A DNA stretch of 57,732 nucleotides from assembly GCF_030684185.1 (NCBI RefSeq), contig NZ_JAUXOY010000006.1:1-57732 (forward strand), read 5' to 3'. The translations under genes and the position numbers were made by a program. This DNA is from Methylotenera sp. (lineage in GTDB: Bacteria > Pseudomonadota > Gammaproteobacteria > Burkholderiales > Methylophilaceae). The first letter of the stretch is position 1. Each line of letters begins with the position of its first letter. The notes under the pieces were generated by a model. It saw only the letters and a list, made by a program, of their open reading frames with translations, had not been told where the DNA came from and made no database searches. Positions 1 to 57,732 of the stretch are shown here, piece by piece.

Positions 1-139
1 CCTTTGCAAAAGTATTTATTGCGGCAAATTACTGCGTTGCGCGGTACTCGCAACCTCGCTGTACACCGCGTACTATCTCGGTTTCTGTGTTCCGTGCGCC
101 TTGTACTTTATCCACACTAAACACTTTTGCAAAGGTCTC
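1..139 (-). repeat. MITE-like element, copy 1 (left end cut by window)
   Basis: A non-coding element ending in ACTTTTGCAAAGGTCTC, whose reverse complement matches the copies at 27714-27856 and 39310-39452 almost base for base. It is inverted relative to those two, and the first four bases of its outer end lie outside the window. The terminal inverted repeat is GAGACCTTTGCAAAAGT on both sides and no transposase is encoded, so it would need to be mobilised in trans. The end sequence resembles termini of IS5-type elements; that family link is inference. Confidence 0.85.
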
Positions 140-180
140 TAAAAGTCTTGTTTAAAAGTCTTGGTTTTTATTTCGTGCTT

Positions 181-1566
181 TTATGCCGTTAGTGCATCTA
201 GACAATCATTAAATACTCGTATTAAAAGGTTTAAGTCCGCATTGTTTGTAGCAGGGCACACCAGCATCATATTATGAAACGGCGTGAGCAGTACGCCGCG
301 GTTTAGCAAGTAAAGATGAATTGCACTTTCCAGCGTTTCGTTTTGTGCATCGCGTGCTTCTTGTGCGTTTTTTGGTGTTTCTGCGCAAAATTGCAGTTCC
401 AGGCGCGCACCAAGGCGGGTGATATTCCACAGTAGTTTATGCGAATTGATTGATGCAGTAAGCAGCCGCTCAAGGTCTTCAGCCATTGTCAGCATGTGCG
501 TGTAAGCTTCTGCTGTTGCTACTTCTGTTAAGGTGGCATGAATGGCTGCCAGTGTCATCATGTTGCCTGATAAGGTTGTGCCAATGCCAGAGTGACCTGA
601 TGGTGCGCTATCTTTAGCGATTTTCATGCGAGCCGCCATTTCTGTACTGAATCCGTACGCTGAGGCGGGTAGGCCACCTGCAATCGGTTTGCCTATGACC
701 AAAAAGTCTGGTGTGACATGATTGGCTTTTGCCCAACCGCCTCGCCCAGTGGATATTGTATGAGTTTCATCTAATACCAGCAGGCTGTCGTATTTTTTCG
801 TGAGTTCACGCAAGCTTTTAATAAAGCCGTCTTTAGGTAATACCATACCGCAATTAGTAAGTGCGGGTTCTGTCAGCACGCAGGCAATATTGCCTTTGGC
901 TAATTCGCGTTCAACGGCTTCACTATCGTTAAATGGCACAGCCACAGTATGCAGGCCTAGATCGTAAACCTGGCCAAGTAAGCTGGCACGGTTGGCGGTT
1001 TTGCCTTCAATTGCGTCTGCCATGGTGTCATCACTTATAACCATGTCTACCATGGTGTCATCAATAGTCCCGTGGTAACAGCCATCAAACACCAGCAATT
1101 TTTGACGCCCGGTTACAGCCCGTGCCCAGCGCAACACAAACCTGTTTGCATCGGTAGCTGTGGTAGCAAGTTGCCAATAGGGCAGGCCAAAATGCTCTGC
1201 CAAAGCTTCGCCAACATTAGGTGCTAGCGTGGAAGGTAGCATGGTGGTATAGCCACTGTTAGCTTGAGCGGCTATCGCTTTGGCTACTGGTAGCGGGCTG
1301 TGTCCGAACATCGCACCCGTATCGCCCAGGCAAAAATCCGTATAATCAATGTCATCCGCACAGCTGAAGTGCGCGCCCTGCGCTTGCTGCACAAAGAGTG
1401 GAACAGGTGTGCCCCAATCATTCATCCAATGCATTGGTACACCATACAAAAAGTGTTGATTAGCCTTGGCTGAAAATGCAATTGAACGTGGGTGTAGCTT
1501 TAGATAATTTGTGCGTTCATAAGCAAGTATCTCTATAGCATTTTTGACTATATTGGCATTTAACAT
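181..1566 (-). CDS. class III PLP aminotransferase (HemL/acetylornithine-type fold)
   Basis: A 461-residue fold-type I, class III aminotransferase. The PLP aspartate lies in LVLDETHT (about D266) and the Schiff-base lysine in IGKPIAGG (about K293); the YHG motif of the cofactor loop is near residues 164-166. The sequence resembles glutamate-1-semialdehyde aminomutase-like transaminases more than the SpuC or GabT enzymes downstream. It is divergent from agmatinase and shares a 190-bp control region with it, so a role in polyamine or guanidino-compound metabolism is likely, but its substrate cannot be read from sequence. No clear Shine-Dalgarno precedes the ATG. Confidence 0.85.
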   Translation of the reverse strand: MLNANIVKNAIEILAYERTNYLKLHPRSIAFSAKANQHFLYGVPMHWMNDWGTPVPLFVQQAQGAHFSCADDIDYTDFCLGDTGAMFGHSPLPVAKAIAAQANSGYTTMLPSTLAPNVGEALAEHFGLPYWQLATTATDANRFVLRWARAVTGRQKLLVFDGCYHGTIDDTMVDMVISDDTMADAIEGKTANRASLLGQVYDLGLHTVAVPFNDSEAVERELAKGNIACVLTEPALTNCGMVLPKDGFIKSLRELTKKYDSLLVLDETHTISTGRGGWAKANHVTPDFLVIGKPIAGGLPASAYGFSTEMAARMKIAKDSAPSGHSGIGTTLSGNMMTLAAIHATLTEVATAEAYTHMLTMAEDLERLLTASINSHKLLWNITRLGARLELQFCAETPKNAQEARDAQNETLESAIHLYLLNRGVLLTPFHNMMLVCPATNNADLNLLIRVFNDCLDALTA

Positions 1567-1630
1567 TTTATTTTATCGACCGTGATAGTTTGCAATGTGG
1601 CCCCAATAAAATTTGATAATTGGCTCTATT

Positions 1631-1687
1631 TGTTAAACCAAAAATTTAGTTTAACATTGAACAAATTGTGCGTACAAGCAATTTGTT
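1631..1687. promoter_or_regulatory. twin inverted-repeat operator between the aminotransferase and speB
   Basis: Two perfect inverted repeats lie in tandem in the divergent promoter region. TGTTAAAC (1631-1638) pairs with GTTTAACA (1649-1656), and AACAAATTG (1660-1668) pairs with CAATTTGTT (1679-1687). Both have a 10-nt spacer and their centres are 30 bp apart, close to three helical turns, which suits cooperative binding by a dimeric regulator. A TATAAAT -10-like hexamer follows before speB. The binding protein is unknown; the MocR regulator at 4094-5683 is one candidate. Confidence 0.5.
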
Positions 1688-1756
1688 AAGCACTTAAATT
1701 GAAGATTCGATTTATGTGAAATTAGTATAAATAGGAAATTTTGGAGTAACGCAATC

Positions 1757-2701
1757 ATGAAGCATGCTTTTCCTTATGCCGTCACAGGCGGTTTTTTAGG
1801 GTTACCTATTACACCAGCTGAAATTGTTGATAAAAGCGCTATAAGCACTTTTGCAGTGGCTGGAATTGCATGGGATGGCTGTGTAACGAATCGTCCGGGT
1901 GCGCGCTTTGGGCCGAATGCTATTCGCCAAGCCAGTCATATGTTATGTGGTGATGATCACCCATTATTTGATGTGTCACCGGTAAAACACACGGTAGATT
2001 TAGGCAACTTAATGTTACCAAATACCAGTTTAGAAGCCATGCGTGCCGCGCTTGCTCCTCAGGCCAGCCGGCTTATAACGCAACATACAATGGTATGGCT
2101 GGGAGGCGACCATTCCATCACTTTGCCATTATTGCGTGCCTATCATGCGCATTATCAACAGCCGTTGGCTTGTATTCATTTTGATGCACATTGTGATACA
2201 TGGGAAAGCCATTTTGGTGAGCCTTCCGGGCATGGTACCTGGGTGTATGAAGCGATTACTGAAGGTTTAGTGGATCCTAAAACTTTTATACAAATTGGCA
2301 TTCGTTCATCTGGGGAACGTGCAGCGCGAGAATTTGTGAATGACCAGGGCGGACGTATTTTCACCGCGCGGGAACTGCGCGGCAAAGATGGGGCGGGTTT
2401 GCAAAGCGTTATTGATGAAGTACGCCAACGCATGATGGAAGCAGGCAATCCGCCACTGTATTTAACTTTTGATATTGATGCGTTTGACCCAGCGTTTGCC
2501 CCTGGTACAGGTACACCAGAAGTCGGTGGATTAACAACAGCGCAAGCGATGACTTTGCTGGAAGCTTGGCACGATTTGAATTGGGTGGGTATGGACTGCG
2601 TGGAAGTTTCGCCGCCCTATGATCATGCAGAGCTAACCTCAAATGCAGCTGCAACGCTAATATGGACATGGCTTTGCGGGCAGATAGCGGCTAAAAAATA
2701 A
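1757..2701 (+). CDS. speB: agmatinase
   Basis: A 314-residue ureohydrolase that hydrolyses agmatine to putrescine and urea. All binuclear manganese ligands of the arginase/agmatinase family are visible: H119 in GGDHS, D143, H145 and D147 in DAHCD, and D239 and D241 in DIDAFDP. The length is normal for the family. GGAG lies about 10 nt before the ATG. It starts a two-gene unit with the PuuB-like oxidase 25 bp downstream, so agmatine would enter the putrescine pathway encoded beside it. A guanidinobutyrase or other guanidino hydrolase cannot be excluded, but putrescine genes all around favour agmatinase. Confidence 0.88.
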   Translation: MKHAFPYAVTGGFLGLPITPAEIVDKSAISTFAVAGIAWDGCVTNRPGARFGPNAIRQASHMLCGDDHPLFDVSPVKHTVDLGNLMLPNTSLEAMRAALAPQASRLITQHTMVWLGGDHSITLPLLRAYHAHYQQPLACIHFDAHCDTWESHFGEPSGHGTWVYEAITEGLVDPKTFIQIGIRSSGERAAREFVNDQGGRIFTARELRGKDGAGLQSVIDEVRQRMMEAGNPPLYLTFDIDAFDPAFAPGTGTPEVGGLTTAQAMTLLEAWHDLNWVGMDCVEVSPPYDHAELTSNAAATLIWTWLCGQIAAKK

Positions 2702-2726
2702 TGATGATTTTAAAATAGAGAAAACC

Positions 2727-4067
2727 ATGTCTGCAGCTACAGAATTAAAACTTACGCAAAACTCATATTACGCTGCAAGTGCTAACGAACAGCCCACTTA
2801 TTCCAAACTGGAATCGAATATTGAGGCCGATGTATGTGTCGTTGGCGGTGGCTTTGCTGGACTTTCAGCAGCAATTGAGTTGGTAGATCGCGGCTATTCT
2901 GTGGTGGTGTTAGAGGCTAAGCATATTGGCTGGGGGGCGAGCGGACGTAATGGTGGGCAAATCATCGCTGGCCTAGCGTGTGAGCAAGATGTGATTGAAA
3001 AAGCCATAGGGTTTGATGCGGCAAAAAAAGTATGGGGTATGTCTATAGAAGCCTTGGATTTAGTGCGCGAGCGAGTAAAGCGCTTTAATATCGATTGTGA
3101 TTTAACGGATGGATTTCTTGGTGTTTCAGTCAATGCAAAAAAAGGTGCTTATTTACGGCAATGGTATGACAGAATGGCAAAGCACTATCAGTATGATGCT
3201 GATGCGCAATGGATAGAACCAAAAGACATTCGTCATTGGATAGACAGCCCGCGCTACTACAACGGCTATTTTGATAAACGTTCCGGGCATTTGCATCCCT
3301 TAAATTACTGTTTAGGTTTGGCAAAAGGTGCAAGCCGCATCGGTGTGAGCATTTATCAAAAATCGCCAGTCATTGCAATGCAACATGGCAATAGTAGCGA
3401 TAATGAGTCTGCATATTTGCAAACGGGAACTGGCAGTGTGAAAGCTAAATTTGTCGTGCTTGCGGGTAATATGTATTTGCCTGAAGTTTCGCCTAAACTT
3501 GCGCCAGCATTGGCTAAACGTATCATGCCAGTCGGCACTTATATTATCGCTACTGAACCGATTGCGCCCAGTTTGGCAGAAAAGCTGATTCCCACTAATG
3601 CTGCGGTTTGCGATACCAATTTTATACTTGATTACTTTAGATTTTCGGCAAACACAACATTGTATGGCCCGCGCATGATTTATGGTGGTCGTGTAAGCTA
3701 TAGTGCCTTGACACCACCTAATCTTACCGCGAACATGCAAGCTCGTATGGCAGAGACTTTTCCGCAACTAAAAAATACCAAGGTTGAATATACTTGGGGT
3801 GGTTTTGTTGATATTACCATGAATCGTGCGCCAGATTTTGGGCGACTTGCGCCAAATATTTACTATCTACAAGGTTTTTCAGGTCATGGCGTGGCACTAA
3901 CCGGCTTGGCGGGCAAGCTGGTGGCAGAGGCCATTGCAGGGCAGGCTGAACGTTTGGATTTGCTGTCACAAATCAAGCACCATGATTTTCCTGGTGGAAA
4001 ATTATTGCGTACACCAGCATTAGTGCTGGGCATGCTGTGGTATCAATTACGCGATAAGTTAGGTTGA
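2727..4067 (+). CDS. puuB: gamma-glutamylputrescine oxidase (FAD-dependent, PuuB-like)
   Basis: A 446-residue D-amino-acid-oxidase-type flavoprotein. The N-terminal Rossmann motif VVGGGFAGLSAA sits near residues 37-48 and is followed by the GWGASGRNGG motif typical of PuuB/OrdL-like oxidases; a second FAD contact, GFSGHGVALTG, is near the C-terminus. PuuB oxidises gamma-glutamylputrescine to gamma-glutamyl-aminobutyraldehyde, the step between PuuA and PuuC, and all the other Puu enzymes are in this window. It is co-directional with agmatinase. Convergent with the MocR gene, with no obvious terminator in the 26-bp gap. Confidence 0.85.
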   Translation: MSAATELKLTQNSYYAASANEQPTYSKLESNIEADVCVVGGGFAGLSAAIELVDRGYSVVVLEAKHIGWGASGRNGGQIIAGLACEQDVIEKAIGFDAAKKVWGMSIEALDLVRERVKRFNIDCDLTDGFLGVSVNAKKGAYLRQWYDRMAKHYQYDADAQWIEPKDIRHWIDSPRYYNGYFDKRSGHLHPLNYCLGLAKGASRIGVSIYQKSPVIAMQHGNSSDNESAYLQTGTGSVKAKFVVLAGNMYLPEVSPKLAPALAKRIMPVGTYIIATEPIAPSLAEKLIPTNAAVCDTNFILDYFRFSANTTLYGPRMIYGGRVSYSALTPPNLTANMQARMAETFPQLKNTKVEYTWGGFVDITMNRAPDFGRLAPNIYYLQGFSGHGVALTGLAGKLVAEAIAGQAERLDLLSQIKHHDFPGGKLLRTPALVLGMLWYQLRDKLG

Positions 4068-4093
4068 TTTTTTCTAGTTTGATGTATTCAAAG

Positions 4094-5683
4094 TTAATTT
4101 CTTAATGCCTCCTGAATAACTTCAGCCAATTTGCCTCCGTATTGGGTAATATGCTCTGTTGCTGCATAGGCATAACCAATAATCAGACCTTTCTCGCATT
4201 TTTCACCCATGCAGTAATGTGAAAGTGGATATACCCGCAGCCCATGTTCAGATGCCATTTCAGTGACACGAACGTCATCGCATGCTTGGTCAAATTCCAC
4301 CACTAAATGTAAGCCGGAGTCTACTGTTGAAAGGCGTGCACCTACATTCGCTATTGAGGCAAGTGCTGCTTGTAACAAGCGTCTCCGCTCGCCATAAATT
4401 TGGCGCAACCTTCTGATATGGCTTGCGAAATGACCTTCTTCAATAAAATCTGCTAGTGCTGCCTGAATAACTACTTGCCCAGGCCGTTGTAGTTCGTACA
4501 ATCCATGCTTGAAACTTTCTATTAAATTAGGCGGTACGACCAAATATCCCAACCTAATACCCGGGTACATGACTTTTGAAAATGTGCCTAAATAAAGCAC
4601 GCGACCATTTTGATCCATACCTTGTAATGATGAGATTGGGCGGCCTTCAAACCTAAACTCGCTGTCGTAATCATCTTCAATAATCCACGCACCAACATTT
4701 TGGGCGTAATCCAGTAATAAGCGTCTGCGACCATAACTCATGACCATGCCCTTGGGGTATTGGTGTGAAGGTGTGGTGTAAATCAAGCGCGGAGTTGTTC
4801 GGTAGTCTATTGTTGTAGGCGCCAACCCTTCTTTGTCTACATCTACAGGGTGCAGTTGCAGACCATTAACCTCCAGCACGCGCCGTGCCGCCCAATAACC
4901 AGGGTTTTCCACCCAAGCGCAATCGCCATGGTCAGTCAATAAACGCGCACATAAATCAATTGATTGTTGGGTTCCGGAAGTAATCAGCACCTGGTCAAAA
5001 GTGAGGTTGACTGCGCGCGATACCCGCAAATAATCAGCAATGGCTTTGCGTAAAGGTAAATAGCCGCCATCGTGGCTGGAGTCGAGTAATGCCGGGTTTG
5101 GTGTACGCCACTGTCGATTAAGTAATCGCCGCCATAGCGCATATGGAAATCCTGCATAATCATCTTCACCCGGTGTAAATGGCTGTACTTCGTTATGAAT
5201 TCTGCTATTAACTCTGTCTGAATTATTTTGCTTTGCTGATTGATTTTGTCTGCTGGTTGATGCACACGCAGCTAACCCGCGTTTAGAAAGTTGTAGTGAG
5301 TCTTCAGATTTTATGCGGGTGTTTGATACGTTTGAATCAAGCAACACTTTATCAGTGATGTTGTCAGAGGTATTGCTGCCGGCAATGTCCTTTGAAAAGT
5401 TATCATGTTGATTATAGGTAACATAGGTACCGCTACCAGTTTGAGATGCGACATAGCCTTCATCAAGCAGTTGTTCAAAAGCTGCCAAAACAGTGTTACG
5501 TGATACGGTCAAGTCTTCAGCTAATCGTCGAGTAGATGGAAGTCGTGCCCCTGCGGGCAATACCCGGCTTGTAATAGCGCGCCGAATAACTTCGTAAATG
5601 CGCCTGTGGTTGGGCATGCGAGCGGGAAAGTTACTTTGGTTAAGTTGCGTTAATAACCATTCAGATAGCACAAGCTGTTTCAT
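4094..5683 (-). CDS. MocR/GabR-type transcriptional regulator (GntR HTH fused to aminotransferase domain)
   Basis: A 529-residue chimera. Residues 25-90 form a GntR-type winged helix (RLPSTRRLAEDL, then SRNTVLAAFEQL). A low-complexity Ser/Asn linker spans about residues 90-165. The rest is a fold-type I aminotransferase domain with IIEDDYDSEF (about D338) and the PLP lysine in GTFSKVMYPG (about K370). MocR proteins sense PLP or an amine-PLP aldimine and usually control an adjacent catabolic operon. It is divergent from puuD, with paired direct repeats in the shared promoter region, so it is probably the local regulator of the polyamine/GABA genes. GabR, PuuR-like and PdxR assignments cannot be told apart from sequence alone. 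Confidence 0.9.
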   Translation of the reverse strand: MKQLVLSEWLLTQLNQSNFPARMPNHRRIYEVIRRAITSRVLPAGARLPSTRRLAEDLTVSRNTVLAAFEQLLDEGYVASQTGSGTYVTYNQHDNFSKDIAGSNTSDNITDKVLLDSNVSNTRIKSEDSLQLSKRGLAACASTSRQNQSAKQNNSDRVNSRIHNEVQPFTPGEDDYAGFPYALWRRLLNRQWRTPNPALLDSSHDGGYLPLRKAIADYLRVSRAVNLTFDQVLITSGTQQSIDLCARLLTDHGDCAWVENPGYWAARRVLEVNGLQLHPVDVDKEGLAPTTIDYRTTPRLIYTTPSHQYPKGMVMSYGRRRLLLDYAQNVGAWIIEDDYDSEFRFEGRPISSLQGMDQNGRVLYLGTFSKVMYPGIRLGYLVVPPNLIESFKHGLYELQRPGQVVIQAALADFIEEGHFASHIRRLRQIYGERRRLLQAALASIANVGARLSTVDSGLHLVVEFDQACDDVRVTEMASEHGLRVYPLSHYCMGEKCEKGLIIGYAYAATEHITQYGGKLAEVIQEALRN

Positions 5684-5741
5684 GGAGTAGAATATTCCTG
5701 ACTTACATAGCAGCCGAGTTGCTGGATATGTTAACTTAAAG

Positions 5742-5771
5742 TGGTTCTATCTAAATAATCTAAATGGTTCT
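5742..5771. promoter_or_regulatory. direct-repeat operator, likely MocR site
   Basis: TGGTTCT occurs at 5742-5748 and again at 5765-5771 in direct orientation, 23 bp apart start to start, within the longer near-repeats AAGTGGTTCTA and AAATGGTTCTT. It lies between the divergent MocR gene and puuD. Direct repeats about two helical turns apart are what dimeric MocR/GabR proteins bind, and AAAGTGG-type boxes are known for PdxR relatives. Assignment to this regulator is inference from position. Confidence 0.5.
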
Positions 5772-5854
5772 TGTAGCATTACCAATTTTAGGAATAGTAT
5801 ACTCACCAATGAGGCAATGCAATGATTTGTAATCCTTATAAAACTTAATGTGAA

Positions 5855-6628
5855 ATGATGACAACAAAACGTAAACCAGTGGTTTTGATTCCTGCAGATG
5901 TTAAGCAGCTTGGCGAGCATCCTTTTCATGTAGCTGGTCATAAATACATTATGGCTGTGGCGGAGGCCGCTGGCGCGCTGCCTTTAGTTGTTCCTGCCAT
6001 TAGCGATTTGTTGGATATTGACGTCTTATTAGCCATGGCAGATGGTATTTTGCTCACAGGTGCTGTTTCAAATGTGCATCCTTCACATTTCGGTCAAACT
6101 GTACATAACCCTTCATTACCGCTAGACCCGGCGCGCGATGCGCTTACTTTAAAACTTGTGCAAGCGGCGATTAATGCTGAAGTGCCGCTTTTGGCTATTT
6201 GCCGGGGGTTTCAGGAAATCAACGTTGCTTTTGGTGGTAGCCTGCATCAGGCAGTGCATGAAGTATCTGGTTTAAATGATCATAGAGAAGCTAAAGAATC
6301 TACTCTCGATATTCAATATGGCGAATCACACCTAATAGATCTAGTGGCTAGCGGTCAGCTTGCTCAAATAGTAGGCGCCAAGCAAATGATGGTGAATTCG
6401 ATACATGGACAAGGCATTGATAAACTCGGTGCAGGTCTGGTAGCAGAAGCGTTTGCTTCTGATGGTTTAGTTGAGGCCTTGCGTGTTGAACATGCAAAGG
6501 CTTTTACCCTAGGTGTGCAATGGCATCCTGAGTGGAAGGTCATGGAAAACCCTCAGTATTTGGCGATTTTTAAAGCGTTTGGCGATGCTTGCAGATTAAG
6601 AATGAGAAGGCACGAGCCACCAGATTAG
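5855..6628 (+). CDS. puuD: gamma-glutamyl-gamma-aminobutyrate hydrolase
   Basis: A 257-residue class I glutamine amidotransferase-like hydrolase that releases GABA and glutamate from gamma-glutamyl-GABA, the last step of the Puu route. The catalytic triad is complete: C116 in LAICRGFQEIN, with H224 and E226 in GVQWHPEW. CRG in place of the CLG of biosynthetic amidotransferases is the PuuD/SpuA signature. Two consecutive ATG codons are possible starts. It is the first gene of the long co-directional run to gabT, divergent from the MocR regulator. Confidence 0.88.
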   Translation: MMTTKRKPVVLIPADVKQLGEHPFHVAGHKYIMAVAEAAGALPLVVPAISDLLDIDVLLAMADGILLTGAVSNVHPSHFGQTVHNPSLPLDPARDALTLKLVQAAINAEVPLLAICRGFQEINVAFGGSLHQAVHEVSGLNDHREAKESTLDIQYGESHLIDLVASGQLAQIVGAKQMMVNSIHGQGIDKLGAGLVAEAFASDGLVEALRVEHAKAFTLGVQWHPEWKVMENPQYLAIFKAFGDACRLRMRRHEPPD

Positions 6629-6703
6629 CAATTGTGCGATACATAAAAACTCAAAAAAAATACATCAATAAGTTGTTAATAAAAGCAAGCCAGGAGAATA
6701 AAA

Positions 6704-8071
6704 GTGACAGAAAAAGTAAATATGAACCATGTGGATATGGATAAGTGGCTGACTGAAAACAACATCACCGAGATTGAATGTTTAGTGCCAGATTTAACTG
6801 GTGTGGCGCGAGGCAAAATTTTACCGCGAGAAAAGTTTTCAACAGACCGGGCAATGCGTTTGCCGGAAGCCGTGTTTGGTATGACTGTGACTGGCGAGTC
6901 GCCCGAGGGGCATGAAGGGTATGACCGGGTATTTGGTTTTACCGATAAAGACATGGTGCTCATTCCGGACCCGACAACATTACGAGTGGTGCCTTGGGCG
7001 GTAGACCCTACAGCACAGGTCATTATGGATTGTGTAGACCATCAAGGTAAACCTGTTGATTTTGCACCGAGAAATGTATTGCGCCGCGTGACTAGTTTGT
7101 ACAAAGATTTGGGCTGGACGCCTATCGTTGCGCCTGAGCTGGAATTTTACTTACTGGAACGTAATACTGATCCGGATATTGCTTTAAGCCCGCCTGTCGG
7201 ACGTAGCGGGCGCAAAGAAACGAGTCGTCAACTTTACAGTATTGATGCGGTGAACGAGTTTGATCCGCTCTTTGAAGATATCTATGATTACTGCGATTTA
7301 ATGGGATTAGAGCTGGATACGCTGATTCATGAGTTTGGCGCAGGGCAAATGGAAATTAACTTTTTGCACGATGAGCCGATGTTGTTAGCGGATAAAACTT
7401 TTTTCTTCAAACGTACCTTGCGAGAGGTGGCGATGCGCCATGGCATGTATGCCACGTTTATGGCAAAACCGATGCAGAACGAGCCGGGCTCTGCCATGCA
7501 TATTCATCAAAGTGTGGTGGATGCTCAGGGACAAAATATTTTCAGTAAGCCGGATGGTTCAGCTTCGCCAATCTTTTTTCATTACATTGCGGGTTTGCAA
7601 AAATACCTGCCAGCCGCCATGGCATTGCTCGCGCCTTATGTGAATTCATACCGCCGTATTGTGAGAAATGGTGCTGCACCTATCAATATTGAATGGGGTT
7701 ATGACAACCGCACTGTGGGGATTCGCGTGCCTATATCTGAACCTAGTGCCCGTCGTGTTGAAAATCGCGTGGTCGGCGCAGACGCAAACCCATACCTTGC
7801 TATGGCTGTCACATTAGCTTGCGGTTATTTAGGAATTGTTGAGAAATTAAAACCAACAGATGTGACCACAGGCAGTGCATACGCTTCTGATTACCAGCTG
7901 CCGCGCGGCTTGTCAGAAGCTTTGCGTGAATTAGAGAATGCAAAAGCTTTACATCAGGTTTTAGGCAAAGATTTTATTGACGTGTATTTGGCAGTAAAAG
8001 ATGCAGAACATGATGAATTTATGCGCGTAATCAGCCCCTGGGAACGTGAACACTTGCTAATGCATGTATAA
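6704..8071 (+). CDS. puuA: gamma-glutamylputrescine synthetase (glutamine synthetase family)
   Basis: A 455-residue glutamine-synthetase-fold ligase that joins glutamate to putrescine using ATP. GS-type motifs include APELEFYLLE, GAGQMEINF, KPMQNEPGSAMHIHQS and NRTVGIRVP. GTG at 6704 is chosen as start because AGGAG at 6692-6696 is seven bases upstream; ATG at 6722 is the alternative. It sits between PuuD and the SpuC aminotransferase. Related PuuA/GlnA3-type enzymes can act on other amines such as ethanolamine or spermidine, but the flanking PuuB, PuuC and PuuD make putrescine most likely. Confidence 0.85.
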   Translation: MTEKVNMNHVDMDKWLTENNITEIECLVPDLTGVARGKILPREKFSTDRAMRLPEAVFGMTVTGESPEGHEGYDRVFGFTDKDMVLIPDPTTLRVVPWAVDPTAQVIMDCVDHQGKPVDFAPRNVLRRVTSLYKDLGWTPIVAPELEFYLLERNTDPDIALSPPVGRSGRKETSRQLYSIDAVNEFDPLFEDIYDYCDLMGLELDTLIHEFGAGQMEINFLHDEPMLLADKTFFFKRTLREVAMRHGMYATFMAKPMQNEPGSAMHIHQSVVDAQGQNIFSKPDGSASPIFFHYIAGLQKYLPAAMALLAPYVNSYRRIVRNGAAPINIEWGYDNRTVGIRVPISEPSARRVENRVVGADANPYLAMAVTLACGYLGIVEKLKPTDVTTGSAYASDYQLPRGLSEALRELENAKALHQVLGKDFIDVYLAVKDAEHDEFMRVISPWEREHLLMHV

Positions 8072-8125
8072 AAAATCACGTAAACAAATAAAGCCAATTA
8101 AAAAATATAGAGAAATGAGAACGCC

Positions 8126-9496
8126 ATGGCTATCAACACAAGTGATATTCAAGCAATAGATTCAGCCCACTATATGCATCCTTTTACAGACCACAAAGGG
8201 TTGGCCGAGAAGGGTGCGCGCATTATTACCAAATCTGATGGCATTTATATTTGGGATTCTAAAGGTGAAAAAATTCTGGATGCGATGTCCGGTTTATGGT
8301 GTGTGAACGTGGGCTATGGACGCAAAGAACTAGTGGATGCTGCAGCTAAGCAGATGCAAGAGCTGCCATATTACAATAGTTTTTTTCAAACCACCAATGT
8401 GCCGGCGGTGAAGCTTGCAGAAAAAATCATAAAGCTGGCGGGTGATAATTATTCACATGTTTTTTTTAGCAGTTCAGGTTCTGAATCTAACGATACCAAT
8501 ATCCGTATGGTGCGACATTACTGGACAACGCTGGGTCAGCCTGAGCGTACGGTAATTATTAGCCGTAATAATGCCTACCATGGCTCTACCTTGGTTGGCT
8601 CTTCTTTGGGCGGCATGGGTGGTATGCATGCGCAGGGCGGTATGATTTCAGGCATTGAGCATATAGAGCAGCCTTACCATTATGGCCTTGCGCCAAATAA
8701 AGATAGAGATGCGTTTGGTATAGAGGCGGCAGGCTGGTTGGAGAAAAAAATTCTCGAAGTGGGCGCAGATAAGGTTGCAGCCTTTATTGGTGAGCCAGTA
8801 CAAGGTGCAGGCGGCGTGATTATTCCACCAAAAACCTATTGGCCGGAAATTCAACGCATATGCGATAAATATGGAATTTTGCTGATATGCGATGAAGTAA
8901 TTTGCGGTTTTGGCCGCTTGGGCAAGTGGTTCGGCTCACAATTATTTGGATGCAAACCAGATTTAATGACTTTTGCTAAAGGTGTGACTTCTGGCTACAT
9001 TCCATTAGGCGGCGTTGTTATTGGTAAACGTGTTGCTAAAGTGCTGATTGAGCAGGGCGGTGAGTTTAATCATGGTTACACCTACTCTGGGCATCCAACC
9101 GCCTGCGCTGTGGCATTGGCGAATATAGAAATTATCGAGCGCGAAGGCTTGGTGGATAAAGTTCACAATGAAACAGGCCCGTATTTAGCTCAAAAATATG
9201 CCGAGCTAGCCAAGCATCCATTGGTAGGAGGTGCGGAAACCTGTGGTTTAGTGGCTGGCTTTGTGTTGATGAAAGATAAAGCGAATCATGTGCATTTTGA
9301 CGAAGATTTAGGTGTAGGCATGATTTGCCGTGGTCATTGCTTTGCTAACGGACTCATCATGCGGGCGGTGGGTGACCGCATGATTATTGCACCGCCGTTG
9401 GTAATTACTAAAGCGCAAATTGATGAAATGATACGCTTGATACAGCTATGTTTGGACGCGACATTGGCAGACTTAAAAAAGCAAGGCATTGTGTAA
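8126..9496 (+). CDS. spuC: putrescine--pyruvate aminotransferase (SpuC-like)
   Basis: A 456-residue class III aminotransferase with SSSGSESNDTNIR for phosphate binding, LICDEVICGFGR for the PLP aspartate, and the lysine in TFAKGVTSGYIPLGG (about K285). The N-terminal MHPFTDHKGL and DAMSGLWCVNVGYGR match SpuC and other omega-amine:pyruvate transaminases. SpuC converts putrescine to 4-aminobutyraldehyde, a route parallel to PuuA/PuuB that needs no ATP or glutamate. It lies directly upstream of the ABC importer, as in pseudomonad spu clusters. Confidence 0.85.
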   Translation: MAINTSDIQAIDSAHYMHPFTDHKGLAEKGARIITKSDGIYIWDSKGEKILDAMSGLWCVNVGYGRKELVDAAAKQMQELPYYNSFFQTTNVPAVKLAEKIIKLAGDNYSHVFFSSSGSESNDTNIRMVRHYWTTLGQPERTVIISRNNAYHGSTLVGSSLGGMGGMHAQGGMISGIEHIEQPYHYGLAPNKDRDAFGIEAAGWLEKKILEVGADKVAAFIGEPVQGAGGVIIPPKTYWPEIQRICDKYGILLICDEVICGFGRLGKWFGSQLFGCKPDLMTFAKGVTSGYIPLGGVVIGKRVAKVLIEQGGEFNHGYTYSGHPTACAVALANIEIIEREGLVDKVHNETGPYLAQKYAELAKHPLVGGAETCGLVAGFVLMKDKANHVHFDEDLGVGMICRGHCFANGLIMRAVGDRMIIAPPLVITKAQIDEMIRLIQLCLDATLADLKKQGIV

Positions 9497-9638
9497 TTAA
9501 TGGTGGTTGTTGTTGAATACATATTGTAAGATTACTTTCAATAAATTTGATCTATACAATGAGTTTTATGGCTCAAAAGATGATTCAGATTTGTAAAAAG
9601 CTTTCTCAATCACTCACAAGTTTAAGGGGTTAATGAAT

Positions 9639-10787
9639 ATGAATTTATCATATAGTAAATACTTTCTAAGTATGGCGATTATCGGTATTGGGCTTGCTAC
9701 CGTTTCATGTGGAAAATCAGATAAGGATAATGCGGGCACAAGCGCAAAAGTAGCGGAAGAAAAAATACTCAATATTTACAACTGGTCTGATTACATTGCA
9801 CCTGACACGATTGCCAATTTTGAAAAAGAAACAGGTATTAAAGTGCGTTACGACGTCTTTGATAGTAATGAGATTTTACATGCAAAACTTATTGCGAAAA
9901 ATACAGGCTATGACATTGTAGTGCCTGGCTCTAACTGGGCTAAGCTGCAAATTGATGGTGGTTTGTACCAAAAGCTGGATAAGTCCAAACTCCCTAACTG
10001 GAAAAATCTTGATCCAGGTATTTTGAAACAAATGGCTGAACTGGATCCAGGTAATACTTATTTGGTGGATTGGATGTGGAGCTACAACACAGTTGGCATC
10101 AATGTAGATAAAGTCAAAGCTGCTCTTGGAGATACTCCTATGCCGGAAAACGCTTGGGATTTAGTCTTTAACCCTGCTTATACAAGTAAATTAAAATCAT
10201 GTGGTATTACATTTTTAGATACTCCAGCGGATGTATTTCAAGCGGCATTGCATTATTTAGGTCGCCCAGTTTATACGGGGTCATCAGAAGATTACGACGC
10301 GGCATTCAACTTGCTCATGAAGGTTCGCCCGGATATTAAAAAATTCAATTCAGGCGGTCAGATAGATGATTTAGCCAGCGGTAATGTCTGTGTTGCTTAT
10401 GGCTGGGCAGGGGATTTTAACTTAGCTCGTAAACGTTCAATTGAGAACAAGTCAGAGCAGAATATTGAAGCGCTAATTCCAAAAACAGGGGGCTTGATGT
10501 TTATGGATACCATGGCGATTCCTGCAGATGCTAAACACCCTGATAACGCACATCAATTTATTAACTATGTGATGCGACCTGAGGTGGCTGCTTCAATCAC
10601 TAATGAAGTGACCTATGCCAACCCTAATAAAGCCGCTACAGAGTTTGTAGACCCTGAAATTAGAAATAACAAGTCTATTTACTTATCAGCAGAAGATATT
10701 GCTAAATTGGTTCCACCTGGGATTGAAGACAATAAAACACGCCGTAACATGACGCGTTTATATACCAAGTTCAAATCAGGGGTTTAA
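9639..10787 (+). CDS. potF: polyamine ABC transporter substrate-binding protein (PotF/SpuD-like)
   Basis: A periplasmic binding protein of about 382 residues. The mature start EKILNIYNWSDYIAPDTI is diagnostic of the PotD/PotF/SpuD family, and SNWAKLQIDGG and VDWMWSYNTVGIN continue the fold. The signal peptide ends in LATVSCGKSDKD, so it is probably a lipoprotein although the lipobox is not canonical. Two in-frame ATGs exist, at 9633 and 9639; the AAGGGG at 9624-9629 is better spaced for 9639. It is followed by a strong hairpin and then the ATPase and two permeases. Preference for putrescine over spermidine is inferred from the neighbouring catabolic genes. Confidence 0.88.
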   Translation: MNLSYSKYFLSMAIIGIGLATVSCGKSDKDNAGTSAKVAEEKILNIYNWSDYIAPDTIANFEKETGIKVRYDVFDSNEILHAKLIAKNTGYDIVVPGSNWAKLQIDGGLYQKLDKSKLPNWKNLDPGILKQMAELDPGNTYLVDWMWSYNTVGINVDKVKAALGDTPMPENAWDLVFNPAYTSKLKSCGITFLDTPADVFQAALHYLGRPVYTGSSEDYDAAFNLLMKVRPDIKKFNSGGQIDDLASGNVCVAYGWAGDFNLARKRSIENKSEQNIEALIPKTGGLMFMDTMAIPADAKHPDNAHQFINYVMRPEVAASITNEVTYANPNKAATEFVDPEIRNNKSIYLSAEDIAKLVPPGIEDNKTRRNMTRLYTKFKSGV

Positions 10788-10800
10788 TCAATTGAAACTT

Positions 10801-10834
10801 TGTAGCACATGCCTGAATATAGACATGTGCTACA
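10801..10834 (+). promoter_or_regulatory. intercistronic hairpin between potF and potG
   Basis: TGTAGCACATG (10801-10811) and CATGTGCTACA (10824-10834) form a perfect 11-bp stem with a 12-nt loop. No T tract follows, so it is probably not a full terminator. Stem-loops in this position commonly protect the upstream mRNA end and allow the binding protein to be made in excess over the ATPase and permeases. Confidence 0.6.
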
Positions 10835-10876
10835 GGATTGGTTTTGCAGTAAGCAACTTTTTTGTAGGGGATTTTG

Positions 10877-11998
10877 ATGGCGACAGCACCTAAAGATAAC
10901 AATAAGCCAGCGCAAGAAATATTGTTGCGTGTTGAAGGTCTCACCAAAATTTACGACGGTACGGTGAAAGCTGTAGATGATGTTTCACTTACCGTAACCA
11001 AAGGTGAGATTTTTGCGTTATTGGGCGGTTCTGGCTGTGGAAAATCTACGCTGTTGCGCATGTTGGCTGGCTTTGAAACGCCCACTAAAGGTAAGATTTT
11101 TCTGGCAGGGCAGGATATTACCGATTTACCCCCGTACCAGCGCCCAATCAATATGATGTTTCAATCTTATGCTTTATTTCCACATTTGAGTGTGTGGGAG
11201 AATATTGCATTCGGTTTAAAACGTGATGGAATGCCTAAAGATCAAATAGCTGAACGTGTAGAAAAAATGCTGAACCTGGTGCAGTTGGCTAAATATGCCC
11301 AACGAAAACCACATCAACTTTCAGGTGGGCAACAGCAGCGTGTGGCGTTAGCGCGCAGTTTGGCAAAACGTCCGCAGTTGCTTTTACTAGATGAGCCGCT
11401 GGGTGCGCTGGATAAAAAGCTACGCGAAACCACACAGCTAGAACTCGTCAACATTATTGAGGATGTTGGCGTCACTTGTGTATTAGTGACGCATGATCAA
11501 GAAGAGGCAATGACGATGGCATCGCGGATTGCCGTGATGAGTGAAGGCTATTTCTTGCAAGTGGGCGAGCCAGATGCAGTGTATGAAATGCCAAATAGCC
11601 GTCAAGTGGCTGATTTTATTGGCAATGTTAATATATTTGATGGTGTAATTGAAGAGGATGAAGCTGACCATGTGACGGTACGCTGTCCTGAATGCGTACA
11701 TTATGTAGGGCATGGCGTGAGCGGTCATTCAGGGATGGCTGTAGGTGTAGCGCTACGCCCTGAAAAAATCATACTTTCTAAAGATAAGCCAAAAGGTGAA
11801 TATAACTGGTGTGCAGGCGAAGTGATTGAAATTGTATATTTTGGCGCACACACTACTTATCACCTTAAACTTGATAGCGGCAAGGTGATTAAAGCACAAG
11901 AGCTTAACAATACACGTGACCTGAGCTGTGGTTTAACGTGGGGTGACCGCGCTTACGCACAATGGAATGACTTGGCGATGGTCGTGTTGACGCATTAA
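10877..11998 (+). CDS. potG: polyamine ABC transporter ATP-binding protein
   Basis: A 373-residue ABC ATPase energising the importer. It has Walker A GGSGCGKST, the Q-loop MMFQSYALFPHL, signature LSGGQQQRVALARSL, Walker B LLLLDEPLGALD and the switch histidine VTHDQEEA. About 100 further residues form the C-terminal TOBE-type domain typical of PotA/PotG. AGGGG at 10866-10870 is six bases before ATG 10877; the overlapping in-frame TTG at 10874 would be too close. Downstream permeases follow in the PotH, PotI order. Confidence 0.92.
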   Translation: MATAPKDNNKPAQEILLRVEGLTKIYDGTVKAVDDVSLTVTKGEIFALLGGSGCGKSTLLRMLAGFETPTKGKIFLAGQDITDLPPYQRPINMMFQSYALFPHLSVWENIAFGLKRDGMPKDQIAERVEKMLNLVQLAKYAQRKPHQLSGGQQQRVALARSLAKRPQLLLLDEPLGALDKKLRETTQLELVNIIEDVGVTCVLVTHDQEEAMTMASRIAVMSEGYFLQVGEPDAVYEMPNSRQVADFIGNVNIFDGVIEEDEADHVTVRCPECVHYVGHGVSGHSGMAVGVALRPEKIILSKDKPKGEYNWCAGEVIEIVYFGAHTTYHLKLDSGKVIKAQELNNTRDLSCGLTWGDRAYAQWNDLAMVVLTH

Positions 11999-12023
11999 TG
12001 CTTAATCCAAAAAGGATCACACC

Positions 12024-12929
12024 GTGGCTAAAAAACAAAATTTATTAAGCAGATTTTTAGATGGTCGACATGTTGTGATTGGCGTGCCGTATTTTTGGTT
12101 TCTTATGCTGGCAGCCATTCCGCTACTGATTGTACTTAAAATCAGTTTGTCTGAAATGGAAGGTACGCAAGTTTCCAGCATGATAGACTGGCGTGAAGGT
12201 TGGCCTAAGCTTACGCTTAATTTTTCCAGTTATCAGTTTCTTCTTACTGATTCTTTGTATATCAAAACGTATTTATCTTCTATTAAATACGCCCTGATTA
12301 CGACCTTATTATGTTTATTAATTGGTTATCCATTTGCCTACTATATGGCGCGCTCGCCTAAGCATTTGCAACCGATGTTGCTCATGCTCATTATGTTGCC
12401 ATTCTGGACTTCATTTTTACTGCGTATTTATGCTTGGAAAACCTTGTTAGTCAGTAACGGCGTTATTAATAATACGCTGATGAGCTTAGGCATTATTGAT
12501 TCGCCACTACCAATGATGAATAACTCATTTTCATTGTTAATTGGTATGGTGTACTCCTATTTACCTTTTATGATATTGCCCTTGTATGCCAATTTGTCGA
12601 AGCTGGACATTCGGTATTTAGAAGCTGCCGCAGACCTTGGCACTAGTCCATTTAAAGCCTTTTGGTTAATCACCGTGCCGCTTTCAAAAGCAGGCATTAT
12701 TGCAGGTTCTATGCTGGTGTTCATTCCGGCGGTCGGTGAGTATGTGATACCGGAATTATTAGGCGGCTCAAGCACGCTGATGATAGGCCGCGTGTTGTGG
12801 GATGAGTTCTTTAGTAACAATGATTGGCCGATGGCCTCTGCGGTGGCTGTGGTGATGATATTGCTTATACTGTTGCCCATGGCCATTTACAATAAATCGC
12901 AAGCCGAGCAGTTGGAGGGCAAATCATGA
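12024..12929 (+). CDS. potH: polyamine ABC transporter permease (PotH-like)
   Basis: A 301-residue inner-membrane permease with about six hydrophobic segments. The coupling EAA motif region reads YLEAAADLGTSPFKAFWLITVPLSKAGI. It starts at GTG 12024, with AAAGGA upstream. It overlaps potI by four bases, so the two permeases are translationally coupled and probably form the heterodimeric channel. Confidence 0.9.
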   Translation: MAKKQNLLSRFLDGRHVVIGVPYFWFLMLAAIPLLIVLKISLSEMEGTQVSSMIDWREGWPKLTLNFSSYQFLLTDSLYIKTYLSSIKYALITTLLCLLIGYPFAYYMARSPKHLQPMLLMLIMLPFWTSFLLRIYAWKTLLVSNGVINNTLMSLGIIDSPLPMMNNSFSLLIGMVYSYLPFMILPLYANLSKLDIRYLEAAADLGTSPFKAFWLITVPLSKAGIIAGSMLVFIPAVGEYVIPELLGGSSTLMIGRVLWDEFFSNNDWPMASAVAVVMILLILLPMAIYNKSQAEQLEGKS

Positions 12930-13771
12930 GCCAGGCATCCAACAAAGTATTTGCCAAAAGCTGGATGATCGCCGTCTATGTTTTTTTATATTTGCCGATT
13001 ATTACGCTGGTGGTGTTTTCGTTCAATGATTCAAAACTTGTGACAGTTTGGTCGCACGCGAGTTTTCGCTGGTATGAAGCTCTGGTAAAAGACTCTGCAT
13101 TGATCGCGGCGGTGTGGTTATCCTTAAAAATCGCTTTTTTATCGGCATTAATGTCGGTGTTTTTTGGCACATTCACTGCGTTTGCACTCAATCGCTACAA
13201 GCGTTTTAAAGGTCGTACGCTATTGTCTTCAATGTCCAGCATGCCGCTGGTGATGCCTGATGTGATTGTGGGTTTATCATTGTTGTTAATGCTCATTTCA
13301 GTGCAGCATTGGTTAGGTTTTCCGCAGCGTGGTTTGTTCACTATTTTGCTAGGTCATGCTTTGCTGGGTACAGCGTATGCGGCTGTGGTGGTGACATCCC
13401 GTTTGCGTGAAATGGATAGCAAATTAGATGAAGCAGCGATGGACTTAGGATGCAAGCCTTGGCAAGTGTTTGCTTTGGTCACATTTCCGCTGTTGGCGCC
13501 AGCGTTGGTGTCAGCATTTTTACTCACATTTACCCTGTCATTTGATGATGTGGTGTTGTCATCCTTCTTGTCAGGGCCAGGGTATTCAACGATGCCGATG
13601 GTGATTTTCTCCCGTGCTAGATTAGGCTTGAATCCTACGATTAATGCGGTGGCAACGGTAACTATTGTTGTGGTAACGCTGGCTGTCATTGCTTTTAGTT
13701 TTTATACCTCGCACCAAACGCGAAAACGTAAACGTGAAGAAGCGCAGGCTTACAGCGATGGTAATAAGTAA
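12926..13771 (+). CDS. potI: polyamine ABC transporter permease (PotI-like)
   Basis: A 281-residue partner permease with about six membrane segments and the coupling motif DEAAMDLGCKPWQVFALVTFPLLAPA. The FSFNDSKLV stretch after the first membrane segment is typical of PotC/PotI proteins. Its ATG overlaps the potH stop (ATGA). The end is followed by a large palindromic repeat, which may limit read-through into gabD. Confidence 0.9.
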   Translation: MSQASNKVFAKSWMIAVYVFLYLPIITLVVFSFNDSKLVTVWSHASFRWYEALVKDSALIAAVWLSLKIAFLSALMSVFFGTFTAFALNRYKRFKGRTLLSSMSSMPLVMPDVIVGLSLLLMLISVQHWLGFPQRGLFTILLGHALLGTAYAAVVVTSRLREMDSKLDEAAMDLGCKPWQVFALVTFPLLAPALVSAFLLTFTLSFDDVVLSSFLSGPGYSTMPMVIFSRARLGLNPTINAVATVTIVVVTLAVIAFSFYTSHQTRKRKREEAQAYSDGNK

Positions 13772-13777
13772 GTATTT

Positions 13778-13837
13778 GTAGGAACGACGACCCGTCGCGA
13801 ATAGTGGCATAGCTTCGCGACGGGTCGTCGCTCCTAC
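13778..13837. repeat. GTAGGAGCGA-type palindromic (REP-like) element 1
   Basis: Arms 13778-13801 and 13814-13837 are 24-bp inverted repeats with a single mismatch around a 12-nt loop. They open with GTAGGAACGACGACC and close with GGTCGTCGCTCCTAC. It lies between potI and gabD, and related palindromes occur at 16836, 27516 and 30046. The RNA would fold into a very stable stem, so it could also attenuate transcription inside the operon. Confidence 0.8.
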
Positions 13838-13861
13838 CTAAAATCAATTGAAGCAAACACT

Positions 13862-15322
13862 ATGACCTTACAACTCAAACACACAGCACTACTTAAAAAC
13901 AATCAAACCCTACTCGCTGGCGAATGGTTAGGTGCAGATTCAGGTGAATCTTTTAATGTGATTAACCCTGCAAATAATCAGGTTATAGCATGCGTACCGC
14001 GTATGGGCAGAGCTGAAACAGAGCGTGCGATTGTTGCAAGTCAGGCCGCACAAAAGCAATGGAAAACGCTCACGGCTAAAGCCCGGGCGGCGATACTCAG
14101 ACGCTGGTTTGATTTAATAGTGCTGCATACGGAAGACTTGGCACAAATTTTAACTGCAGAACAAGGGAAGCCGCTCGCCGAAGCGCGTGGTGAAGTTGCC
14201 TACGGGGCAAGCTTTGTAGAATGGTTCTCAGAAGAAGCCAAGCGTGTATACGGCGAAACGATACCCGCGCCCATGACAGATCGCCGATTATTAGTGCTTA
14301 AACAACCCATAGGCGTCACGGCAGCAATCACTCCCTGGAACTTCCCGATTGCCATGATTACCCGAAAAGCAGCACCTGCGCTGGCAGCCGGTTGTACGAT
14401 GATTATTAAACCTGCTGAACAAACGCCCCTGTGCGCCATTGCATTAGCTGTATTGGCTGAGGAGGCGGGCGTGCCAGCGGGAGTGTTGCAAGTGGTCACT
14501 GGCGATGCGCGTCAAATTGGGGCGGCGATGTGTGAAAGTCCTGTTGTTACCAAACTTTCTTTTACTGGTTCTACTGAAGTGGGTCGGATTTTAATGCGTC
14601 AATGTGCAGATACTATAAAAAAACTCTCACTTGAACTGGGTGGCAATGCGCCATTTATAGTGTTTGATGATGCAGATTTAGATGCCGCGGTTGAAGGTGC
14701 CATGATAAGCAAGTATAGAAACGCCGGGCAAACTTGTGTGTGTTCTAATCGGCTGTTTGTGCAAGACGGGGTGTTTGACGAATTTGCCAAAAAGCTTGCA
14801 ATCAAAGTGAGCCAACTTAAAGTAGGGGCTGGCACTGACGATGGTGTGACGCAAGGGCCGCTGATAGATGATGCCGCTATAGCAAAAGTAGAAAGTCATG
14901 TGGCAGATGCAATTGCTAAAGGTGCAACGCTCATGCAAGGTGGCAAGCGCCATGCGCTGGGAGGTACTTTTTTTGAGCCCACAGTACTGGCTGGCGTGAG
15001 TGCTGATGCTTTGATTTTTAGTGAAGAAACTTTTGGGCCGGTAGCGCCACTGTTTCGTTTTAATACTGATGATGAAGTCATAGAGCTGGCTAATAGAACT
15101 GAATTCGGCTTGGCCTCATACTTTTTTAGTCGTGATATTGGCAGAATCTGGCGTGTGGCAGAAGCGCTGGAATATGGCATGGTGGGCGTAAATACGGGCA
15201 TGATTTCGAACGAAGTCGCGCCTTTTGGCGGAGTGAAACAGTCTGGTTTGGGGCGCGAAGGTTCGCACCACGGCATAGATGAGTATCTTGAACTGAAATA
15301 CGTTTGTATGGCAGGACTTTAA
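13862..15322 (+). CDS. gabD: NAD(P)-dependent succinate-semialdehyde dehydrogenase
   Basis: A 486-residue aldehyde dehydrogenase oxidising succinate semialdehyde to succinate, the exit of the GABA route into central metabolism. The general base glutamate is in LELGGNAPFIVFDDADLDAA and the catalytic cysteine in GQTCVCSNRLF; TPWNFPIAMITRKAAPALAAG is characteristic of GabD. It is followed at once by a second aldehyde dehydrogenase and then gabT. GabD specificity is well supported by length, sequence and context; glutarate-semialdehyde use is also possible. Confidence 0.85.
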   Translation: MTLQLKHTALLKNNQTLLAGEWLGADSGESFNVINPANNQVIACVPRMGRAETERAIVASQAAQKQWKTLTAKARAAILRRWFDLIVLHTEDLAQILTAEQGKPLAEARGEVAYGASFVEWFSEEAKRVYGETIPAPMTDRRLLVLKQPIGVTAAITPWNFPIAMITRKAAPALAAGCTMIIKPAEQTPLCAIALAVLAEEAGVPAGVLQVVTGDARQIGAAMCESPVVTKLSFTGSTEVGRILMRQCADTIKKLSLELGGNAPFIVFDDADLDAAVEGAMISKYRNAGQTCVCSNRLFVQDGVFDEFAKKLAIKVSQLKVGAGTDDGVTQGPLIDDAAIAKVESHVADAIAKGATLMQGGKRHALGGTFFEPTVLAGVSADALIFSEETFGPVAPLFRFNTDDEVIELANRTEFGLASYFFSRDIGRIWRVAEALEYGMVGVNTGMISNEVAPFGGVKQSGLGREGSHHGIDEYLELKYVCMAGL

Positions 15323-15323
15323 T

Positions 15324-16817
15324 ATGACAGAGATTAAGATTGATTGGCATCAAAGAGCTAAAGACCTAAGAATCGATGGGCGTGCCTTTATCAATGGTGA
15401 ACGGGTTGATGCGCTGGATGGCGGAACATTTGAGTGTTTTTCACCGATAGATGGGCGTAAATTGGCTGACGTGGCCAGTAGTAAAGCAGCCGACGTTGAC
15501 CGTGCGGTTGTCGCGGCACGCACTGCTTTTAAAGATAGGCGCTGGGCAGGCCTGTCGCCACGCGAGCGTAAGCAAACCATGATTCGTTTTGCGGATTTAG
15601 TGTTGGCACATAAGGCGGAGTTAGCCTTATTGGAAACGCTGGATATGGGTAAGCCTATCTCGGCCAGTTTGAGTGTGGATGTAGCCTCCGCATCGAATAG
15701 CCTGCGCTGGTTTGGTGAAGCAATTGATAAAGTGTATGACGAAATTGCACCGACCGCAGATCATACTTTGGCGATGATTACGCGTGAGCCGATAGGTGTG
15801 GTAGGCGCAATCGTACCGTGGAACTATCCAATTTTAATGGCCTGCTGGAAGATTGCGCCTGCTTTAGCTACCGGAAACAGTATCGTACTAAAACCGTCTG
15901 AAAAGTCGCCACTCACAGCATTGAGACTGGGTGATCTAGCTATAGAAGCGGGCATCCCTGCCGGCGTGTTGAATGTAGTGCCTGGTTTTGGCCCCGATGC
16001 GGGATCGCCGCTGGCGATGCACATGGATGTGGACTGTATTGCTTTTACCGGCTCTACAAGTGTAGGCAAAAAAATTCAAATCATGGCTGGGCAAAGCAAC
16101 CTTAAGCGCGCGTGGTGCGAGCTAGGAGGCAAATCGCCCAATATTGTATTTGCGGATTGTAAAGACCTGGATAAAGCTGCGGCGGCATCGGCCGGCTCTA
16201 TTTTTTACAATCAGGGTGAGAGCTGCAACGCGCCTTCGCGCTTGCTGGTTGAGCGCTCAATTAAAGAAGAGTTCGTTCAAAAATTATTGACGCATTTACC
16301 TGAATATCAGCCAGGTGACCCATTGGATGCCAATACCACCATGGGTGCAATCGTTGATTGTGGGCAAATGGAGAATGTACTGAAATACATTGCAAGCGGT
16401 AAATCTCAAGGTGCTCAATTACGCTCTGGCGGTGAAAGGGTGCTCACTGAAACAGGTGGGTTTTATATCAGCCCCACCGTATTTGATGATGTGACAAACG
16501 ACATGACGATTGCGAGTGAAGAGATTTTTGGCCCTGTACTTTCTATCATTGCATTTGATACGGAAGAAGAAGCAATTCGAATTGCCAATGACACGCCATA
16601 CGGCCTTGCAGCTGCGGTCTGGACGCAGGACTTGACGCGTGCGCATATGGTGTCACGCGCATTGCGTGCAGGTACTGTACATGTGAATAGCTATGACGAA
16701 GATGACATTACAGTGCCTTTTGGCGGCTATAAGCAAAGCGGTAACGGGCGCGATAAATCGTTGCATGCCTTAGAAAAATATACGGAATTGAAAACCACTT
16801 GGATTAAATTAGTTTAG
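15324..16817 (+). CDS. puuC: gamma-glutamyl-gamma-aminobutyraldehyde dehydrogenase (PuuC-like)
   Basis: A 497-residue aldehyde dehydrogenase, catalytic cysteine in QGESCNAPSRLLVE and general base in CELGGKSPNIVFAD. The GESCNAPSRL form and the N-terminal RAFINGERVDA match PuuC/KauB enzymes, which oxidise gamma-glutamyl-aminobutyraldehyde or free aminobutyraldehyde to the acid. It could therefore serve both the Puu and the SpuC branch. It begins one base after gabD ends. Just past its stop a 14-bp direct repeat and a 15-bp perfect stem separate it from gabT. Confidence 0.85.
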   Translation: MTEIKIDWHQRAKDLRIDGRAFINGERVDALDGGTFECFSPIDGRKLADVASSKAADVDRAVVAARTAFKDRRWAGLSPRERKQTMIRFADLVLAHKAELALLETLDMGKPISASLSVDVASASNSLRWFGEAIDKVYDEIAPTADHTLAMITREPIGVVGAIVPWNYPILMACWKIAPALATGNSIVLKPSEKSPLTALRLGDLAIEAGIPAGVLNVVPGFGPDAGSPLAMHMDVDCIAFTGSTSVGKKIQIMAGQSNLKRAWCELGGKSPNIVFADCKDLDKAAAASAGSIFYNQGESCNAPSRLLVERSIKEEFVQKLLTHLPEYQPGDPLDANTTMGAIVDCGQMENVLKYIASGKSQGAQLRSGGERVLTETGGFYISPTVFDDVTNDMTIASEEIFGPVLSIIAFDTEEEAIRIANDTPYGLAAAVWTQDLTRAHMVSRALRAGTVHVNSYDEDDITVPFGGYKQSGNGRDKSLHALEKYTELKTTWIKLV

Positions 16818-16835
16818 ATTAAATTAGTTTAAAGC

Positions 16836-16867
16836 ATGCAGGAGCGACGAGGTCGTCGCTCCTGCAT
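16836..16867. repeat. GTAGGAGCGA-type palindromic element 2 (short form)
   Basis: ATGCAGGAGCGACGA (16836-16850) is perfectly inverted at 16853-16867 with only two bases between. It shares the GGAGCGACG core with the other REP-like palindromes. It fills most of the 66-bp gap between puuC and gabT and would form a stable hairpin in the operon mRNA. An ATG inside it is in frame with gabT but is not the likely start. Confidence 0.75.
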
Positions 16868-16883
16868 AAAAAGGGAAAGCAGT

Positions 16884-18170
16884 ATGAATACCAATACATC
16901 ACTCAGCAATCAAGACTTACATAACAGACGTTTAGCTGCCACTCCGCGAGGTATCGGTGTGATGGCTAATTTCTTTATTGACCGCGCACTAAACTCAGAA
17001 GTGTGGGATGTAGAAGGTAAACGTTATATTGATTTTGCAGGTGGCATTGCCGTGCTTAATACTGGGCACAGACATCCTAAAATGGTTGCCGCGATTGAGG
17101 CGCAGCTTCAACGCTTTACCCACACTTGTTATCAGGTATTGCCTTATGAGAGTTACGTTACTTTGGCTGAACGGATTAACGCGCTCACACCAGGCAATCA
17201 TGCAAAGAAAACCTGTTTTTTTTCTAGCGGAGCAGAAGCGGTGGAGAACGCCATTAAAATTGCAAGGGCGTCTACCAATCGTCCAGGTATTATCGCTTTT
17301 TCCGGGGCTTTTCACGGTCGTACTATGATGGGCTGTGCGCTTACGGGCAAGGTATCGCCTTACAAAATTGGCTTTGGACCTTTCCCAGCTGAAATTTATC
17401 ATTTGCCATTTCCGATTGATTTACATGGTGTCAGTGTTGAGGATTCTATCAATGCGCTGCATATGTTATTTAAGGCTGATATTGATCCAAAACGTGTAGC
17501 AGCAATTATCATTGAACCTGTACAAGGTGAGGGAGGTTTTTATGCCGCCCCACCAGCTTTAATGCAGGCATTGCGTAAAGAATGTGATGAGCATGGCATG
17601 TTGCTGATTTATGACGAGGTGCAAACTGGCTTTGGCCGCACTGGTAAACTCTTCGCGGCTGAACATTATGATGTGATGCCCGACATGATTACCATGGCTA
17701 AAAGCTTGGCAGGCGGAACAACTTTATCTGCGGTTTGCGGTAAGGCTGAAGTGATGGACGGACCAGCACCAGGCGGTTTAGGCGGTACTTATGCGGGCAA
17801 TCCGCTGGCAATAGCAGCAGCCCATGCGGTGATTGATATTATCGAAGAAGAGAAACTGGTTGAGCGTGCAAATTATTTGGGTGACAAACTCACCAAAAGA
17901 TTAAAGGCAGCGCAGGCGAAAACACCAAGCTTAAAAGAAGTACGCGGCTTAGGCTCTATGATAGCGGCCGAATTTTTTGACCCAGCTACAAATGAGCCTT
18001 CAATGGATGTCGTAAAGAGAGTGCAGCAAGCTGCGTTGGACGAGGGTTTAATTTTGCTCACTTGCGGTGTATATGGCAATGCAATACGGTTCTTGTATCC
18101 ACTCACCATTCAGGATGCCCTGTTTGACGAAGCGCTGGATATTATTGACCGCGCGCTGGCTAAAGCCTAA
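16884..18170 (+). CDS. gabT: 4-aminobutyrate aminotransferase
   Basis: A 428-residue class III aminotransferase moving the amino group of GABA to 2-oxoglutarate to give succinate semialdehyde. Motifs: FFSSGAEAVENAIKIAR, GAFHGRTMMGCALTG, LLIYDEVQTGFGRTG, and the PLP lysine in TMAKSLAGGTTLSAV. The start at 16884 has GGGAAAG nearby; a 16-residue upstream extension in frame would run through the hairpin repeat and is unlikely. It is the last gene of the island and completes GABA to succinate with GabD. Confidence 0.9.
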   Translation: MNTNTSLSNQDLHNRRLAATPRGIGVMANFFIDRALNSEVWDVEGKRYIDFAGGIAVLNTGHRHPKMVAAIEAQLQRFTHTCYQVLPYESYVTLAERINALTPGNHAKKTCFFSSGAEAVENAIKIARASTNRPGIIAFSGAFHGRTMMGCALTGKVSPYKIGFGPFPAEIYHLPFPIDLHGVSVEDSINALHMLFKADIDPKRVAAIIIEPVQGEGGFYAAPPALMQALRKECDEHGMLLIYDEVQTGFGRTGKLFAAEHYDVMPDMITMAKSLAGGTTLSAVCGKAEVMDGPAPGGLGGTYAGNPLAIAAAHAVIDIIEEEKLVERANYLGDKLTKRLKAAQAKTPSLKEVRGLGSMIAAEFFDPATNEPSMDVVKRVQQAALDEGLILLTCGVYGNAIRFLYPLTIQDALFDEALDIIDRALAKA

Positions 18171-18305
18171 TCAATAGATTGTTAATGGGCGGGGTTTCGA
18201 TAGTTTTAAAACGCAAAATTAGTCATGCACTTTAAATAAGTGAACCCGTGAATTATTGCTACAGATTTAATAGAAATTTTCGGTAATCGTTTAAAATAAA
18301 CGGCT

Positions 18306-20045
18306 ATGATAATCCCATTAAAAAAACCTGATTTATTACGTATTATTGTTAGTATTATTGCTGCGATATGCGCTAGTTTTTTCATCGTTACATTGGCTAC
18401 TGCCGCCCCTGCGTTGCCAGATTCTGCCAATATCCCGCGTATAGAAACTCAACCCAAGCTACCTGTTATCACAAGCCCTGCTATTGAAACAAAAGAGGAT
18501 TTGAAATATCCGGCGGCATTGCCAGAAACATCAGGTATTAAAGTCAATATCAATAGCATTAAATTTTCTGGCAATAAAAATGTGAGTGATGACCAGCTTT
18601 TACTTCTGCTAAAAACGTATTTAGGCCAATCCCTGGGCATTAAAGAGTTAAACCAGATGACCGCTTTGGTGACAAATTATTATCGTCGGCAGGGTTTTAT
18701 ACTGGCACAAGCCTATTTGCCTGAGCAGGACATCAATCAAAATGCTTTAGAAATAGCTGTGGTTGAGGGTTATTTAGGGGAGTTGAGAATAAAAGGTGTT
18801 GAAAGCCTCGATGAAGTCTTTTTGAAAAAGATGGCTTCGCATGATTTGGCTAGCAACGATGCTGTTAAAGAGTCCAACTTGGTTAGAAATATTATGTTGA
18901 TTAATTCTCTGCCTGGATTAAATGCGACTTCTCAGCTTAATCCAGGGCAGGAAGTAGGCTACAGCGATGTTGACATTGAAGTGCAGACTTTACCTCGTAT
19001 GACTGGATTTATTTCAGCGAATACCTACGGCAATCGTTTCACTGGCAGAGAAGTAGTCAACGCAGGTTTGTTTTTAAATAATCTGGCTGGCAGGGGTGAT
19101 AGGCTGAATTTAAACTTAAAAACCTCTAATGGTGGTGGCCAGCGTGGTGTTCAAATCGGCTATGTCTTACCCGTGCACCAGACAGGTACTATTTTGAATT
19201 TAAGTACAGGCTATCTTGACTATCACTTGGGAGGTCAGTTTTCCAGTCTTGGTGCGAAAGGCGAAAGTTATTATGTGAGTGCTTTGCTGGATCAGCCTTT
19301 ATTGAGATCCAGGCAGGGAAACATTACTTCAAGATTGGGAACTTCTTATAAAGACATTACTGATGATGTTTCGGCATTTTCGTTAAAAGATCATCGAGGT
19401 ATCAGTGCGGTTGAATTGGGGTTATTCGGTGATTGGCGAGATATTAGTTTAAACGGATTTAATCAGCTAGGGCTTAATATTAAATTGGCAGATGTAAATT
19501 TTAAGAATAATCTAGCCGAGTCCCTGGATTCTACAGGTGCAAAAACTGCAGGCGGTTTTATTAAATACAATTTACTGGCATCTCGCTTACAGCCTTTATC
19601 TGAGGAGTACACGCTTAGATTAAGTAGTGACTTTCAAGGCGCGAATAAAAACCTGGATAGTTCAGAAAAATTAGCCATAGGTGGCATTAATCGATGGCGC
19701 GAATTCGGCGAGTACCCTATATCATCGGACCGAGGTTTGATTGTAGGTGCAGAGCTACGCAGGATGATGTTACCAATATCTGGGTTGGCAAGGTTTTTGC
19801 CTGTATTGCAGCGTGTAGAAGTGAGTCCGTATGGTTTTTATGATTATGGCAAGGGTGTAATCAATCATAATGCGTTAAGTAGCGATAATCATGTTAAGTC
19901 ATCTCATTACGGGGTTGGCATTGATGCGCTATTAACAAAAAAATGGATGCTGAATTTTGCGGTATCACATCAGAAAAGTCAGGTTGATGGCGTAGCTTCT
20001 GAAAATGAGACAAGAGCATGGGGGCAGATTCAAGCGGAATTTTAG
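18306..20045 (+). CDS. TpsB outer-membrane transporter of a two-partner secretion system (ShlB/FhaC/HecB family)
   Basis: A 579-residue outer-membrane pore. After a hydrophobic signal (residues 13-33) and a proline-rich stretch comes a POTRA domain at about 75-160 (INSIKFSGNKNVSDDQLLLLL, then LPEQDINQNALEIAVVEG). A second POTRA follows, then a 16-strand-type barrel with alternating polar and hydrophobic residues to the C-terminus (RAWGQIQAEF, ending in phenylalanine). The conserved loop of the family reads LAIGGINRWREFGEYPISS. It is 66 bp upstream of its likely substrate, the TpsA adhesin. Motif and length fit the family well; closest relatives are HMW1B-like transporters by inference. Confidence 0.9.
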   Translation: MIIPLKKPDLLRIIVSIIAAICASFFIVTLATAAPALPDSANIPRIETQPKLPVITSPAIETKEDLKYPAALPETSGIKVNINSIKFSGNKNVSDDQLLLLLKTYLGQSLGIKELNQMTALVTNYYRRQGFILAQAYLPEQDINQNALEIAVVEGYLGELRIKGVESLDEVFLKKMASHDLASNDAVKESNLVRNIMLINSLPGLNATSQLNPGQEVGYSDVDIEVQTLPRMTGFISANTYGNRFTGREVVNAGLFLNNLAGRGDRLNLNLKTSNGGGQRGVQIGYVLPVHQTGTILNLSTGYLDYHLGGQFSSLGAKGESYYVSALLDQPLLRSRQGNITSRLGTSYKDITDDVSAFSLKDHRGISAVELGLFGDWRDISLNGFNQLGLNIKLADVNFKNNLAESLDSTGAKTAGGFIKYNLLASRLQPLSEEYTLRLSSDFQGANKNLDSSEKLAIGGINRWREFGEYPISSDRGLIVGAELRRMMLPISGLARFLPVLQRVEVSPYGFYDYGKGVINHNALSSDNHVKSSHYGVGIDALLTKKWMLNFAVSHQKSQVDGVASENETRAWGQIQAEF

Positions 20046-20111
20046 AAAAATAATAAAAACCTTGGATAAAACGGTAGATTAACCAAAGATTAACCAATTA
20101 CGAAAAAGATC

Positions 20112-23100
20112 ATGCAGACTAAAAAGCCATTGAATAAGCAATTTAATCTATCGCAACATGCCTGCATGAGAATCATGCTAACTTGCCTTATCAGCGGCGC
20201 ATTTAGCCACGCGCATGCACTGCCGCTAGGTGAGCAGGTTCAGGCAGGTAATGTTGGTTTTGTGCGCGATGGACAATCTCTCAATATCAATCAAACAAGT
20301 CAGCAGGCTATCGTCAATTGGCAATCGTTCGGCATTGCTGCCAGCGAAGCTGTTCGGCTTATACAGCCTAATCAGGGGTCAGCACTTTTTAGGGTGACAG
20401 GTTCCGACCCATCTCAAATCTTTGGTAGTTTAAGCGCTACAGGCAGTCTTTTTTTGGTGAATCCGAATGGTGTGTTATTTGCACCTGGCGCGCAGGTGAA
20501 CGTAGGTAGTCTGGTGGCAACCACCATGCAAATAAATGATCAGGACTTTTTGGCAAAACGATACCGGTTTTCAGGTGATTCTGAAGCGTCTGTCGTTAAC
20601 AAAGGTGTGATTAAAACCTCAGATGGCGGTTATATCGTATTACTTGGCGAGCAAGTTGAAAATAGCGGTTCGCTTATTGCCAATCAAGGCAGTGTAGTAT
20701 TGGGCTCAGCACAATCAGCCCTGTTAGATTTTTATGGTGATGGTTTGGTGCAGGTTAAATTAAGTGGTGATGCTCTTGCTGCGGCAGTGAGTCATACTGG
20801 CAATATCATGGCTGATGGCGGCTCAGTGCAACTCGCAACACAAGCCCGAACAGCTGCACTTAATGTGGATGGTGTGGTGCAAGCCAATAGTTTAGTCAGT
20901 CGTAACGGGTTCATTCGTTTAGAAGGCGGTACAGGGTCAAAAGTCAAAGTTACAGGCAGGTTGGAAGCGCGAGGCGATGACCGTGCTGGCCGAGGCGGCG
21001 AAATTGCAGTGACTGGAGAACAGCTAGCACTGCTTGATACAGCGGTTATTGATGTATCTGGGCAAGCGGGGGGTGGCACGGTACTTATTGGCGGAGATTA
21101 CCAAGGTAAAAATACCGCATTACATAATGCCAGAACTACTTACGTTGGAAGCGGCGTGGCAATTAACGCTAACGCTATCAATGAAGGCAATGGTGGCAAG
21201 GTTGTAGTATGGTCGGATGACACCACGCGTTACTATGGCAACATCAGTGCTCTAGGCGGCGCGGTCTCGGGTAATGGCGGATTTGTAGAGGTTTCGGGTA
21301 AACAAAACCTGGACTTTAACGGCGGTATTAAAGTGGCTGCAGCTAATGGCATTGGCGGTTTTATTTTACTAGACCCCCAGGATATTTTGCTTAACACAAG
21401 CACTCAACCTTCACCTTCTAATAACGCGAATGGAACGCCGGATATCGCCTTTGCTGATGCGCCTGTTGCAGGCACCACTACCGTTCAGATTGCTGATGTG
21501 ACTGGATACTCCGAATTGTTTTTGCAAGCCACACGTGACATCACGGTGGCTAATGCTATTACGATGGGCGCCAATAACAGTATTCGTCTAGAAGCAAATA
21601 ACAATATTACTTTAAATGTTGGCGCTACTATGACAGTGTCAGGAACAGGCTCGATTAACCTCAAAGCAGATGCTGATAATAGTGGTGTCGGCGCATTAAC
21701 GCTTAATGCTGGTCTGGTGTCCAGGCAGGGTGGCATCATGCTTTCAGGTGCCAGCATCACTGGTGCTGCTGCAGGCGCTATCACTACAACGGGGGCGGCA
21801 AATTTAAATGGTGGCAATGTCTCAATAAGTTCAACTGGCGGTGTCAGCCTGCTTGGGGCTGTCACTGCAAATGGTGGCGCAGGCGTGGCGGCGACGGCCG
21901 GAGGTAATGCAGGAAATGTGACAGTTACAGCCGCAGGAACAGTTACAACTGCCGCTATAAATGCTACCGGCGGAACTGCCGGCGCAGGTAATGTTGCTGG
22001 CGGTAATGCTGGCACTATCAATATTTCGACCAATGTGGCTGACATTACTACAGGCGCTTTGACTGCCCGCACGGGCGTAGCGTCAGGTACTGGTGCAGGC
22101 GGCCAAGCTGGCAGTATTTCAGTCACCAATACTGCAACAGCCGGCAATGTTACTTTGGGTTCACTTACCACTTCTGGCAATGCAAATGGCAGTGGTGGCA
22201 ATATCAATGTTGTTACGACAGGTTTACTTACACTTAACGGAGCTATTGCGAGTACGGGTGGGGCTAACGTAGCGGCAACTACGCAGGCTGGTAAGAGAGC
22301 GGGCACTATTACATTAACTGGCAATGGCGGGATTTCTACACTTGCCGCAGCCACCATCAATGCCAATGGCGGGGCTGGATTAGGGGTTAATCAGGCTGGT
22401 GGCAACGCTGGCGCTGTAATACTAAATTCTTCCGGCACAATAGTGGCAAGAGCGATTAACTCTCAAACTGGTGCCGCAACAGGCACGGGAGCGGGAGGCG
22501 CTATAGGAGGTATTGCGGTCACCGGGGCGGCGGTTACCACTGGTAATCTCACCACTACTGGTACTACCAACGCCCATGGTGGCAATGTTTCACTTTCTTC
22601 ACTCGGCAATACAACCATTGCAGGCACCATCAATACTTCCGGCGGAGCGGCTGGTACAGGCGTTACTGCCGCTGGACGTAATGCAGGCAATGTTACGATT
22701 ACAGGTGTTAATCGTTCTGTGACTGGTGCAATTACATCGAGTGGTGCGGCAGGTCTGGGTGCCAATCAGGCGGGCGGTAATGCTGGGCTAGTGTCAATTA
22801 CAGGAGCAGGTACACTTAGTACGGCAGCGGTCACTTCACGTACGGGTAACGCAACAGGTGCAGGGGCGGGCGGTGTGGCTGGCGGTGTTACATTGAGCGG
22901 TAGCAGTGTATCTTCAACTGCCATAAACACTGCGGGCGGTACGGCTGGCAATGGAGGTAACGTGAATGTGACCACCACTGGTCTTGGTGCTTCCAGTATT
23001 ACTTCTGTCAACGCGAATAATCTTGGTGCAGTGAGCTTGAATGTTGCAGATACGTTAACGGTATCAGGCATCATTGCCGGCACGAATTCAACCGTGACTA

Positions 23101-25772
23101 AGTCTGGCAGTGGTACGCTGCTGTTAAGTGGGGCGAATACTTACACGGGCTTAACTACCATCAATGCGGGTACTTTGAGATACGGTGCTAACAATGCGAT
23201 TTCAACTGGTGCGGTAACAGTGAATGATGGCGGCACTTATGATCTTGCGGGCTTTTCAGATACGATAGGCGCACTAACTGTAAATAGCGGCATTACTGGC
23301 GGCACAGTTAGCACTGGCACGGGTACACTTACGCTGGGCGGCAACGTTACCACAACAGGTGGCGCTAATAATGCTTTAATCAGTGGTAATTTAGCTTTGG
23401 GTACGGCCGCACGCACCTTTACCAGCACTAACGCGACAGATGGCTTAACCGTAGCTGCGGTAGTCAGCGGTGCGGTAGGGCTTAATAAAGCAGGTAATGG
23501 TACGCTTACTTTGTCTGGTGCAAATACCTATACAGGGGCAACACTCATCAATGCAGGTACGCTTTCTGCGGCACATGCTAATGCGCTTGGTGCTGTTGGC
23601 ACAGGCACTACAGTGGCCAATGGGGCGGCTTTGAATGTGAATAACATATCGTTAGCGGCCGAGCCAATTAGTATCAATGGCGCAGGTGTGGGCGGTATAG
23701 GCGCGCTCACAGCCACTGGCGCAGCAATTGTGACTGGCAATGTAACAACAGCAGGCAATAGCTTAATAGGCGCAACATCTGCATCATCCTCTTTAACACT
23801 AAATGGCATTGTTACCGCAACAAACAATCTTGGCATTGTCGGTGCTGGTGATGTTATTGCAGCGAATGCAGCCAATAATTTTTCAACCGTCAACATTAAC
23901 GGCGCTAACAATGTAAGTCTGCGCGATGTCAATGCGATTGTTTTAGGTAATGGTGCATCTAACTTAACAGGCAATTTGACTGTGCAGGCTGGCGGTAATG
24001 TTACCGTTGCTAATAATATATCTACTTCTGCAGGTGATATTACTTTAGCGGGGACCAACTTCATTAATAATGCAGGCGCATCGGCGCTAACAGCAGGCGG
24101 TCGTTGGTTAGTCTATGCAAATTCACACACAGGAAATACCTTTGGCAGTTTAAGCAGTGGTAATCAGGCGATATGGGGCACAACGTATCCAGCAGCAGTT
24201 TCGCAAACGGGTAATCGTTATGTATTTGCCAATAGCCCTAGTTTAACGGTTACTTCTAATAATCAAAGTAAAACTTACGGTCAAAACGGCGCGCCAGTAG
24301 TGGCTAACTCATTTACTGCAACTGGTTTTGTTAATGCTGCTACATTTGGCAACGTGTTTTCACAAGACATGCAAGCTAACACGGTAACGGGTTCTGCCGT
24401 ATCAGCTGGATCAGCAATTACTGCCAACGTAGGTAGTTATTTGATTGATGTAACGCCAGTGACGGCAACAACAGGATATTCACTCAGTAAAATTAACTCA
24501 GGTAACTTGGCTGTAAACCAAGCGGTCATTAGCCTTAGTGGTACACGTACTTACAATGGCACCACAGTTTTTGATGCAAGCGATTTCGGTACTTTTTTAA
24601 CGGGCATAAATGGCGAAACATTAAATGTAGCCGGGTTAGGCTCAGTTACCAATGCGAACGCAGGCGCAGCACAAATGCTTACGCCTAGTTCAATTGTACT
24701 GGCTGATGGCACTGGAGTAGCCTCTAACTACACAATGACAGGCGGTACACATACCGGCACCATCAATCAAGCTAACCTAAGTTTGAGTGCTGTCACCGAC
24801 AGCCGCACCTATAACGCACTTACCAGTTCAGGTGGCTTGGTCAATATTGCTGGTCTGCAAGGCACAGATACCATTACCGGCTTGTCACAGAGTTTTGACA
24901 GTAAGAATGCAGGCGCACGTACACTAACCGTCGATACAGGCTTTACTGTGAATGATGGCAATAGTGGCTTGAATTATAATACTGTTCTGAATACAGCCGC
25001 TGGCAGTATCACACAACGAGCAATCACCGTGACCTCAAGCCCTGATAGCAAAACATACGATGGCAACATCAGCTCTGCAGTCACCCCCAGTATTACTGCC
25101 GGCTCAATTATGGCGGAAGATTCAGGTGTGTTTAGTCAGATCTATGATAATGAAAATACAGGCGTTGGTAAGTCGCTTACTTCAATTGGAAGTATCGCAG
25201 ATGGCAATGGCGGCAATAACTATGCAGTGACTTTTATTGCAAACAATACGGGTGTAATTAATCCGCGAGCTCTTACTGTTACGGCGGATGCTGGACAGAA
25301 CAAAATAATTGGCACCACTGACCCGTTACCTTTTTCTTTCACCGTTGGCGGGCTTGGTTTGGTAGGCGGCGACACGCTGTTTGGTGCGCTTAACCGCGTT
25401 GCAGGTGAGGGTGTTGGTCACTACGCCATCAACCAAGGCAGCCTAGATGCGGGTAGTAATTATTTACTCAGCTATATTGGCAATAACTTTACTATTATTG
25501 CAGCTTCATTGGACAACACAGGAAATAACAGTAATCCACGCGCCTCTGCAGGCTTGGTTGATTGGAATCCAATGCTGGGCAACTACACAAATCGGCAGCT
25601 ATTTGTTTTAAATTTAGGATTTACGGCCGCAGGTAATGAGGCTAACGGTCATCAGGCCGACTTGCCAAATTGCGAAGCAAATCCGGATTCACTCGCTAAA
25701 GATAAGGATTATATTTTAATGTTAAATTATGGTTTAAAATTACCACAAGGGCTGAGCGCCAATTGTATTTAA
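20112..25772 (+). CDS. TpsA-type exoprotein / filamentous haemagglutinin-like adhesin with PATR and MBG/YDG repeats
   Basis: A 1886-residue secreted protein. The signal peptide is about residues 1-36, ending HAHA. A TPS secretion domain follows with SLFLVNPNGVLFAPGAQV (NPNG at 117-120). Residues about 550-950 are Gly/Ala/Asn/Thr-rich tandem repeats with a recurring GGNAGxVxIT core. Two autotransporter-associated strand repeats (LSGANTYTGxTxINAGTL) lie near 1000-1030 and 1130-1160. Residues about 1377-1800 hold MBG/YDG modules (SKTYGQ, SGTRTYNG, DSRTYNA, DSKTYDG). The only cysteines I see in the mature protein are C1854 and C1885, close to the C-terminus, as in HMW-type adhesins anchored by a disulfide loop. 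Likely exported by the TpsB upstream; adhesion is inferred. Confidence 0.9.
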   Translation: MQTKKPLNKQFNLSQHACMRIMLTCLISGAFSHAHALPLGEQVQAGNVGFVRDGQSLNINQTSQQAIVNWQSFGIAASEAVRLIQPNQGSALFRVTGSDPSQIFGSLSATGSLFLVNPNGVLFAPGAQVNVGSLVATTMQINDQDFLAKRYRFSGDSEASVVNKGVIKTSDGGYIVLLGEQVENSGSLIANQGSVVLGSAQSALLDFYGDGLVQVKLSGDALAAAVSHTGNIMADGGSVQLATQARTAALNVDGVVQANSLVSRNGFIRLEGGTGSKVKVTGRLEARGDDRAGRGGEIAVTGEQLALLDTAVIDVSGQAGGGTVLIGGDYQGKNTALHNARTTYVGSGVAINANAINEGNGGKVVVWSDDTTRYYGNISALGGAVSGNGGFVEVSGKQNLDFNGGIKVAAANGIGGFILLDPQDILLNTSTQPSPSNNANGTPDIAFADAPVAGTTTVQIADVTGYSELFLQATRDITVANAITMGANNSIRLEANNNITLNVGATMTVSGTGSINLKADADNSGVGALTLNAGLVSRQGGIMLSGASITGAAAGAITTTGAANLNGGNVSISSTGGVSLLGAVTANGGAGVAATAGGNAGNVTVTAAGTVTTAAINATGGTAGAGNVAGGNAGTINISTNVADITTGALTARTGVASGTGAGGQAGSISVTNTATAGNVTLGSLTTSGNANGSGGNINVVTTGLLTLNGAIASTGGANVAATTQAGKRAGTITLTGNGGISTLAAATINANGGAGLGVNQAGGNAGAVILNSSGTIVARAINSQTGAATGTGAGGAIGGIAVTGAAVTTGNLTTTGTTNAHGGNVSLSSLGNTTIAGTINTSGGAAGTGVTAAGRNAGNVTITGVNRSVTGAITSSGAAGLGANQAGGNAGLVSITGAGTLSTAAVTSRTGNATGAGAGGVAGGVTLSGSSVSSTAINTAGGTAGNGGNVNVTTTGLGASSITSVNANNLGAVSLNVADTLTVSGIIAGTNSTVTKSGSGTLLLSGANTYTGLTTINAGTLRYGANNAISTGAVTVNDGGTYDLAGFSDTIGALTVNSGITGGTVSTGTGTLTLGGNVTTTGGANNALISGNLALGTAARTFTSTNATDGLTVAAVVSGAVGLNKAGNGTLTLSGANTYTGATLINAGTLSAAHANALGAVGTGTTVANGAALNVNNISLAAEPISINGAGVGGIGALTATGAAIVTGNVTTAGNSLIGATSASSSLTLNGIVTATNNLGIVGAGDVIAANAANNFSTVNINGANNVSLRDVNAIVLGNGASNLTGNLTVQAGGNVTVANNISTSAGDITLAGTNFINNAGASALTAGGRWLVYANSHTGNTFGSLSSGNQAIWGTTYPAAVSQTGNRYVFANSPSLTVTSNNQSKTYGQNGAPVVANSFTATGFVNAATFGNVFSQDMQANTVTGSAVSAGSAITANVGSYLIDVTPVTATTGYSLSKINSGNLAVNQAVISLSGTRTYNGTTVFDASDFGTFLTGINGETLNVAGLGSVTNANAGAAQMLTPSSIVLADGTGVASNYTMTGGTHTGTINQANLSLSAVTDSRTYNALTSSGGLVNIAGLQGTDTITGLSQSFDSKNAGARTLTVDTGFTVNDGNSGLNYNTVLNTAAGSITQRAITVTSSPDSKTYDGNISSAVTPSITAGSIMAEDSGVFSQIYDNENTGVGKSLTSIGSIADGNGGNNYAVTFIANNTGVINPRALTVTADAGQNKIIGTTDPLPFSFTVGGLGLVGGDTLFGALNRVAGEGVGHYAINQGSLDAGSNYLLSYIGNNFTIIAASLDNTGNNSNPRASAGLVDWNPMLGNYTNRQLFVLNLGFTAAGNEANGHQADLPNCEANPDSLAKDKDYILMLNYGLKLPQGLSANCI

Positions 25773-25859
25773 CCAGCATTATTTAATTAACCTTTTAATT
25801 GTGCAGTTAAGTTTGAAAAAACACTGCTGACTTCGTTTTAAATCATTCTTAAAGAGTAA

Positions 25860-27506
<1,647 letters not shown>

Positions 27507-27515
27507 AATTAGTAG

Positions 27516-27632
27516 GTAGGAGCGACGCCCCGTTCACTCAGAATAATGCGCTTTAGCGCATATATTATGTGGGGAAGCCAAATACTGGCTCGCGAAGCAA
27601 TAGTGCAATCGCGACGAGGTCGTCACTCCTAC
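27516..27632. repeat. GTAGGAGCGA-type palindromic element 3 (long form)
   Basis: GTAGGAGCGACG at 27516 and CGTCACTCCTAC ending at 27632 form imperfect inverted ends around about 93 bp. The interior contains GCGCTTTAGCGC and GCGACGAGGTCG, so it looks like two nested elements. Just to the right, 27653-27673 carries another short dyad (GGTTGGTGAGC and GCCGAACC type). The 27507-27858 gap between pgm and the protease is filled by these repeats and a MITE; I see no gene in it. Confidence 0.65.
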
Positions 27633-27713
27633 ATACGACTTTTCAAGTGCTTTGGTTGGTGAGCTTGCCGAACCATACCTCTTAGAAAATCAGAGTGCCT
27701 GTGGTACACAATC

Positions 27714-27856
27714 GAGACCTTTGCAAAAGTGCTTATTGTGGATGAAGTGCAAGGCGCACGGAACGCAGAAACCGAGACAGTACGCGCTGTACGGCGAGGT
27801 TGCGAGTACCGCGCAACGCAGCAATTCGCCGCAAGAAGTACTTTTGCAAAGGTCTC
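27714..27856 (+). repeat. MITE-like element, copy 2
   Basis: A 143-bp element bounded by GAGACCTTTGCAAAAGT and its inverse. The middle (GCGAGGTTGCGAGTACC type sequence) is shared with copies 1 and 3, with several substitutions, making this the most diverged copy. It ends two bases before the stop codon of the aspartic protease. It contains no transposase. No clear target duplication is visible. Confidence 0.85.
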
Positions 27857-27858
27857 AA

Positions 27859-28326
27859 TCAATCAACCTGCTTAATCGTCATCTCACCCTTATACAACCT
27901 TACATCCATACGCCCTAAAAACGACATGCCCAGCAGCACGTCACCGTCTAGGCTCGGGGCTATCATGGCGGATACATTTTTGGCTTCTACTCCACCAACT
28001 TTCACTGAATTTAGCCGCACCATATAGCCGATGCTATCGCCACTGGCGGTTCTGGTGCGGATGGCATCAATACTTTTCAGCTTGAGTTTATCAGCCACAC
28101 TTTGTGAAATTGCCACGCCCGTAGCGCCAGTATCCACCAGCACGTTTACTTTTTGTCCATTGATGAGCGCTTCGCTACGGTAATGTCCATCCAAGCCACG
28201 TTTTAGTACTACGGTGCTGGACTCACCTAAGTTTTTAATTTTATTCGGGTTTTGAATGCCATCGGCCAAATAATAAATGAGGCCGGCAAGTGCGATCCAG
28301 ATGAAAATAAAGGTATGTTTAGTCAT
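27859..28326 (-). CDS. membrane-anchored retropepsin-like aspartic protease (clan AA, TIGR02281 type)
   Basis: A protein of about 155 residues. An N-terminal membrane segment (TFIFIWIALAGLIYYLADG) anchors it, then a periplasmic retropepsin domain carries the single catalytic motif VLVDTGATGVAIS and the later hydrophobic-Gly motif DVLLGMSFLGRMDV. Such proteins act as dimers, each giving one Asp. ATG 28326 is chosen because it opens directly on the membrane anchor; a longer reading from TTG 28413 has an unlikely basic leader. Substrate unknown. It lies downstream of iscX and the small membrane ORF on the same strand. Confidence 0.8.
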   Translation of the reverse strand: MTKHTFIFIWIALAGLIYYLADGIQNPNKIKNLGESSTVVLKRGLDGHYRSEALINGQKVNVLVDTGATGVAISQSVADKLKLKSIDAIRTRTASGDSIGYMVRLNSVKVGGVEAKNVSAMIAPSLDGDVLLGMSFLGRMDVRLYKGEMTIKQVD

Positions 28327-28348
28327 GAGGGTTGGACAGCGTTGTTCG

Positions 28349-28456
28349 TTAAATCGTCTTAAACGCAAGCGCAATAATGCCAAAGTAAGTGAGGTGATGC
28401 AGTAATTGGTCAAAGCCTAACAATATCCAAAACCACTCACTGTTATCCGGCTTCAT
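28349..28456 (-). CDS. 35-residue membrane ORF overlapping the iscX 3' end
   Basis: An open frame of 35 codons begins at ATG 28456, 14 bases inside the end of iscX, and stops at 28349. It reads MKPDNSEWFW, then a hydrophobic core rich in Leu, Ile, His and Phe, ending GIIALAFKTI. Composition (WFWILLGF, HHLTYFGIIALAF) looks like a genuine single-pass membrane peptide, and overlap with iscX would allow translational coupling. I do not recognise a family. It could be chance, since it is short. Confidence 0.4.
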   Translation of the reverse strand: MKPDNSEWFWILLGFDQLLHHLTYFGIIALAFKTI

Positions 28457-28637
28457 CAATCCAAGCCAGTTGTATGGCTTCTAAAATCTTCTCACCGCAA
28501 TGCTGAGGGTCATCATTAAAACCATCTAAAGCCATGACCCATGTCATTAAATCGGTAAAACGAATGGTTGCTGGGTCAATGTCTGGATGTATGTCGTAAA
28601 GCATTTCGGCGATGGTGAGGGTGTCGGTCCATTTCAT
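28443..28637 (-). CDS. iscX: Fe-S cluster assembly protein IscX
   Basis: A 64-residue acidic protein clearly matching IscX: MKWTDTLTIAEMLYDIHPD, then RFTDLMTWVMALDGFNDD and EKILEAIQLAWIDEA. IscX binds the IscS desulfurase and iron and modulates cluster assembly. AAAGGA is correctly spaced before the ATG. It is usually the last gene of the isc operon; here it stands apart from any isc gene, with the small membrane ORF and protease following. Confidence 0.92.
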   Translation of the reverse strand: MKWTDTLTIAEMLYDIHPDIDPATIRFTDLMTWVMALDGFNDDPQHCGEKILEAIQLAWIDEAG

Positions 28638-28781
28638 CAGGCGGGTCCTTTATTTGAATTATTTGAAAGTAAATTTGAATAAATTGATTATAACGCGGCT
28701 AACTGACTGATAGCACTGCGTGGTAAAATACGGCAAATTTATTCACTCAACTAATTTTAAGTATTTAGAAAGCTAAATGTT

Positions 28782-30041
28782 ATGTCAACTGCCCCATTTA
28801 ACTACGCAAACACCTTAAATCAAGCTGATCCAGCCTTATGGGACATGATAGAGCATGAAGTCGTGCGTCAGCATGAGCACATCGAGCTTATCGCATCAGA
28901 AAACTATACCAGTCCAGCCGTCATGCAGGCGCAAGGCTCTCAGTTGACGAATAAGTATGCAGAAGGTTATCCAGGTAAGCGCTTTTATGGCGGTTGTGAA
29001 TATGTGGACCAAGTTGAGCAATTGGCAATTGACCGTTTAAAAGCACTCTATGGTGCAGAATATGCCAATGTGCAGCCACATTCAGGCTCACAAGCTAATC
29101 AGGCTGTGTATTTCAGTATTTTAAAACCAGGTGATACCGTGATGGGTATGAACCTTGGTCACGGTGGCCATTTAACGCACGGTTCACCAGCAAACTTATC
29201 AGGCAAGTTGTTTAACATCGTGCCTTATGGCTTAAATGACAAAGAAGAAATTGATTACGATGAAATGGAACGAATCGCGGTTGAATGCAAGCCAAAATTG
29301 TTAATCGGTGGTGCATCGGCTTATGCATTACGTTTTGATTGGGCGCGCATGGCGGAAATCGCTAAAAAAGTAGGCGCTTATTTCATGGTGGATATGGCGC
29401 ATTACTCAGGCTTGATTGCCGCAGGGGTGTACCCGAACCCGGTACCACATGCAGATTTTGTGACATCGACTACACACAAAACATTACGCGGCCCGCGCGG
29501 CGGCATTATTTTAGCAAAAGCCGAGTTTGAAAAATCACTCAATTCAAGTGTATTTCCTGCATTGCAAGGTGGTCCGTTGATGCATGTGATTGCTGCAAAA
29601 GCTACAGCTTTCCTGGAAGCGTCACAACCGGAATTCAAAACCTACCAAGCGCAAGTCATCAAAAATGCGCAAGCGATGGCTGAGGCGCTCACTGTGCGTG
29701 GCTTGCGTATTATTTCAGGACGCACTGAATCACATATGTTCCTGGTGGATTTACGTCCAAAAGGTTTAACTGGTAAAGCTGCCGATGCCGCGCTTGGTTT
29801 GGCACATATCACTGTCAATAAGAATTCAATTCCAAACGATCCGGAAAGTCCATTTGTGACTTCAGGTATTCGTATTGGGGCGCCAGCTATTACTACGCGT
29901 GGTTTTAAAGAAGATGAAGCAAGACAAGTGGCGAATCTAATTGCTGATGTGTTGGATAACCCAGCAGATGAAGCGGTGATTGCAGCAACTAAAGCGAAAG
30001 TACATGCTTTGACGGCTCGATTCCCTGTTTATGCTGTGTAA
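28782..30041 (+). CDS. glyA: serine hydroxymethyltransferase
   Basis: A 419-residue PLP enzyme interconverting serine and glycine with tetrahydrofolate, central to one-carbon metabolism. Motifs: [34 protein letters not shown], and the PLP lysine in [14 protein letters not shown]. Length is that of bacterial GlyA. It is followed by a palindromic repeat and nrdR, the usual betaproteobacterial glyA-nrdR-ribD order. A TAAAAT -10-like element sits about 50 bp before the start. Confidence 0.97.
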
Positions 30042-30045
30042 TTTG

Positions 30046-30107
30046 GTAGGAGCGCAATTTATTGCGCGAATTTTTGTGCATCTTCGCGATTTAAAAATCG
30101 CTCCTAC
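30046..30107. repeat. GTAGGAGCGA-type palindromic element 4
   Basis: The outer ends GTAGGAGCG (30046) and CGCTCCTAC (ending 30107) are perfect inverses. The inside holds AATTTATTGCGCGAA and CGCGATTTAAAAATCG dyads. It lies between glyA and nrdR, in the same style as the other three elements, each placed just after a stop codon. Confidence 0.75.
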
Positions 30108-30122
30108 AACGGAAGTAACCTG

Positions 30123-30566
30123 ATGAAATGTCCTTTTTGTGGTGCTGACGATACGCAGGTAATTGATTCTCGCGTCAATGATGAAGGCGATTCTATACGC
30201 CGACGCCGTAAATGTGGCGCTTGCGATAAACGTTTTACGACTTACGAAACAGCTGAGCTGCATATGCCTCAGGTGGTGAAAACCAACGGCACCCGTGAAG
30301 AGTTTAATCGTGAAAAACTGCGCTTGTCATTTTCACGCGCATTGCATAAAAGACCTGTGCCTACTGAGTATGTAGATCGAGCGCTGGATAGAATCTCACA
30401 GAAACTGCTGAGTTTAGGAGTACGTGAGATTCCAGCGCGAGATTTGGGTGAAAGTGTCATGCATGAACTTAAGCTTATGGATAAAGTCGCATATATACGC
30501 TTTGCCTCGGTGTATCGTAGCTTTTCGGATGTAGATGATTTTAACGATGCAATCCGTGATTTATAA
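30123..30566 (+). CDS. nrdR: transcriptional repressor NrdR
   Basis: A 147-residue ribonucleotide reductase repressor. The N-terminal zinc ribbon has paired cysteines CPFCGADD and [12 protein letters not shown]; an ATP-cone follows from about residue 46 ([20 protein letters not shown]). It senses ATP/dATP and represses nrd genes. Spacing after glyA and before ribD is the betaproteobacterial arrangement. I found no convincing NrdR box near it. Confidence 0.96.
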
Positions 30567-30618
30567 GTCAATTAAATTCCAATCTGCAATATAAACATAT
30601 ACGTATGGACATCAAAGT

Positions 30619-30996
30619 ATGAAGCTTATTAATTGGGCTACAATTGCACTCGCAGCGTTTACCTTGGTGCTCACTATCGTTTTTTTTGCCTGGTGGATGA
30701 TGAAAGACAGTCTCGTTTTCGGAAGTGATAAATTTGACCAAGTGAAATGGATGCAAAGTGCAGCTTCTATTGAAAAGGATTGCAAACGCGGCGATATGGC
30801 TTATGATTTGCAGCAACACATACTCGCAAAAGGAACGTCTAAAGAATCGGTTGGTGTGTTGCTGGGTCGGCCAAGTTATGAAGATGGCAATGCGATGGAG
30901 TATGATTTAGGTAAGTGTATGCATGTATATCATGGTTTACTGCTTTTTTTTGATGAAAATAATCGTTTAATCAATAGTCGTATTTCATCACACTAA
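30619..30996 (+). CDS. single-pass membrane protein, BamE/SmpA-like C-terminal fold (unknown function)
   Basis: A 125-residue protein with one N-terminal membrane segment (WATIALAAFTLVLTIVFFAWWMM) and a soluble part of about 90 residues. The segment GTSKESVGVLLGRPSYED followed by a strand-rich end (LLLFFDENNRLINSRI) resembles the SmpA/OmlA (BamE) fold. Two cysteines (CKRGD, GKCMHVY) could form a disulfide. It lies between nrdR and ribD. I do not recognise a named family. Confidence 0.65.
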   Translation: MKLINWATIALAAFTLVLTIVFFAWWMMKDSLVFGSDKFDQVKWMQSAASIEKDCKRGDMAYDLQQHILAKGTSKESVGVLLGRPSYEDGNAMEYDLGKCMHVYHGLLLFFDENNRLINSRISSH

Positions 30997-31032
30997 AGGT
31001 TATGTAATGGTTATTTTGTTGACTTAATTCCC

Positions 31033-32160
31033 TTGTTTTCAACAGCAGACTACACTTATATGACCCTTGCACTGCGCTTAGCAGAGCAGGGCTTGTATAC
31101 CACACAACCCAACCCTAGAGTTGGGTGTGTTATCGTTAAAAACAATCAAATTATCGGTCAAGGGGCACATCTAAAAGCAGGTGAGCCGCATGCAGAAGTA
31201 CTTGCCTTGCGTCAGGCAGGTGCTGATGCAGTCGGAGCGGATGTGTATGTTACGCTAGAACCGTGCAATCACTATGGCCGAACCCCGCCCTGTGTTGACG
31301 CTTTGATAAACGCAGGTGTTAATCGCGTGGTAGTGGCGATGCAAGACCCTAATCCATTAGTGGCTGGCAACGGTATCAAGCGACTGCAAGCGCAAGGCAT
31401 GCAAGTGGATACTGGTTTGATGGAAAGTGAAGCTTTCATCTTGAATCCGGGGTTCATTTCACGTATGACATACGGGCGGCCTTATGTCCGCAGTAAAGTA
31501 GCGGCAAGCTTAGATGGTCGTACCGCGCTTAACAATGGCAAAAGTCTTTGGATCACTGGTGAATGTGCACGGCAGGATGTGCAGCACTGGCGAGCGCAAT
31601 CTTGCGCCATCATTACGGGCATTGGCACAGTGTTGGCTGATAACCCCAGTATGAATTTACGCTTGGAGAATGTTTCACGCCAGCCCTTACGCGTGATTGT
31701 GGATAGTCATTTACAAACGCCAGTTGACTGTAAAATGCTTAATGCTGAGCTGACGCAGGCCAGTCCGGTGATTATTGCGTATGCAAACGATGTAAACAAT
31801 AAGGCTGATTCTCTAGGCTCAACTTCTTCGAAAACTACTGGCGCGGAAATGTTACATTTACCTGATGCTAACGGGCGAGTTGATTTGAACCTGTTGCTGT
31901 CACATTTAGCTCAGCGTGGCATCAATGAAGTGTTGCTTGAGGCAGGGCAGGGCTTGAATGGCGCGTTTGTACAAGCAGGCTTGATTGATGAGTTTATTTT
32001 TTACTATGCGCCAAAACTGATGGGTAATGATGCAAAAGGGATGTTTGCTATTCCCGAGTTAATTGAAATGCAACAAGCCGTTGATTTGCAGATTCTGGAT
32101 GTGCGTCAGTTTGGACAAGATATTCGTTTGCGTGCAAAGCCTATTAAAACCAAAACTTAA
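31033..32160 (+). CDS. ribD: bifunctional riboflavin biosynthesis protein RibD
   Basis: A 375-residue enzyme. The N-terminal deaminase has TTQPNPRVGCVIV, zinc ligands in EPHAEVLAL and LEPCNHYGRTPPC; the C-terminal reductase begins near YVRSKVAASLDGRTAL. Together they make the ribitylaminouracil precursor of riboflavin. TTG 31033 is chosen because the first helix (DYTYMTLALRLAEQG) aligns with the usual N-terminus; the ATG at 31060 would cut it. No strong ribosome binding site is visible, and no FMN riboswitch precedes it. Confidence 0.93.
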   Translation: MFSTADYTYMTLALRLAEQGLYTTQPNPRVGCVIVKNNQIIGQGAHLKAGEPHAEVLALRQAGADAVGADVYVTLEPCNHYGRTPPCVDALINAGVNRVVVAMQDPNPLVAGNGIKRLQAQGMQVDTGLMESEAFILNPGFISRMTYGRPYVRSKVAASLDGRTALNNGKSLWITGECARQDVQHWRAQSCAIITGIGTVLADNPSMNLRLENVSRQPLRVIVDSHLQTPVDCKMLNAELTQASPVIIAYANDVNNKADSLGSTSSKTTGAEMLHLPDANGRVDLNLLLSHLAQRGINEVLLEAGQGLNGAFVQAGLIDEFIFYYAPKLMGNDAKGMFAIPELIEMQQAVDLQILDVRQFGQDIRLRAKPIKTKT

Positions 32161-32176
32161 ACCTCCTCAATTTCCC

Positions 32177-32974
32177 ATGCTTATAGACACTCATTGTCAT
32201 CTAGATGCAGCAGAATTTGATGCTGATCGGGACGATGTTGCTTTGTTGGCTTTGCAACAAGGGGTGTCAATCATCGTTGTGCCAACTGTAGCGCGTTTTA
32301 ACTTTGACAGCGTCATTTCGCTATGTAACCAGCAAAAACATTGCTCATACGCGCTAGGAATTCATCCTATGCACGTTGATGGTGCTGCTGAAGATGATAT
32401 TGAAGTGCTAAAAAAATATGTTGAAGAAAACTATCCGGTCGCAATTGGCGAAATCGGCCTTGATTACTTTGTGACTAAAGCAAACGTAGAGCGGCAAAGC
32501 TATTTTTTTTCTGAACAGTTAAAAGTCGCCAAGCAACATGATTTGCCTGTGATTCTGCATGTGCGAAATGCGATTGATGATGTTTTAAAATATCTACGCA
32601 GATATGAAGTTAACGGCGGTATTGCTCATGCCTTTAATGGTAGTTTTCAGCAAGCTGAGCAATTCATTGCATTAGGTTTCAAGCTCGGGTTTGGTGGCGC
32701 AATGACTTATAGCCGGGCATTAAAAATTCGTGACCTTGCACGCAAACTGCCATTAGAGGCTATTGTATTAGAGACAGACTCGCCCGATATGCCTCCTGAA
32801 TGGGTTGGCACCAAAGGCAGAAATACGCCGCTGGAATTAAGCAAAATAGCACAAGTTTTAGCTGATCTAAAGCAGGTAAATGTATCGCAAGTGCTTGATA
32901 TTACTAGTACCAACGCGCTAAAAGTTTTGCCAAAATTAGCTGACTTATACACACCACCTAAAGTGTTACTTTAA
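32177..32974 (+). CDS. tatD: TatD-family metal-dependent hydrolase
   Basis: A 265-residue TIM-barrel hydrolase. Metal ligands: DTHCHLD at the start, ALGIHPMH, IGEIGLDYF, VILHVRNA, GIAHAFNGS and LETDSPDMPP. Family members are 3'-5' DNA/RNA exonucleases or nucleases. ATG 32177 is chosen because the family begins with MLIDTHCHLD. It is 16 bp after ribD and has no Shine-Dalgarno sequence, so it may depend on coupled translation. Confidence 0.9.
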   Translation: MLIDTHCHLDAAEFDADRDDVALLALQQGVSIIVVPTVARFNFDSVISLCNQQKHCSYALGIHPMHVDGAAEDDIEVLKKYVEENYPVAIGEIGLDYFVTKANVERQSYFFSEQLKVAKQHDLPVILHVRNAIDDVLKYLRRYEVNGGIAHAFNGSFQQAEQFIALGFKLGFGGAMTYSRALKIRDLARKLPLEAIVLETDSPDMPPEWVGTKGRNTPLELSKIAQVLADLKQVNVSQVLDITSTNALKVLPKLADLYTPPKVLL

Positions 32975-32987
32975 CTTGTGTGAAAAT

Positions 32988-33004
32988 CCCTTATCAATCA
33001 AGGG
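32988..33004 (+). terminator. weak hairpin after tatD
   Basis: CCCTT (32988-32992) pairs with AAGGG (33000-33004) around a 7-nt loop, followed by TCGTTATTT. The stem is short and the T tract interrupted, so at most a weak terminator. Confidence 0.35.
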
Positions 33005-33107
33005 TCGTTATTTAACTTGTTGATTTATAAAGATTAAATAATAGGTTAAAATTTAAGCGATTTGAAAAAAGCCTTTAAAATTGGTATGTTACATTTTCAA
33101 GTCACAG

Positions 33108-33128
33108 TTATTCACAAAGTTATCCACA
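33108..33128 (+). promoter_or_regulatory. tandem DnaA boxes upstream of mtnA
   Basis: TTATTCACA (33108-33116) and TTATCCACA (33120-33128) are two matches to the DnaA-box consensus TTATNCACA, in direct orientation and 12 bp apart, inside a 220-bp AT-rich gap. TCCACA then GATAT then TGTGGA makes a small dyad over the second box. They could let DnaA regulate mtnA or titrate DnaA. No dnaA, dnaN or gidA gene is near, so this is not evidence for oriC. Confidence 0.5.
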
Positions 33129-33194
33129 GATATTGTGGAGAGTATTTTTTGTTTCAGGGAACTTTTTAAAAGTCAACATTTGAATAAATAATTT

Positions 33195-34280
33195 ATGATA
33201 GTTAATGATCAGCAGTACCGCACTATTTGGCCAAATGAAGCTTTGGGCACGAATGCTAAAACAGTTTCAGTCATTGACCAAACAAAGCTCCCGCACTTTT
33301 TTGAAGTCACTCAAATAGACAGCTTGCAGCAAATGATTTCAGCAATTAAAACCATGCAAGTACGTGGAGCGCCGTTGATAGGCGCAGCTGCTGCTTATGG
33401 AGTTGCGTTAGCGATGCAACAGGATGCGGGCGACAATCATTTGCAAGATGCTGCTACTAAGCTTATTCAAAGCCGCCCGACGGCCGTTAATTTGCGATGG
33501 GCGGTTCAACGCATGCTCAAAGTTTTATTACCGCTCACTGAATCCAGTCGCATTCAAGCTGCTTGGAATGAGGCGGCCATTATTTGTGATGAGGATGTGC
33601 TATTAAATCAGGCGATAGGCCAGCACGGCTTAAGTTTAATCAAACCGTTATATACCAAACAATCACGCACAATCAATATACTTACCCATTGTAATGCTGG
33701 CTGGCTGGCCACTGTAGATTATGGTACTGCTTTAGCGCCAGTATATGCGGCACATAATGCAGGAATCGCGGTGCGTGTTTGGGTTGGTGAAACGCGCCCA
33801 CGCAATCAAGGCGCGAGTCTAACTGCATGGGAGTTGGCTCAGCATGGGGTGCCGCATACGGTGATTAGCGACAATGCTGGCGGACATATAATGCAACAGG
33901 GCGAAGTTGATATGGTAATCGTAGGCGCAGATCGCGTTACTGGTACTGGCGATGTGTGTAATAAGATTGGCACTTATCTAAAAGCACTGGCGGCATTTGA
34001 TCATGCCATCCCATTCTATGCGGCGGTGCCATCTCCCACCATAGATTGGGGCATTACAGACGGTTTAAAAGAAATTGAAATTGAAGAGCGTGATGCGCGT
34101 GAAGTTGCCTGGATGAGCGGTAGGCTAGCCAATGGTGAAATCGCTGAAGTGAATATTTTGCCAGCAGGCACCAAGGTGGCTAACCCGGCGTTTGATGTCA
34201 CACCTGCCCGGCTAATAACAGGGATTATTACGGAACATGGCGTATATGCACCGCATCAGCTAAATACCATGCAAAGGTAG
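33195..34280 (+). CDS. mtnA: S-methyl-5-thioribose-1-phosphate isomerase
   Basis: A 361-residue isomerase converting methylthioribose 1-phosphate to methylthioribulose 1-phosphate in salvage of S-adenosylmethionine by-products. Family motifs: VRGAPLIGAAAAYGVALA, LTHCNAGWLATVDYGTALAP with the catalytic cysteine, WVGETRPRNQGASLTAWEL and MVIVGADRV with the catalytic aspartate. Four bases separate it from a class II aldolase gene, which together suggest the aldolase (DHAP-shunt) version of salvage. Confidence 0.93.
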   Translation: MIVNDQQYRTIWPNEALGTNAKTVSVIDQTKLPHFFEVTQIDSLQQMISAIKTMQVRGAPLIGAAAAYGVALAMQQDAGDNHLQDAATKLIQSRPTAVNLRWAVQRMLKVLLPLTESSRIQAAWNEAAIICDEDVLLNQAIGQHGLSLIKPLYTKQSRTINILTHCNAGWLATVDYGTALAPVYAAHNAGIAVRVWVGETRPRNQGASLTAWELAQHGVPHTVISDNAGGHIMQQGEVDMVIVGADRVTGTGDVCNKIGTYLKALAAFDHAIPFYAAVPSPTIDWGITDGLKEIEIEERDAREVAWMSGRLANGEIAEVNILPAGTKVANPAFDVTPARLITGIITEHGVYAPHQLNTMQR

Positions 34281-34284
34281 GATT

Positions 34285-34956
34285 ATGCAAAATCAGAGTG
34301 AAAAGGCATTAAGAGTTAGCTTGATTGAGGTCAGTCAAAAGCTCGTAGTGCTAGGGTTGAACCAAGGAACTTCAGGCAATGTAAGCGTTCGTAGTTATAA
34401 TCAAAATGGCGAGGCTGGGTTTTTGATAACCCCATCAGGCATAGCAGCAGATAAATTGATGCCTTCAGACATTGTATGGATGGATTTTTCCGGAAAAGCA
34501 GTCGGAGAGCGTTCTGCTTCAAGCGAATGGCGATTTCATCTTGATATTCTTAAAAATAAACCTGAAGTCAATGCTGTTGTTCACACCCATAGTATGTTTG
34601 CAACTACTTTAAGCACATTCCGCCGTGATATGCCAGCATTCCATTACATGATTGCCCTGTGCGGTGGCGATAACATCCGCTGCGCGCCCTATGCATTATT
34701 TGGCAGCCAGCAACTCTCTGATTATGCGTTAAATGCACTGCAGGACAGAAAAGCCTGCCTGTTAGCGAACCATGGCATGATTGCAGTGGGAGAGTCTTTA
34801 GGTAAGGCGCTTAATATCACGCAGGAAGTCGAAACCTTGTGTGAGCAATATTTGCATGCATTACAGGTGGGTGAGCCATATATTTTAAGCGCTCAAGATA
34901 TGCTGGAAGTGCAAGAAAAGTTTAAGGGCTATGGCGTGTGGACTAAGAAAGATTAG
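34285..34956 (+). CDS. class II aldolase/adducin family protein, likely methylthioribulose-phosphate aldolase
   Basis: A 223-residue zinc aldolase. GTSGNVSVR binds phosphate, the zinc ligands lie in VVHTHSMFAT (HTH) and LLANHGMIAVG, and ALCGGDNIRCAPYALFGSQQL matches FucA-like aldolases better than the MtnB dehydratase. In Rhodospirillum rubrum and some E. coli a FucA-like aldolase next to mtnA cleaves methylthioribulose 1-phosphate (or the deoxyribulose analogue) to DHAP and an aldehyde. The tight pairing with mtnA supports that role. MtnB is the main alternative, but no mtnC or mtnD is nearby. Confidence 0.72.
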   Translation: MQNQSEKALRVSLIEVSQKLVVLGLNQGTSGNVSVRSYNQNGEAGFLITPSGIAADKLMPSDIVWMDFSGKAVGERSASSEWRFHLDILKNKPEVNAVVHTHSMFATTLSTFRRDMPAFHYMIALCGGDNIRCAPYALFGSQQLSDYALNALQDRKACLLANHGMIAVGESLGKALNITQEVETLCEQYLHALQVGEPYILSAQDMLEVQEKFKGYGVWTKKD

Positions 34957-35007
34957 CTCAAAAAAATTAGCAAGTAAAATATTGCATTTTTATTTTGGTA
35001 TAACGTT

Positions 35008-36718
<1,711 letters not shown>

Positions 36719-36752
36719 CAGATATTGTTGAACTAAATCAAAAAGGATTGTT

Positions 36753-37592
36753 ATGCAATTATGTGGATTTGAAGTGGGCATTGATAAGCCATTGTTCTTG
36801 ATTGCAGGCCCGTGTGTGATTGAGTCACAACAGATGGCAATTGATACGGCAGGACAGCTTAAAGAGATTGCCGCAGCATTAGGCATTCCTTTTATTTACA
36901 AATCATCTTACGATAAAGCGAACCGCAGTTCTAACAGTACCTTTCGTGGCTTTGGTATGGAACAAGGTTTGAAGATTTTAGATGAAGTGCGTCGCCAAAT
37001 TGGCGTGCCAATCTTGACGGATGTTCATACGGAAGAACAAGTGCCACATGTGGCCGCAGTGGTCGACGTACTGCAAACCCCTGCATTTTTATGCCGTCAA
37101 ACGGATTTCATTACTGCCTGTGCAAAATCAGGTAAGCCAGTCAATATTAAAAAAGGCCAGTTTATGGCGCCGCATGATATGCGTAATGTGGTACAAAAAG
37201 CGCGAGAAGCTAACGGTAATCAGGACACCATCATGGTGTGTGAGCGTGGCGTTTCATTTGGCTACAATACTTTGGTTTCAGATATGCGTGGGCTTGCCAT
37301 CATGCGCGAAACTAATTGCCCGGTGGTGTTTGATGCTACGCACTCTGTGCAGCAACCGGGCGGACAGGGTGATAAAAGTGGCGGCCAACGTGAGCATGTG
37401 CCTGTATTGGCCCGCGCAGCAGTGGCAAGTGGTATTGCCGGTATTTTTATGGAAACACATCCAGATCCTTCTAAGGCATTATCGGATGGGCCAAATGCCT
37501 GGCCATTACATAAAATGAAAGATTTATTGGAAGTGCTAGTAGATTTAGATAGATTGGTGAAAAAAGCTGGTTTTATTGAATCAACTTTATAA
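36753..37592 (+). CDS. kdsA: 3-deoxy-8-phosphooctulonate synthase
   Basis: A 279-residue KDO-8-phosphate synthase condensing PEP with arabinose 5-phosphate for lipopolysaccharide core. Motifs: [51 protein letters not shown] is well placed before the ATG. Standard position between pyrG and eno; confirms a Gram-negative envelope. Confidence 0.96.
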
Positions 37593-37610
37593 AATTCTTT
37601 ATTTAAATAA

Positions 37611-38930
<1,320 letters not shown>

Positions 38931-38943
38931 ACATAGTGCTTAA

Positions 38944-39291
38944 TTGAAAGCATTAACGCTTATATTTGTCGTCCTCATTGCCTTGCTACAGTACCCGCTG
39001 TGGCTAGGTAAGGGGAGCTGGTTACGTGTGTGGGATTTGAGCCGGCAACTTACAACTCAGCAAGAAAAAAATAGCGCATTAAAAGCACGTAACTATACAC
39101 TAGATGCAGAAGTTCGTGATTTGAAAAGCGGACGTGCGGCTATTGAAGAGCGGGCTAGAAGTGAGCTGGGCATGATAAAGAAAGATGAAGTTTTTTACCA
39201 AGTGCTTGATATTAACTTATTAAAACCTAAAAATACTGCCCCTCAGAATCCTGATAATGCGGCCAAAACTGCTGAGCAACGGGGAGAGTAA
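38944..39291 (+). CDS. ftsB: cell division protein FtsB
   Basis: A 115-residue bitopic division protein. One membrane segment (about residues 2-20, ending LLQYPLWLG, the FtsB hallmark) is followed by a coiled coil (about 30-65) and a short acidic end. It joins FtsL and FtsQ at the divisome. The start is TTG 38944; no ATG fits. The C-terminus after residue 95 is an Asn/Pro/Lys-rich tail longer than in E. coli. Position after eno is conserved. Confidence 0.9.
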
Positions 39292-39309
39292 GTTCTCTCA
39301 TCACAGAGG

Positions 39310-39452
39310 GAGACCTTTGCAAAAGTGTTTAGTGTGGATAAAGTACAAGGTGCACGGAACACAGAAGCCGAGATAGTACGCGGTGTACAGCGAGGTTGCG
39401 AGTACCGCGCAACGCAGTAATTTGCCGCAATAAATACTTTTGCAAAGGTCTC
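39310..39452 (+). repeat. MITE-like element, copy 3
   Basis: A complete 143-bp copy with ends GAGACCTTTGCAAAAGT and its inverse, nearly identical to copy 1 in reverse. The terminal repeats can be extended to 22 bp with a single mismatch. It sits between the convergent ftsB and ygfZ stops, 18 and 20 bp from each, and its long dyad may act as a shared transcription stop. Confidence 0.88.
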
Positions 39453-39472
39453 AGAAGGAGTATGCGCTTCTG

Positions 39473-40501
39473 CTATTCACTTAATGCGTATGGCAACTGT
39501 TGAATATCTGCTTTGACGCCGTTCACTCGTAAGCCGCCAGCTTCAACACTTTCCAGACGAATTTCAGCCAGTACATCATAGCCTCCTGCTGGTCCTGGTG
39601 CGCTTCTAACAACTTTTCCAATCACATCATTACTTTCAGTTGTCACGTCATTGCCTGCTTGCGGCGGAATTGAAGTGCTTAAGTGCGCAAGGTATGTGCG
39701 ACGCTTTACCTTACCTAAGTAGTGTGTTCTCGCGACAATTTCTTGTCCTGTGTAACAGCCTTTTTTGAAGTTGATTGCATCTAGTAAATCCAGGTTAACC
39801 ATTTGCGGAACAAACTCTTCTTGGGTTTGAAGGTAAATATCAGGAATGCCTGCCCGAATTTCTAGCCACTCCCAGCAAGGTTTACCAACTGGTTTGCAAT
39901 TGGGTTTAAGCGCCTGCCAAATTTCTTTTGCGTGTGCGGTGTCACAAATAACCTCAAACCGCGGAGTTTTACCTGGCAGGCGAATCAACGTACCGTTGTC
40001 ATTATTAGTGAGTTCGTAAGTTTGTGCTGGAATTTTCGCAAAAAATGGCACTAATAAATCAGGTAGTCCGTGCCCGCTCAATCCTATTCTGACAGTGGAG
40101 TCAGAAACATTAATAATGTTTACTTTAGACCGCATGACATACATTTTCAGGCGTTTGTAGATAGGTTCCACTAGTTTATTATTCAGCTGTAAATGCAGAT
40201 TATTACCGTGAGAGAAAGCGAAAAATAAAGCCAGCAATCGACCTTTAGGGCTACAATATCCTGAGTAGTGTGCATGGCTGCCATCTAACAAACGCACATC
40301 ATTAGTGACTTGCCCCTGTAGAAAGGTCACAGCATCCTCGCCGCTAATTTCTAACAAACCTAAATGCGATAAATCACAAATGATGTTTTGATTTTGCGTG
40401 TATATCAGCTCATTTTGCGTATTGCCGAATGACGTGATTGTTTCATTGTTAAACACTGCGCCTTGAATGAATTGATATTCTTGCCAGTCATTGTTTGCCA
40501 T
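39473..40501 (-). CDS. ygfZ: folate-binding protein YgfZ/GcvT-like
   Basis: A 342-residue GcvT-fold protein used in maintenance of certain Fe-S enzymes. The signature KKGCYTGQEIVARTHYLGKVKRR, with its conserved cysteine (K-G-C-Y-x-G-Q-E), is intact near residue 240. Divergent from the YgfX-like gene; in enterics ygfX, sdhE and ygfZ are also close together. Confidence 0.92.
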   Translation of the reverse strand: MANNDWQEYQFIQGAVFNNETITSFGNTQNELIYTQNQNIICDLSHLGLLEISGEDAVTFLQGQVTNDVRLLDGSHAHYSGYCSPKGRLLALFFAFSHGNNLHLQLNNKLVEPIYKRLKMYVMRSKVNIINVSDSTVRIGLSGHGLPDLLVPFFAKIPAQTYELTNNDNGTLIRLPGKTPRFEVICDTAHAKEIWQALKPNCKPVGKPCWEWLEIRAGIPDIYLQTQEEFVPQMVNLDLLDAINFKKGCYTGQEIVARTHYLGKVKRRTYLAHLSTSIPPQAGNDVTTESNDVIGKVVRSAPGPAGGYDVLAEIRLESVEAGGLRVNGVKADIQQLPYALSE

Positions 40502-40568
40502 GTGGTACTCTTTTGTTTAGTAAAATTTGTTAATTACAACTTGTTCATTTTATTGTGCATATTATATC

Positions 40569-41027
40569 TTGAAGCCTGTCACGTTAATCTTGCGCCCATC
40601 AAAAATGCTAACACTATTGTTTATAATAGTAGGGTTATTTTTCGGTCTTATGGTGTTATCTGTTCCACTGCCGCTTTTGCCATCTACTGTATTGTTGACT
40701 TTTACCGTATTTTCAACATGTTACTTTGTGTTGCGAGATGCTTTGTTAGCACTACCGTGGTCGTGGCAAGCATTTGCGTTAGATAAAGCTGGAGATTGGC
40801 ATTTCACCCAACGTAATGGTGTTTACCTTTCAGGAGCGATTGCTCCAGATAGTTTTGTTAGCGCTTACTTAACCGTGTTACATGTTGTTCCTAAGGATTA
40901 TCGCTGGTTTAAGTTTTGGCAGCATCGCTATGTTTTATTGCTGCAAGATAACAGCAATGCCGAACTCTTTCGCAAGTTGCGTGTTTGTTTGCTGTGGGGC
41001 AAGAAAACCAAGACTGCTAAACTTTAA
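40569..41027 (+). CDS. YgfX/CptA-like small membrane protein
   Basis: A protein of about 150 residues with two adjacent hydrophobic segments (MLTLLFIIVGLFFGLMVLS and TVLLTFTVFSTCYFVL) preceded by LILRPSK, then a soluble domain with repeated Trp. The VTLxLRPSKxL start and WxxF...RYVLLLQDN pattern fit the YgfX family, described in E. coli as an inner-membrane partner of SdhE. Start uncertain: TTG 40569, TTG 40527 or ATG 40605 are possible, none with a clear ribosome binding site. It is divergent from ygfZ. No sdhE/ygfY gene adjoins it. Confidence 0.6.
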   Translation: MKPVTLILRPSKMLTLLFIIVGLFFGLMVLSVPLPLLPSTVLLTFTVFSTCYFVLRDALLALPWSWQAFALDKAGDWHFTQRNGVYLSGAIAPDSFVSAYLTVLHVVPKDYRWFKFWQHRYVLLLQDNSNAELFRKLRVCLLWGKKTKTAKL

Positions 41028-41163
41028 TAGATAGTGATGTTTGAGTTCACCCCGGATTTTCTATTATGACGGAAAATGATAGTGGTCACGTAGGAGTAGA
41101 AATCCACCTAATTGAAAGTCGGGATTTTAAGTAGCTATTAACGCTGAGTAGTGGGTGTGGTTA

Positions 41164-42195
41164 CTAAAAATGGTTATCGTGCGCAATCGCTGTCTCATTT
41201 TTTGATTGAAGTTTCCTCACTGTATTTTTTCTATATAGCTTAAGTGCTTCACCAATTTGTTTTATTGGGTGCTTGCTAAAGTAGGCGGCTAGTAGAAATA
41301 GACCTGCCAAAGAAGCTAAAATCCAGCTTAAATCAAACGGTGCCACATCGCGACGCGCGGGTTTTTGCTTTTTCATTGCGTCTAGTATGGTGTGCACATT
41401 GTCACCGTAGATATAGGTTGAGCCAACTTCCTTGGCAATTGTTTTCATATATTCAGCATTATGTTTTGAGATAAAGCGATCTTGCTCACCGCTGGCTACG
41501 TTATCATCTCTTGTTCCAATGTTCTGTTCCGAAATTTGCGCAATACCTGGCTGCAAGGCAAAGCTATCATTGGACCAGTAACCAATCAACTGGTTTTTTT
41601 CACTTAGTTTTGGAATAGATGCCCCTTTTTCAGAGCCGACACCTACTAATAGCCATCCGTCAGCCCCTTGAAAATTTGTTAGGTCTCTAGTGTTGAAGGC
41701 ATGAAGCCTAGGTGCTTCTTCTCCATCTGTGATGAAAACAACTTGTGCGGCTTCTGGAAAGCTGCGAATAATCCTTGTTATACTGAACAAGCTTTCACGT
41801 ATACGGCTATTGCCAGACCAGGCAGTCCGCCAGTCAAGGTGGTCAATAGTATCCTGAATCGCAGCAAAATTATTGCATACTTCAATAGGGTTATAAAGTG
41901 CGGCAACACTAGCCCCTGCGAATAAAGCAACGCTCACCTTTGTACCGCATGGCAGGGAAGATACCACTTCATGCAATAGTTTCTGCGTATGCGCAATACG
42001 TGACGCGGGCTTTCCATCTATGGTCATATCAATGGCATTCATGCTTTGGGAAATATCGGCAACCAATAGATAGGTATAGATATTATGTTTAATAGGTACG
42101 GTTGGGTGGAACATTGCTAATATAAGCAGCACCAAGGCGCCACCTAGCAATGCTGAGTCACGTTGGGCTTTAAAATAAGCAATCAGCTTTTTCAT
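41164..42195 (-). CDS. mxaL: MxaL, von Willebrand factor A domain protein
   Basis: A 343-residue membrane VWA protein, last gene of the set. N-terminal membrane segment (LLGGALVLLILAMFHP), then a VWA domain with MIDAS residues in LLVADISQSMNAID (DxSxS) and VVFITDGEEAP. A C-terminal membrane segment (DLSWILASLAGLFLLAAYF) puts the domain in the periplasm. In methylotrophs MxaA, K and L are needed for calcium insertion in methanol dehydrogenase. Its start overlaps the mxaK stop. Confidence 0.85.
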   Translation of the reverse strand: MKKLIAYFKAQRDSALLGGALVLLILAMFHPTVPIKHNIYTYLLVADISQSMNAIDMTIDGKPASRIAHTQKLLHEVVSSLPCGTKVSVALFAGASVAALYNPIEVCNNFAAIQDTIDHLDWRTAWSGNSRIRESLFSITRIIRSFPEAAQVVFITDGEEAPRLHAFNTRDLTNFQGADGWLLVGVGSEKGASIPKLSEKNQLIGYWSNDSFALQPGIAQISEQNIGTRDDNVASGEQDRFISKHNAEYMKTIAKEVGSTYIYGDNVHTILDAMKKQKPARRDVAPFDLSWILASLAGLFLLAAYFSKHPIKQIGEALKLYRKNTVRKLQSKNETAIAHDNHF

Positions 42196-42749
42196 TAAGG
42201 TAGCCCTACTGGAATGTTACCCATAATCAAGCCGGGCGAATCAGATTCACCTACGCCAGGCGTTGGATTTTCTGGAAGTAAGGTAATCACGCGATCAAGA
42301 TTACGGCGTGTGCCCCAGTTGTTATTATCTAACTTTAGCGCTTGCTTATAAGAGCTATGCGCTTGAGTCAGCAGATATTCTACTTCGTCTCTTACTTTTG
42401 GGTCATTGCCGCCACTTACCTGTAAGCTCTTTAAGAAGAACATATTGCCTAAATTGTGATGAACTGCCGCGCGTTGGCTGGCAGTACCTTTCCCGGTTAA
42501 TTGCGAGTACAGCAGTGTAGCTTCCTTGAAGCGCTCATTGTGTGCAAGCCAATAAGCAGTTGAGAATCTTGCCTCAAAACTTTGCATGTCCGTTTGCGGA
42601 TTTTTACCAGTGCTCACTGCTTGATTGAAAGCATTTATTTGGCGTATACGATTAAGTTCACTTAAGATGCCTGCAGTAGAAGCAACTGCAACAATTATTA
42701 AAATAAGAGTAAGTTTTTTTACGCTAATTGATTTTAAGCTGAACGCCAT
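42195..42749 (-). CDS. mxaK: MxaK, TPR-like membrane protein
   Basis: A 184-residue protein with an N-terminal membrane segment (LTLILIIVAVASTAGILS) and helical repeats (FSTAYWLAHNERFKEATLLYSQL; HHNLGNMFFLKSLQ; AHSSYKQALKLDNNNWG) of TPR type. It overlaps mxaC by 16 bases and mxaL by one, so expression is coupled. Role in methanol dehydrogenase maturation is known for the family; mechanism unclear. Confidence 0.82.
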   Translation of the reverse strand: MAFSLKSISVKKLTLILIIVAVASTAGILSELNRIRQINAFNQAVSTGKNPQTDMQSFEARFSTAYWLAHNERFKEATLLYSQLTGKGTASQRAAVHHNLGNMFFLKSLQVSGGNDPKVRDEVEYLLTQAHSSYKQALKLDNNNWGTRRNLDRVITLLPENPTPGVGESDSPGLIMGNIPVGLP

Positions 42750-43720
42750 GTTCTAACCTCCAGATATTTTACGCTAAGTAGCAGGGCAATCATCAAAGCT
42801 GCAATGATGTAGCAGAGTTGTGTAAAGTCGTGACCAGGAATTTTTTCCATATATTTAATAGGTTTTCTTTCTTTCTGGTTAATGTCTGAGATTGCCGCGG
42901 CGAGTGATTTTGGGTCTTCTGCCTCATATGCACTAAATGGAGTACGCAGAGTTTTAAAGTACTCATATAATTCAATTTCAGATGGTAGCGGGCTATCGTC
43001 CTTTGCTTTATATTCGTTAAAAATACTGATACCGCCGGGTTGTCTTAATACAATCCAGTACAGTGTAATATTGTATCTTTGTAGCCACTCACGTAGTTTT
43101 TGCTGTACGTCACCACTCATACGACCAGCTCCATCAGAGATTAAAATGATTGCGCGCGATCCTGAATCAGGCACGTTTTCAAACAAACTAACCGCGCTTG
43201 TCAAGCCTCCGCCAATGTTGGTCTGAAATAACGAGTTGCCAGCCGTTGCCTTGATTGCAGCTAAAATAGCCTCACGGCTTTCCGTGAGAGGTAACACATA
43301 CATTCCAGAATTACTAAAAGTAATTACGCCTATCATGTCATTTTGGCGTGCATTCACAAAGTCAGTCATTAACCGGCTTGCGGCGACGGATTTTGTTTCC
43401 CCGACGCGACCATCTGAAGTGCCACCAGCAAATGGATCATCCATACTGGCGCTTCTATCAATGACCATGCCGATTTGGGCGCCTACCCCGATACGTTCAA
43501 CCTTTTGCTCAAGGCTATGTGGGCTAGCTAAACCCAGAATGATGCAAAAAAGACTCACAGCCGCGAGTATCTTGAGTAATAAACCGATTAAATTTGACAA
43601 GGGGTCATGCGGTAGCATGTATACCCACGAGTAGGTGCGTGTGTGCGACCGTTCAAGTAATATCGGTAGCAGTGCCAGCGGCAGTAACCACAGCACTAAT
43701 GGATGCGTAAATATCATCAT
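42734..43720 (-). CDS. mxaC: MxaC, BatA-like VWA protein
   Basis: A 328-residue VWA protein between membrane segments: two at the N-terminus (LVLWLLPLALLPILLE; LLKILAAVSLFCIILGLAS) and one at the C-terminus (LCYIIAALMIALLLSVKYL). The MIDAS reads MVIDRSASMDDPF with TNIGGGL and LISDGAG. BatA-type proteins pair with the second VWA protein (MxaL) and the AAA+ ATPase MxaR. It overlaps mxaA by four bases. Confidence 0.85.
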   Translation of the reverse strand: MMIFTHPLVLWLLPLALLPILLERSHTRTYSWVYMLPHDPLSNLIGLLLKILAAVSLFCIILGLASPHSLEQKVERIGVGAQIGMVIDRSASMDDPFAGGTSDGRVGETKSVAASRLMTDFVNARQNDMIGVITFSNSGMYVLPLTESREAILAAIKATAGNSLFQTNIGGGLTSAVSLFENVPDSGSRAIILISDGAGRMSGDVQQKLREWLQRYNITLYWIVLRQPGGISIFNEYKAKDDSPLPSEIELYEYFKTLRTPFSAYEAEDPKSLAAAISDINQKERKPIKYMEKIPGHDFTQLCYIIAALMIALLLSVKYLEVRTWRSA

Positions 43721-44724
43721 CTACTCGTTTCTGGTCTTAGTCCGCGTTCACAGTCACGCATGTGGCGACAAAACTTAAGTAGCCAGGCTTTTGATGAGTT
43801 TTCGCCTAGGTTTGATGAGCCGTCAGCTTCAAAAAATACTTGGCGCGATAAACTGAAAAACTTCTCAATATCTTGTTTGACAGGTGCGAAAGTTGGTTTT
43901 GTTTTTAGAAAGCTTTCAATATTATTCCCGAATAAAGTCGTGCCTGCTGTTTTATTGAGCGCTTCATGCATCCGTCCTACTGCCTGTTTCAAACCCTCAG
44001 TTGTATCTGGGGCTTTGCGAATGTCACGGTAAGCTTTAGCAAAAGGCGCTCCCATTCTTGGGAGCCAGGCATGCATGCCAAAAATATAAAGTAATCCTAG
44101 TAGCGATAAGCCTAGCAAGCTACTCAGCACCTTAACGTGAAGTTTTTGATTACTTGAATCAATGAGTAAAGGAGGTGTGAGTGGACTTAATTCTTCTTTT
44201 AACTTAATTGCGCCAAATACTGACAGTGGAGAGATGCGGAAAGCAAACGAAGGAATACGGTACTGTAATAATTCTTTTTTCTCGGTATTTCTCATTTTGA
44301 CTATTTCGGCTCTCAGCGCTGCAGGCTTAGCTAACTTGCCAGTAGTAAAGACTTGGTAGCTAAGGTGTAACACATGCGTCACGCTATCACTATTTTTCTT
44401 TTCTTCTATGCTGATTTTAACCAGTTCTATGCCTGAAATCTGCCCTTGATAACGATGCTCGTAGCCTACTATTGGTATAGACTCTTTTACCAGCTCGTAT
44501 GGTTTTTTGACAGTAAGTGTGATGGTCCTTTCTAGCACATCCCCCACAACAAACCCAGCATCACGTGTCGGATTAACTTCATGTATTTCTATATATTTGT
44601 CGTTGATGGAGGGTAGTACAACGTCTGCCATCGCGGGTTGAGTGCCCAGAATGATGGAATATATCAGGAATAATAAATTTAAAAAGTATGGGTTTAGGTT
44701 GCTGGGTCGCATAAATGTACTCAT
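43717..44724 (-). CDS. mxaA: MxaA, methanol dehydrogenase maturation protein
   Basis: A 335-residue protein with a signal sequence (LLFLIYSIILGTQPAMA), a periplasmic beta-rich region of about 170 residues and one membrane segment near 200 (LLGLSLLGLLYIFGMHAW), followed by a cytoplasmic helical tail. Position between mxaS and mxaC and the topology fit MxaA, required for calcium incorporation in MxaFI. It has little recognisable motif structure on its own, so identity leans on context. Confidence 0.78.
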   Translation of the reverse strand: MSTFMRPSNLNPYFLNLLFLIYSIILGTQPAMADVVLPSINDKYIEIHEVNPTRDAGFVVGDVLERTITLTVKKPYELVKESIPIVGYEHRYQGQISGIELVKISIEEKKNSDSVTHVLHLSYQVFTTGKLAKPAALRAEIVKMRNTEKKELLQYRIPSFAFRISPLSVFGAIKLKEELSPLTPPLLIDSSNQKLHVKVLSSLLGLSLLGLLYIFGMHAWLPRMGAPFAKAYRDIRKAPDTTEGLKQAVGRMHEALNKTAGTTLFGNNIESFLKTKPTFAPVKQDIEKFFSLSRQVFFEADGSSNLGENSSKAWLLKFCRHMRDCERGLRPETSR

Positions 44725-44727
44725 TAA

Positions 44728-45609
44728 TTAAGCCGCCACATATTGGTGGAAATATTCAGATAATTGGTCGGCATCGAAGCTGTTTTCCACAAAAAACGGC
44801 TGCATGTCGAAGCGCAAAAACAGGTTTTCTATCGCTTTGCGTCTATCGGCAAAACTTTTTAGAATGCGATTGCGATATTCTTTACGTAGAAATAAGGTGC
44901 GCTTGGCGCCAGTTTCAGGATCGGTTACATTGGTAATGCCAAATTCTGGTAAATCCGTATACTCTGAGCTATCCCATAACACCATGGGCACGATATGATG
45001 GCGCTGCATGAGAACCAATGCGTCTTCTAAATCGCTGATAGGCATGTGAAAGTCAGAAACCATAAAAATCAATGATCTTTCTCGTGGTAATAATCTCACA
45101 GTATCTATCAGTGCGGTACTTCCCACCTCAGCAGGTTGGTAGTTTTTGAGATTTTCAGCCATCTCAATTGCCATATGCGGTCTGGTAGATAGTGCGCATA
45201 ACCAGTCTTCGCGCACTACATCATCAAAGCCGATAAAGCCGACTAAATCGCGATTATGCGCAGCTGACTGAGCCACTGATTGAGTGATATCAGCCGCAAT
45301 AGCTATTTTTTTTCGTGTACTTCCATCTTGCATAGAACTGCCGTACTGCATTGAACCGGACAAATCGCACAAGACAAAGACAGGTGTGACACTCTTCTGG
45401 TTAAATATCCGTACATGGATTTGTTCCAAAGGGTCGCGTATGGTCTGGCGTATATCTATACGGCGCGGGTCAGGGTAAGAGAGTAGAGTAGTATGTCCGC
45501 GAAACTCCATTCCCATACCGCGCTGGTTGCTTTTGTGTCTGCCGGGCCTGCGTGAGCGTGAGCGCCATGCGATATGGTAACTAAACTCTTTAATATGTTC
45601 TGGGCGCAT
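44728..45609 (-). CDS. mxaS: MxaS, DUF58 protein
   Basis: A 293-residue DUF58 protein whose core carries a VWA-like metal site, FVLCDLSGSMQYG, and later FMVSDFHMP. The N-terminal GMGMEFRGHTTLLSYPDPRRIDIRQTIRD resembles the DUF58 entry segment. Cytosolic by sequence. MoxR-type ATPase plus DUF58 pairs typically act together on VWA partners. Confidence 0.85.
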   Translation of the reverse strand: MRPEHIKEFSYHIAWRSRSRRPGRHKSNQRGMGMEFRGHTTLLSYPDPRRIDIRQTIRDPLEQIHVRIFNQKSVTPVFVLCDLSGSMQYGSSMQDGSTRKKIAIAADITQSVAQSAAHNRDLVGFIGFDDVVREDWLCALSTRPHMAIEMAENLKNYQPAEVGSTALIDTVRLLPRERSLIFMVSDFHMPISDLEDALVLMQRHHIVPMVLWDSSEYTDLPEFGITNVTDPETGAKRTLFLRKEYRNRILKSFADRRKAIENLFLRFDMQPFFVENSFDADQLSEYFHQYVAA

Positions 45610-45676
45610 TAGAATGGTTCAAAATGAGGAATGAGCGAGTTATAACTTAGTAATTGGTAACTTGATGATTGGTAAC

Positions 45677-46693
45677 TTAAGGTGCCGCTATCGCGTGGAT
45701 AATGCCAGTTAACATATCGCGAGCGATTTCTGTACGACGCATTTCATACACAGGACTAAATACCAAGCGATGTGCAACAGTTGCGTGAAAGACATCATGA
45801 ATATCTTCCGGCAACACGGCGGTGCGCTCATTTAGCCACGCATTTACACGGGCTGCACGCAATACCATCGCCATACCGCGCGGACTAGCACCAGATAATA
45901 CTAATCGGTTCATATCAACGCCTGATACTTTTACGCCAAAATCTGTCGGCGTTTTAGTTGCGCGCCACAAATTAAGCACGTAGCTACGCAATGTTGGGCT
46001 CGCAGAAATACTATTTTGCAGCAAACTGGCAAAGCTGTTTAATTGATCAAATTGCAATATATTTTCAGGTACATTTGAAACCAGCTTATCTGCATCATGA
46101 AAACGGGTGTCAAATACCAATGACTCCATGATGCTATCGTCATTTGGTACAACAATCGGAATTTCCATCATGAAACGATCCCGTGCGGCAGAGGGTATGT
46201 CGAACGTTTCTTCTTTTTCAACTTGGTTACGGTCAGCAAATACCAGCATGTGTGGGAAGTGGTATTCTCTGTTAAACGCCGTTAGTGTGCGTTCCGCCAT
46301 CACGCGCAACAACAATGAATGAACTTGCGGGCGGGCACGGTTAATTTCGTTAAAGAAAAATACTGATAAATTTTCACCAGACATCAATATCGGGCCTGGG
46401 CTTACATGCGGTTTACCATCTTCACCCAAATACGTGTGATAGATTAAATCGTTGGGCATCAAGTCGATGGTGCCTTCGATTCGTTGGTAACCACCGCCGA
46501 TACCACGGGTAAATGCGCGTAGCAGGGTTGTTTTACCAACGCCCACATCACCTTCAAGCAATACATGGCCACGGGCAAAGATGGATGTGGTAATCAGGCG
46601 TACAGGGATATGTTGACCTACAATGACCTTGTTAACTTCAGACTCTAAGGTAAGTGCATGATTGCGCCAGTCGGCTAATTGTGTGTCGCTCAT
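45677..46693 (-). CDS. mxaR: MxaR, MoxR-family AAA+ ATPase
   Basis: A 338-residue MoxR ATPase, first gene of the cluster. Walker A LLEGDVGVGKTTLLRAF, Walker B region FFFNEINRARPQ (Asn where MoxR proteins usually have Asp), sensor I LVFADRNQVEKEETFDIP, and the arginine finger region AARDRFMMEI. MoxR ATPases work as chaperones for insertion of metal into target enzymes. AGGA lies about nine bases upstream of the ATG. A 67-bp gap separates it from mxaS. Confidence 0.88.
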   Translation of the reverse strand: MSDTQLADWRNHALTLESEVNKVIVGQHIPVRLITTSIFARGHVLLEGDVGVGKTTLLRAFTRGIGGGYQRIEGTIDLMPNDLIYHTYLGEDGKPHVSPGPILMSGENLSVFFFNEINRARPQVHSLLLRVMAERTLTAFNREYHFPHMLVFADRNQVEKEETFDIPSAARDRFMMEIPIVVPNDDSIMESLVFDTRFHDADKLVSNVPENILQFDQLNSFASLLQNSISASPTLRSYVLNLWRATKTPTDFGVKVSGVDMNRLVLSGASPRGMAMVLRAARVNAWLNERTAVLPEDIHDVFHATVAHRLVFSPVYEMRRTEIARDMLTGIIHAIAAP

Positions 46694-46775
46694 TTAAGGT
46701 GTTCCTAAGCTATAAAATTAGTTGTTGTAGTTTGTTAAAATTTTGTAACAGAATGTACTGATTGTAATTGGTTTG

Positions 46776-46804
46776 TATAAAGCTGGGTAGTACACAGCTT
46801 TATA
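46776..46804. promoter_or_regulatory. inverted repeat in the mxaR upstream region
   Basis: TATAAAGCTG (46776-46785) is perfectly inverted at 46795-46804 with a 9-nt centre (GGTAGTACA). It lies about 83 bp before the mxaR start. It may be an operator for the mxa cluster or, in RNA, a leader hairpin. No T tract follows in either direction. Binding protein unknown. Confidence 0.45.
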
Positions 46805-46973
46805 AAATGCTAATTGCCTGTCTGTAAATGCTAATATAAATGAAATTTTTAAGCGTATATACAGATTTGTATACCCCCGTTAAGTATTTTAAAACTTTTT
46901 TTAAAAATATAGCAGAAGAGGACTAAGCTGACTTGCCTAGCGCACGAATTAACAAGTTATTTATCAGCAGATT

Positions 46974-47041
46974 AAAAAAGACCCGCAACACCGTTAAAGG
47001 GGCTGCGGGTTAAGGGAGGGCGAAAATTTGGAGATCCGCAA
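46974..47041 (-). ncRNA. candidate sigma-54-dependent small RNA or attenuated mxaR leader
   Basis: Predicted from a perfect sigma-54 promoter (47067-47052) and an intrinsic terminator. The transcript would start near 47041 and run leftwards about 67 nt. Its 5' half is unpaired and contains UCUCC and CCCUCCC, complementary to Shine-Dalgarno sequences. Its 3' half folds as ACCCGCA/TGCGGGT (47010-47004 with 46987-46981, minus strand) and ends in a run of six T (46979-46974). No other gene on this strand between the promoter and the terminator could own it. Alternatively the terminator is a leader attenuator for mxaRSACKL, about 280 bp downstream. Confidence 0.5.
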
Positions 47042-47051
47042 ATTATATTTG

Positions 47052-47067
47052 TGCAAATCTTATGCCA
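47052..47067 (-). promoter_or_regulatory. sigma-54 promoter upstream of candidate small RNA
   Basis: On the minus strand TGGCATAAGATTTGCA matches the consensus TGGCAYR-N4-TTGCW at every defined position, with the GG and GC doublets at the required spacing. The predicted start is near 47041. It reads toward the terminator at 46974 and then mxaR. Confidence 0.65.
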
Positions 47068-47119
47068 ATTAAAAATTTAAATTAATTCAATTGCTTAAAA
47101 TTTAGAGGCTCTAGATTGG

Positions 47120-47135
47120 TGGTTGTATACAACCA
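47120..47135. promoter_or_regulatory. 16-bp perfect palindrome, possible enhancer or fab operator
   Basis: TGGTTGTATACAACCA is a perfect palindrome centred about 87 bp upstream of the predicted sigma-54 start, a normal distance for an enhancer-binding-protein site. It is also about 130 bp before fabA and could be the operator of a fatty-acid regulator. A second dyad, CAGCC-AAA-GGCTG, follows at 47149-47161. Confidence 0.5.
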
Positions 47136-47264
47136 AGCTGGTTAATTACAGCCAAAGGCTGCAAATTATTCTCTATAAAAAATTGATAAAGCGTGAATAG
47201 GGCTTTCGTAAAATCGAATTTAAAGCGAAAATAGCATCCTGGATATCACTATTAAAATAAAATC

Positions 47265-47798
47265 ATGTCAAATCAATCTAGTATTGCTAAACAAAACAGT
47301 TTTACAAAAGAAGAGTTACTGAAGTGCGGTAGGGGCGAGATGTTTGGGGAAGGTAATGCCCAACTGCCTTTACCTCCGATGCTAATGTTTGATCGCATTG
47401 TTTCTATTACTGAAGATGGCGGCAAGTACGGTAATGGCCAAATCATTGCAGAGCTTGATATTAGGCCTGATTTATGGTTTTTCGAGTGTCATTTTACGGG
47501 CGACCCTGTGATGCCTGGTTGTTTGGGATTAGATGCCATGTGGCAATTAGTCGGGTTTTATTTGGGCTGGAAGGGTGGTCCAGGACGTGGGCGTGCACTG
47601 GGTGCTGGTGAAGTTAAGTTTACCGGCCAGGTGTTGCCAACGGCAAAAATGGCGACTTACACGATTGATTTAAAACGCGTAATTATGCGTAAATTAGTGA
47701 TGGGATTGGCTGATGCTACTATGACTTTAGATGGCCGTGAAATCTATGTGGCGCAAGACTTGCGCGTTGGCTTGTTTACTAGAACAGACAATTTTTAA
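47265..47798 (+). CDS. fabA: 3-hydroxydecanoyl-ACP dehydratase/isomerase
   Basis: A 177-residue hot-dog enzyme that dehydrates and isomerises C10 intermediates, the branch point to unsaturated fatty acids. The catalytic histidine lies in [18 protein letters not shown] and the aspartate in [11 protein letters not shown]. Length is normal. It is paired with fabB, the FabA/FabB route being the usual anaerobic unsaturated pathway. No Shine-Dalgarno is evident before the ATG. Confidence 0.95.
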
Positions 47799-47845
47799 AA
47801 TAGTATTTGTTAATAGAATAAAAAAATAATTTGAAGGGGCACGAA

Positions 47846-49078
47846 ATGCGTCGTGTAGTAGTTACTGGAATGGGGATTGTATCCAGTTTGGGTAATAATA
47901 AATCTGAAGTACTGGCAAGTTTAAAGGCTGGAAAATCAGGTATTACCTATCAACCTGAGTATGCAGAGTGTGGTTTGCGCTCACATGTGGCTGGATCAAT
48001 CAAAAATTTAAATATAGAAGAGATGATTGACCGCAAGCTGTTGCGCTTTATGGCCAAAGGCCATGCTTATGCTTGGCTTGCCATGCAAGAAGCCATTGCA
48101 GATGCGAGTTTGCCTGAGGATTTAGTGTCTAATATCCGCACCGGCTTGATTGTGGGCGCAGGTGGCACATCCACAGAAAGTATGCTGGAAGCTACCAACA
48201 CACTTGCTGAAAAAGGTATCCGTCGCGTTGGCCCTTATATGGTCACAAAAACCATGTCTAGCGGCATTGCAGCTTGTTTGGCAACTGGCGCGAAAATCAA
48301 AGGGGTGAATTACGGCATCAGTTCAGCATGTTCTACCAGTGCGCATTGTATTGGTGCAGGTGTTGAGCAAATTCAGCTAGGCAAGCAAGATATTGTGTTT
48401 GCAGGGGGTGGTGAAGAAGAGCATTGGACGATGTCATTTTTGTTCGATGCTATGGGTGCACTGAGTAGTAAATATAACGAAACTCCCGATAAAGCCTCAC
48501 GTACATATGACGCTGACCGTGATGGTTTCGTAATTTCAGGTGGCGGCGGCATTGTCGTGCTGGAAGAGTATGAACATGCTAAAGCACGCGGTGCAAAAAT
48601 CTATGCGGAAGTAGTGGGTTACGGCGCGACATCCGATGGTTACGATATGGTTGCACCAAGCGGAGAAGGGGCTGTGCGCTGCATGCGTCAAGCTTTACAA
48701 GGGGTTGAAGGCAATATTGATTACATCAATACGCATGGTACCAGTACGCCCGTGGGTGACACCAAGGAGTTGGAAGCAATTCGTGAAGTGTTTGGTCATA
48801 ATGGTTTAAAACAAAGTCCTGCCGTTGCCTCTACAAAATCACTTTCAGGACACGCGCTGGGTGCAGCGGGTGTAAATGAAGCTATTTATACCATGCTCAT
48901 GATGGAAAATAATTTCATTGCAGCCTCGGCTAATATTGAGAACTTAGATCCAGGAGCAGAAGGTTTAAATATCGTACGTAATCGTATCGATAACGTCAAA
49001 ATTGAAACTGCGTTATCTAACAGTTTCGGCTTTGGCGGCACTAATGCAACATTAACACTGTCAACAAAAAACCTTTAG
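47846..49078 (+). CDS. fabB: beta-ketoacyl-ACP synthase I
   Basis: A 410-residue condensing enzyme that elongates the unsaturated product of FabA. Catalytic cysteine in [14 protein letters not shown], histidines in [11 protein letters not shown] and [15 protein letters not shown] 47846 is preferred because GAAGGGG lies six to seven bases before it; an upstream TTG in frame overlaps that site. It lies 47 bp after fabA and is followed by a terminator hairpin overlapping its stop. Confidence 0.95.
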
Positions 49079-49106
49079 TCTGCGTTACGGACTAATGGTT
49101 TTTTTG
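49075..49106 (+). terminator. terminator after fabB
   Basis: TTAGTC (49075-49080) pairs with GACTAA (49090-49095) around a 9-nt loop; TGG and then seven or eight T follow. The stem includes the fabB stop codon. Stem is short but the T tract is good. The next gene starts 13 bases beyond. Confidence 0.55.
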
Positions 49107-49118
49107 AAGGTGGTCGAG

Positions 49119-49661
49119 ATGAAATTCAAGCTATTCAATGTTTTACTTTTTGCGGTGATATTCACTGGTTGCGCTACGTTGAGTGACCGTACGGTGAATG
49201 TCACTGAGGTTCAATTACAGCAAAAACTGAATGAGCGTTTAGCGACTCCAATTTCACTGCTTAAGATATTTGACGTTAATTTAAGTAATTCAATTGTAAA
49301 GTTCGACGGTAAGACGGGTCGTATGATAACTAGGCTGGATGCAAGTTTAACCAGCCTTTTAAGTGACAAGGCGCTTGCAGGTAAACTGGATATTTCAGGC
49401 AAGCTGCGTTTCGATGCGGCCACAAACTCTGTAGTATTAGATGACCCTAAAGTGGAAAGTCTTAATTTAGATGGTTTAGATGCTAAGCAAGGAGAGTTCT
49501 TTAATTTGCTTGCCCAAAGACTTGGTGGTGAAATGTTAAATGGTTTGTCTTTGTATACCGTTAAGCCGGAAGATTTAAAGTTAGGTTCAACACAATATAA
49601 CCCTAAAGCAATGCAAATTACTGATTCTGGTTTGCAGATAACATTTAGCCCAGTCAGGTAG
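49119..49661 (+). CDS. DUF1439 (YceB-like) lipoprotein
   Basis: A 180-residue protein. The signal peptide ends in FAVIFTGC, a lipobox-type sequence, so it should be lipidated at that cysteine. The body (VTEVQLQQKLNERLATPISL...) is the YceB/DUF1439 type, thought to bind lipid-like ligands in the periplasm; function unknown. ATG 49119 is chosen because GAAGG lies eight bases before it and it opens directly on the signal peptide; a longer reading begins at 49095 inside the terminator. Convergent with the next gene. Confidence 0.8.
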   Translation: MKFKLFNVLLFAVIFTGCATLSDRTVNVTEVQLQQKLNERLATPISLLKIFDVNLSNSIVKFDGKTGRMITRLDASLTSLLSDKALAGKLDISGKLRFDAATNSVVLDDPKVESLNLDGLDAKQGEFFNLLAQRLGGEMLNGLSLYTVKPEDLKLGSTQYNPKAMQITDSGLQITFSPVR

Positions 49662-49663
49662 TG

Positions 49664-50032
49664 TTACAAGATTAGCGCTGCGAGTACGTTACGTCCTTCA
49701 CTCATTAATATATTGTAAGTTCGGCATGCTGCCGCTGTCGTCATGCATTCTAGCGGAATGCTTTTTGTACTAAGTGAATGGTAAATGCTTGGATGTAAAA
49801 ACTGATGCCTTATCCCAGTTCCTAATAAAATTACCTCAGCGTTAAGCTCAGCAATTTTTGTAAAATGCTGGTCTGTTAAATGTGCGAAATCTGTTGATTC
49901 CCAATCAAGAATGAGTTGTTGCGGCATGACAATTAAATTTTTGGCATAGCGCTGCTTGTTCACTTCTATATAGCTTTCACTGTAAGCCGTGATTAAATTA
50001 TTATTTTCCGCCGTTGTTAAATGTAGTTTCAT
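49664..50032 (-). CDS. Mth938-like domain protein (DUF498/NDUFAF3 family)
   Basis: A 122-residue protein with the compact Mth938 fold: YIEVNKQRYAKNLIVMP at the start, EVILLGTGIRHQFLHPSIYHSL in the middle, ECMTTAAACRTYNILMSEGRNVLAALIL at the end. The GTG..Q motif and MTTAAACRTYNIL segment are typical. Mitochondrial relatives assist complex I assembly; the bacterial role is unknown. It ends two bases from the DUF1439 gene. Confidence 0.85.
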   Translation of the reverse strand: MKLHLTTAENNNLITAYSESYIEVNKQRYAKNLIVMPQQLILDWESTDFAHLTDQHFTKIAELNAEVILLGTGIRHQFLHPSIYHSLSTKSIPLECMTTAAACRTYNILMSEGRNVLAALIL

Positions 50033-50050
50033 TGCCTAGCATGGCTTTCA

Positions 50051-50080
50051 TTGATAGAAGCTGCCATTCTAATGTAAACT
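50051..50080 (+). promoter_or_regulatory. sigma-70-like promoter for alaA-hom
   Basis: TTGATA (50051-50056) and TAAACT (50075-50080) with an 18-bp spacer lie 45 bp before the alaA start. Pattern match only. Confidence 0.4.
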
Positions 50081-50124
50081 AACGCCTTTAACTATTGTGC
50101 TTTTAAAAGCAGAATCATCGCGCT

Positions 50125-51450
50125 ATGCAGCCATTAAATCAGCCAAATAATTCAACACCATTGGTTCAGCCTACAAAGTCGGGTCAGCCTAAAGAGTTAG
50201 CCAAATCCAATAAACTGGCAAACGTTTGTTATGACATCCGTGGCCCGGTATTGCAACGAGCGCGCCAAATGGAAGAAGAAGGCCAGCGCATCATTAAACT
50301 TAACATAGGCAATCCTGCTGCATTTGGTTTTGAAGTGCCTGAAGAGATTCAGCAAGATGTGATTCGAAATATGAGTAAAGCGGGCGGCTACACCGATAGC
50401 AAAGGCTTGTTTGAACCTCGCAAAGCCATCATGCATTACACGCAAAGCAAGCATATTCAAGGTGTGACGGTAGATGACATTATTATCGGCAATGGTGTTT
50501 CTGAGCTCATTGTCATGGCGATGCAAGGGTTATTGAACAATGGTGATCAAGTTTTGGTGCCTATGCCAGACTATCCTTTGTGGACAGCCGCAGTAACGCT
50601 AGCAGGTGGTACTGCTCGTCACTATCTGTGTGATGAGGCTACAGGCTGGATGCCAGATTTGAAAGATATGGAAGCTAAAATTACCGCTAACACGCGCGGT
50701 ATCGTGGTGATTAATCCAAATAATCCGACTGGCGCGTTGTATCCACGTGAAATTTTGGAAGGTATCATTGAAATTGCGCGTCACCATGGCTTGGTGATTT
50801 TTGCAGATGAGATTTACGATAAAGTTTTATATGATGGCAATACACACACGTCAATGGCTTCTTTGGCTGATGATATTTTATTCGTGACGTTTAACGGTTT
50901 ATCAAAAAACTATCGCACATGTGGGTATCGTGCAGGTTGGATGATACTAAGCGGCGAGAAAAAGCATGCAAAAGATTATATTGAAGGCCTAAATATGCTG
51001 GCTTCCATGCGCTTATGTGCCAATGTGCCTGGGCAATTGGCAATACAAACTGCGCTTGGCGGTTATCAAAGCATTGATGATTTAGTTTCGCCCGAAGGTC
51101 GTTTGCGCAAGCAGCGTGATGTTGCCTACGAGTTGCTCACGGCAATCCCTGGGGTTAGCTGTACAAAGCCAGCGGCTGCAATGTATCTGTTCCCGAAATT
51201 AGACCCGGAAATCTACCCCATTAAAGATGATCAGCAATTCATTTTGGACTTGTTACTAGAAGAAAAAGTATTATTAGTGCAAGGTACTGGTTTTAATTGG
51301 CCAACTCCAGATCATTTCCGCGTGGTATTTTTACCTAACGTGGATGATTTGACTGAAGCGATTCACCGTATTGCAAAATTTTTAGAAAACTATAGAAAAA
51401 AGCATGATTCAAAATGCAATAGCGTAAAAGATATGGGAGTAAAAGTTTGA
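50125..51450 (+). CDS. alaA: alanine aminotransferase (AlaA-type)
   Basis: A 441-residue class I aminotransferase making alanine from pyruvate and glutamate. Motifs: YDIRGPVLQRARQMEEEG, KLNIGNPAAFGFEVPEE, INPNNPTGALYPRE, ADEIYDKVLYDG and the PLP lysine in TFNGLSKNYRTCGYRAGW. The N-terminal and NIGNPAAFGF motifs match E. coli AlaA. Next gene hom begins inside its stop codon (TTGA), so both are co-translated; this alaA-hom-thrC order is common in betaproteobacteria. Confidence 0.9.
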   Translation: MQPLNQPNNSTPLVQPTKSGQPKELAKSNKLANVCYDIRGPVLQRARQMEEEGQRIIKLNIGNPAAFGFEVPEEIQQDVIRNMSKAGGYTDSKGLFEPRKAIMHYTQSKHIQGVTVDDIIIGNGVSELIVMAMQGLLNNGDQVLVPMPDYPLWTAAVTLAGGTARHYLCDEATGWMPDLKDMEAKITANTRGIVVINPNNPTGALYPREILEGIIEIARHHGLVIFADEIYDKVLYDGNTHTSMASLADDILFVTFNGLSKNYRTCGYRAGWMILSGEKKHAKDYIEGLNMLASMRLCANVPGQLAIQTALGGYQSIDDLVSPEGRLRKQRDVAYELLTAIPGVSCTKPAAAMYLFPKLDPEIYPIKDDQQFILDLLLEEKVLLVQGTGFNWPTPDHFRVVFLPNVDDLTEAIHRIAKFLENYRKKHDSKCNSVKDMGVKV

Positions 51451-52778
51451 AGCAACTTAATGTAGGTAAGCATTTAAATGTCGGTCTTCTGGGCATAGGT
51501 ACAGTTGGCGGCGGCACATACGCAGTGTTGACACGCAATGCCGCAGAAATTTCACGTCGCACTGGCTGCGCTATTAATGTAGTACAGGTTGCAGATAAAA
51601 ATGTTGACCACGCAAAGGCTGTTACGGCAGGTAAAGTTGACGTCACAAATGATGCTTTTGCTGTTGTGAACAATCCGAATGTGGATGTGGTGGTGGAGTT
51701 GATTGGCGGCTATACGCTAAGTAAAGAACTAGTGTTAATGGCGATTGAAAATGGTAAGCATGTAGTGACAGCTAATAAAGCCTTACTCGCTTTACATGGC
51801 AATGAAATCTTTAACGCGGCACAAGCTAAAGGTGTCATCGTTGCCTATGAAGCTGCAGTGGCTGGTGGTATCCCCATTATTAAAGCACTGCGTGAAGGTT
51901 TAGGCGCAAATAAAATCGAGTGGGTCGCGGGTATTATCAACGGCACGACTAATTTTATCCTGACCGAAATGCGTGAAAAAGGCTTGGCATTTGCGGATGT
52001 GTTAGGCGAGGCGCAACGTTTAGGTTATGCAGAAGCTGACCCGACATTTGATGTGGAAGGCATTGATGCCGCGCATAAGCTCACTATTATGTCTGCGATT
52101 GCTTTTGGTATGCCGATGAAGTTCGATCAAGCCTACACAGAGGGCATTACCAAGCTGCAGCAAACCGATATTAAATATGCGGAAGAGCTTGGCTATCGTG
52201 TGAAATTACTTGGCATTACCAAGCGTACTGATGCCGGGGTAGAGCTTCGCGTACACCCTACGTTAATATCTGAAAAACGCTTGGTGGCTAATGTAAATGG
52301 CGCAATGAATGCTGTGGTTGTGAAGGGTGACGCAGTAGGCCCAACGCTTTATTATGGTGCAGGCGCGGGAGCAGAGCCAACGGCAAGCGCGGTTGTGGCA
52401 GATTTAATGGACGTGGCACGGTTAAGCAGTGCAAGCGTTGAGCAACGTGTGCCGTATTTAGGATTTCAAGCTGGGCACTTGAATGACTTGCCAATTTTAC
52501 CGATTAGTGAAGTGAATAGCGCTTACTACTTACGCTTACGTGCTTCAGATAAGCCTGGTGTATTGGCTTGTGTTACCAAAATATTAGCAGAGCGCAATAT
52601 CTCGATTGATGCCATGTTACAAAAAGAACCGGATGACAATGAAACTGAGGCTGATATTGTGATTTTGACGCATATTACCATAGAGAAAAACATGGACGCG
52701 GGTATTGCAGAAATTGAGGCTTTGCCAGCCATTGTGGGTAAAGTGGTTAAATTGCGTATGGAAGAATTAGGTAAATAA
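51447..52778 (+). CDS. hom: homoserine dehydrogenase
   Basis: A 443-residue NAD(P) enzyme making homoserine for threonine and methionine. Rossmann motif VGLLGIGTVGGGTYAVL, the middle domain with INGTTNFILTEM and GYAEADPTFDVEGIDAAHKL, and a C-terminal ACT domain (YYLRLRASDKPGVLACVT) for feedback by threonine. It starts at TTG 51447, overlapping the alaA stop, with GGGAG at good spacing. Confidence 0.95.
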   Translation: MKQLNVGKHLNVGLLGIGTVGGGTYAVLTRNAAEISRRTGCAINVVQVADKNVDHAKAVTAGKVDVTNDAFAVVNNPNVDVVVELIGGYTLSKELVLMAIENGKHVVTANKALLALHGNEIFNAAQAKGVIVAYEAAVAGGIPIIKALREGLGANKIEWVAGIINGTTNFILTEMREKGLAFADVLGEAQRLGYAEADPTFDVEGIDAAHKLTIMSAIAFGMPMKFDQAYTEGITKLQQTDIKYAEELGYRVKLLGITKRTDAGVELRVHPTLISEKRLVANVNGAMNAVVVKGDAVGPTLYYGAGAGAEPTASAVVADLMDVARLSSASVEQRVPYLGFQAGHLNDLPILPISEVNSAYYLRLRASDKPGVLACVTKILAERNISIDAMLQKEPDDNETEADIVILTHITIEKNMDAGIAEIEALPAIVGKVVKLRMEELGK

Positions 52779-52846
52779 TACCAAGGTCAATAAGTAATAG
52801 GGCGCATTGTGGGTGAAATCACAGTGCCAAAATTTGAGAGATTTCA

Positions 52847-54268
52847 ATGAAATACATTAGCACCCGTGGGCAATCACCTGCATCAAGTTTTAGCGAGATT
52901 TTATTGGGAGGCTTAGCACCAGATGGCGGCCTGTACTTACCCGAAACTTACCCGAAATTTACTAATGCAGATTTAACCGCAATGCGCGGCATGAATTATC
53001 CGGATTTAGCTTTTGCCATTTTAAGTCGCCTGATTGATGACATTCCGCCCACAGATTTAAAAGCAATTATTGATAAAACCTACCGGGCGGATGTTTATGC
53101 CTATGCCCGTTCAGGTCAAAATGCTGCGGATATTACGCCCACGCTTAAGTTAGAAGATAACTTATACCTGTTAAGCCTGTCCAATGGCCCTACGCTAGCT
53201 TTTAAAGATATGGCAATGCAGTTGTTAGGCAACTTGTTTGAATATGTGCTTACCAAAACTGGTAAAACTACCAATATTTTAGGGGCTACATCAGGAGATA
53301 CTGGGTCTGCGGCTGAATATGCCATGCGCGGTAAAAAAGGTATTCGTGTATTTATGCTTTCACCGCATAAAAAAATGAGCCGTTTTCAAACTGCTCAAAT
53401 GTTTAGTTTACAAGATGAGAACATTTTCAATATCGCTGTGAATGGGGTATTTGATGATTGTCAGGATATGGTAAAAGCGGTCTCTAACGACGCAGACTTT
53501 AAAGCCAAATATAAAATCGGTGCGGTAAATTCCATCAATTGGGGGCGCATTGTTGCTCAGGTGGTTTATTACTTTAAAGGATATTTTGCAGTTACAGCTA
53601 ATAACGCACAACAAGTAAGTTTTTCTGTACCTTCAGGTAATTTTGGCAACGTTTGTGCAGGGCACATTGCCCGGATGATGGGCTTGCCGATTGACAAGTT
53701 GGTTGTTGCTACCAACGAGAACGACGTACTGGATGAATTTTTTAAAACAGGCGCTTATCGTCCACGCGGCTCGGCTAACACTTACCATACCAGCAGCCCT
53801 TCAATGGACATCAGTAAAGCCTCTAACTTTGAACGGTTTGTGTTTGACTTAGTAGGGCGCGACAGCGCAAAAGTGCGAGAGCTTTGGGGGAGTGTAGACA
53901 AAGGCGGCGCATTTGATATTAAGCAGCTTTTACCAAAACTTGCAGACTATGGTTTTATATCTGGTAGCAGTAATCACGCAAACCGCATGAAAACAATTCG
54001 TGAAACAAAGGCGAAATATAACGTAGTGATTGATACCCATACTGCGGATGGTCTGAAAGTGGCTATGGAGTTGCGTGAGGCGGATGTACCTATGATAGTG
54101 TTAGAAACAGCGCTCCCGGCGAAGTTTGAAGATGCGATAGTTGAAGCGCTAGGCGAAGTGCCAGAACGTCCGGCAGACTTGAGTGGCATTGAAAATTTGC
54201 CACAAAAATTCACCGTGATGGAAGCTGACGTAGCCGCCATTAAAGAGTTTATTGTGAAGCATGTATGA
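52847..54268 (+). CDS. thrC: threonine synthase
   Basis: A 473-residue PLP enzyme converting phosphohomoserine to threonine. Long-type ThrC start ([20 protein letters not shown]), [14 protein letters not shown] lysine in [12 protein letters not shown], and [12 protein letters not shown] and [11 protein letters not shown] phosphate loops. It follows hom by 68 bp and overlaps thyA by four bases. Confidence 0.95.
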
Positions 54269-55086
54269 AACAATATACTGACTTAATGCGCCATGTGTTG
54301 GCTTACGGCAATAAAAAAGAAGATCGCACAGGCACGGGTACGCTATCAGTATTTGGTTATCAAATGCGTTTTGATTTAGCTGAAGGATTTCCACTACTCA
54401 CTACTAAAAAAGTACATTTGAAGTCTATCATTCATGAATTGCTGTGGTTTTTACAGGGCAGTACTAATATTGCCTACTTAAAAGAACATGGCGTGCGCAT
54501 TTGGGATGAGTGGGCAGATGAGCAAGGCAATCTAGGCCCCGTGTATGGTTACCAATGGCGTAATTGGCCTAAACCAGACGGCACACATATTGACCAAATT
54601 GCCCAAGTAGTGAATAGCATTAAAATCAATCCTGATTCACGTCGATTGATTGTTTCTGCATGGAATGTGGCAGATGTCGACCAAATGAAGCTGCCGCCTT
54701 GCCATGCATTTTTTCAGTTCTATGTGGCGCCTGCTTCAAAAGATGATGCGGATCAAAGGTCTAAGTTGAGTTGTCAGCTTTACCAGCGCAGTGCGGACAT
54801 TTTTCTTGGTGTGCCTTTCAATATTGCATCGTATGCATTGCTAACGATGATGGTTGCGCAAGTATGTAATTTGAGATTAGGGGACTTTGTTCATACCCTG
54901 GGTGATGCACATATTTACACTAATCATATGGAACAGGTTGCCGAACAGCTTTCTCGAGATGAACGCGCATTGCCGCAAATGAAAATCAACCCAAATGTCA
55001 CTAGTATTTTTGACTTCAAGTTTGAAGATTTTACCTTGGAAAATTACGACCCTCACCCTGCCATTAAGGCAACAGTCGCTGTATAA
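54265..55086 (+). CDS. thyA: thymidylate synthase
   Basis: A 273-residue enzyme making dTMP from dUMP with methylene-tetrahydrofolate. Catalytic cysteine in [29 protein letters not shown] near the start, [25 protein letters not shown] and the conserved end [13 protein letters not shown] short insertion (SKDDADQR) lies after FYVAPA. ATG overlaps the thrC stop. Confidence 0.97.
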
Positions 55087-55125
55087 CTTCGCTTAACAGC
55101 AAGCTCATCCTTTATACAATGAATG

Positions 55126-55154
55126 AAAAAAGCCACACTGCTGTGCAGTGTGGC
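55126..55154 (-). terminator. intrinsic terminator of the EF-hand gene
   Basis: On the minus strand GCCACACTG and CAGTGTGGC (55154-55146 and 55140-55132) form a perfect 9-bp stem with a 5-nt loop, followed directly by six T (55131-55126). A classical terminator 70 bp past the EF-hand stop. On the plus strand it has no T tract and serves thyA poorly. Confidence 0.85.
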
Positions 55155-55156
55155 AG

Positions 55157-55191
55157 AACCTGCAATCATCAAGGGGGTGAAATTGCAGGTT
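55157..55191. repeat. second hairpin downstream of the EF-hand gene
   Basis: AACCTGCAAT (55157-55166) is inverted exactly at 55182-55191 around a 15-nt loop. With the adjacent terminator it makes a double stem-loop in the 3' untranslated region. It may protect the transcript from exonucleases or be processed with it. No T tract of its own. Confidence 0.6.
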
Positions 55192-55223
55192 TGGGAAACT
55201 AATGCATTTAAATCTGGATAGAC

Positions 55224-55625
55224 TTAATTGGCAGGTGCTGGTTCAGCAACTGGAGCGCTAGCGGGCGCCGCGCTTAAACTTTTGCTAGCTTTGTAACTGG
55301 CAAACTCTTCAGCGCTGATATTGCCGTCTTTATTTGCGTCTGTTGCATCAAAGTAGAGTGATAAATCTTTATCTTTAACAGCTTCTTTTAATGAGATTTT
55401 AGTATTGCCATTGGTATCCAGCTTTTTGAAAGCTGCATCAACTGGTAATTTAGCGGTTGAATCTATCGCTTTAATCTCCCCGGTTTTAACTTCTGCAATT
55501 TTGTTTTCATTGCCAATAGCGTCTTTAAACGCGGCTTTGTTGTCAGCCAAAGCAGCTGAACTAAGCCCAGTTAGAAAAAATGCGGCGATAACATTGGTTG
55601 TGATTAGATTCAAATTAAATTTCAT
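55224..55625 (-). CDS. secreted EF-hand protein with two compact calcium-type loops
   Basis: A 133-residue exported protein: signal peptide of about 27 residues (ending SSAALA), then two EF-hand loops, DTNGNTKISLKE and DANKDGNISAEE, and an Ala/Pro/Ser tail. Only 14 residues separate the loops, against about 24 in canonical pairs. Both loops have acidic or Asn ligands at positions 1, 3 and 5 and Glu at 12. It lacks the position-2 prolines of lanmodulin. A perfect sigma-54 promoter and two GlrR-type sites precede it; a strong terminator follows, so it is a monocistronic regulated gene. Ligand, calcium or other, is not known. Confidence 0.8.
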   Translation of the reverse strand: MKFNLNLITTNVIAAFFLTGLSSAALADNKAAFKDAIGNENKIAEVKTGEIKAIDSTAKLPVDAAFKKLDTNGNTKISLKEAVKDKDLSLYFDATDANKDGNISAEEFASYKASKSLSAAPASAPVAEPAPAN

Positions 55626-55670
55626 AGGGTACTCCTAAACAATTAAAAAAGATTACTGCAATTCATATAT

Positions 55671-55686
55671 AGCAATTGCTGTGCCA
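55671..55686 (-). promoter_or_regulatory. sigma-54 promoter of the EF-hand gene
   Basis: TGGCACAGCAATTGCT on the minus strand matches TGGCAYR-N4-TTGCW at every position. The predicted start near 55660 leaves a leader of about 35 nt with AGGAG before the ATG. Confidence 0.75.
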
Positions 55687-55748
55687 TATTTATTTATTCA
55701 ATATAAACAATTAGTTATGAATTTTATTTAATTTTATAAGCAATAATA

Positions 55749-55766
55749 TGTCGCTTATAAGCGACG
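55749..55766. promoter_or_regulatory. GlrR/QseF-type upstream activating site 1
   Basis: TGTC (55749-55752), ten bases, then GACG (55763-55766); the inner GTCGCTTATAAGCGAC is a perfect 16-bp palindrome. Centre is about 98 bp upstream of the predicted sigma-54 start. The TGTC-N10-GACA pattern is the GlrR/QseF site known from enterobacterial glmY and glmZ; one base differs here. Confidence 0.65.
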
Positions 55767-55810
55767 CTATTTATAGTTAAATGATTACTATGATGATAAA
55801 TAAGGATTTT

Positions 55811-55834
55811 TTTTGTCGTGACTATGCGACAAAA
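55811..55834. promoter_or_regulatory. GlrR/QseF-type upstream activating site 2
   Basis: TGTC (55814-55817), ten bases, GACA (55828-55831), an exact match to TGTC-N10-GACA, inside the larger inverted repeat TTTTGTCG/CGACAAAA (55811-55818, 55827-55834). Centre is about 163 bp upstream of the sigma-54 start and 65 bp from site 1. It ends 11 bases before the response-regulator stop codon. Confidence 0.68.
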
Positions 55835-55844
55835 GATTCTGATG

Positions 55845-57203
55845 TTATTCAGTGAGGTGAATAGCTTTAAAAAGACTGGGATTAATATGGTGACGTTGCA
55901 GTATCTTATAAAATTCGGTACGGTTGCGCCCCGCAATTCTAGCCGCTTGCGTCACGTTGCCTTGCGTGGCTTTAAGTAAGTTAATTAAATATTGTTGTTC
56001 AAAGTTTTTGCGTGCAGCATCAAATGAAATGATGCTGGAAATGTTATCCTGCAAGGCTTTTTGTATTAATTTACCCGTGATAATTGGCGTGGTAGAAAGC
56101 ACTACGACTTGTTCAACAATGTTTTGTAGTTGCCGTACATTGCCAGGCCATGGAGCTGCCAGCATTAATTCAAGCGCATCTGGTGCAAATCCATTTATTT
56201 TCCTATGATGTTTTTTAGTTAATTTTTCTAAAAAATAATTCGCTAACAACGGAATGTCTTCACGCCTGGCAGTGAGTGATGGTATTTCTAAACTGACAAC
56301 ATTGATGCGGTAGTACAAATCTTCTCGAAAGCGATTCGCCTGCATTTCTTCAATTAGATTTTTGTGAGTTGCACAAATTACCCGTACATCAATCGCAATG
56401 TCTGCGGTAGAGCCTACGGGACGGATGACACGCTCTTGCAAGGCACGTAGCAGCTTGGCTTGAATGGCGAGTGGCATATCGCCAATTTCGTCCAGAAACA
56501 GTGTTCCGCCATGTGCATTTTTTATAAGACCCTGATGGTCACGCACAGCGCCTGTAAATGCACCTTTGCTATGTCCGAACAATTCAGACTCAAGTAGTGC
56601 TTCAGGTAAAGCTGCACAATTAATGGCGACAAATGGTTTTTCTCTACGAGGGCTGGCAAGGTGTATCGCTTGGGCAAGTAATTCTTTGCCGGTACCACTT
56701 TCGCCCTGAACTAGTACACTGGCATCCGATGCAGCGACTAATTTCGCCTGACTGAGCAAGCTTTGCATTTGTTGGCTGTCACAAATGATAGCAGAGCTCC
56801 AAATGTCATCGTTATGCTGTGGGCTATTAGAATGACTAGCGGTAATTTTTAGTGCTGTAGCCACTTGTTGTAATAAAACTTTGCTGTCAAATGGCTTGGT
56901 TAAAAAGCTAAAAACCCCTTGCTGAGTCGCATACACGGCCTCTGGAATTGAGCCGTGCGCTGTAAGTAAAATAAAGGGCACAGTAGGGTCGAGTTGGTGT
57001 ATTGCTTCGAAAAGTGAGAAACCGTCCATTTCTGGCATACGTAAATCGCTAATGACGAGAGCTGCAGGCCGCATGTTAAATAAGCTGATAGCTTCCTGTG
57101 CAGAGTTGGCTATAGTTACTTGATAGTCACTTGCTGTCAGACGCATTTCTAGCAGTTTTAGAATGTCTGCATCGTCATCTACAACTAATATATGCTTTTT
57201 CAT
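55845..57203 (-). CDS. glrR: sigma-54-dependent response regulator, GlrR/QseF type
   Basis: A 452-residue NtrC-family activator. Receiver domain at 1-120 with the phospho-acceptor D53 in LVISDLRMPEMDG; AAA+ domain with Walker A GESGTGKE and the sigma-54 contact loop SKGAFTGAV; Walker B TLFLDEIGDMP; C-terminal Fis-type HTH (GNVTQAARIAGRNRTEFYKIL). The RNRTEFYKILQRH helix and a qseG-like gene immediately upstream identify it as GlrR/QseF. Its partner kinase would be beyond the window. Likely direct target: the EF-hand gene downstream on the same strand. Confidence 0.87.
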   Translation of the reverse strand: MKKHILVVDDDADILKLLEMRLTASDYQVTIANSAQEAISLFNMRPAALVISDLRMPEMDGFSLFEAIHQLDPTVPFILLTAHGSIPEAVYATQQGVFSFLTKPFDSKVLLQQVATALKITASHSNSPQHNDDIWSSAIICDSQQMQSLLSQAKLVAASDASVLVQGESGTGKELLAQAIHLASPRREKPFVAINCAALPEALLESELFGHSKGAFTGAVRDHQGLIKNAHGGTLFLDEIGDMPLAIQAKLLRALQERVIRPVGSTADIAIDVRVICATHKNLIEEMQANRFREDLYYRINVVSLEIPSLTARREDIPLLANYFLEKLTKKHHRKINGFAPDALELMLAAPWPGNVRQLQNIVEQVVVLSTTPIITGKLIQKALQDNISSIISFDAARKNFEQQYLINLLKATQGNVTQAARIAGRNRTEFYKILQRHHINPSLFKAIHLTE

Positions 57204-57241
57204 TTTGGCGGTTTTGAAAATAATAATATAAGTTAGCGGTT

Positions 57242-57591
57242 TTATTTACGAGGTGCTAATTCGCGTTCACTCATGGATTTTTCTATATTTTTAAGTTCAT
57301 TTAACTTTTGCTGCACAGCTTCTAGTTTTTGCTGAGTAGCATCTAACTTTACTTGCAAGACTTCATTTTTTTGTTGGGCTGATTCAACACGTTTTTGATC
57401 GTCCCGATTACTTTTATTGGCTTTGTTGATTGCTATTAAATAATCAAACAATAAATGTCCAAAATCTAATTGTGAATGAAATAAAACATTTTCCTGTAAT
57501 AGTTGCTGTAATAAATTCTGCGCTTTCTGACCATCAAATAGATTGCTGCTTGGTAGACCATATATCATCACCAATTTCATGCGCTGTAATA
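57242..57591 (-). pseudogene. 3' fragment of a qseG-like gene, cut by a Tn3-family transposon
   Basis: The remaining 112 or so codons encode a helical region (KAQNLLQQLLQENVLFHSQL) and a long coiled coil ending KLNELKNIEKSMSERELA, which resembles the QseG/YfhG C-terminus. The family normally has an N-terminal lipoprotein signal and about 100 more residues. Here the frame meets the 38-bp terminal repeat of a transposon at 57592; the first ATG left is at 57580 with no signal peptide. QseG links the QseE kinase to QseF, so the system may be damaged. Confidence 0.75.
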
Positions 57592-57629
57592 GGGGCGAAC
57601 GCAGAAAACGGAAAAAATTGTACGCTAAG
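57592..57629. mobile_element. 38-bp terminal inverted repeat of a Tn3-family (Tn21/Tn501-type) transposon
   Basis: Starts GGGGCGAACGCAGAAAACGG and ends TACGCTAAG: exactly 38 bp, with the GGGG start and ACGCTAAG end shared by Tn21 and Tn501 repeats. The element extends to the right beyond the window. The last five bases outside it, TAATA (57587-57591), would be one copy of the 5-bp target duplication. Confidence 0.88.
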
Positions 57630-57732
57630 ACTTTTCTGCGTTGCGTAACAGTCTAAATTTACCATCTTCTACTTTGCGATTTTGCCGCCAAACATAATCA
57701 CCAGTCAGGTTGATATGCTCCCAACCTAATGG
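57625..57732 (-). CDS. tnpA: Tn3-family transposase, C-terminal 35 residues (partial)
   Basis: The minus frame from the window edge reads [16 protein letters not shown], then ends RLLRNAEKS and a stop that overlaps the inner end of the 38-bp repeat. [13 protein letters not shown] is the conserved C-terminal motif of Tn3-family TnpA, and a transposase ending right at the terminal repeat is the normal Tn3 layout. The rest of the gene is outside the window. Confidence 0.85.

Follow-up and report, generated by a model that had tools for sequence, protein, structure and literature searches.

The intergenic stretch between fabA and a moxR/mxaR-type gene of Methylotenera sp. (contig NZ_JAUXOY010000006.1; the whole 57,732 nucleotides analysed here are called the window) contains what we read, with a probability of roughly 0.7, as an autonomous small-RNA gene, transcribed from an activator-dependent sigma-54 promoter, whose RNA would restrain translation of xoxF, the lanthanide-dependent methanol dehydrogenase gene. 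From comparison of related genomes we regard it as very probable that the stretch truly encodes a regulatory RNA of ~70 nt, kept with its promoter in several genera of methanol users; xoxF as its true target is somewhat favoured by the complementarity described below.

Promoter, fold and terminator

The preliminary description of this DNA had pointed to a perfect sigma-54 match on the minus strand, a stem followed by six T, a perfect 16-bp palindrome centred ~87 bp upstream of the predicted start, and moxR ~280 bp past the T run on the same strand, and all four are present where it had placed them (Table 1). Taken by itself, the promoter match does not exceed chance in a window of this size: 7 matches with at most one mismatch (2 of them perfect) occur in it vs an expectation of 5.2, and 7 are reached in 28 of 100 shuffles. 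It is fold and conservation, not the promoter match, that raise the locus above chance. The segment folds with z = -4.0 (0 of 200 shuffles are equally good) into a 5' hairpin that displays AUCUCCAA in the loop, followed by a linker rich in pyrimidines and by the terminator, and the covariance model introduced below matches positions 46975-47045. An unpaired part carrying both CCCUCCC and UCUCC had been proposed; CCCUCCC does lie mostly in the unpaired linker, whereas UCUCC is found inside the loop of the 5' hairpin. A generic terminator scan of the window did not list the terminator of the RNA gene, because that scan permits only loops of 3-8.

Table 1. Features of the predicted small-RNA gene and its flanking genes, in window coordinates
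Feature	Position	Strand	Remarks
sigma-54 -24/-12 promoter TGGCATAAGATTTGCA	47052..47067	-	0 mismatches to TGGCAYR-N4-TTGCW
Transcription start, predicted	near 47041	-	from the promoter
Predicted small RNA, ~68 nt	46974..47041	-	5' end inferred from promoter, 3' end inferred from T run
5' hairpin GCGGA...UUCGC displaying the loop	47020..47039	-	stem varies among species
Conserved seed AUCUCCAAA	47027..47035	-	complement of UUUGGAGAU at xoxF ribosome-binding site
Unpaired pyrimidine-rich linker CCUCCCUUA	47011..47019	-	from the fold; linkers of aligned members likewise pyrimidine-rich
Intrinsic terminator	46974..47010	-	9-bp stem and two inner pairs, then C and six T
Terminator stem arms ACCCGCAGC / GTTGCGGGT	47010-47002 / 46989-46981	-	six T at 46979-46974
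Perfect 16-bp palindrome TGGTTGTATACAACCA	47120..47135		candidate enhancer for sigma-54 activator; no strand
Imperfect palindrome GGCTGTAATTAACC	47140..47153	-	distal one of tandem pair, 19-bp period
moxR/mxaR-type AAA ATPase gene, downstream neighbour	45677..46693	-	AAA_3, AAA_lid_2; judged outside unit
fabA, divergent upstream neighbour	47265..47798	+	TIGR01749, 310 bits, cut-off 238; outside unit

Conservation and covariation

A covariance model was built from 7 aligned copies from different genomes, covering the RNA only and excluding the promoter, and it matches 28 of 52 genomes of the window's genus (g1) at E <= 1e-5, the 7 model-building genomes included. The end of a sigma-54 promoter with GG-N10-GC lies 17-21 nt before UCUCC in 27 of these 28 genus loci; L088 is a strong model match without promoter. 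Shuffled upstream sequence of 22 loci yields such a promoter in 12 of 4400 trials, a chance of 0.003 per locus. Of four further loci, L104 and L105, both of other genera, have the promoter, and L102 and L103, which match the model at E > 0.001, lack it. Among 40 loci taken from part of the weaker matches of a family-wide search, promoter and UCUCC occur together in 21, lying in genera g9, g19 and g22, and do not in 19. An exact pattern scan of genome contigs returned at least 116 stretches, mostly chance occurrences judging by their organisms, and 8 of the 116 listed match the model at E < 0.001; among the named records that match are Methylotenera oryzisoli La3113, a Methylophilus MAG and Methylotenera MAGs. 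One locus, L110, has promoter and loop without a model match. The window's genome holds a single copy, its other model match being a terminator read on the opposite strand. The preliminary description had looked to a covariance search of this kind across the Methylophilaceae and held that lack of conservation of promoter and stem in relatives would speak against a small-RNA gene; the ~70-nt segment was found with its sigma-54 promoter, promoter and stem are conserved, and the proposal is supported by the fold, by conservation and by a promoter kept without being part of the model. A small genome (G127) has an apparently decayed copy, L380, in which palindrome and terminator remain and promoter and loop are gone; the activator gene is still present in this genome.

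Over the 30 aligned members, 13 of 17 pairs have changes on both sides, 87.5% of cells pair and 0 of 500 shuffles reach any of five measures, counts which lean towards the structure because the alignment behind them had been fitted to the model. Slid registers score far lower. Both helices covary and the loop hardly changes: of the terminator's 11 pairs in the family model, 8 have been altered on both sides, and the 5' stem takes various forms (GCGA/UCGC, AGCA/UGCU and others) around a UCUCC that is identical in 30 of 30 rows. The base preceding UCUCC is U in L087 and L105, and the bases after it vary slightly. Genomes G042 and G052 also have loops reading UUCUCC.

Neighbourhoods of the gene

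The 29 loci with promoter and loop adjoin glyA in 19 cases (2 of them in other genera), fabA in 5 and map/glnD in 3. On the far side of the fabA-side loci moxR is found in 4 of 5, the contig ending in the fifth; at L090 the contig includes just the far neighbour known from the glyA group, and L077 is flanked by other genes. Pfam searches on one example of each neighbour recovered serine hydroxymethyltransferase, DUF3307, a retropepsin-like protease and peptidase M24 (map), and only a nucleotidyltransferase domain in the glnD piece. The RNA gene, occurring in three kinds of neighbourhood, therefore appears to be autonomous and relocated and not a moxR leader. When 150 genomes of the family were searched at the DNA level, each flank, that of fabA and that of moxR, proved to be conserved on its own, and the middle was present only in some members of the genus; of 20 fabA-moxR regions read, the unit is contained in 4 and missing from 16, of which 14 are 180-291 bp long.

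These observations bear on two other readings of the locus. In one, raised as an alternative in the preliminary description, the sigma-54 transcript begins the moxR (mxaRSACKL) mRNA and the terminator is a conditional attenuator, as the position of moxR on the same strand in the window and downstream in 4 of the 29 loci would allow. It is made very improbable by the conservation of the promoter-terminator unit where moxR is elsewhere (a check that had been proposed at the outset, and which the glyA and map/glnD loci answer), by the 16 fabA-moxR regions without the unit, and by a GTATACARATCTGTNTAC-like element just before moxR in 20 of 20 regions, unit present or absent; we rejected it on the differing neighbourhoods. 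In the other reading there is only a terminator with a chance promoter and no functional RNA. The sigma-54 count within chance would suit it, as would the tendency of weak model matches that have neither promoter nor loop to resemble bare terminators (L102, L103, and 8 of 20 and 11 of 20 weaker-match loci), but in four genera the promoter, the loop and the helices have been kept together at changing locations, and we find this reading scarcely credible.

Two further elements flank the unit in the window. The GTATACARATCTGTNTAC-like element, at 46855-46874 between terminator and moxR, is probably moxR's own operator, and an inverted repeat GCTTTCGT...AGCGAAAATAGC at 47202-47235, upstream of fabA and recognisable in 19 of the 20 regions across genera, is a candidate fabA operator.

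Enhancer sites and candidate activators

Of 27 genus loci, 24 have palindromes of the form GGYT-N6-ARCC, which are candidate activator sites, at 66-108 bp upstream of the promoter. The same holds for 2 of 7 other loci (L155, L119), or 26 of 34 overall, where shuffles of all 34 give at most 2. In the window they form a tandem of GGTTGTATACAACC-type palindromes, the perfect one at -67 and the imperfect one at -86 from the promoter, of a type also seen at a TonB-receptor promoter. Elsewhere in the same genome the window's exact palindrome stands in tandem before the sigma-54 promoter of a TonB receptor gene, downstream of which lies an NtrC-type activator gene. A second tandem of it precedes a further sigma-54 promoter on contig C10, and versions with one mismatch precede a PepSY gene (C10) and a beta-propeller gene (C7). 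Of 17 regions read, 5 had no recognisable receptor, and in all 12 genomes in which the receptor was recognised GGYT-N6-ARCC accompanies a sigma-54-type site, defined by at most 3 mismatches. The activator gene of the TonB receptor was found in 19 of 20 genomes searched, and 7 full-domain sigma-54 activators were found. Family matches of the receptor are weak, the best being PqqU at 98 bits vs a cut-off of 1200.

Scored with a matrix derived from the receptor sites alone, 24 of 27 genus loci reach p <= 0.01 by mononucleotide shuffles, and 0 of the 14 loci from other genera do. NtrC-type sites have the consensus TGCACC-N5-GGTGCA, and an idealised site of this kind is matched at p <= 0.005 in 13 of the 14 other-genera loci (the fourteenth has only 35 nt of upstream sequence) and also in L110 and L119, which lie outside the kinship grouping. 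In the genus, an NtrC-like match at p <= 0.01 is present in 10 of 27 loci, nine of them of the glyA group, and the site in the window gives p = 0.025. An NtrC-like site within 4 mismatches is found in 9 of 9 further positives, a count made without shuffle control. A single activator for all members was rejected, given sites that differ between genera and, within the genus, between glyA-side copies and the receptor: many glyA-side copies are of the type GGYTGAwwTCARCC, and the TonB-receptor promoter is mostly GGYTGTwwACARCC. Because these inner bases differ, it is uncertain that the same activator protein serves the glyA group. We read the two kinds of site as a change of activator: NtrC would be ancestral, and the lineage of the window would have taken on sites like those at the receptor promoter. 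NtrC, acting in nitrogen limitation, is the likeliest activator in the family's other genera.

GlrR was ruled out as activator of the RNA gene, there being no TGTC-N10-GACA site with up to one mismatch in 47068-47250, the 180 bp upstream of its promoter; the nearest such matches are at 46108-46125 and 47773-47790. The window does encode a GlrR/QseF-like activator (55845-57203, minus strand; 613 bits to PRK15115, below the cut-off of 763). A second perfect sigma-54 promoter (55671-55686, minus strand) reads into a small EF-hand protein (55224-55625, minus strand) and has GlrR-type sites upstream, exact at 55814-55831 and with one change at 55749-55766. The GlrR-like protein would fit this promoter instead. 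By itself, TGTC-N10-GACA occurs no more often in the window than chance would give (12 vs 15 expected).

Several related arrangements were seen beyond the window. In L106 (6367-10525) a TonB receptor gene is followed by an NtrC-type response-regulator gene, the activator gene at 6367-7797, and the ORFs of the 16-kb stretch include no recognisable histidine kinase. In L108 a gene read as a YVTN-type beta-propeller (4731-5801) has tandem palindromes and an imperfect sigma-54 match upstream. On contig C10 of genome G000 (L002, ~1240-1555, minus strand) a second putative sigma-54 transcript, TGGCACGTTTGTAGCA, has the same tandem palindromes and sits between the PepSY gene and a putative MocR-type regulator gene, near the second xoxF; it is possibly another small RNA.

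xoxF as candidate target

The suggestion that the RNA is able to cover ribosome-binding sites has gained a specific candidate in xoxF. The pattern TTGGAGAT was searched near ATG in ten genomes and occurs at 8 to 16 places per genome vs 3 to 10 for the reversed pattern; of the 13 places in the window's genome, 2 belong to xoxF genes and one to the PepSY gene. One set of 20 places combined 11 of these 13 with 9 of the 111 elsewhere, the latter picked for a recurring spacer, and 8 of the 20 are xoxF, a count that is biased because the places were chosen; the PepSY place was read separately, making 12 of the 13. The XoxF protein best matches lanthanide methanol dehydrogenases of known structure (6dam, 6oc5). 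At least 8 (8-12) contiguous nucleotides complementary to the loop are present in 33 of 34 xoxF genes of 26 genomes that have the RNA and a close, readable xoxF, and the remaining gene (G154) has 7 contiguous nucleotides and a G-U pair. This count leaves out distant paralogues (L337, L353-L356, L359, L360), fragments (L349, L357, L358, L361), two loci of G060, which has the RNA without promoter (L335, L311), one of G333 (L348), those of genomes without the RNA (L310, L315, L320, L321, L327, L333), and 12 further places that were not read. The RNA of G333 is a divergent variant (L117) whose pairing with the xoxF of that genome is poor. Among the distant paralogues read, three have UUUGGGGAU and one each has UUGGAGAU, UUUGAGGAU and UUUGGAGGU; paralogue L360 and fragment L349 show none of these. 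No xoxF was found at the search threshold in 3 of 16 genomes.

Loop and xoxF site have changed together in two lineages, these being the only two independent co-changes. Where the base before UCUCC is A (24 genomes), 30 of 31 xoxF genes have GGAGAU; where it is U (G006, and G029 of another genus), 3 of 3 have GGAGAA, and in G006 both xoxF copies have changed while rplN has kept GGAGAU. In G153 there is one uncompensated change between loop and site. When RNAs were permuted among genomes, 16 of 2000 trials reached the observed complementarity sum, with relatedness uncorrected. Two groups of xoxF with otherwise different leaders have CUUUGGAGAU in common.

A real sigma-54 small RNA with some other object, acting broadly on UUGGAGA-type ribosome-binding sites, on other mRNAs or on a protein, is a less probable reading to which we nevertheless give considerable weight. 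The seed is a generic anti-Shine-Dalgarno sequence, and its complement is present at other genes, UUGGAGAU also occurring at genes read as rplN and rpmB in some genomes. Duplex energy, discarded as a target ranking, is unspecific and does not place xoxF first (17th of 132 starts, the PepSY gene 39th, the second xoxF outside the ranking). The chief difficulty for xoxF as target is that the site is kept, in 6 of 6 xoxF genes read, by five genomes with no model match at E <= 1e-5 (G102, G131, G143, G127, G146), and the site may for this reason persist on other grounds. Speaking against such broader action are the co-changes in two lineages, with rplN of G006 unchanged, and the site common to xoxF groups whose leaders otherwise differ.

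Proposed mechanism and significance

With xoxF as the target, an enhancer-binding protein at the tandem palindromes, ~85-105 bp upstream of the start, would open the promoter, RNA polymerase with sigma-54 would start at the predicted position, and the ~68-nt RNA would fold as described and pair through its loop, with or without Hfq, with the ribosome-binding site of xoxF mRNAs (UUUGGAGAU...AUG). Because of its position over the ribosome-binding site this pairing should block translation, and less lanthanide-type methanol dehydrogenase would be made when the activator is on. With NtrC as activator, methanol oxidation would be slowed under nitrogen limitation; in the window's lineage the gene has moved between fabA and moxR and has sites of the TonB-receptor-promoter type. 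If this is true, xoxF has a small-RNA layer of control that ties methanol oxidation to nitrogen status in the family, through NtrC, and to the TonB-receptor regulon in the window's lineage. The gene would then also be a natural case of a small-RNA gene that has changed address and activator and kept its loop.

The product of the C10 PepSY gene, which lies near the second xoxF, has two PepSY stretches and resembles LanP (lanpepsy), given as lanthanide-binding in two papers (PMC12482762, PMC11845868). The sites common to the TonB receptor and this two-PepSY protein suggest that in the window's lineage the RNA is linked to the metal or cofactor of XoxF. One could go further and suppose that an ancestral NtrC-controlled, xoxF-restraining RNA was captured by the activator beside the TonB receptor, so that metal (or PQQ) uptake and the saving of XoxF are switched together, a scheme that we consider speculative and rather unlikely. 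RNA-mediated sparing is known for iron from RyhB, in which uptake and saving are joint in the manner proposed here.

Comparison with known small RNAs

Rfam 15 gives 0 matches at gathering score in the window, and E-value searches return matches only below cut-off. Two families score weakly at the same place as the RNA gene, RF02278 (Betaproteobacteria toxic sRNA; 10.5 bits in the window and 23.6 in L104 vs a gathering score of 50) and RF00519 suhB/mmgR (16.5 vs 41), and they resemble it in being short and anti-Shine-Dalgarno, with CUCC motifs before a terminator. Membership in either was rejected on these scores and on the promoter: the RF02278 cut-off is exceeded in 1 of 143 genomes, and of the 30 RF02278-like loci fetched, none of the 23 examined upstream has a well-matching sigma-54 site at an equivalent distance (at L239 such a site lies 55-70 bp upstream, and L235 has only a six-mismatch match). 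In the open-licence literature, outside which most subscription journals fall, no such RNA appears in the titles and abstract openings of the papers listed on small RNAs and lanthanide/xoxF methanol dehydrogenase, nor among the best matches listed on Methylotenera sigma-54 small RNAs or on Methylophilaceae sRNA/Hfq. The predicted target and the change of activator are worth testing.

GlmY, the Qrr RNAs and CrcZ/CrcY are small RNAs whose sigma-54 promoters respond to an activator acting from a distance, a feature that the predicted RNA would share. The Qrr RNAs, under sigma-54 control, differ in their activator, LuxO, and GlmY differs in acting through RapZ and in its activator QseF/GlrR, whose site is absent from the 180 bp upstream of the promoter in the window. 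CrcZ/CrcY are under control of CbrB and RpoN (PMC8395346), CrcZ being an Hfq decoy with another activator. According to the same paper, NrsZ of Pseudomonas is controlled by NtrB/C and RpoN (PMC8395346); it is an intergenic small-RNA gene transcribed with RpoN and NtrC, as is proposed for members of the present family, but its RNA is ~226 nt, is processed and activates rhlA, whereas that of the window would be ~70 nt with two hairpins. GlnZ of Enterobacteriaceae, described as an NtrC/RpoN-dependent small RNA repressing sucA (PMC9731577), has the NtrC and sigma-54 control and the repression of a central carbon enzyme that are proposed for the RNA family found here. It differs in being cut from the glnA 3' UTR, where the window's RNA would be made from a promoter of its own, and in its target. 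By analogy, the predicted RNA would work like NrsZ, GlnZ and the other sigma-54 small RNAs, with a loop that resembles those of anti-Shine-Dalgarno RNAs.
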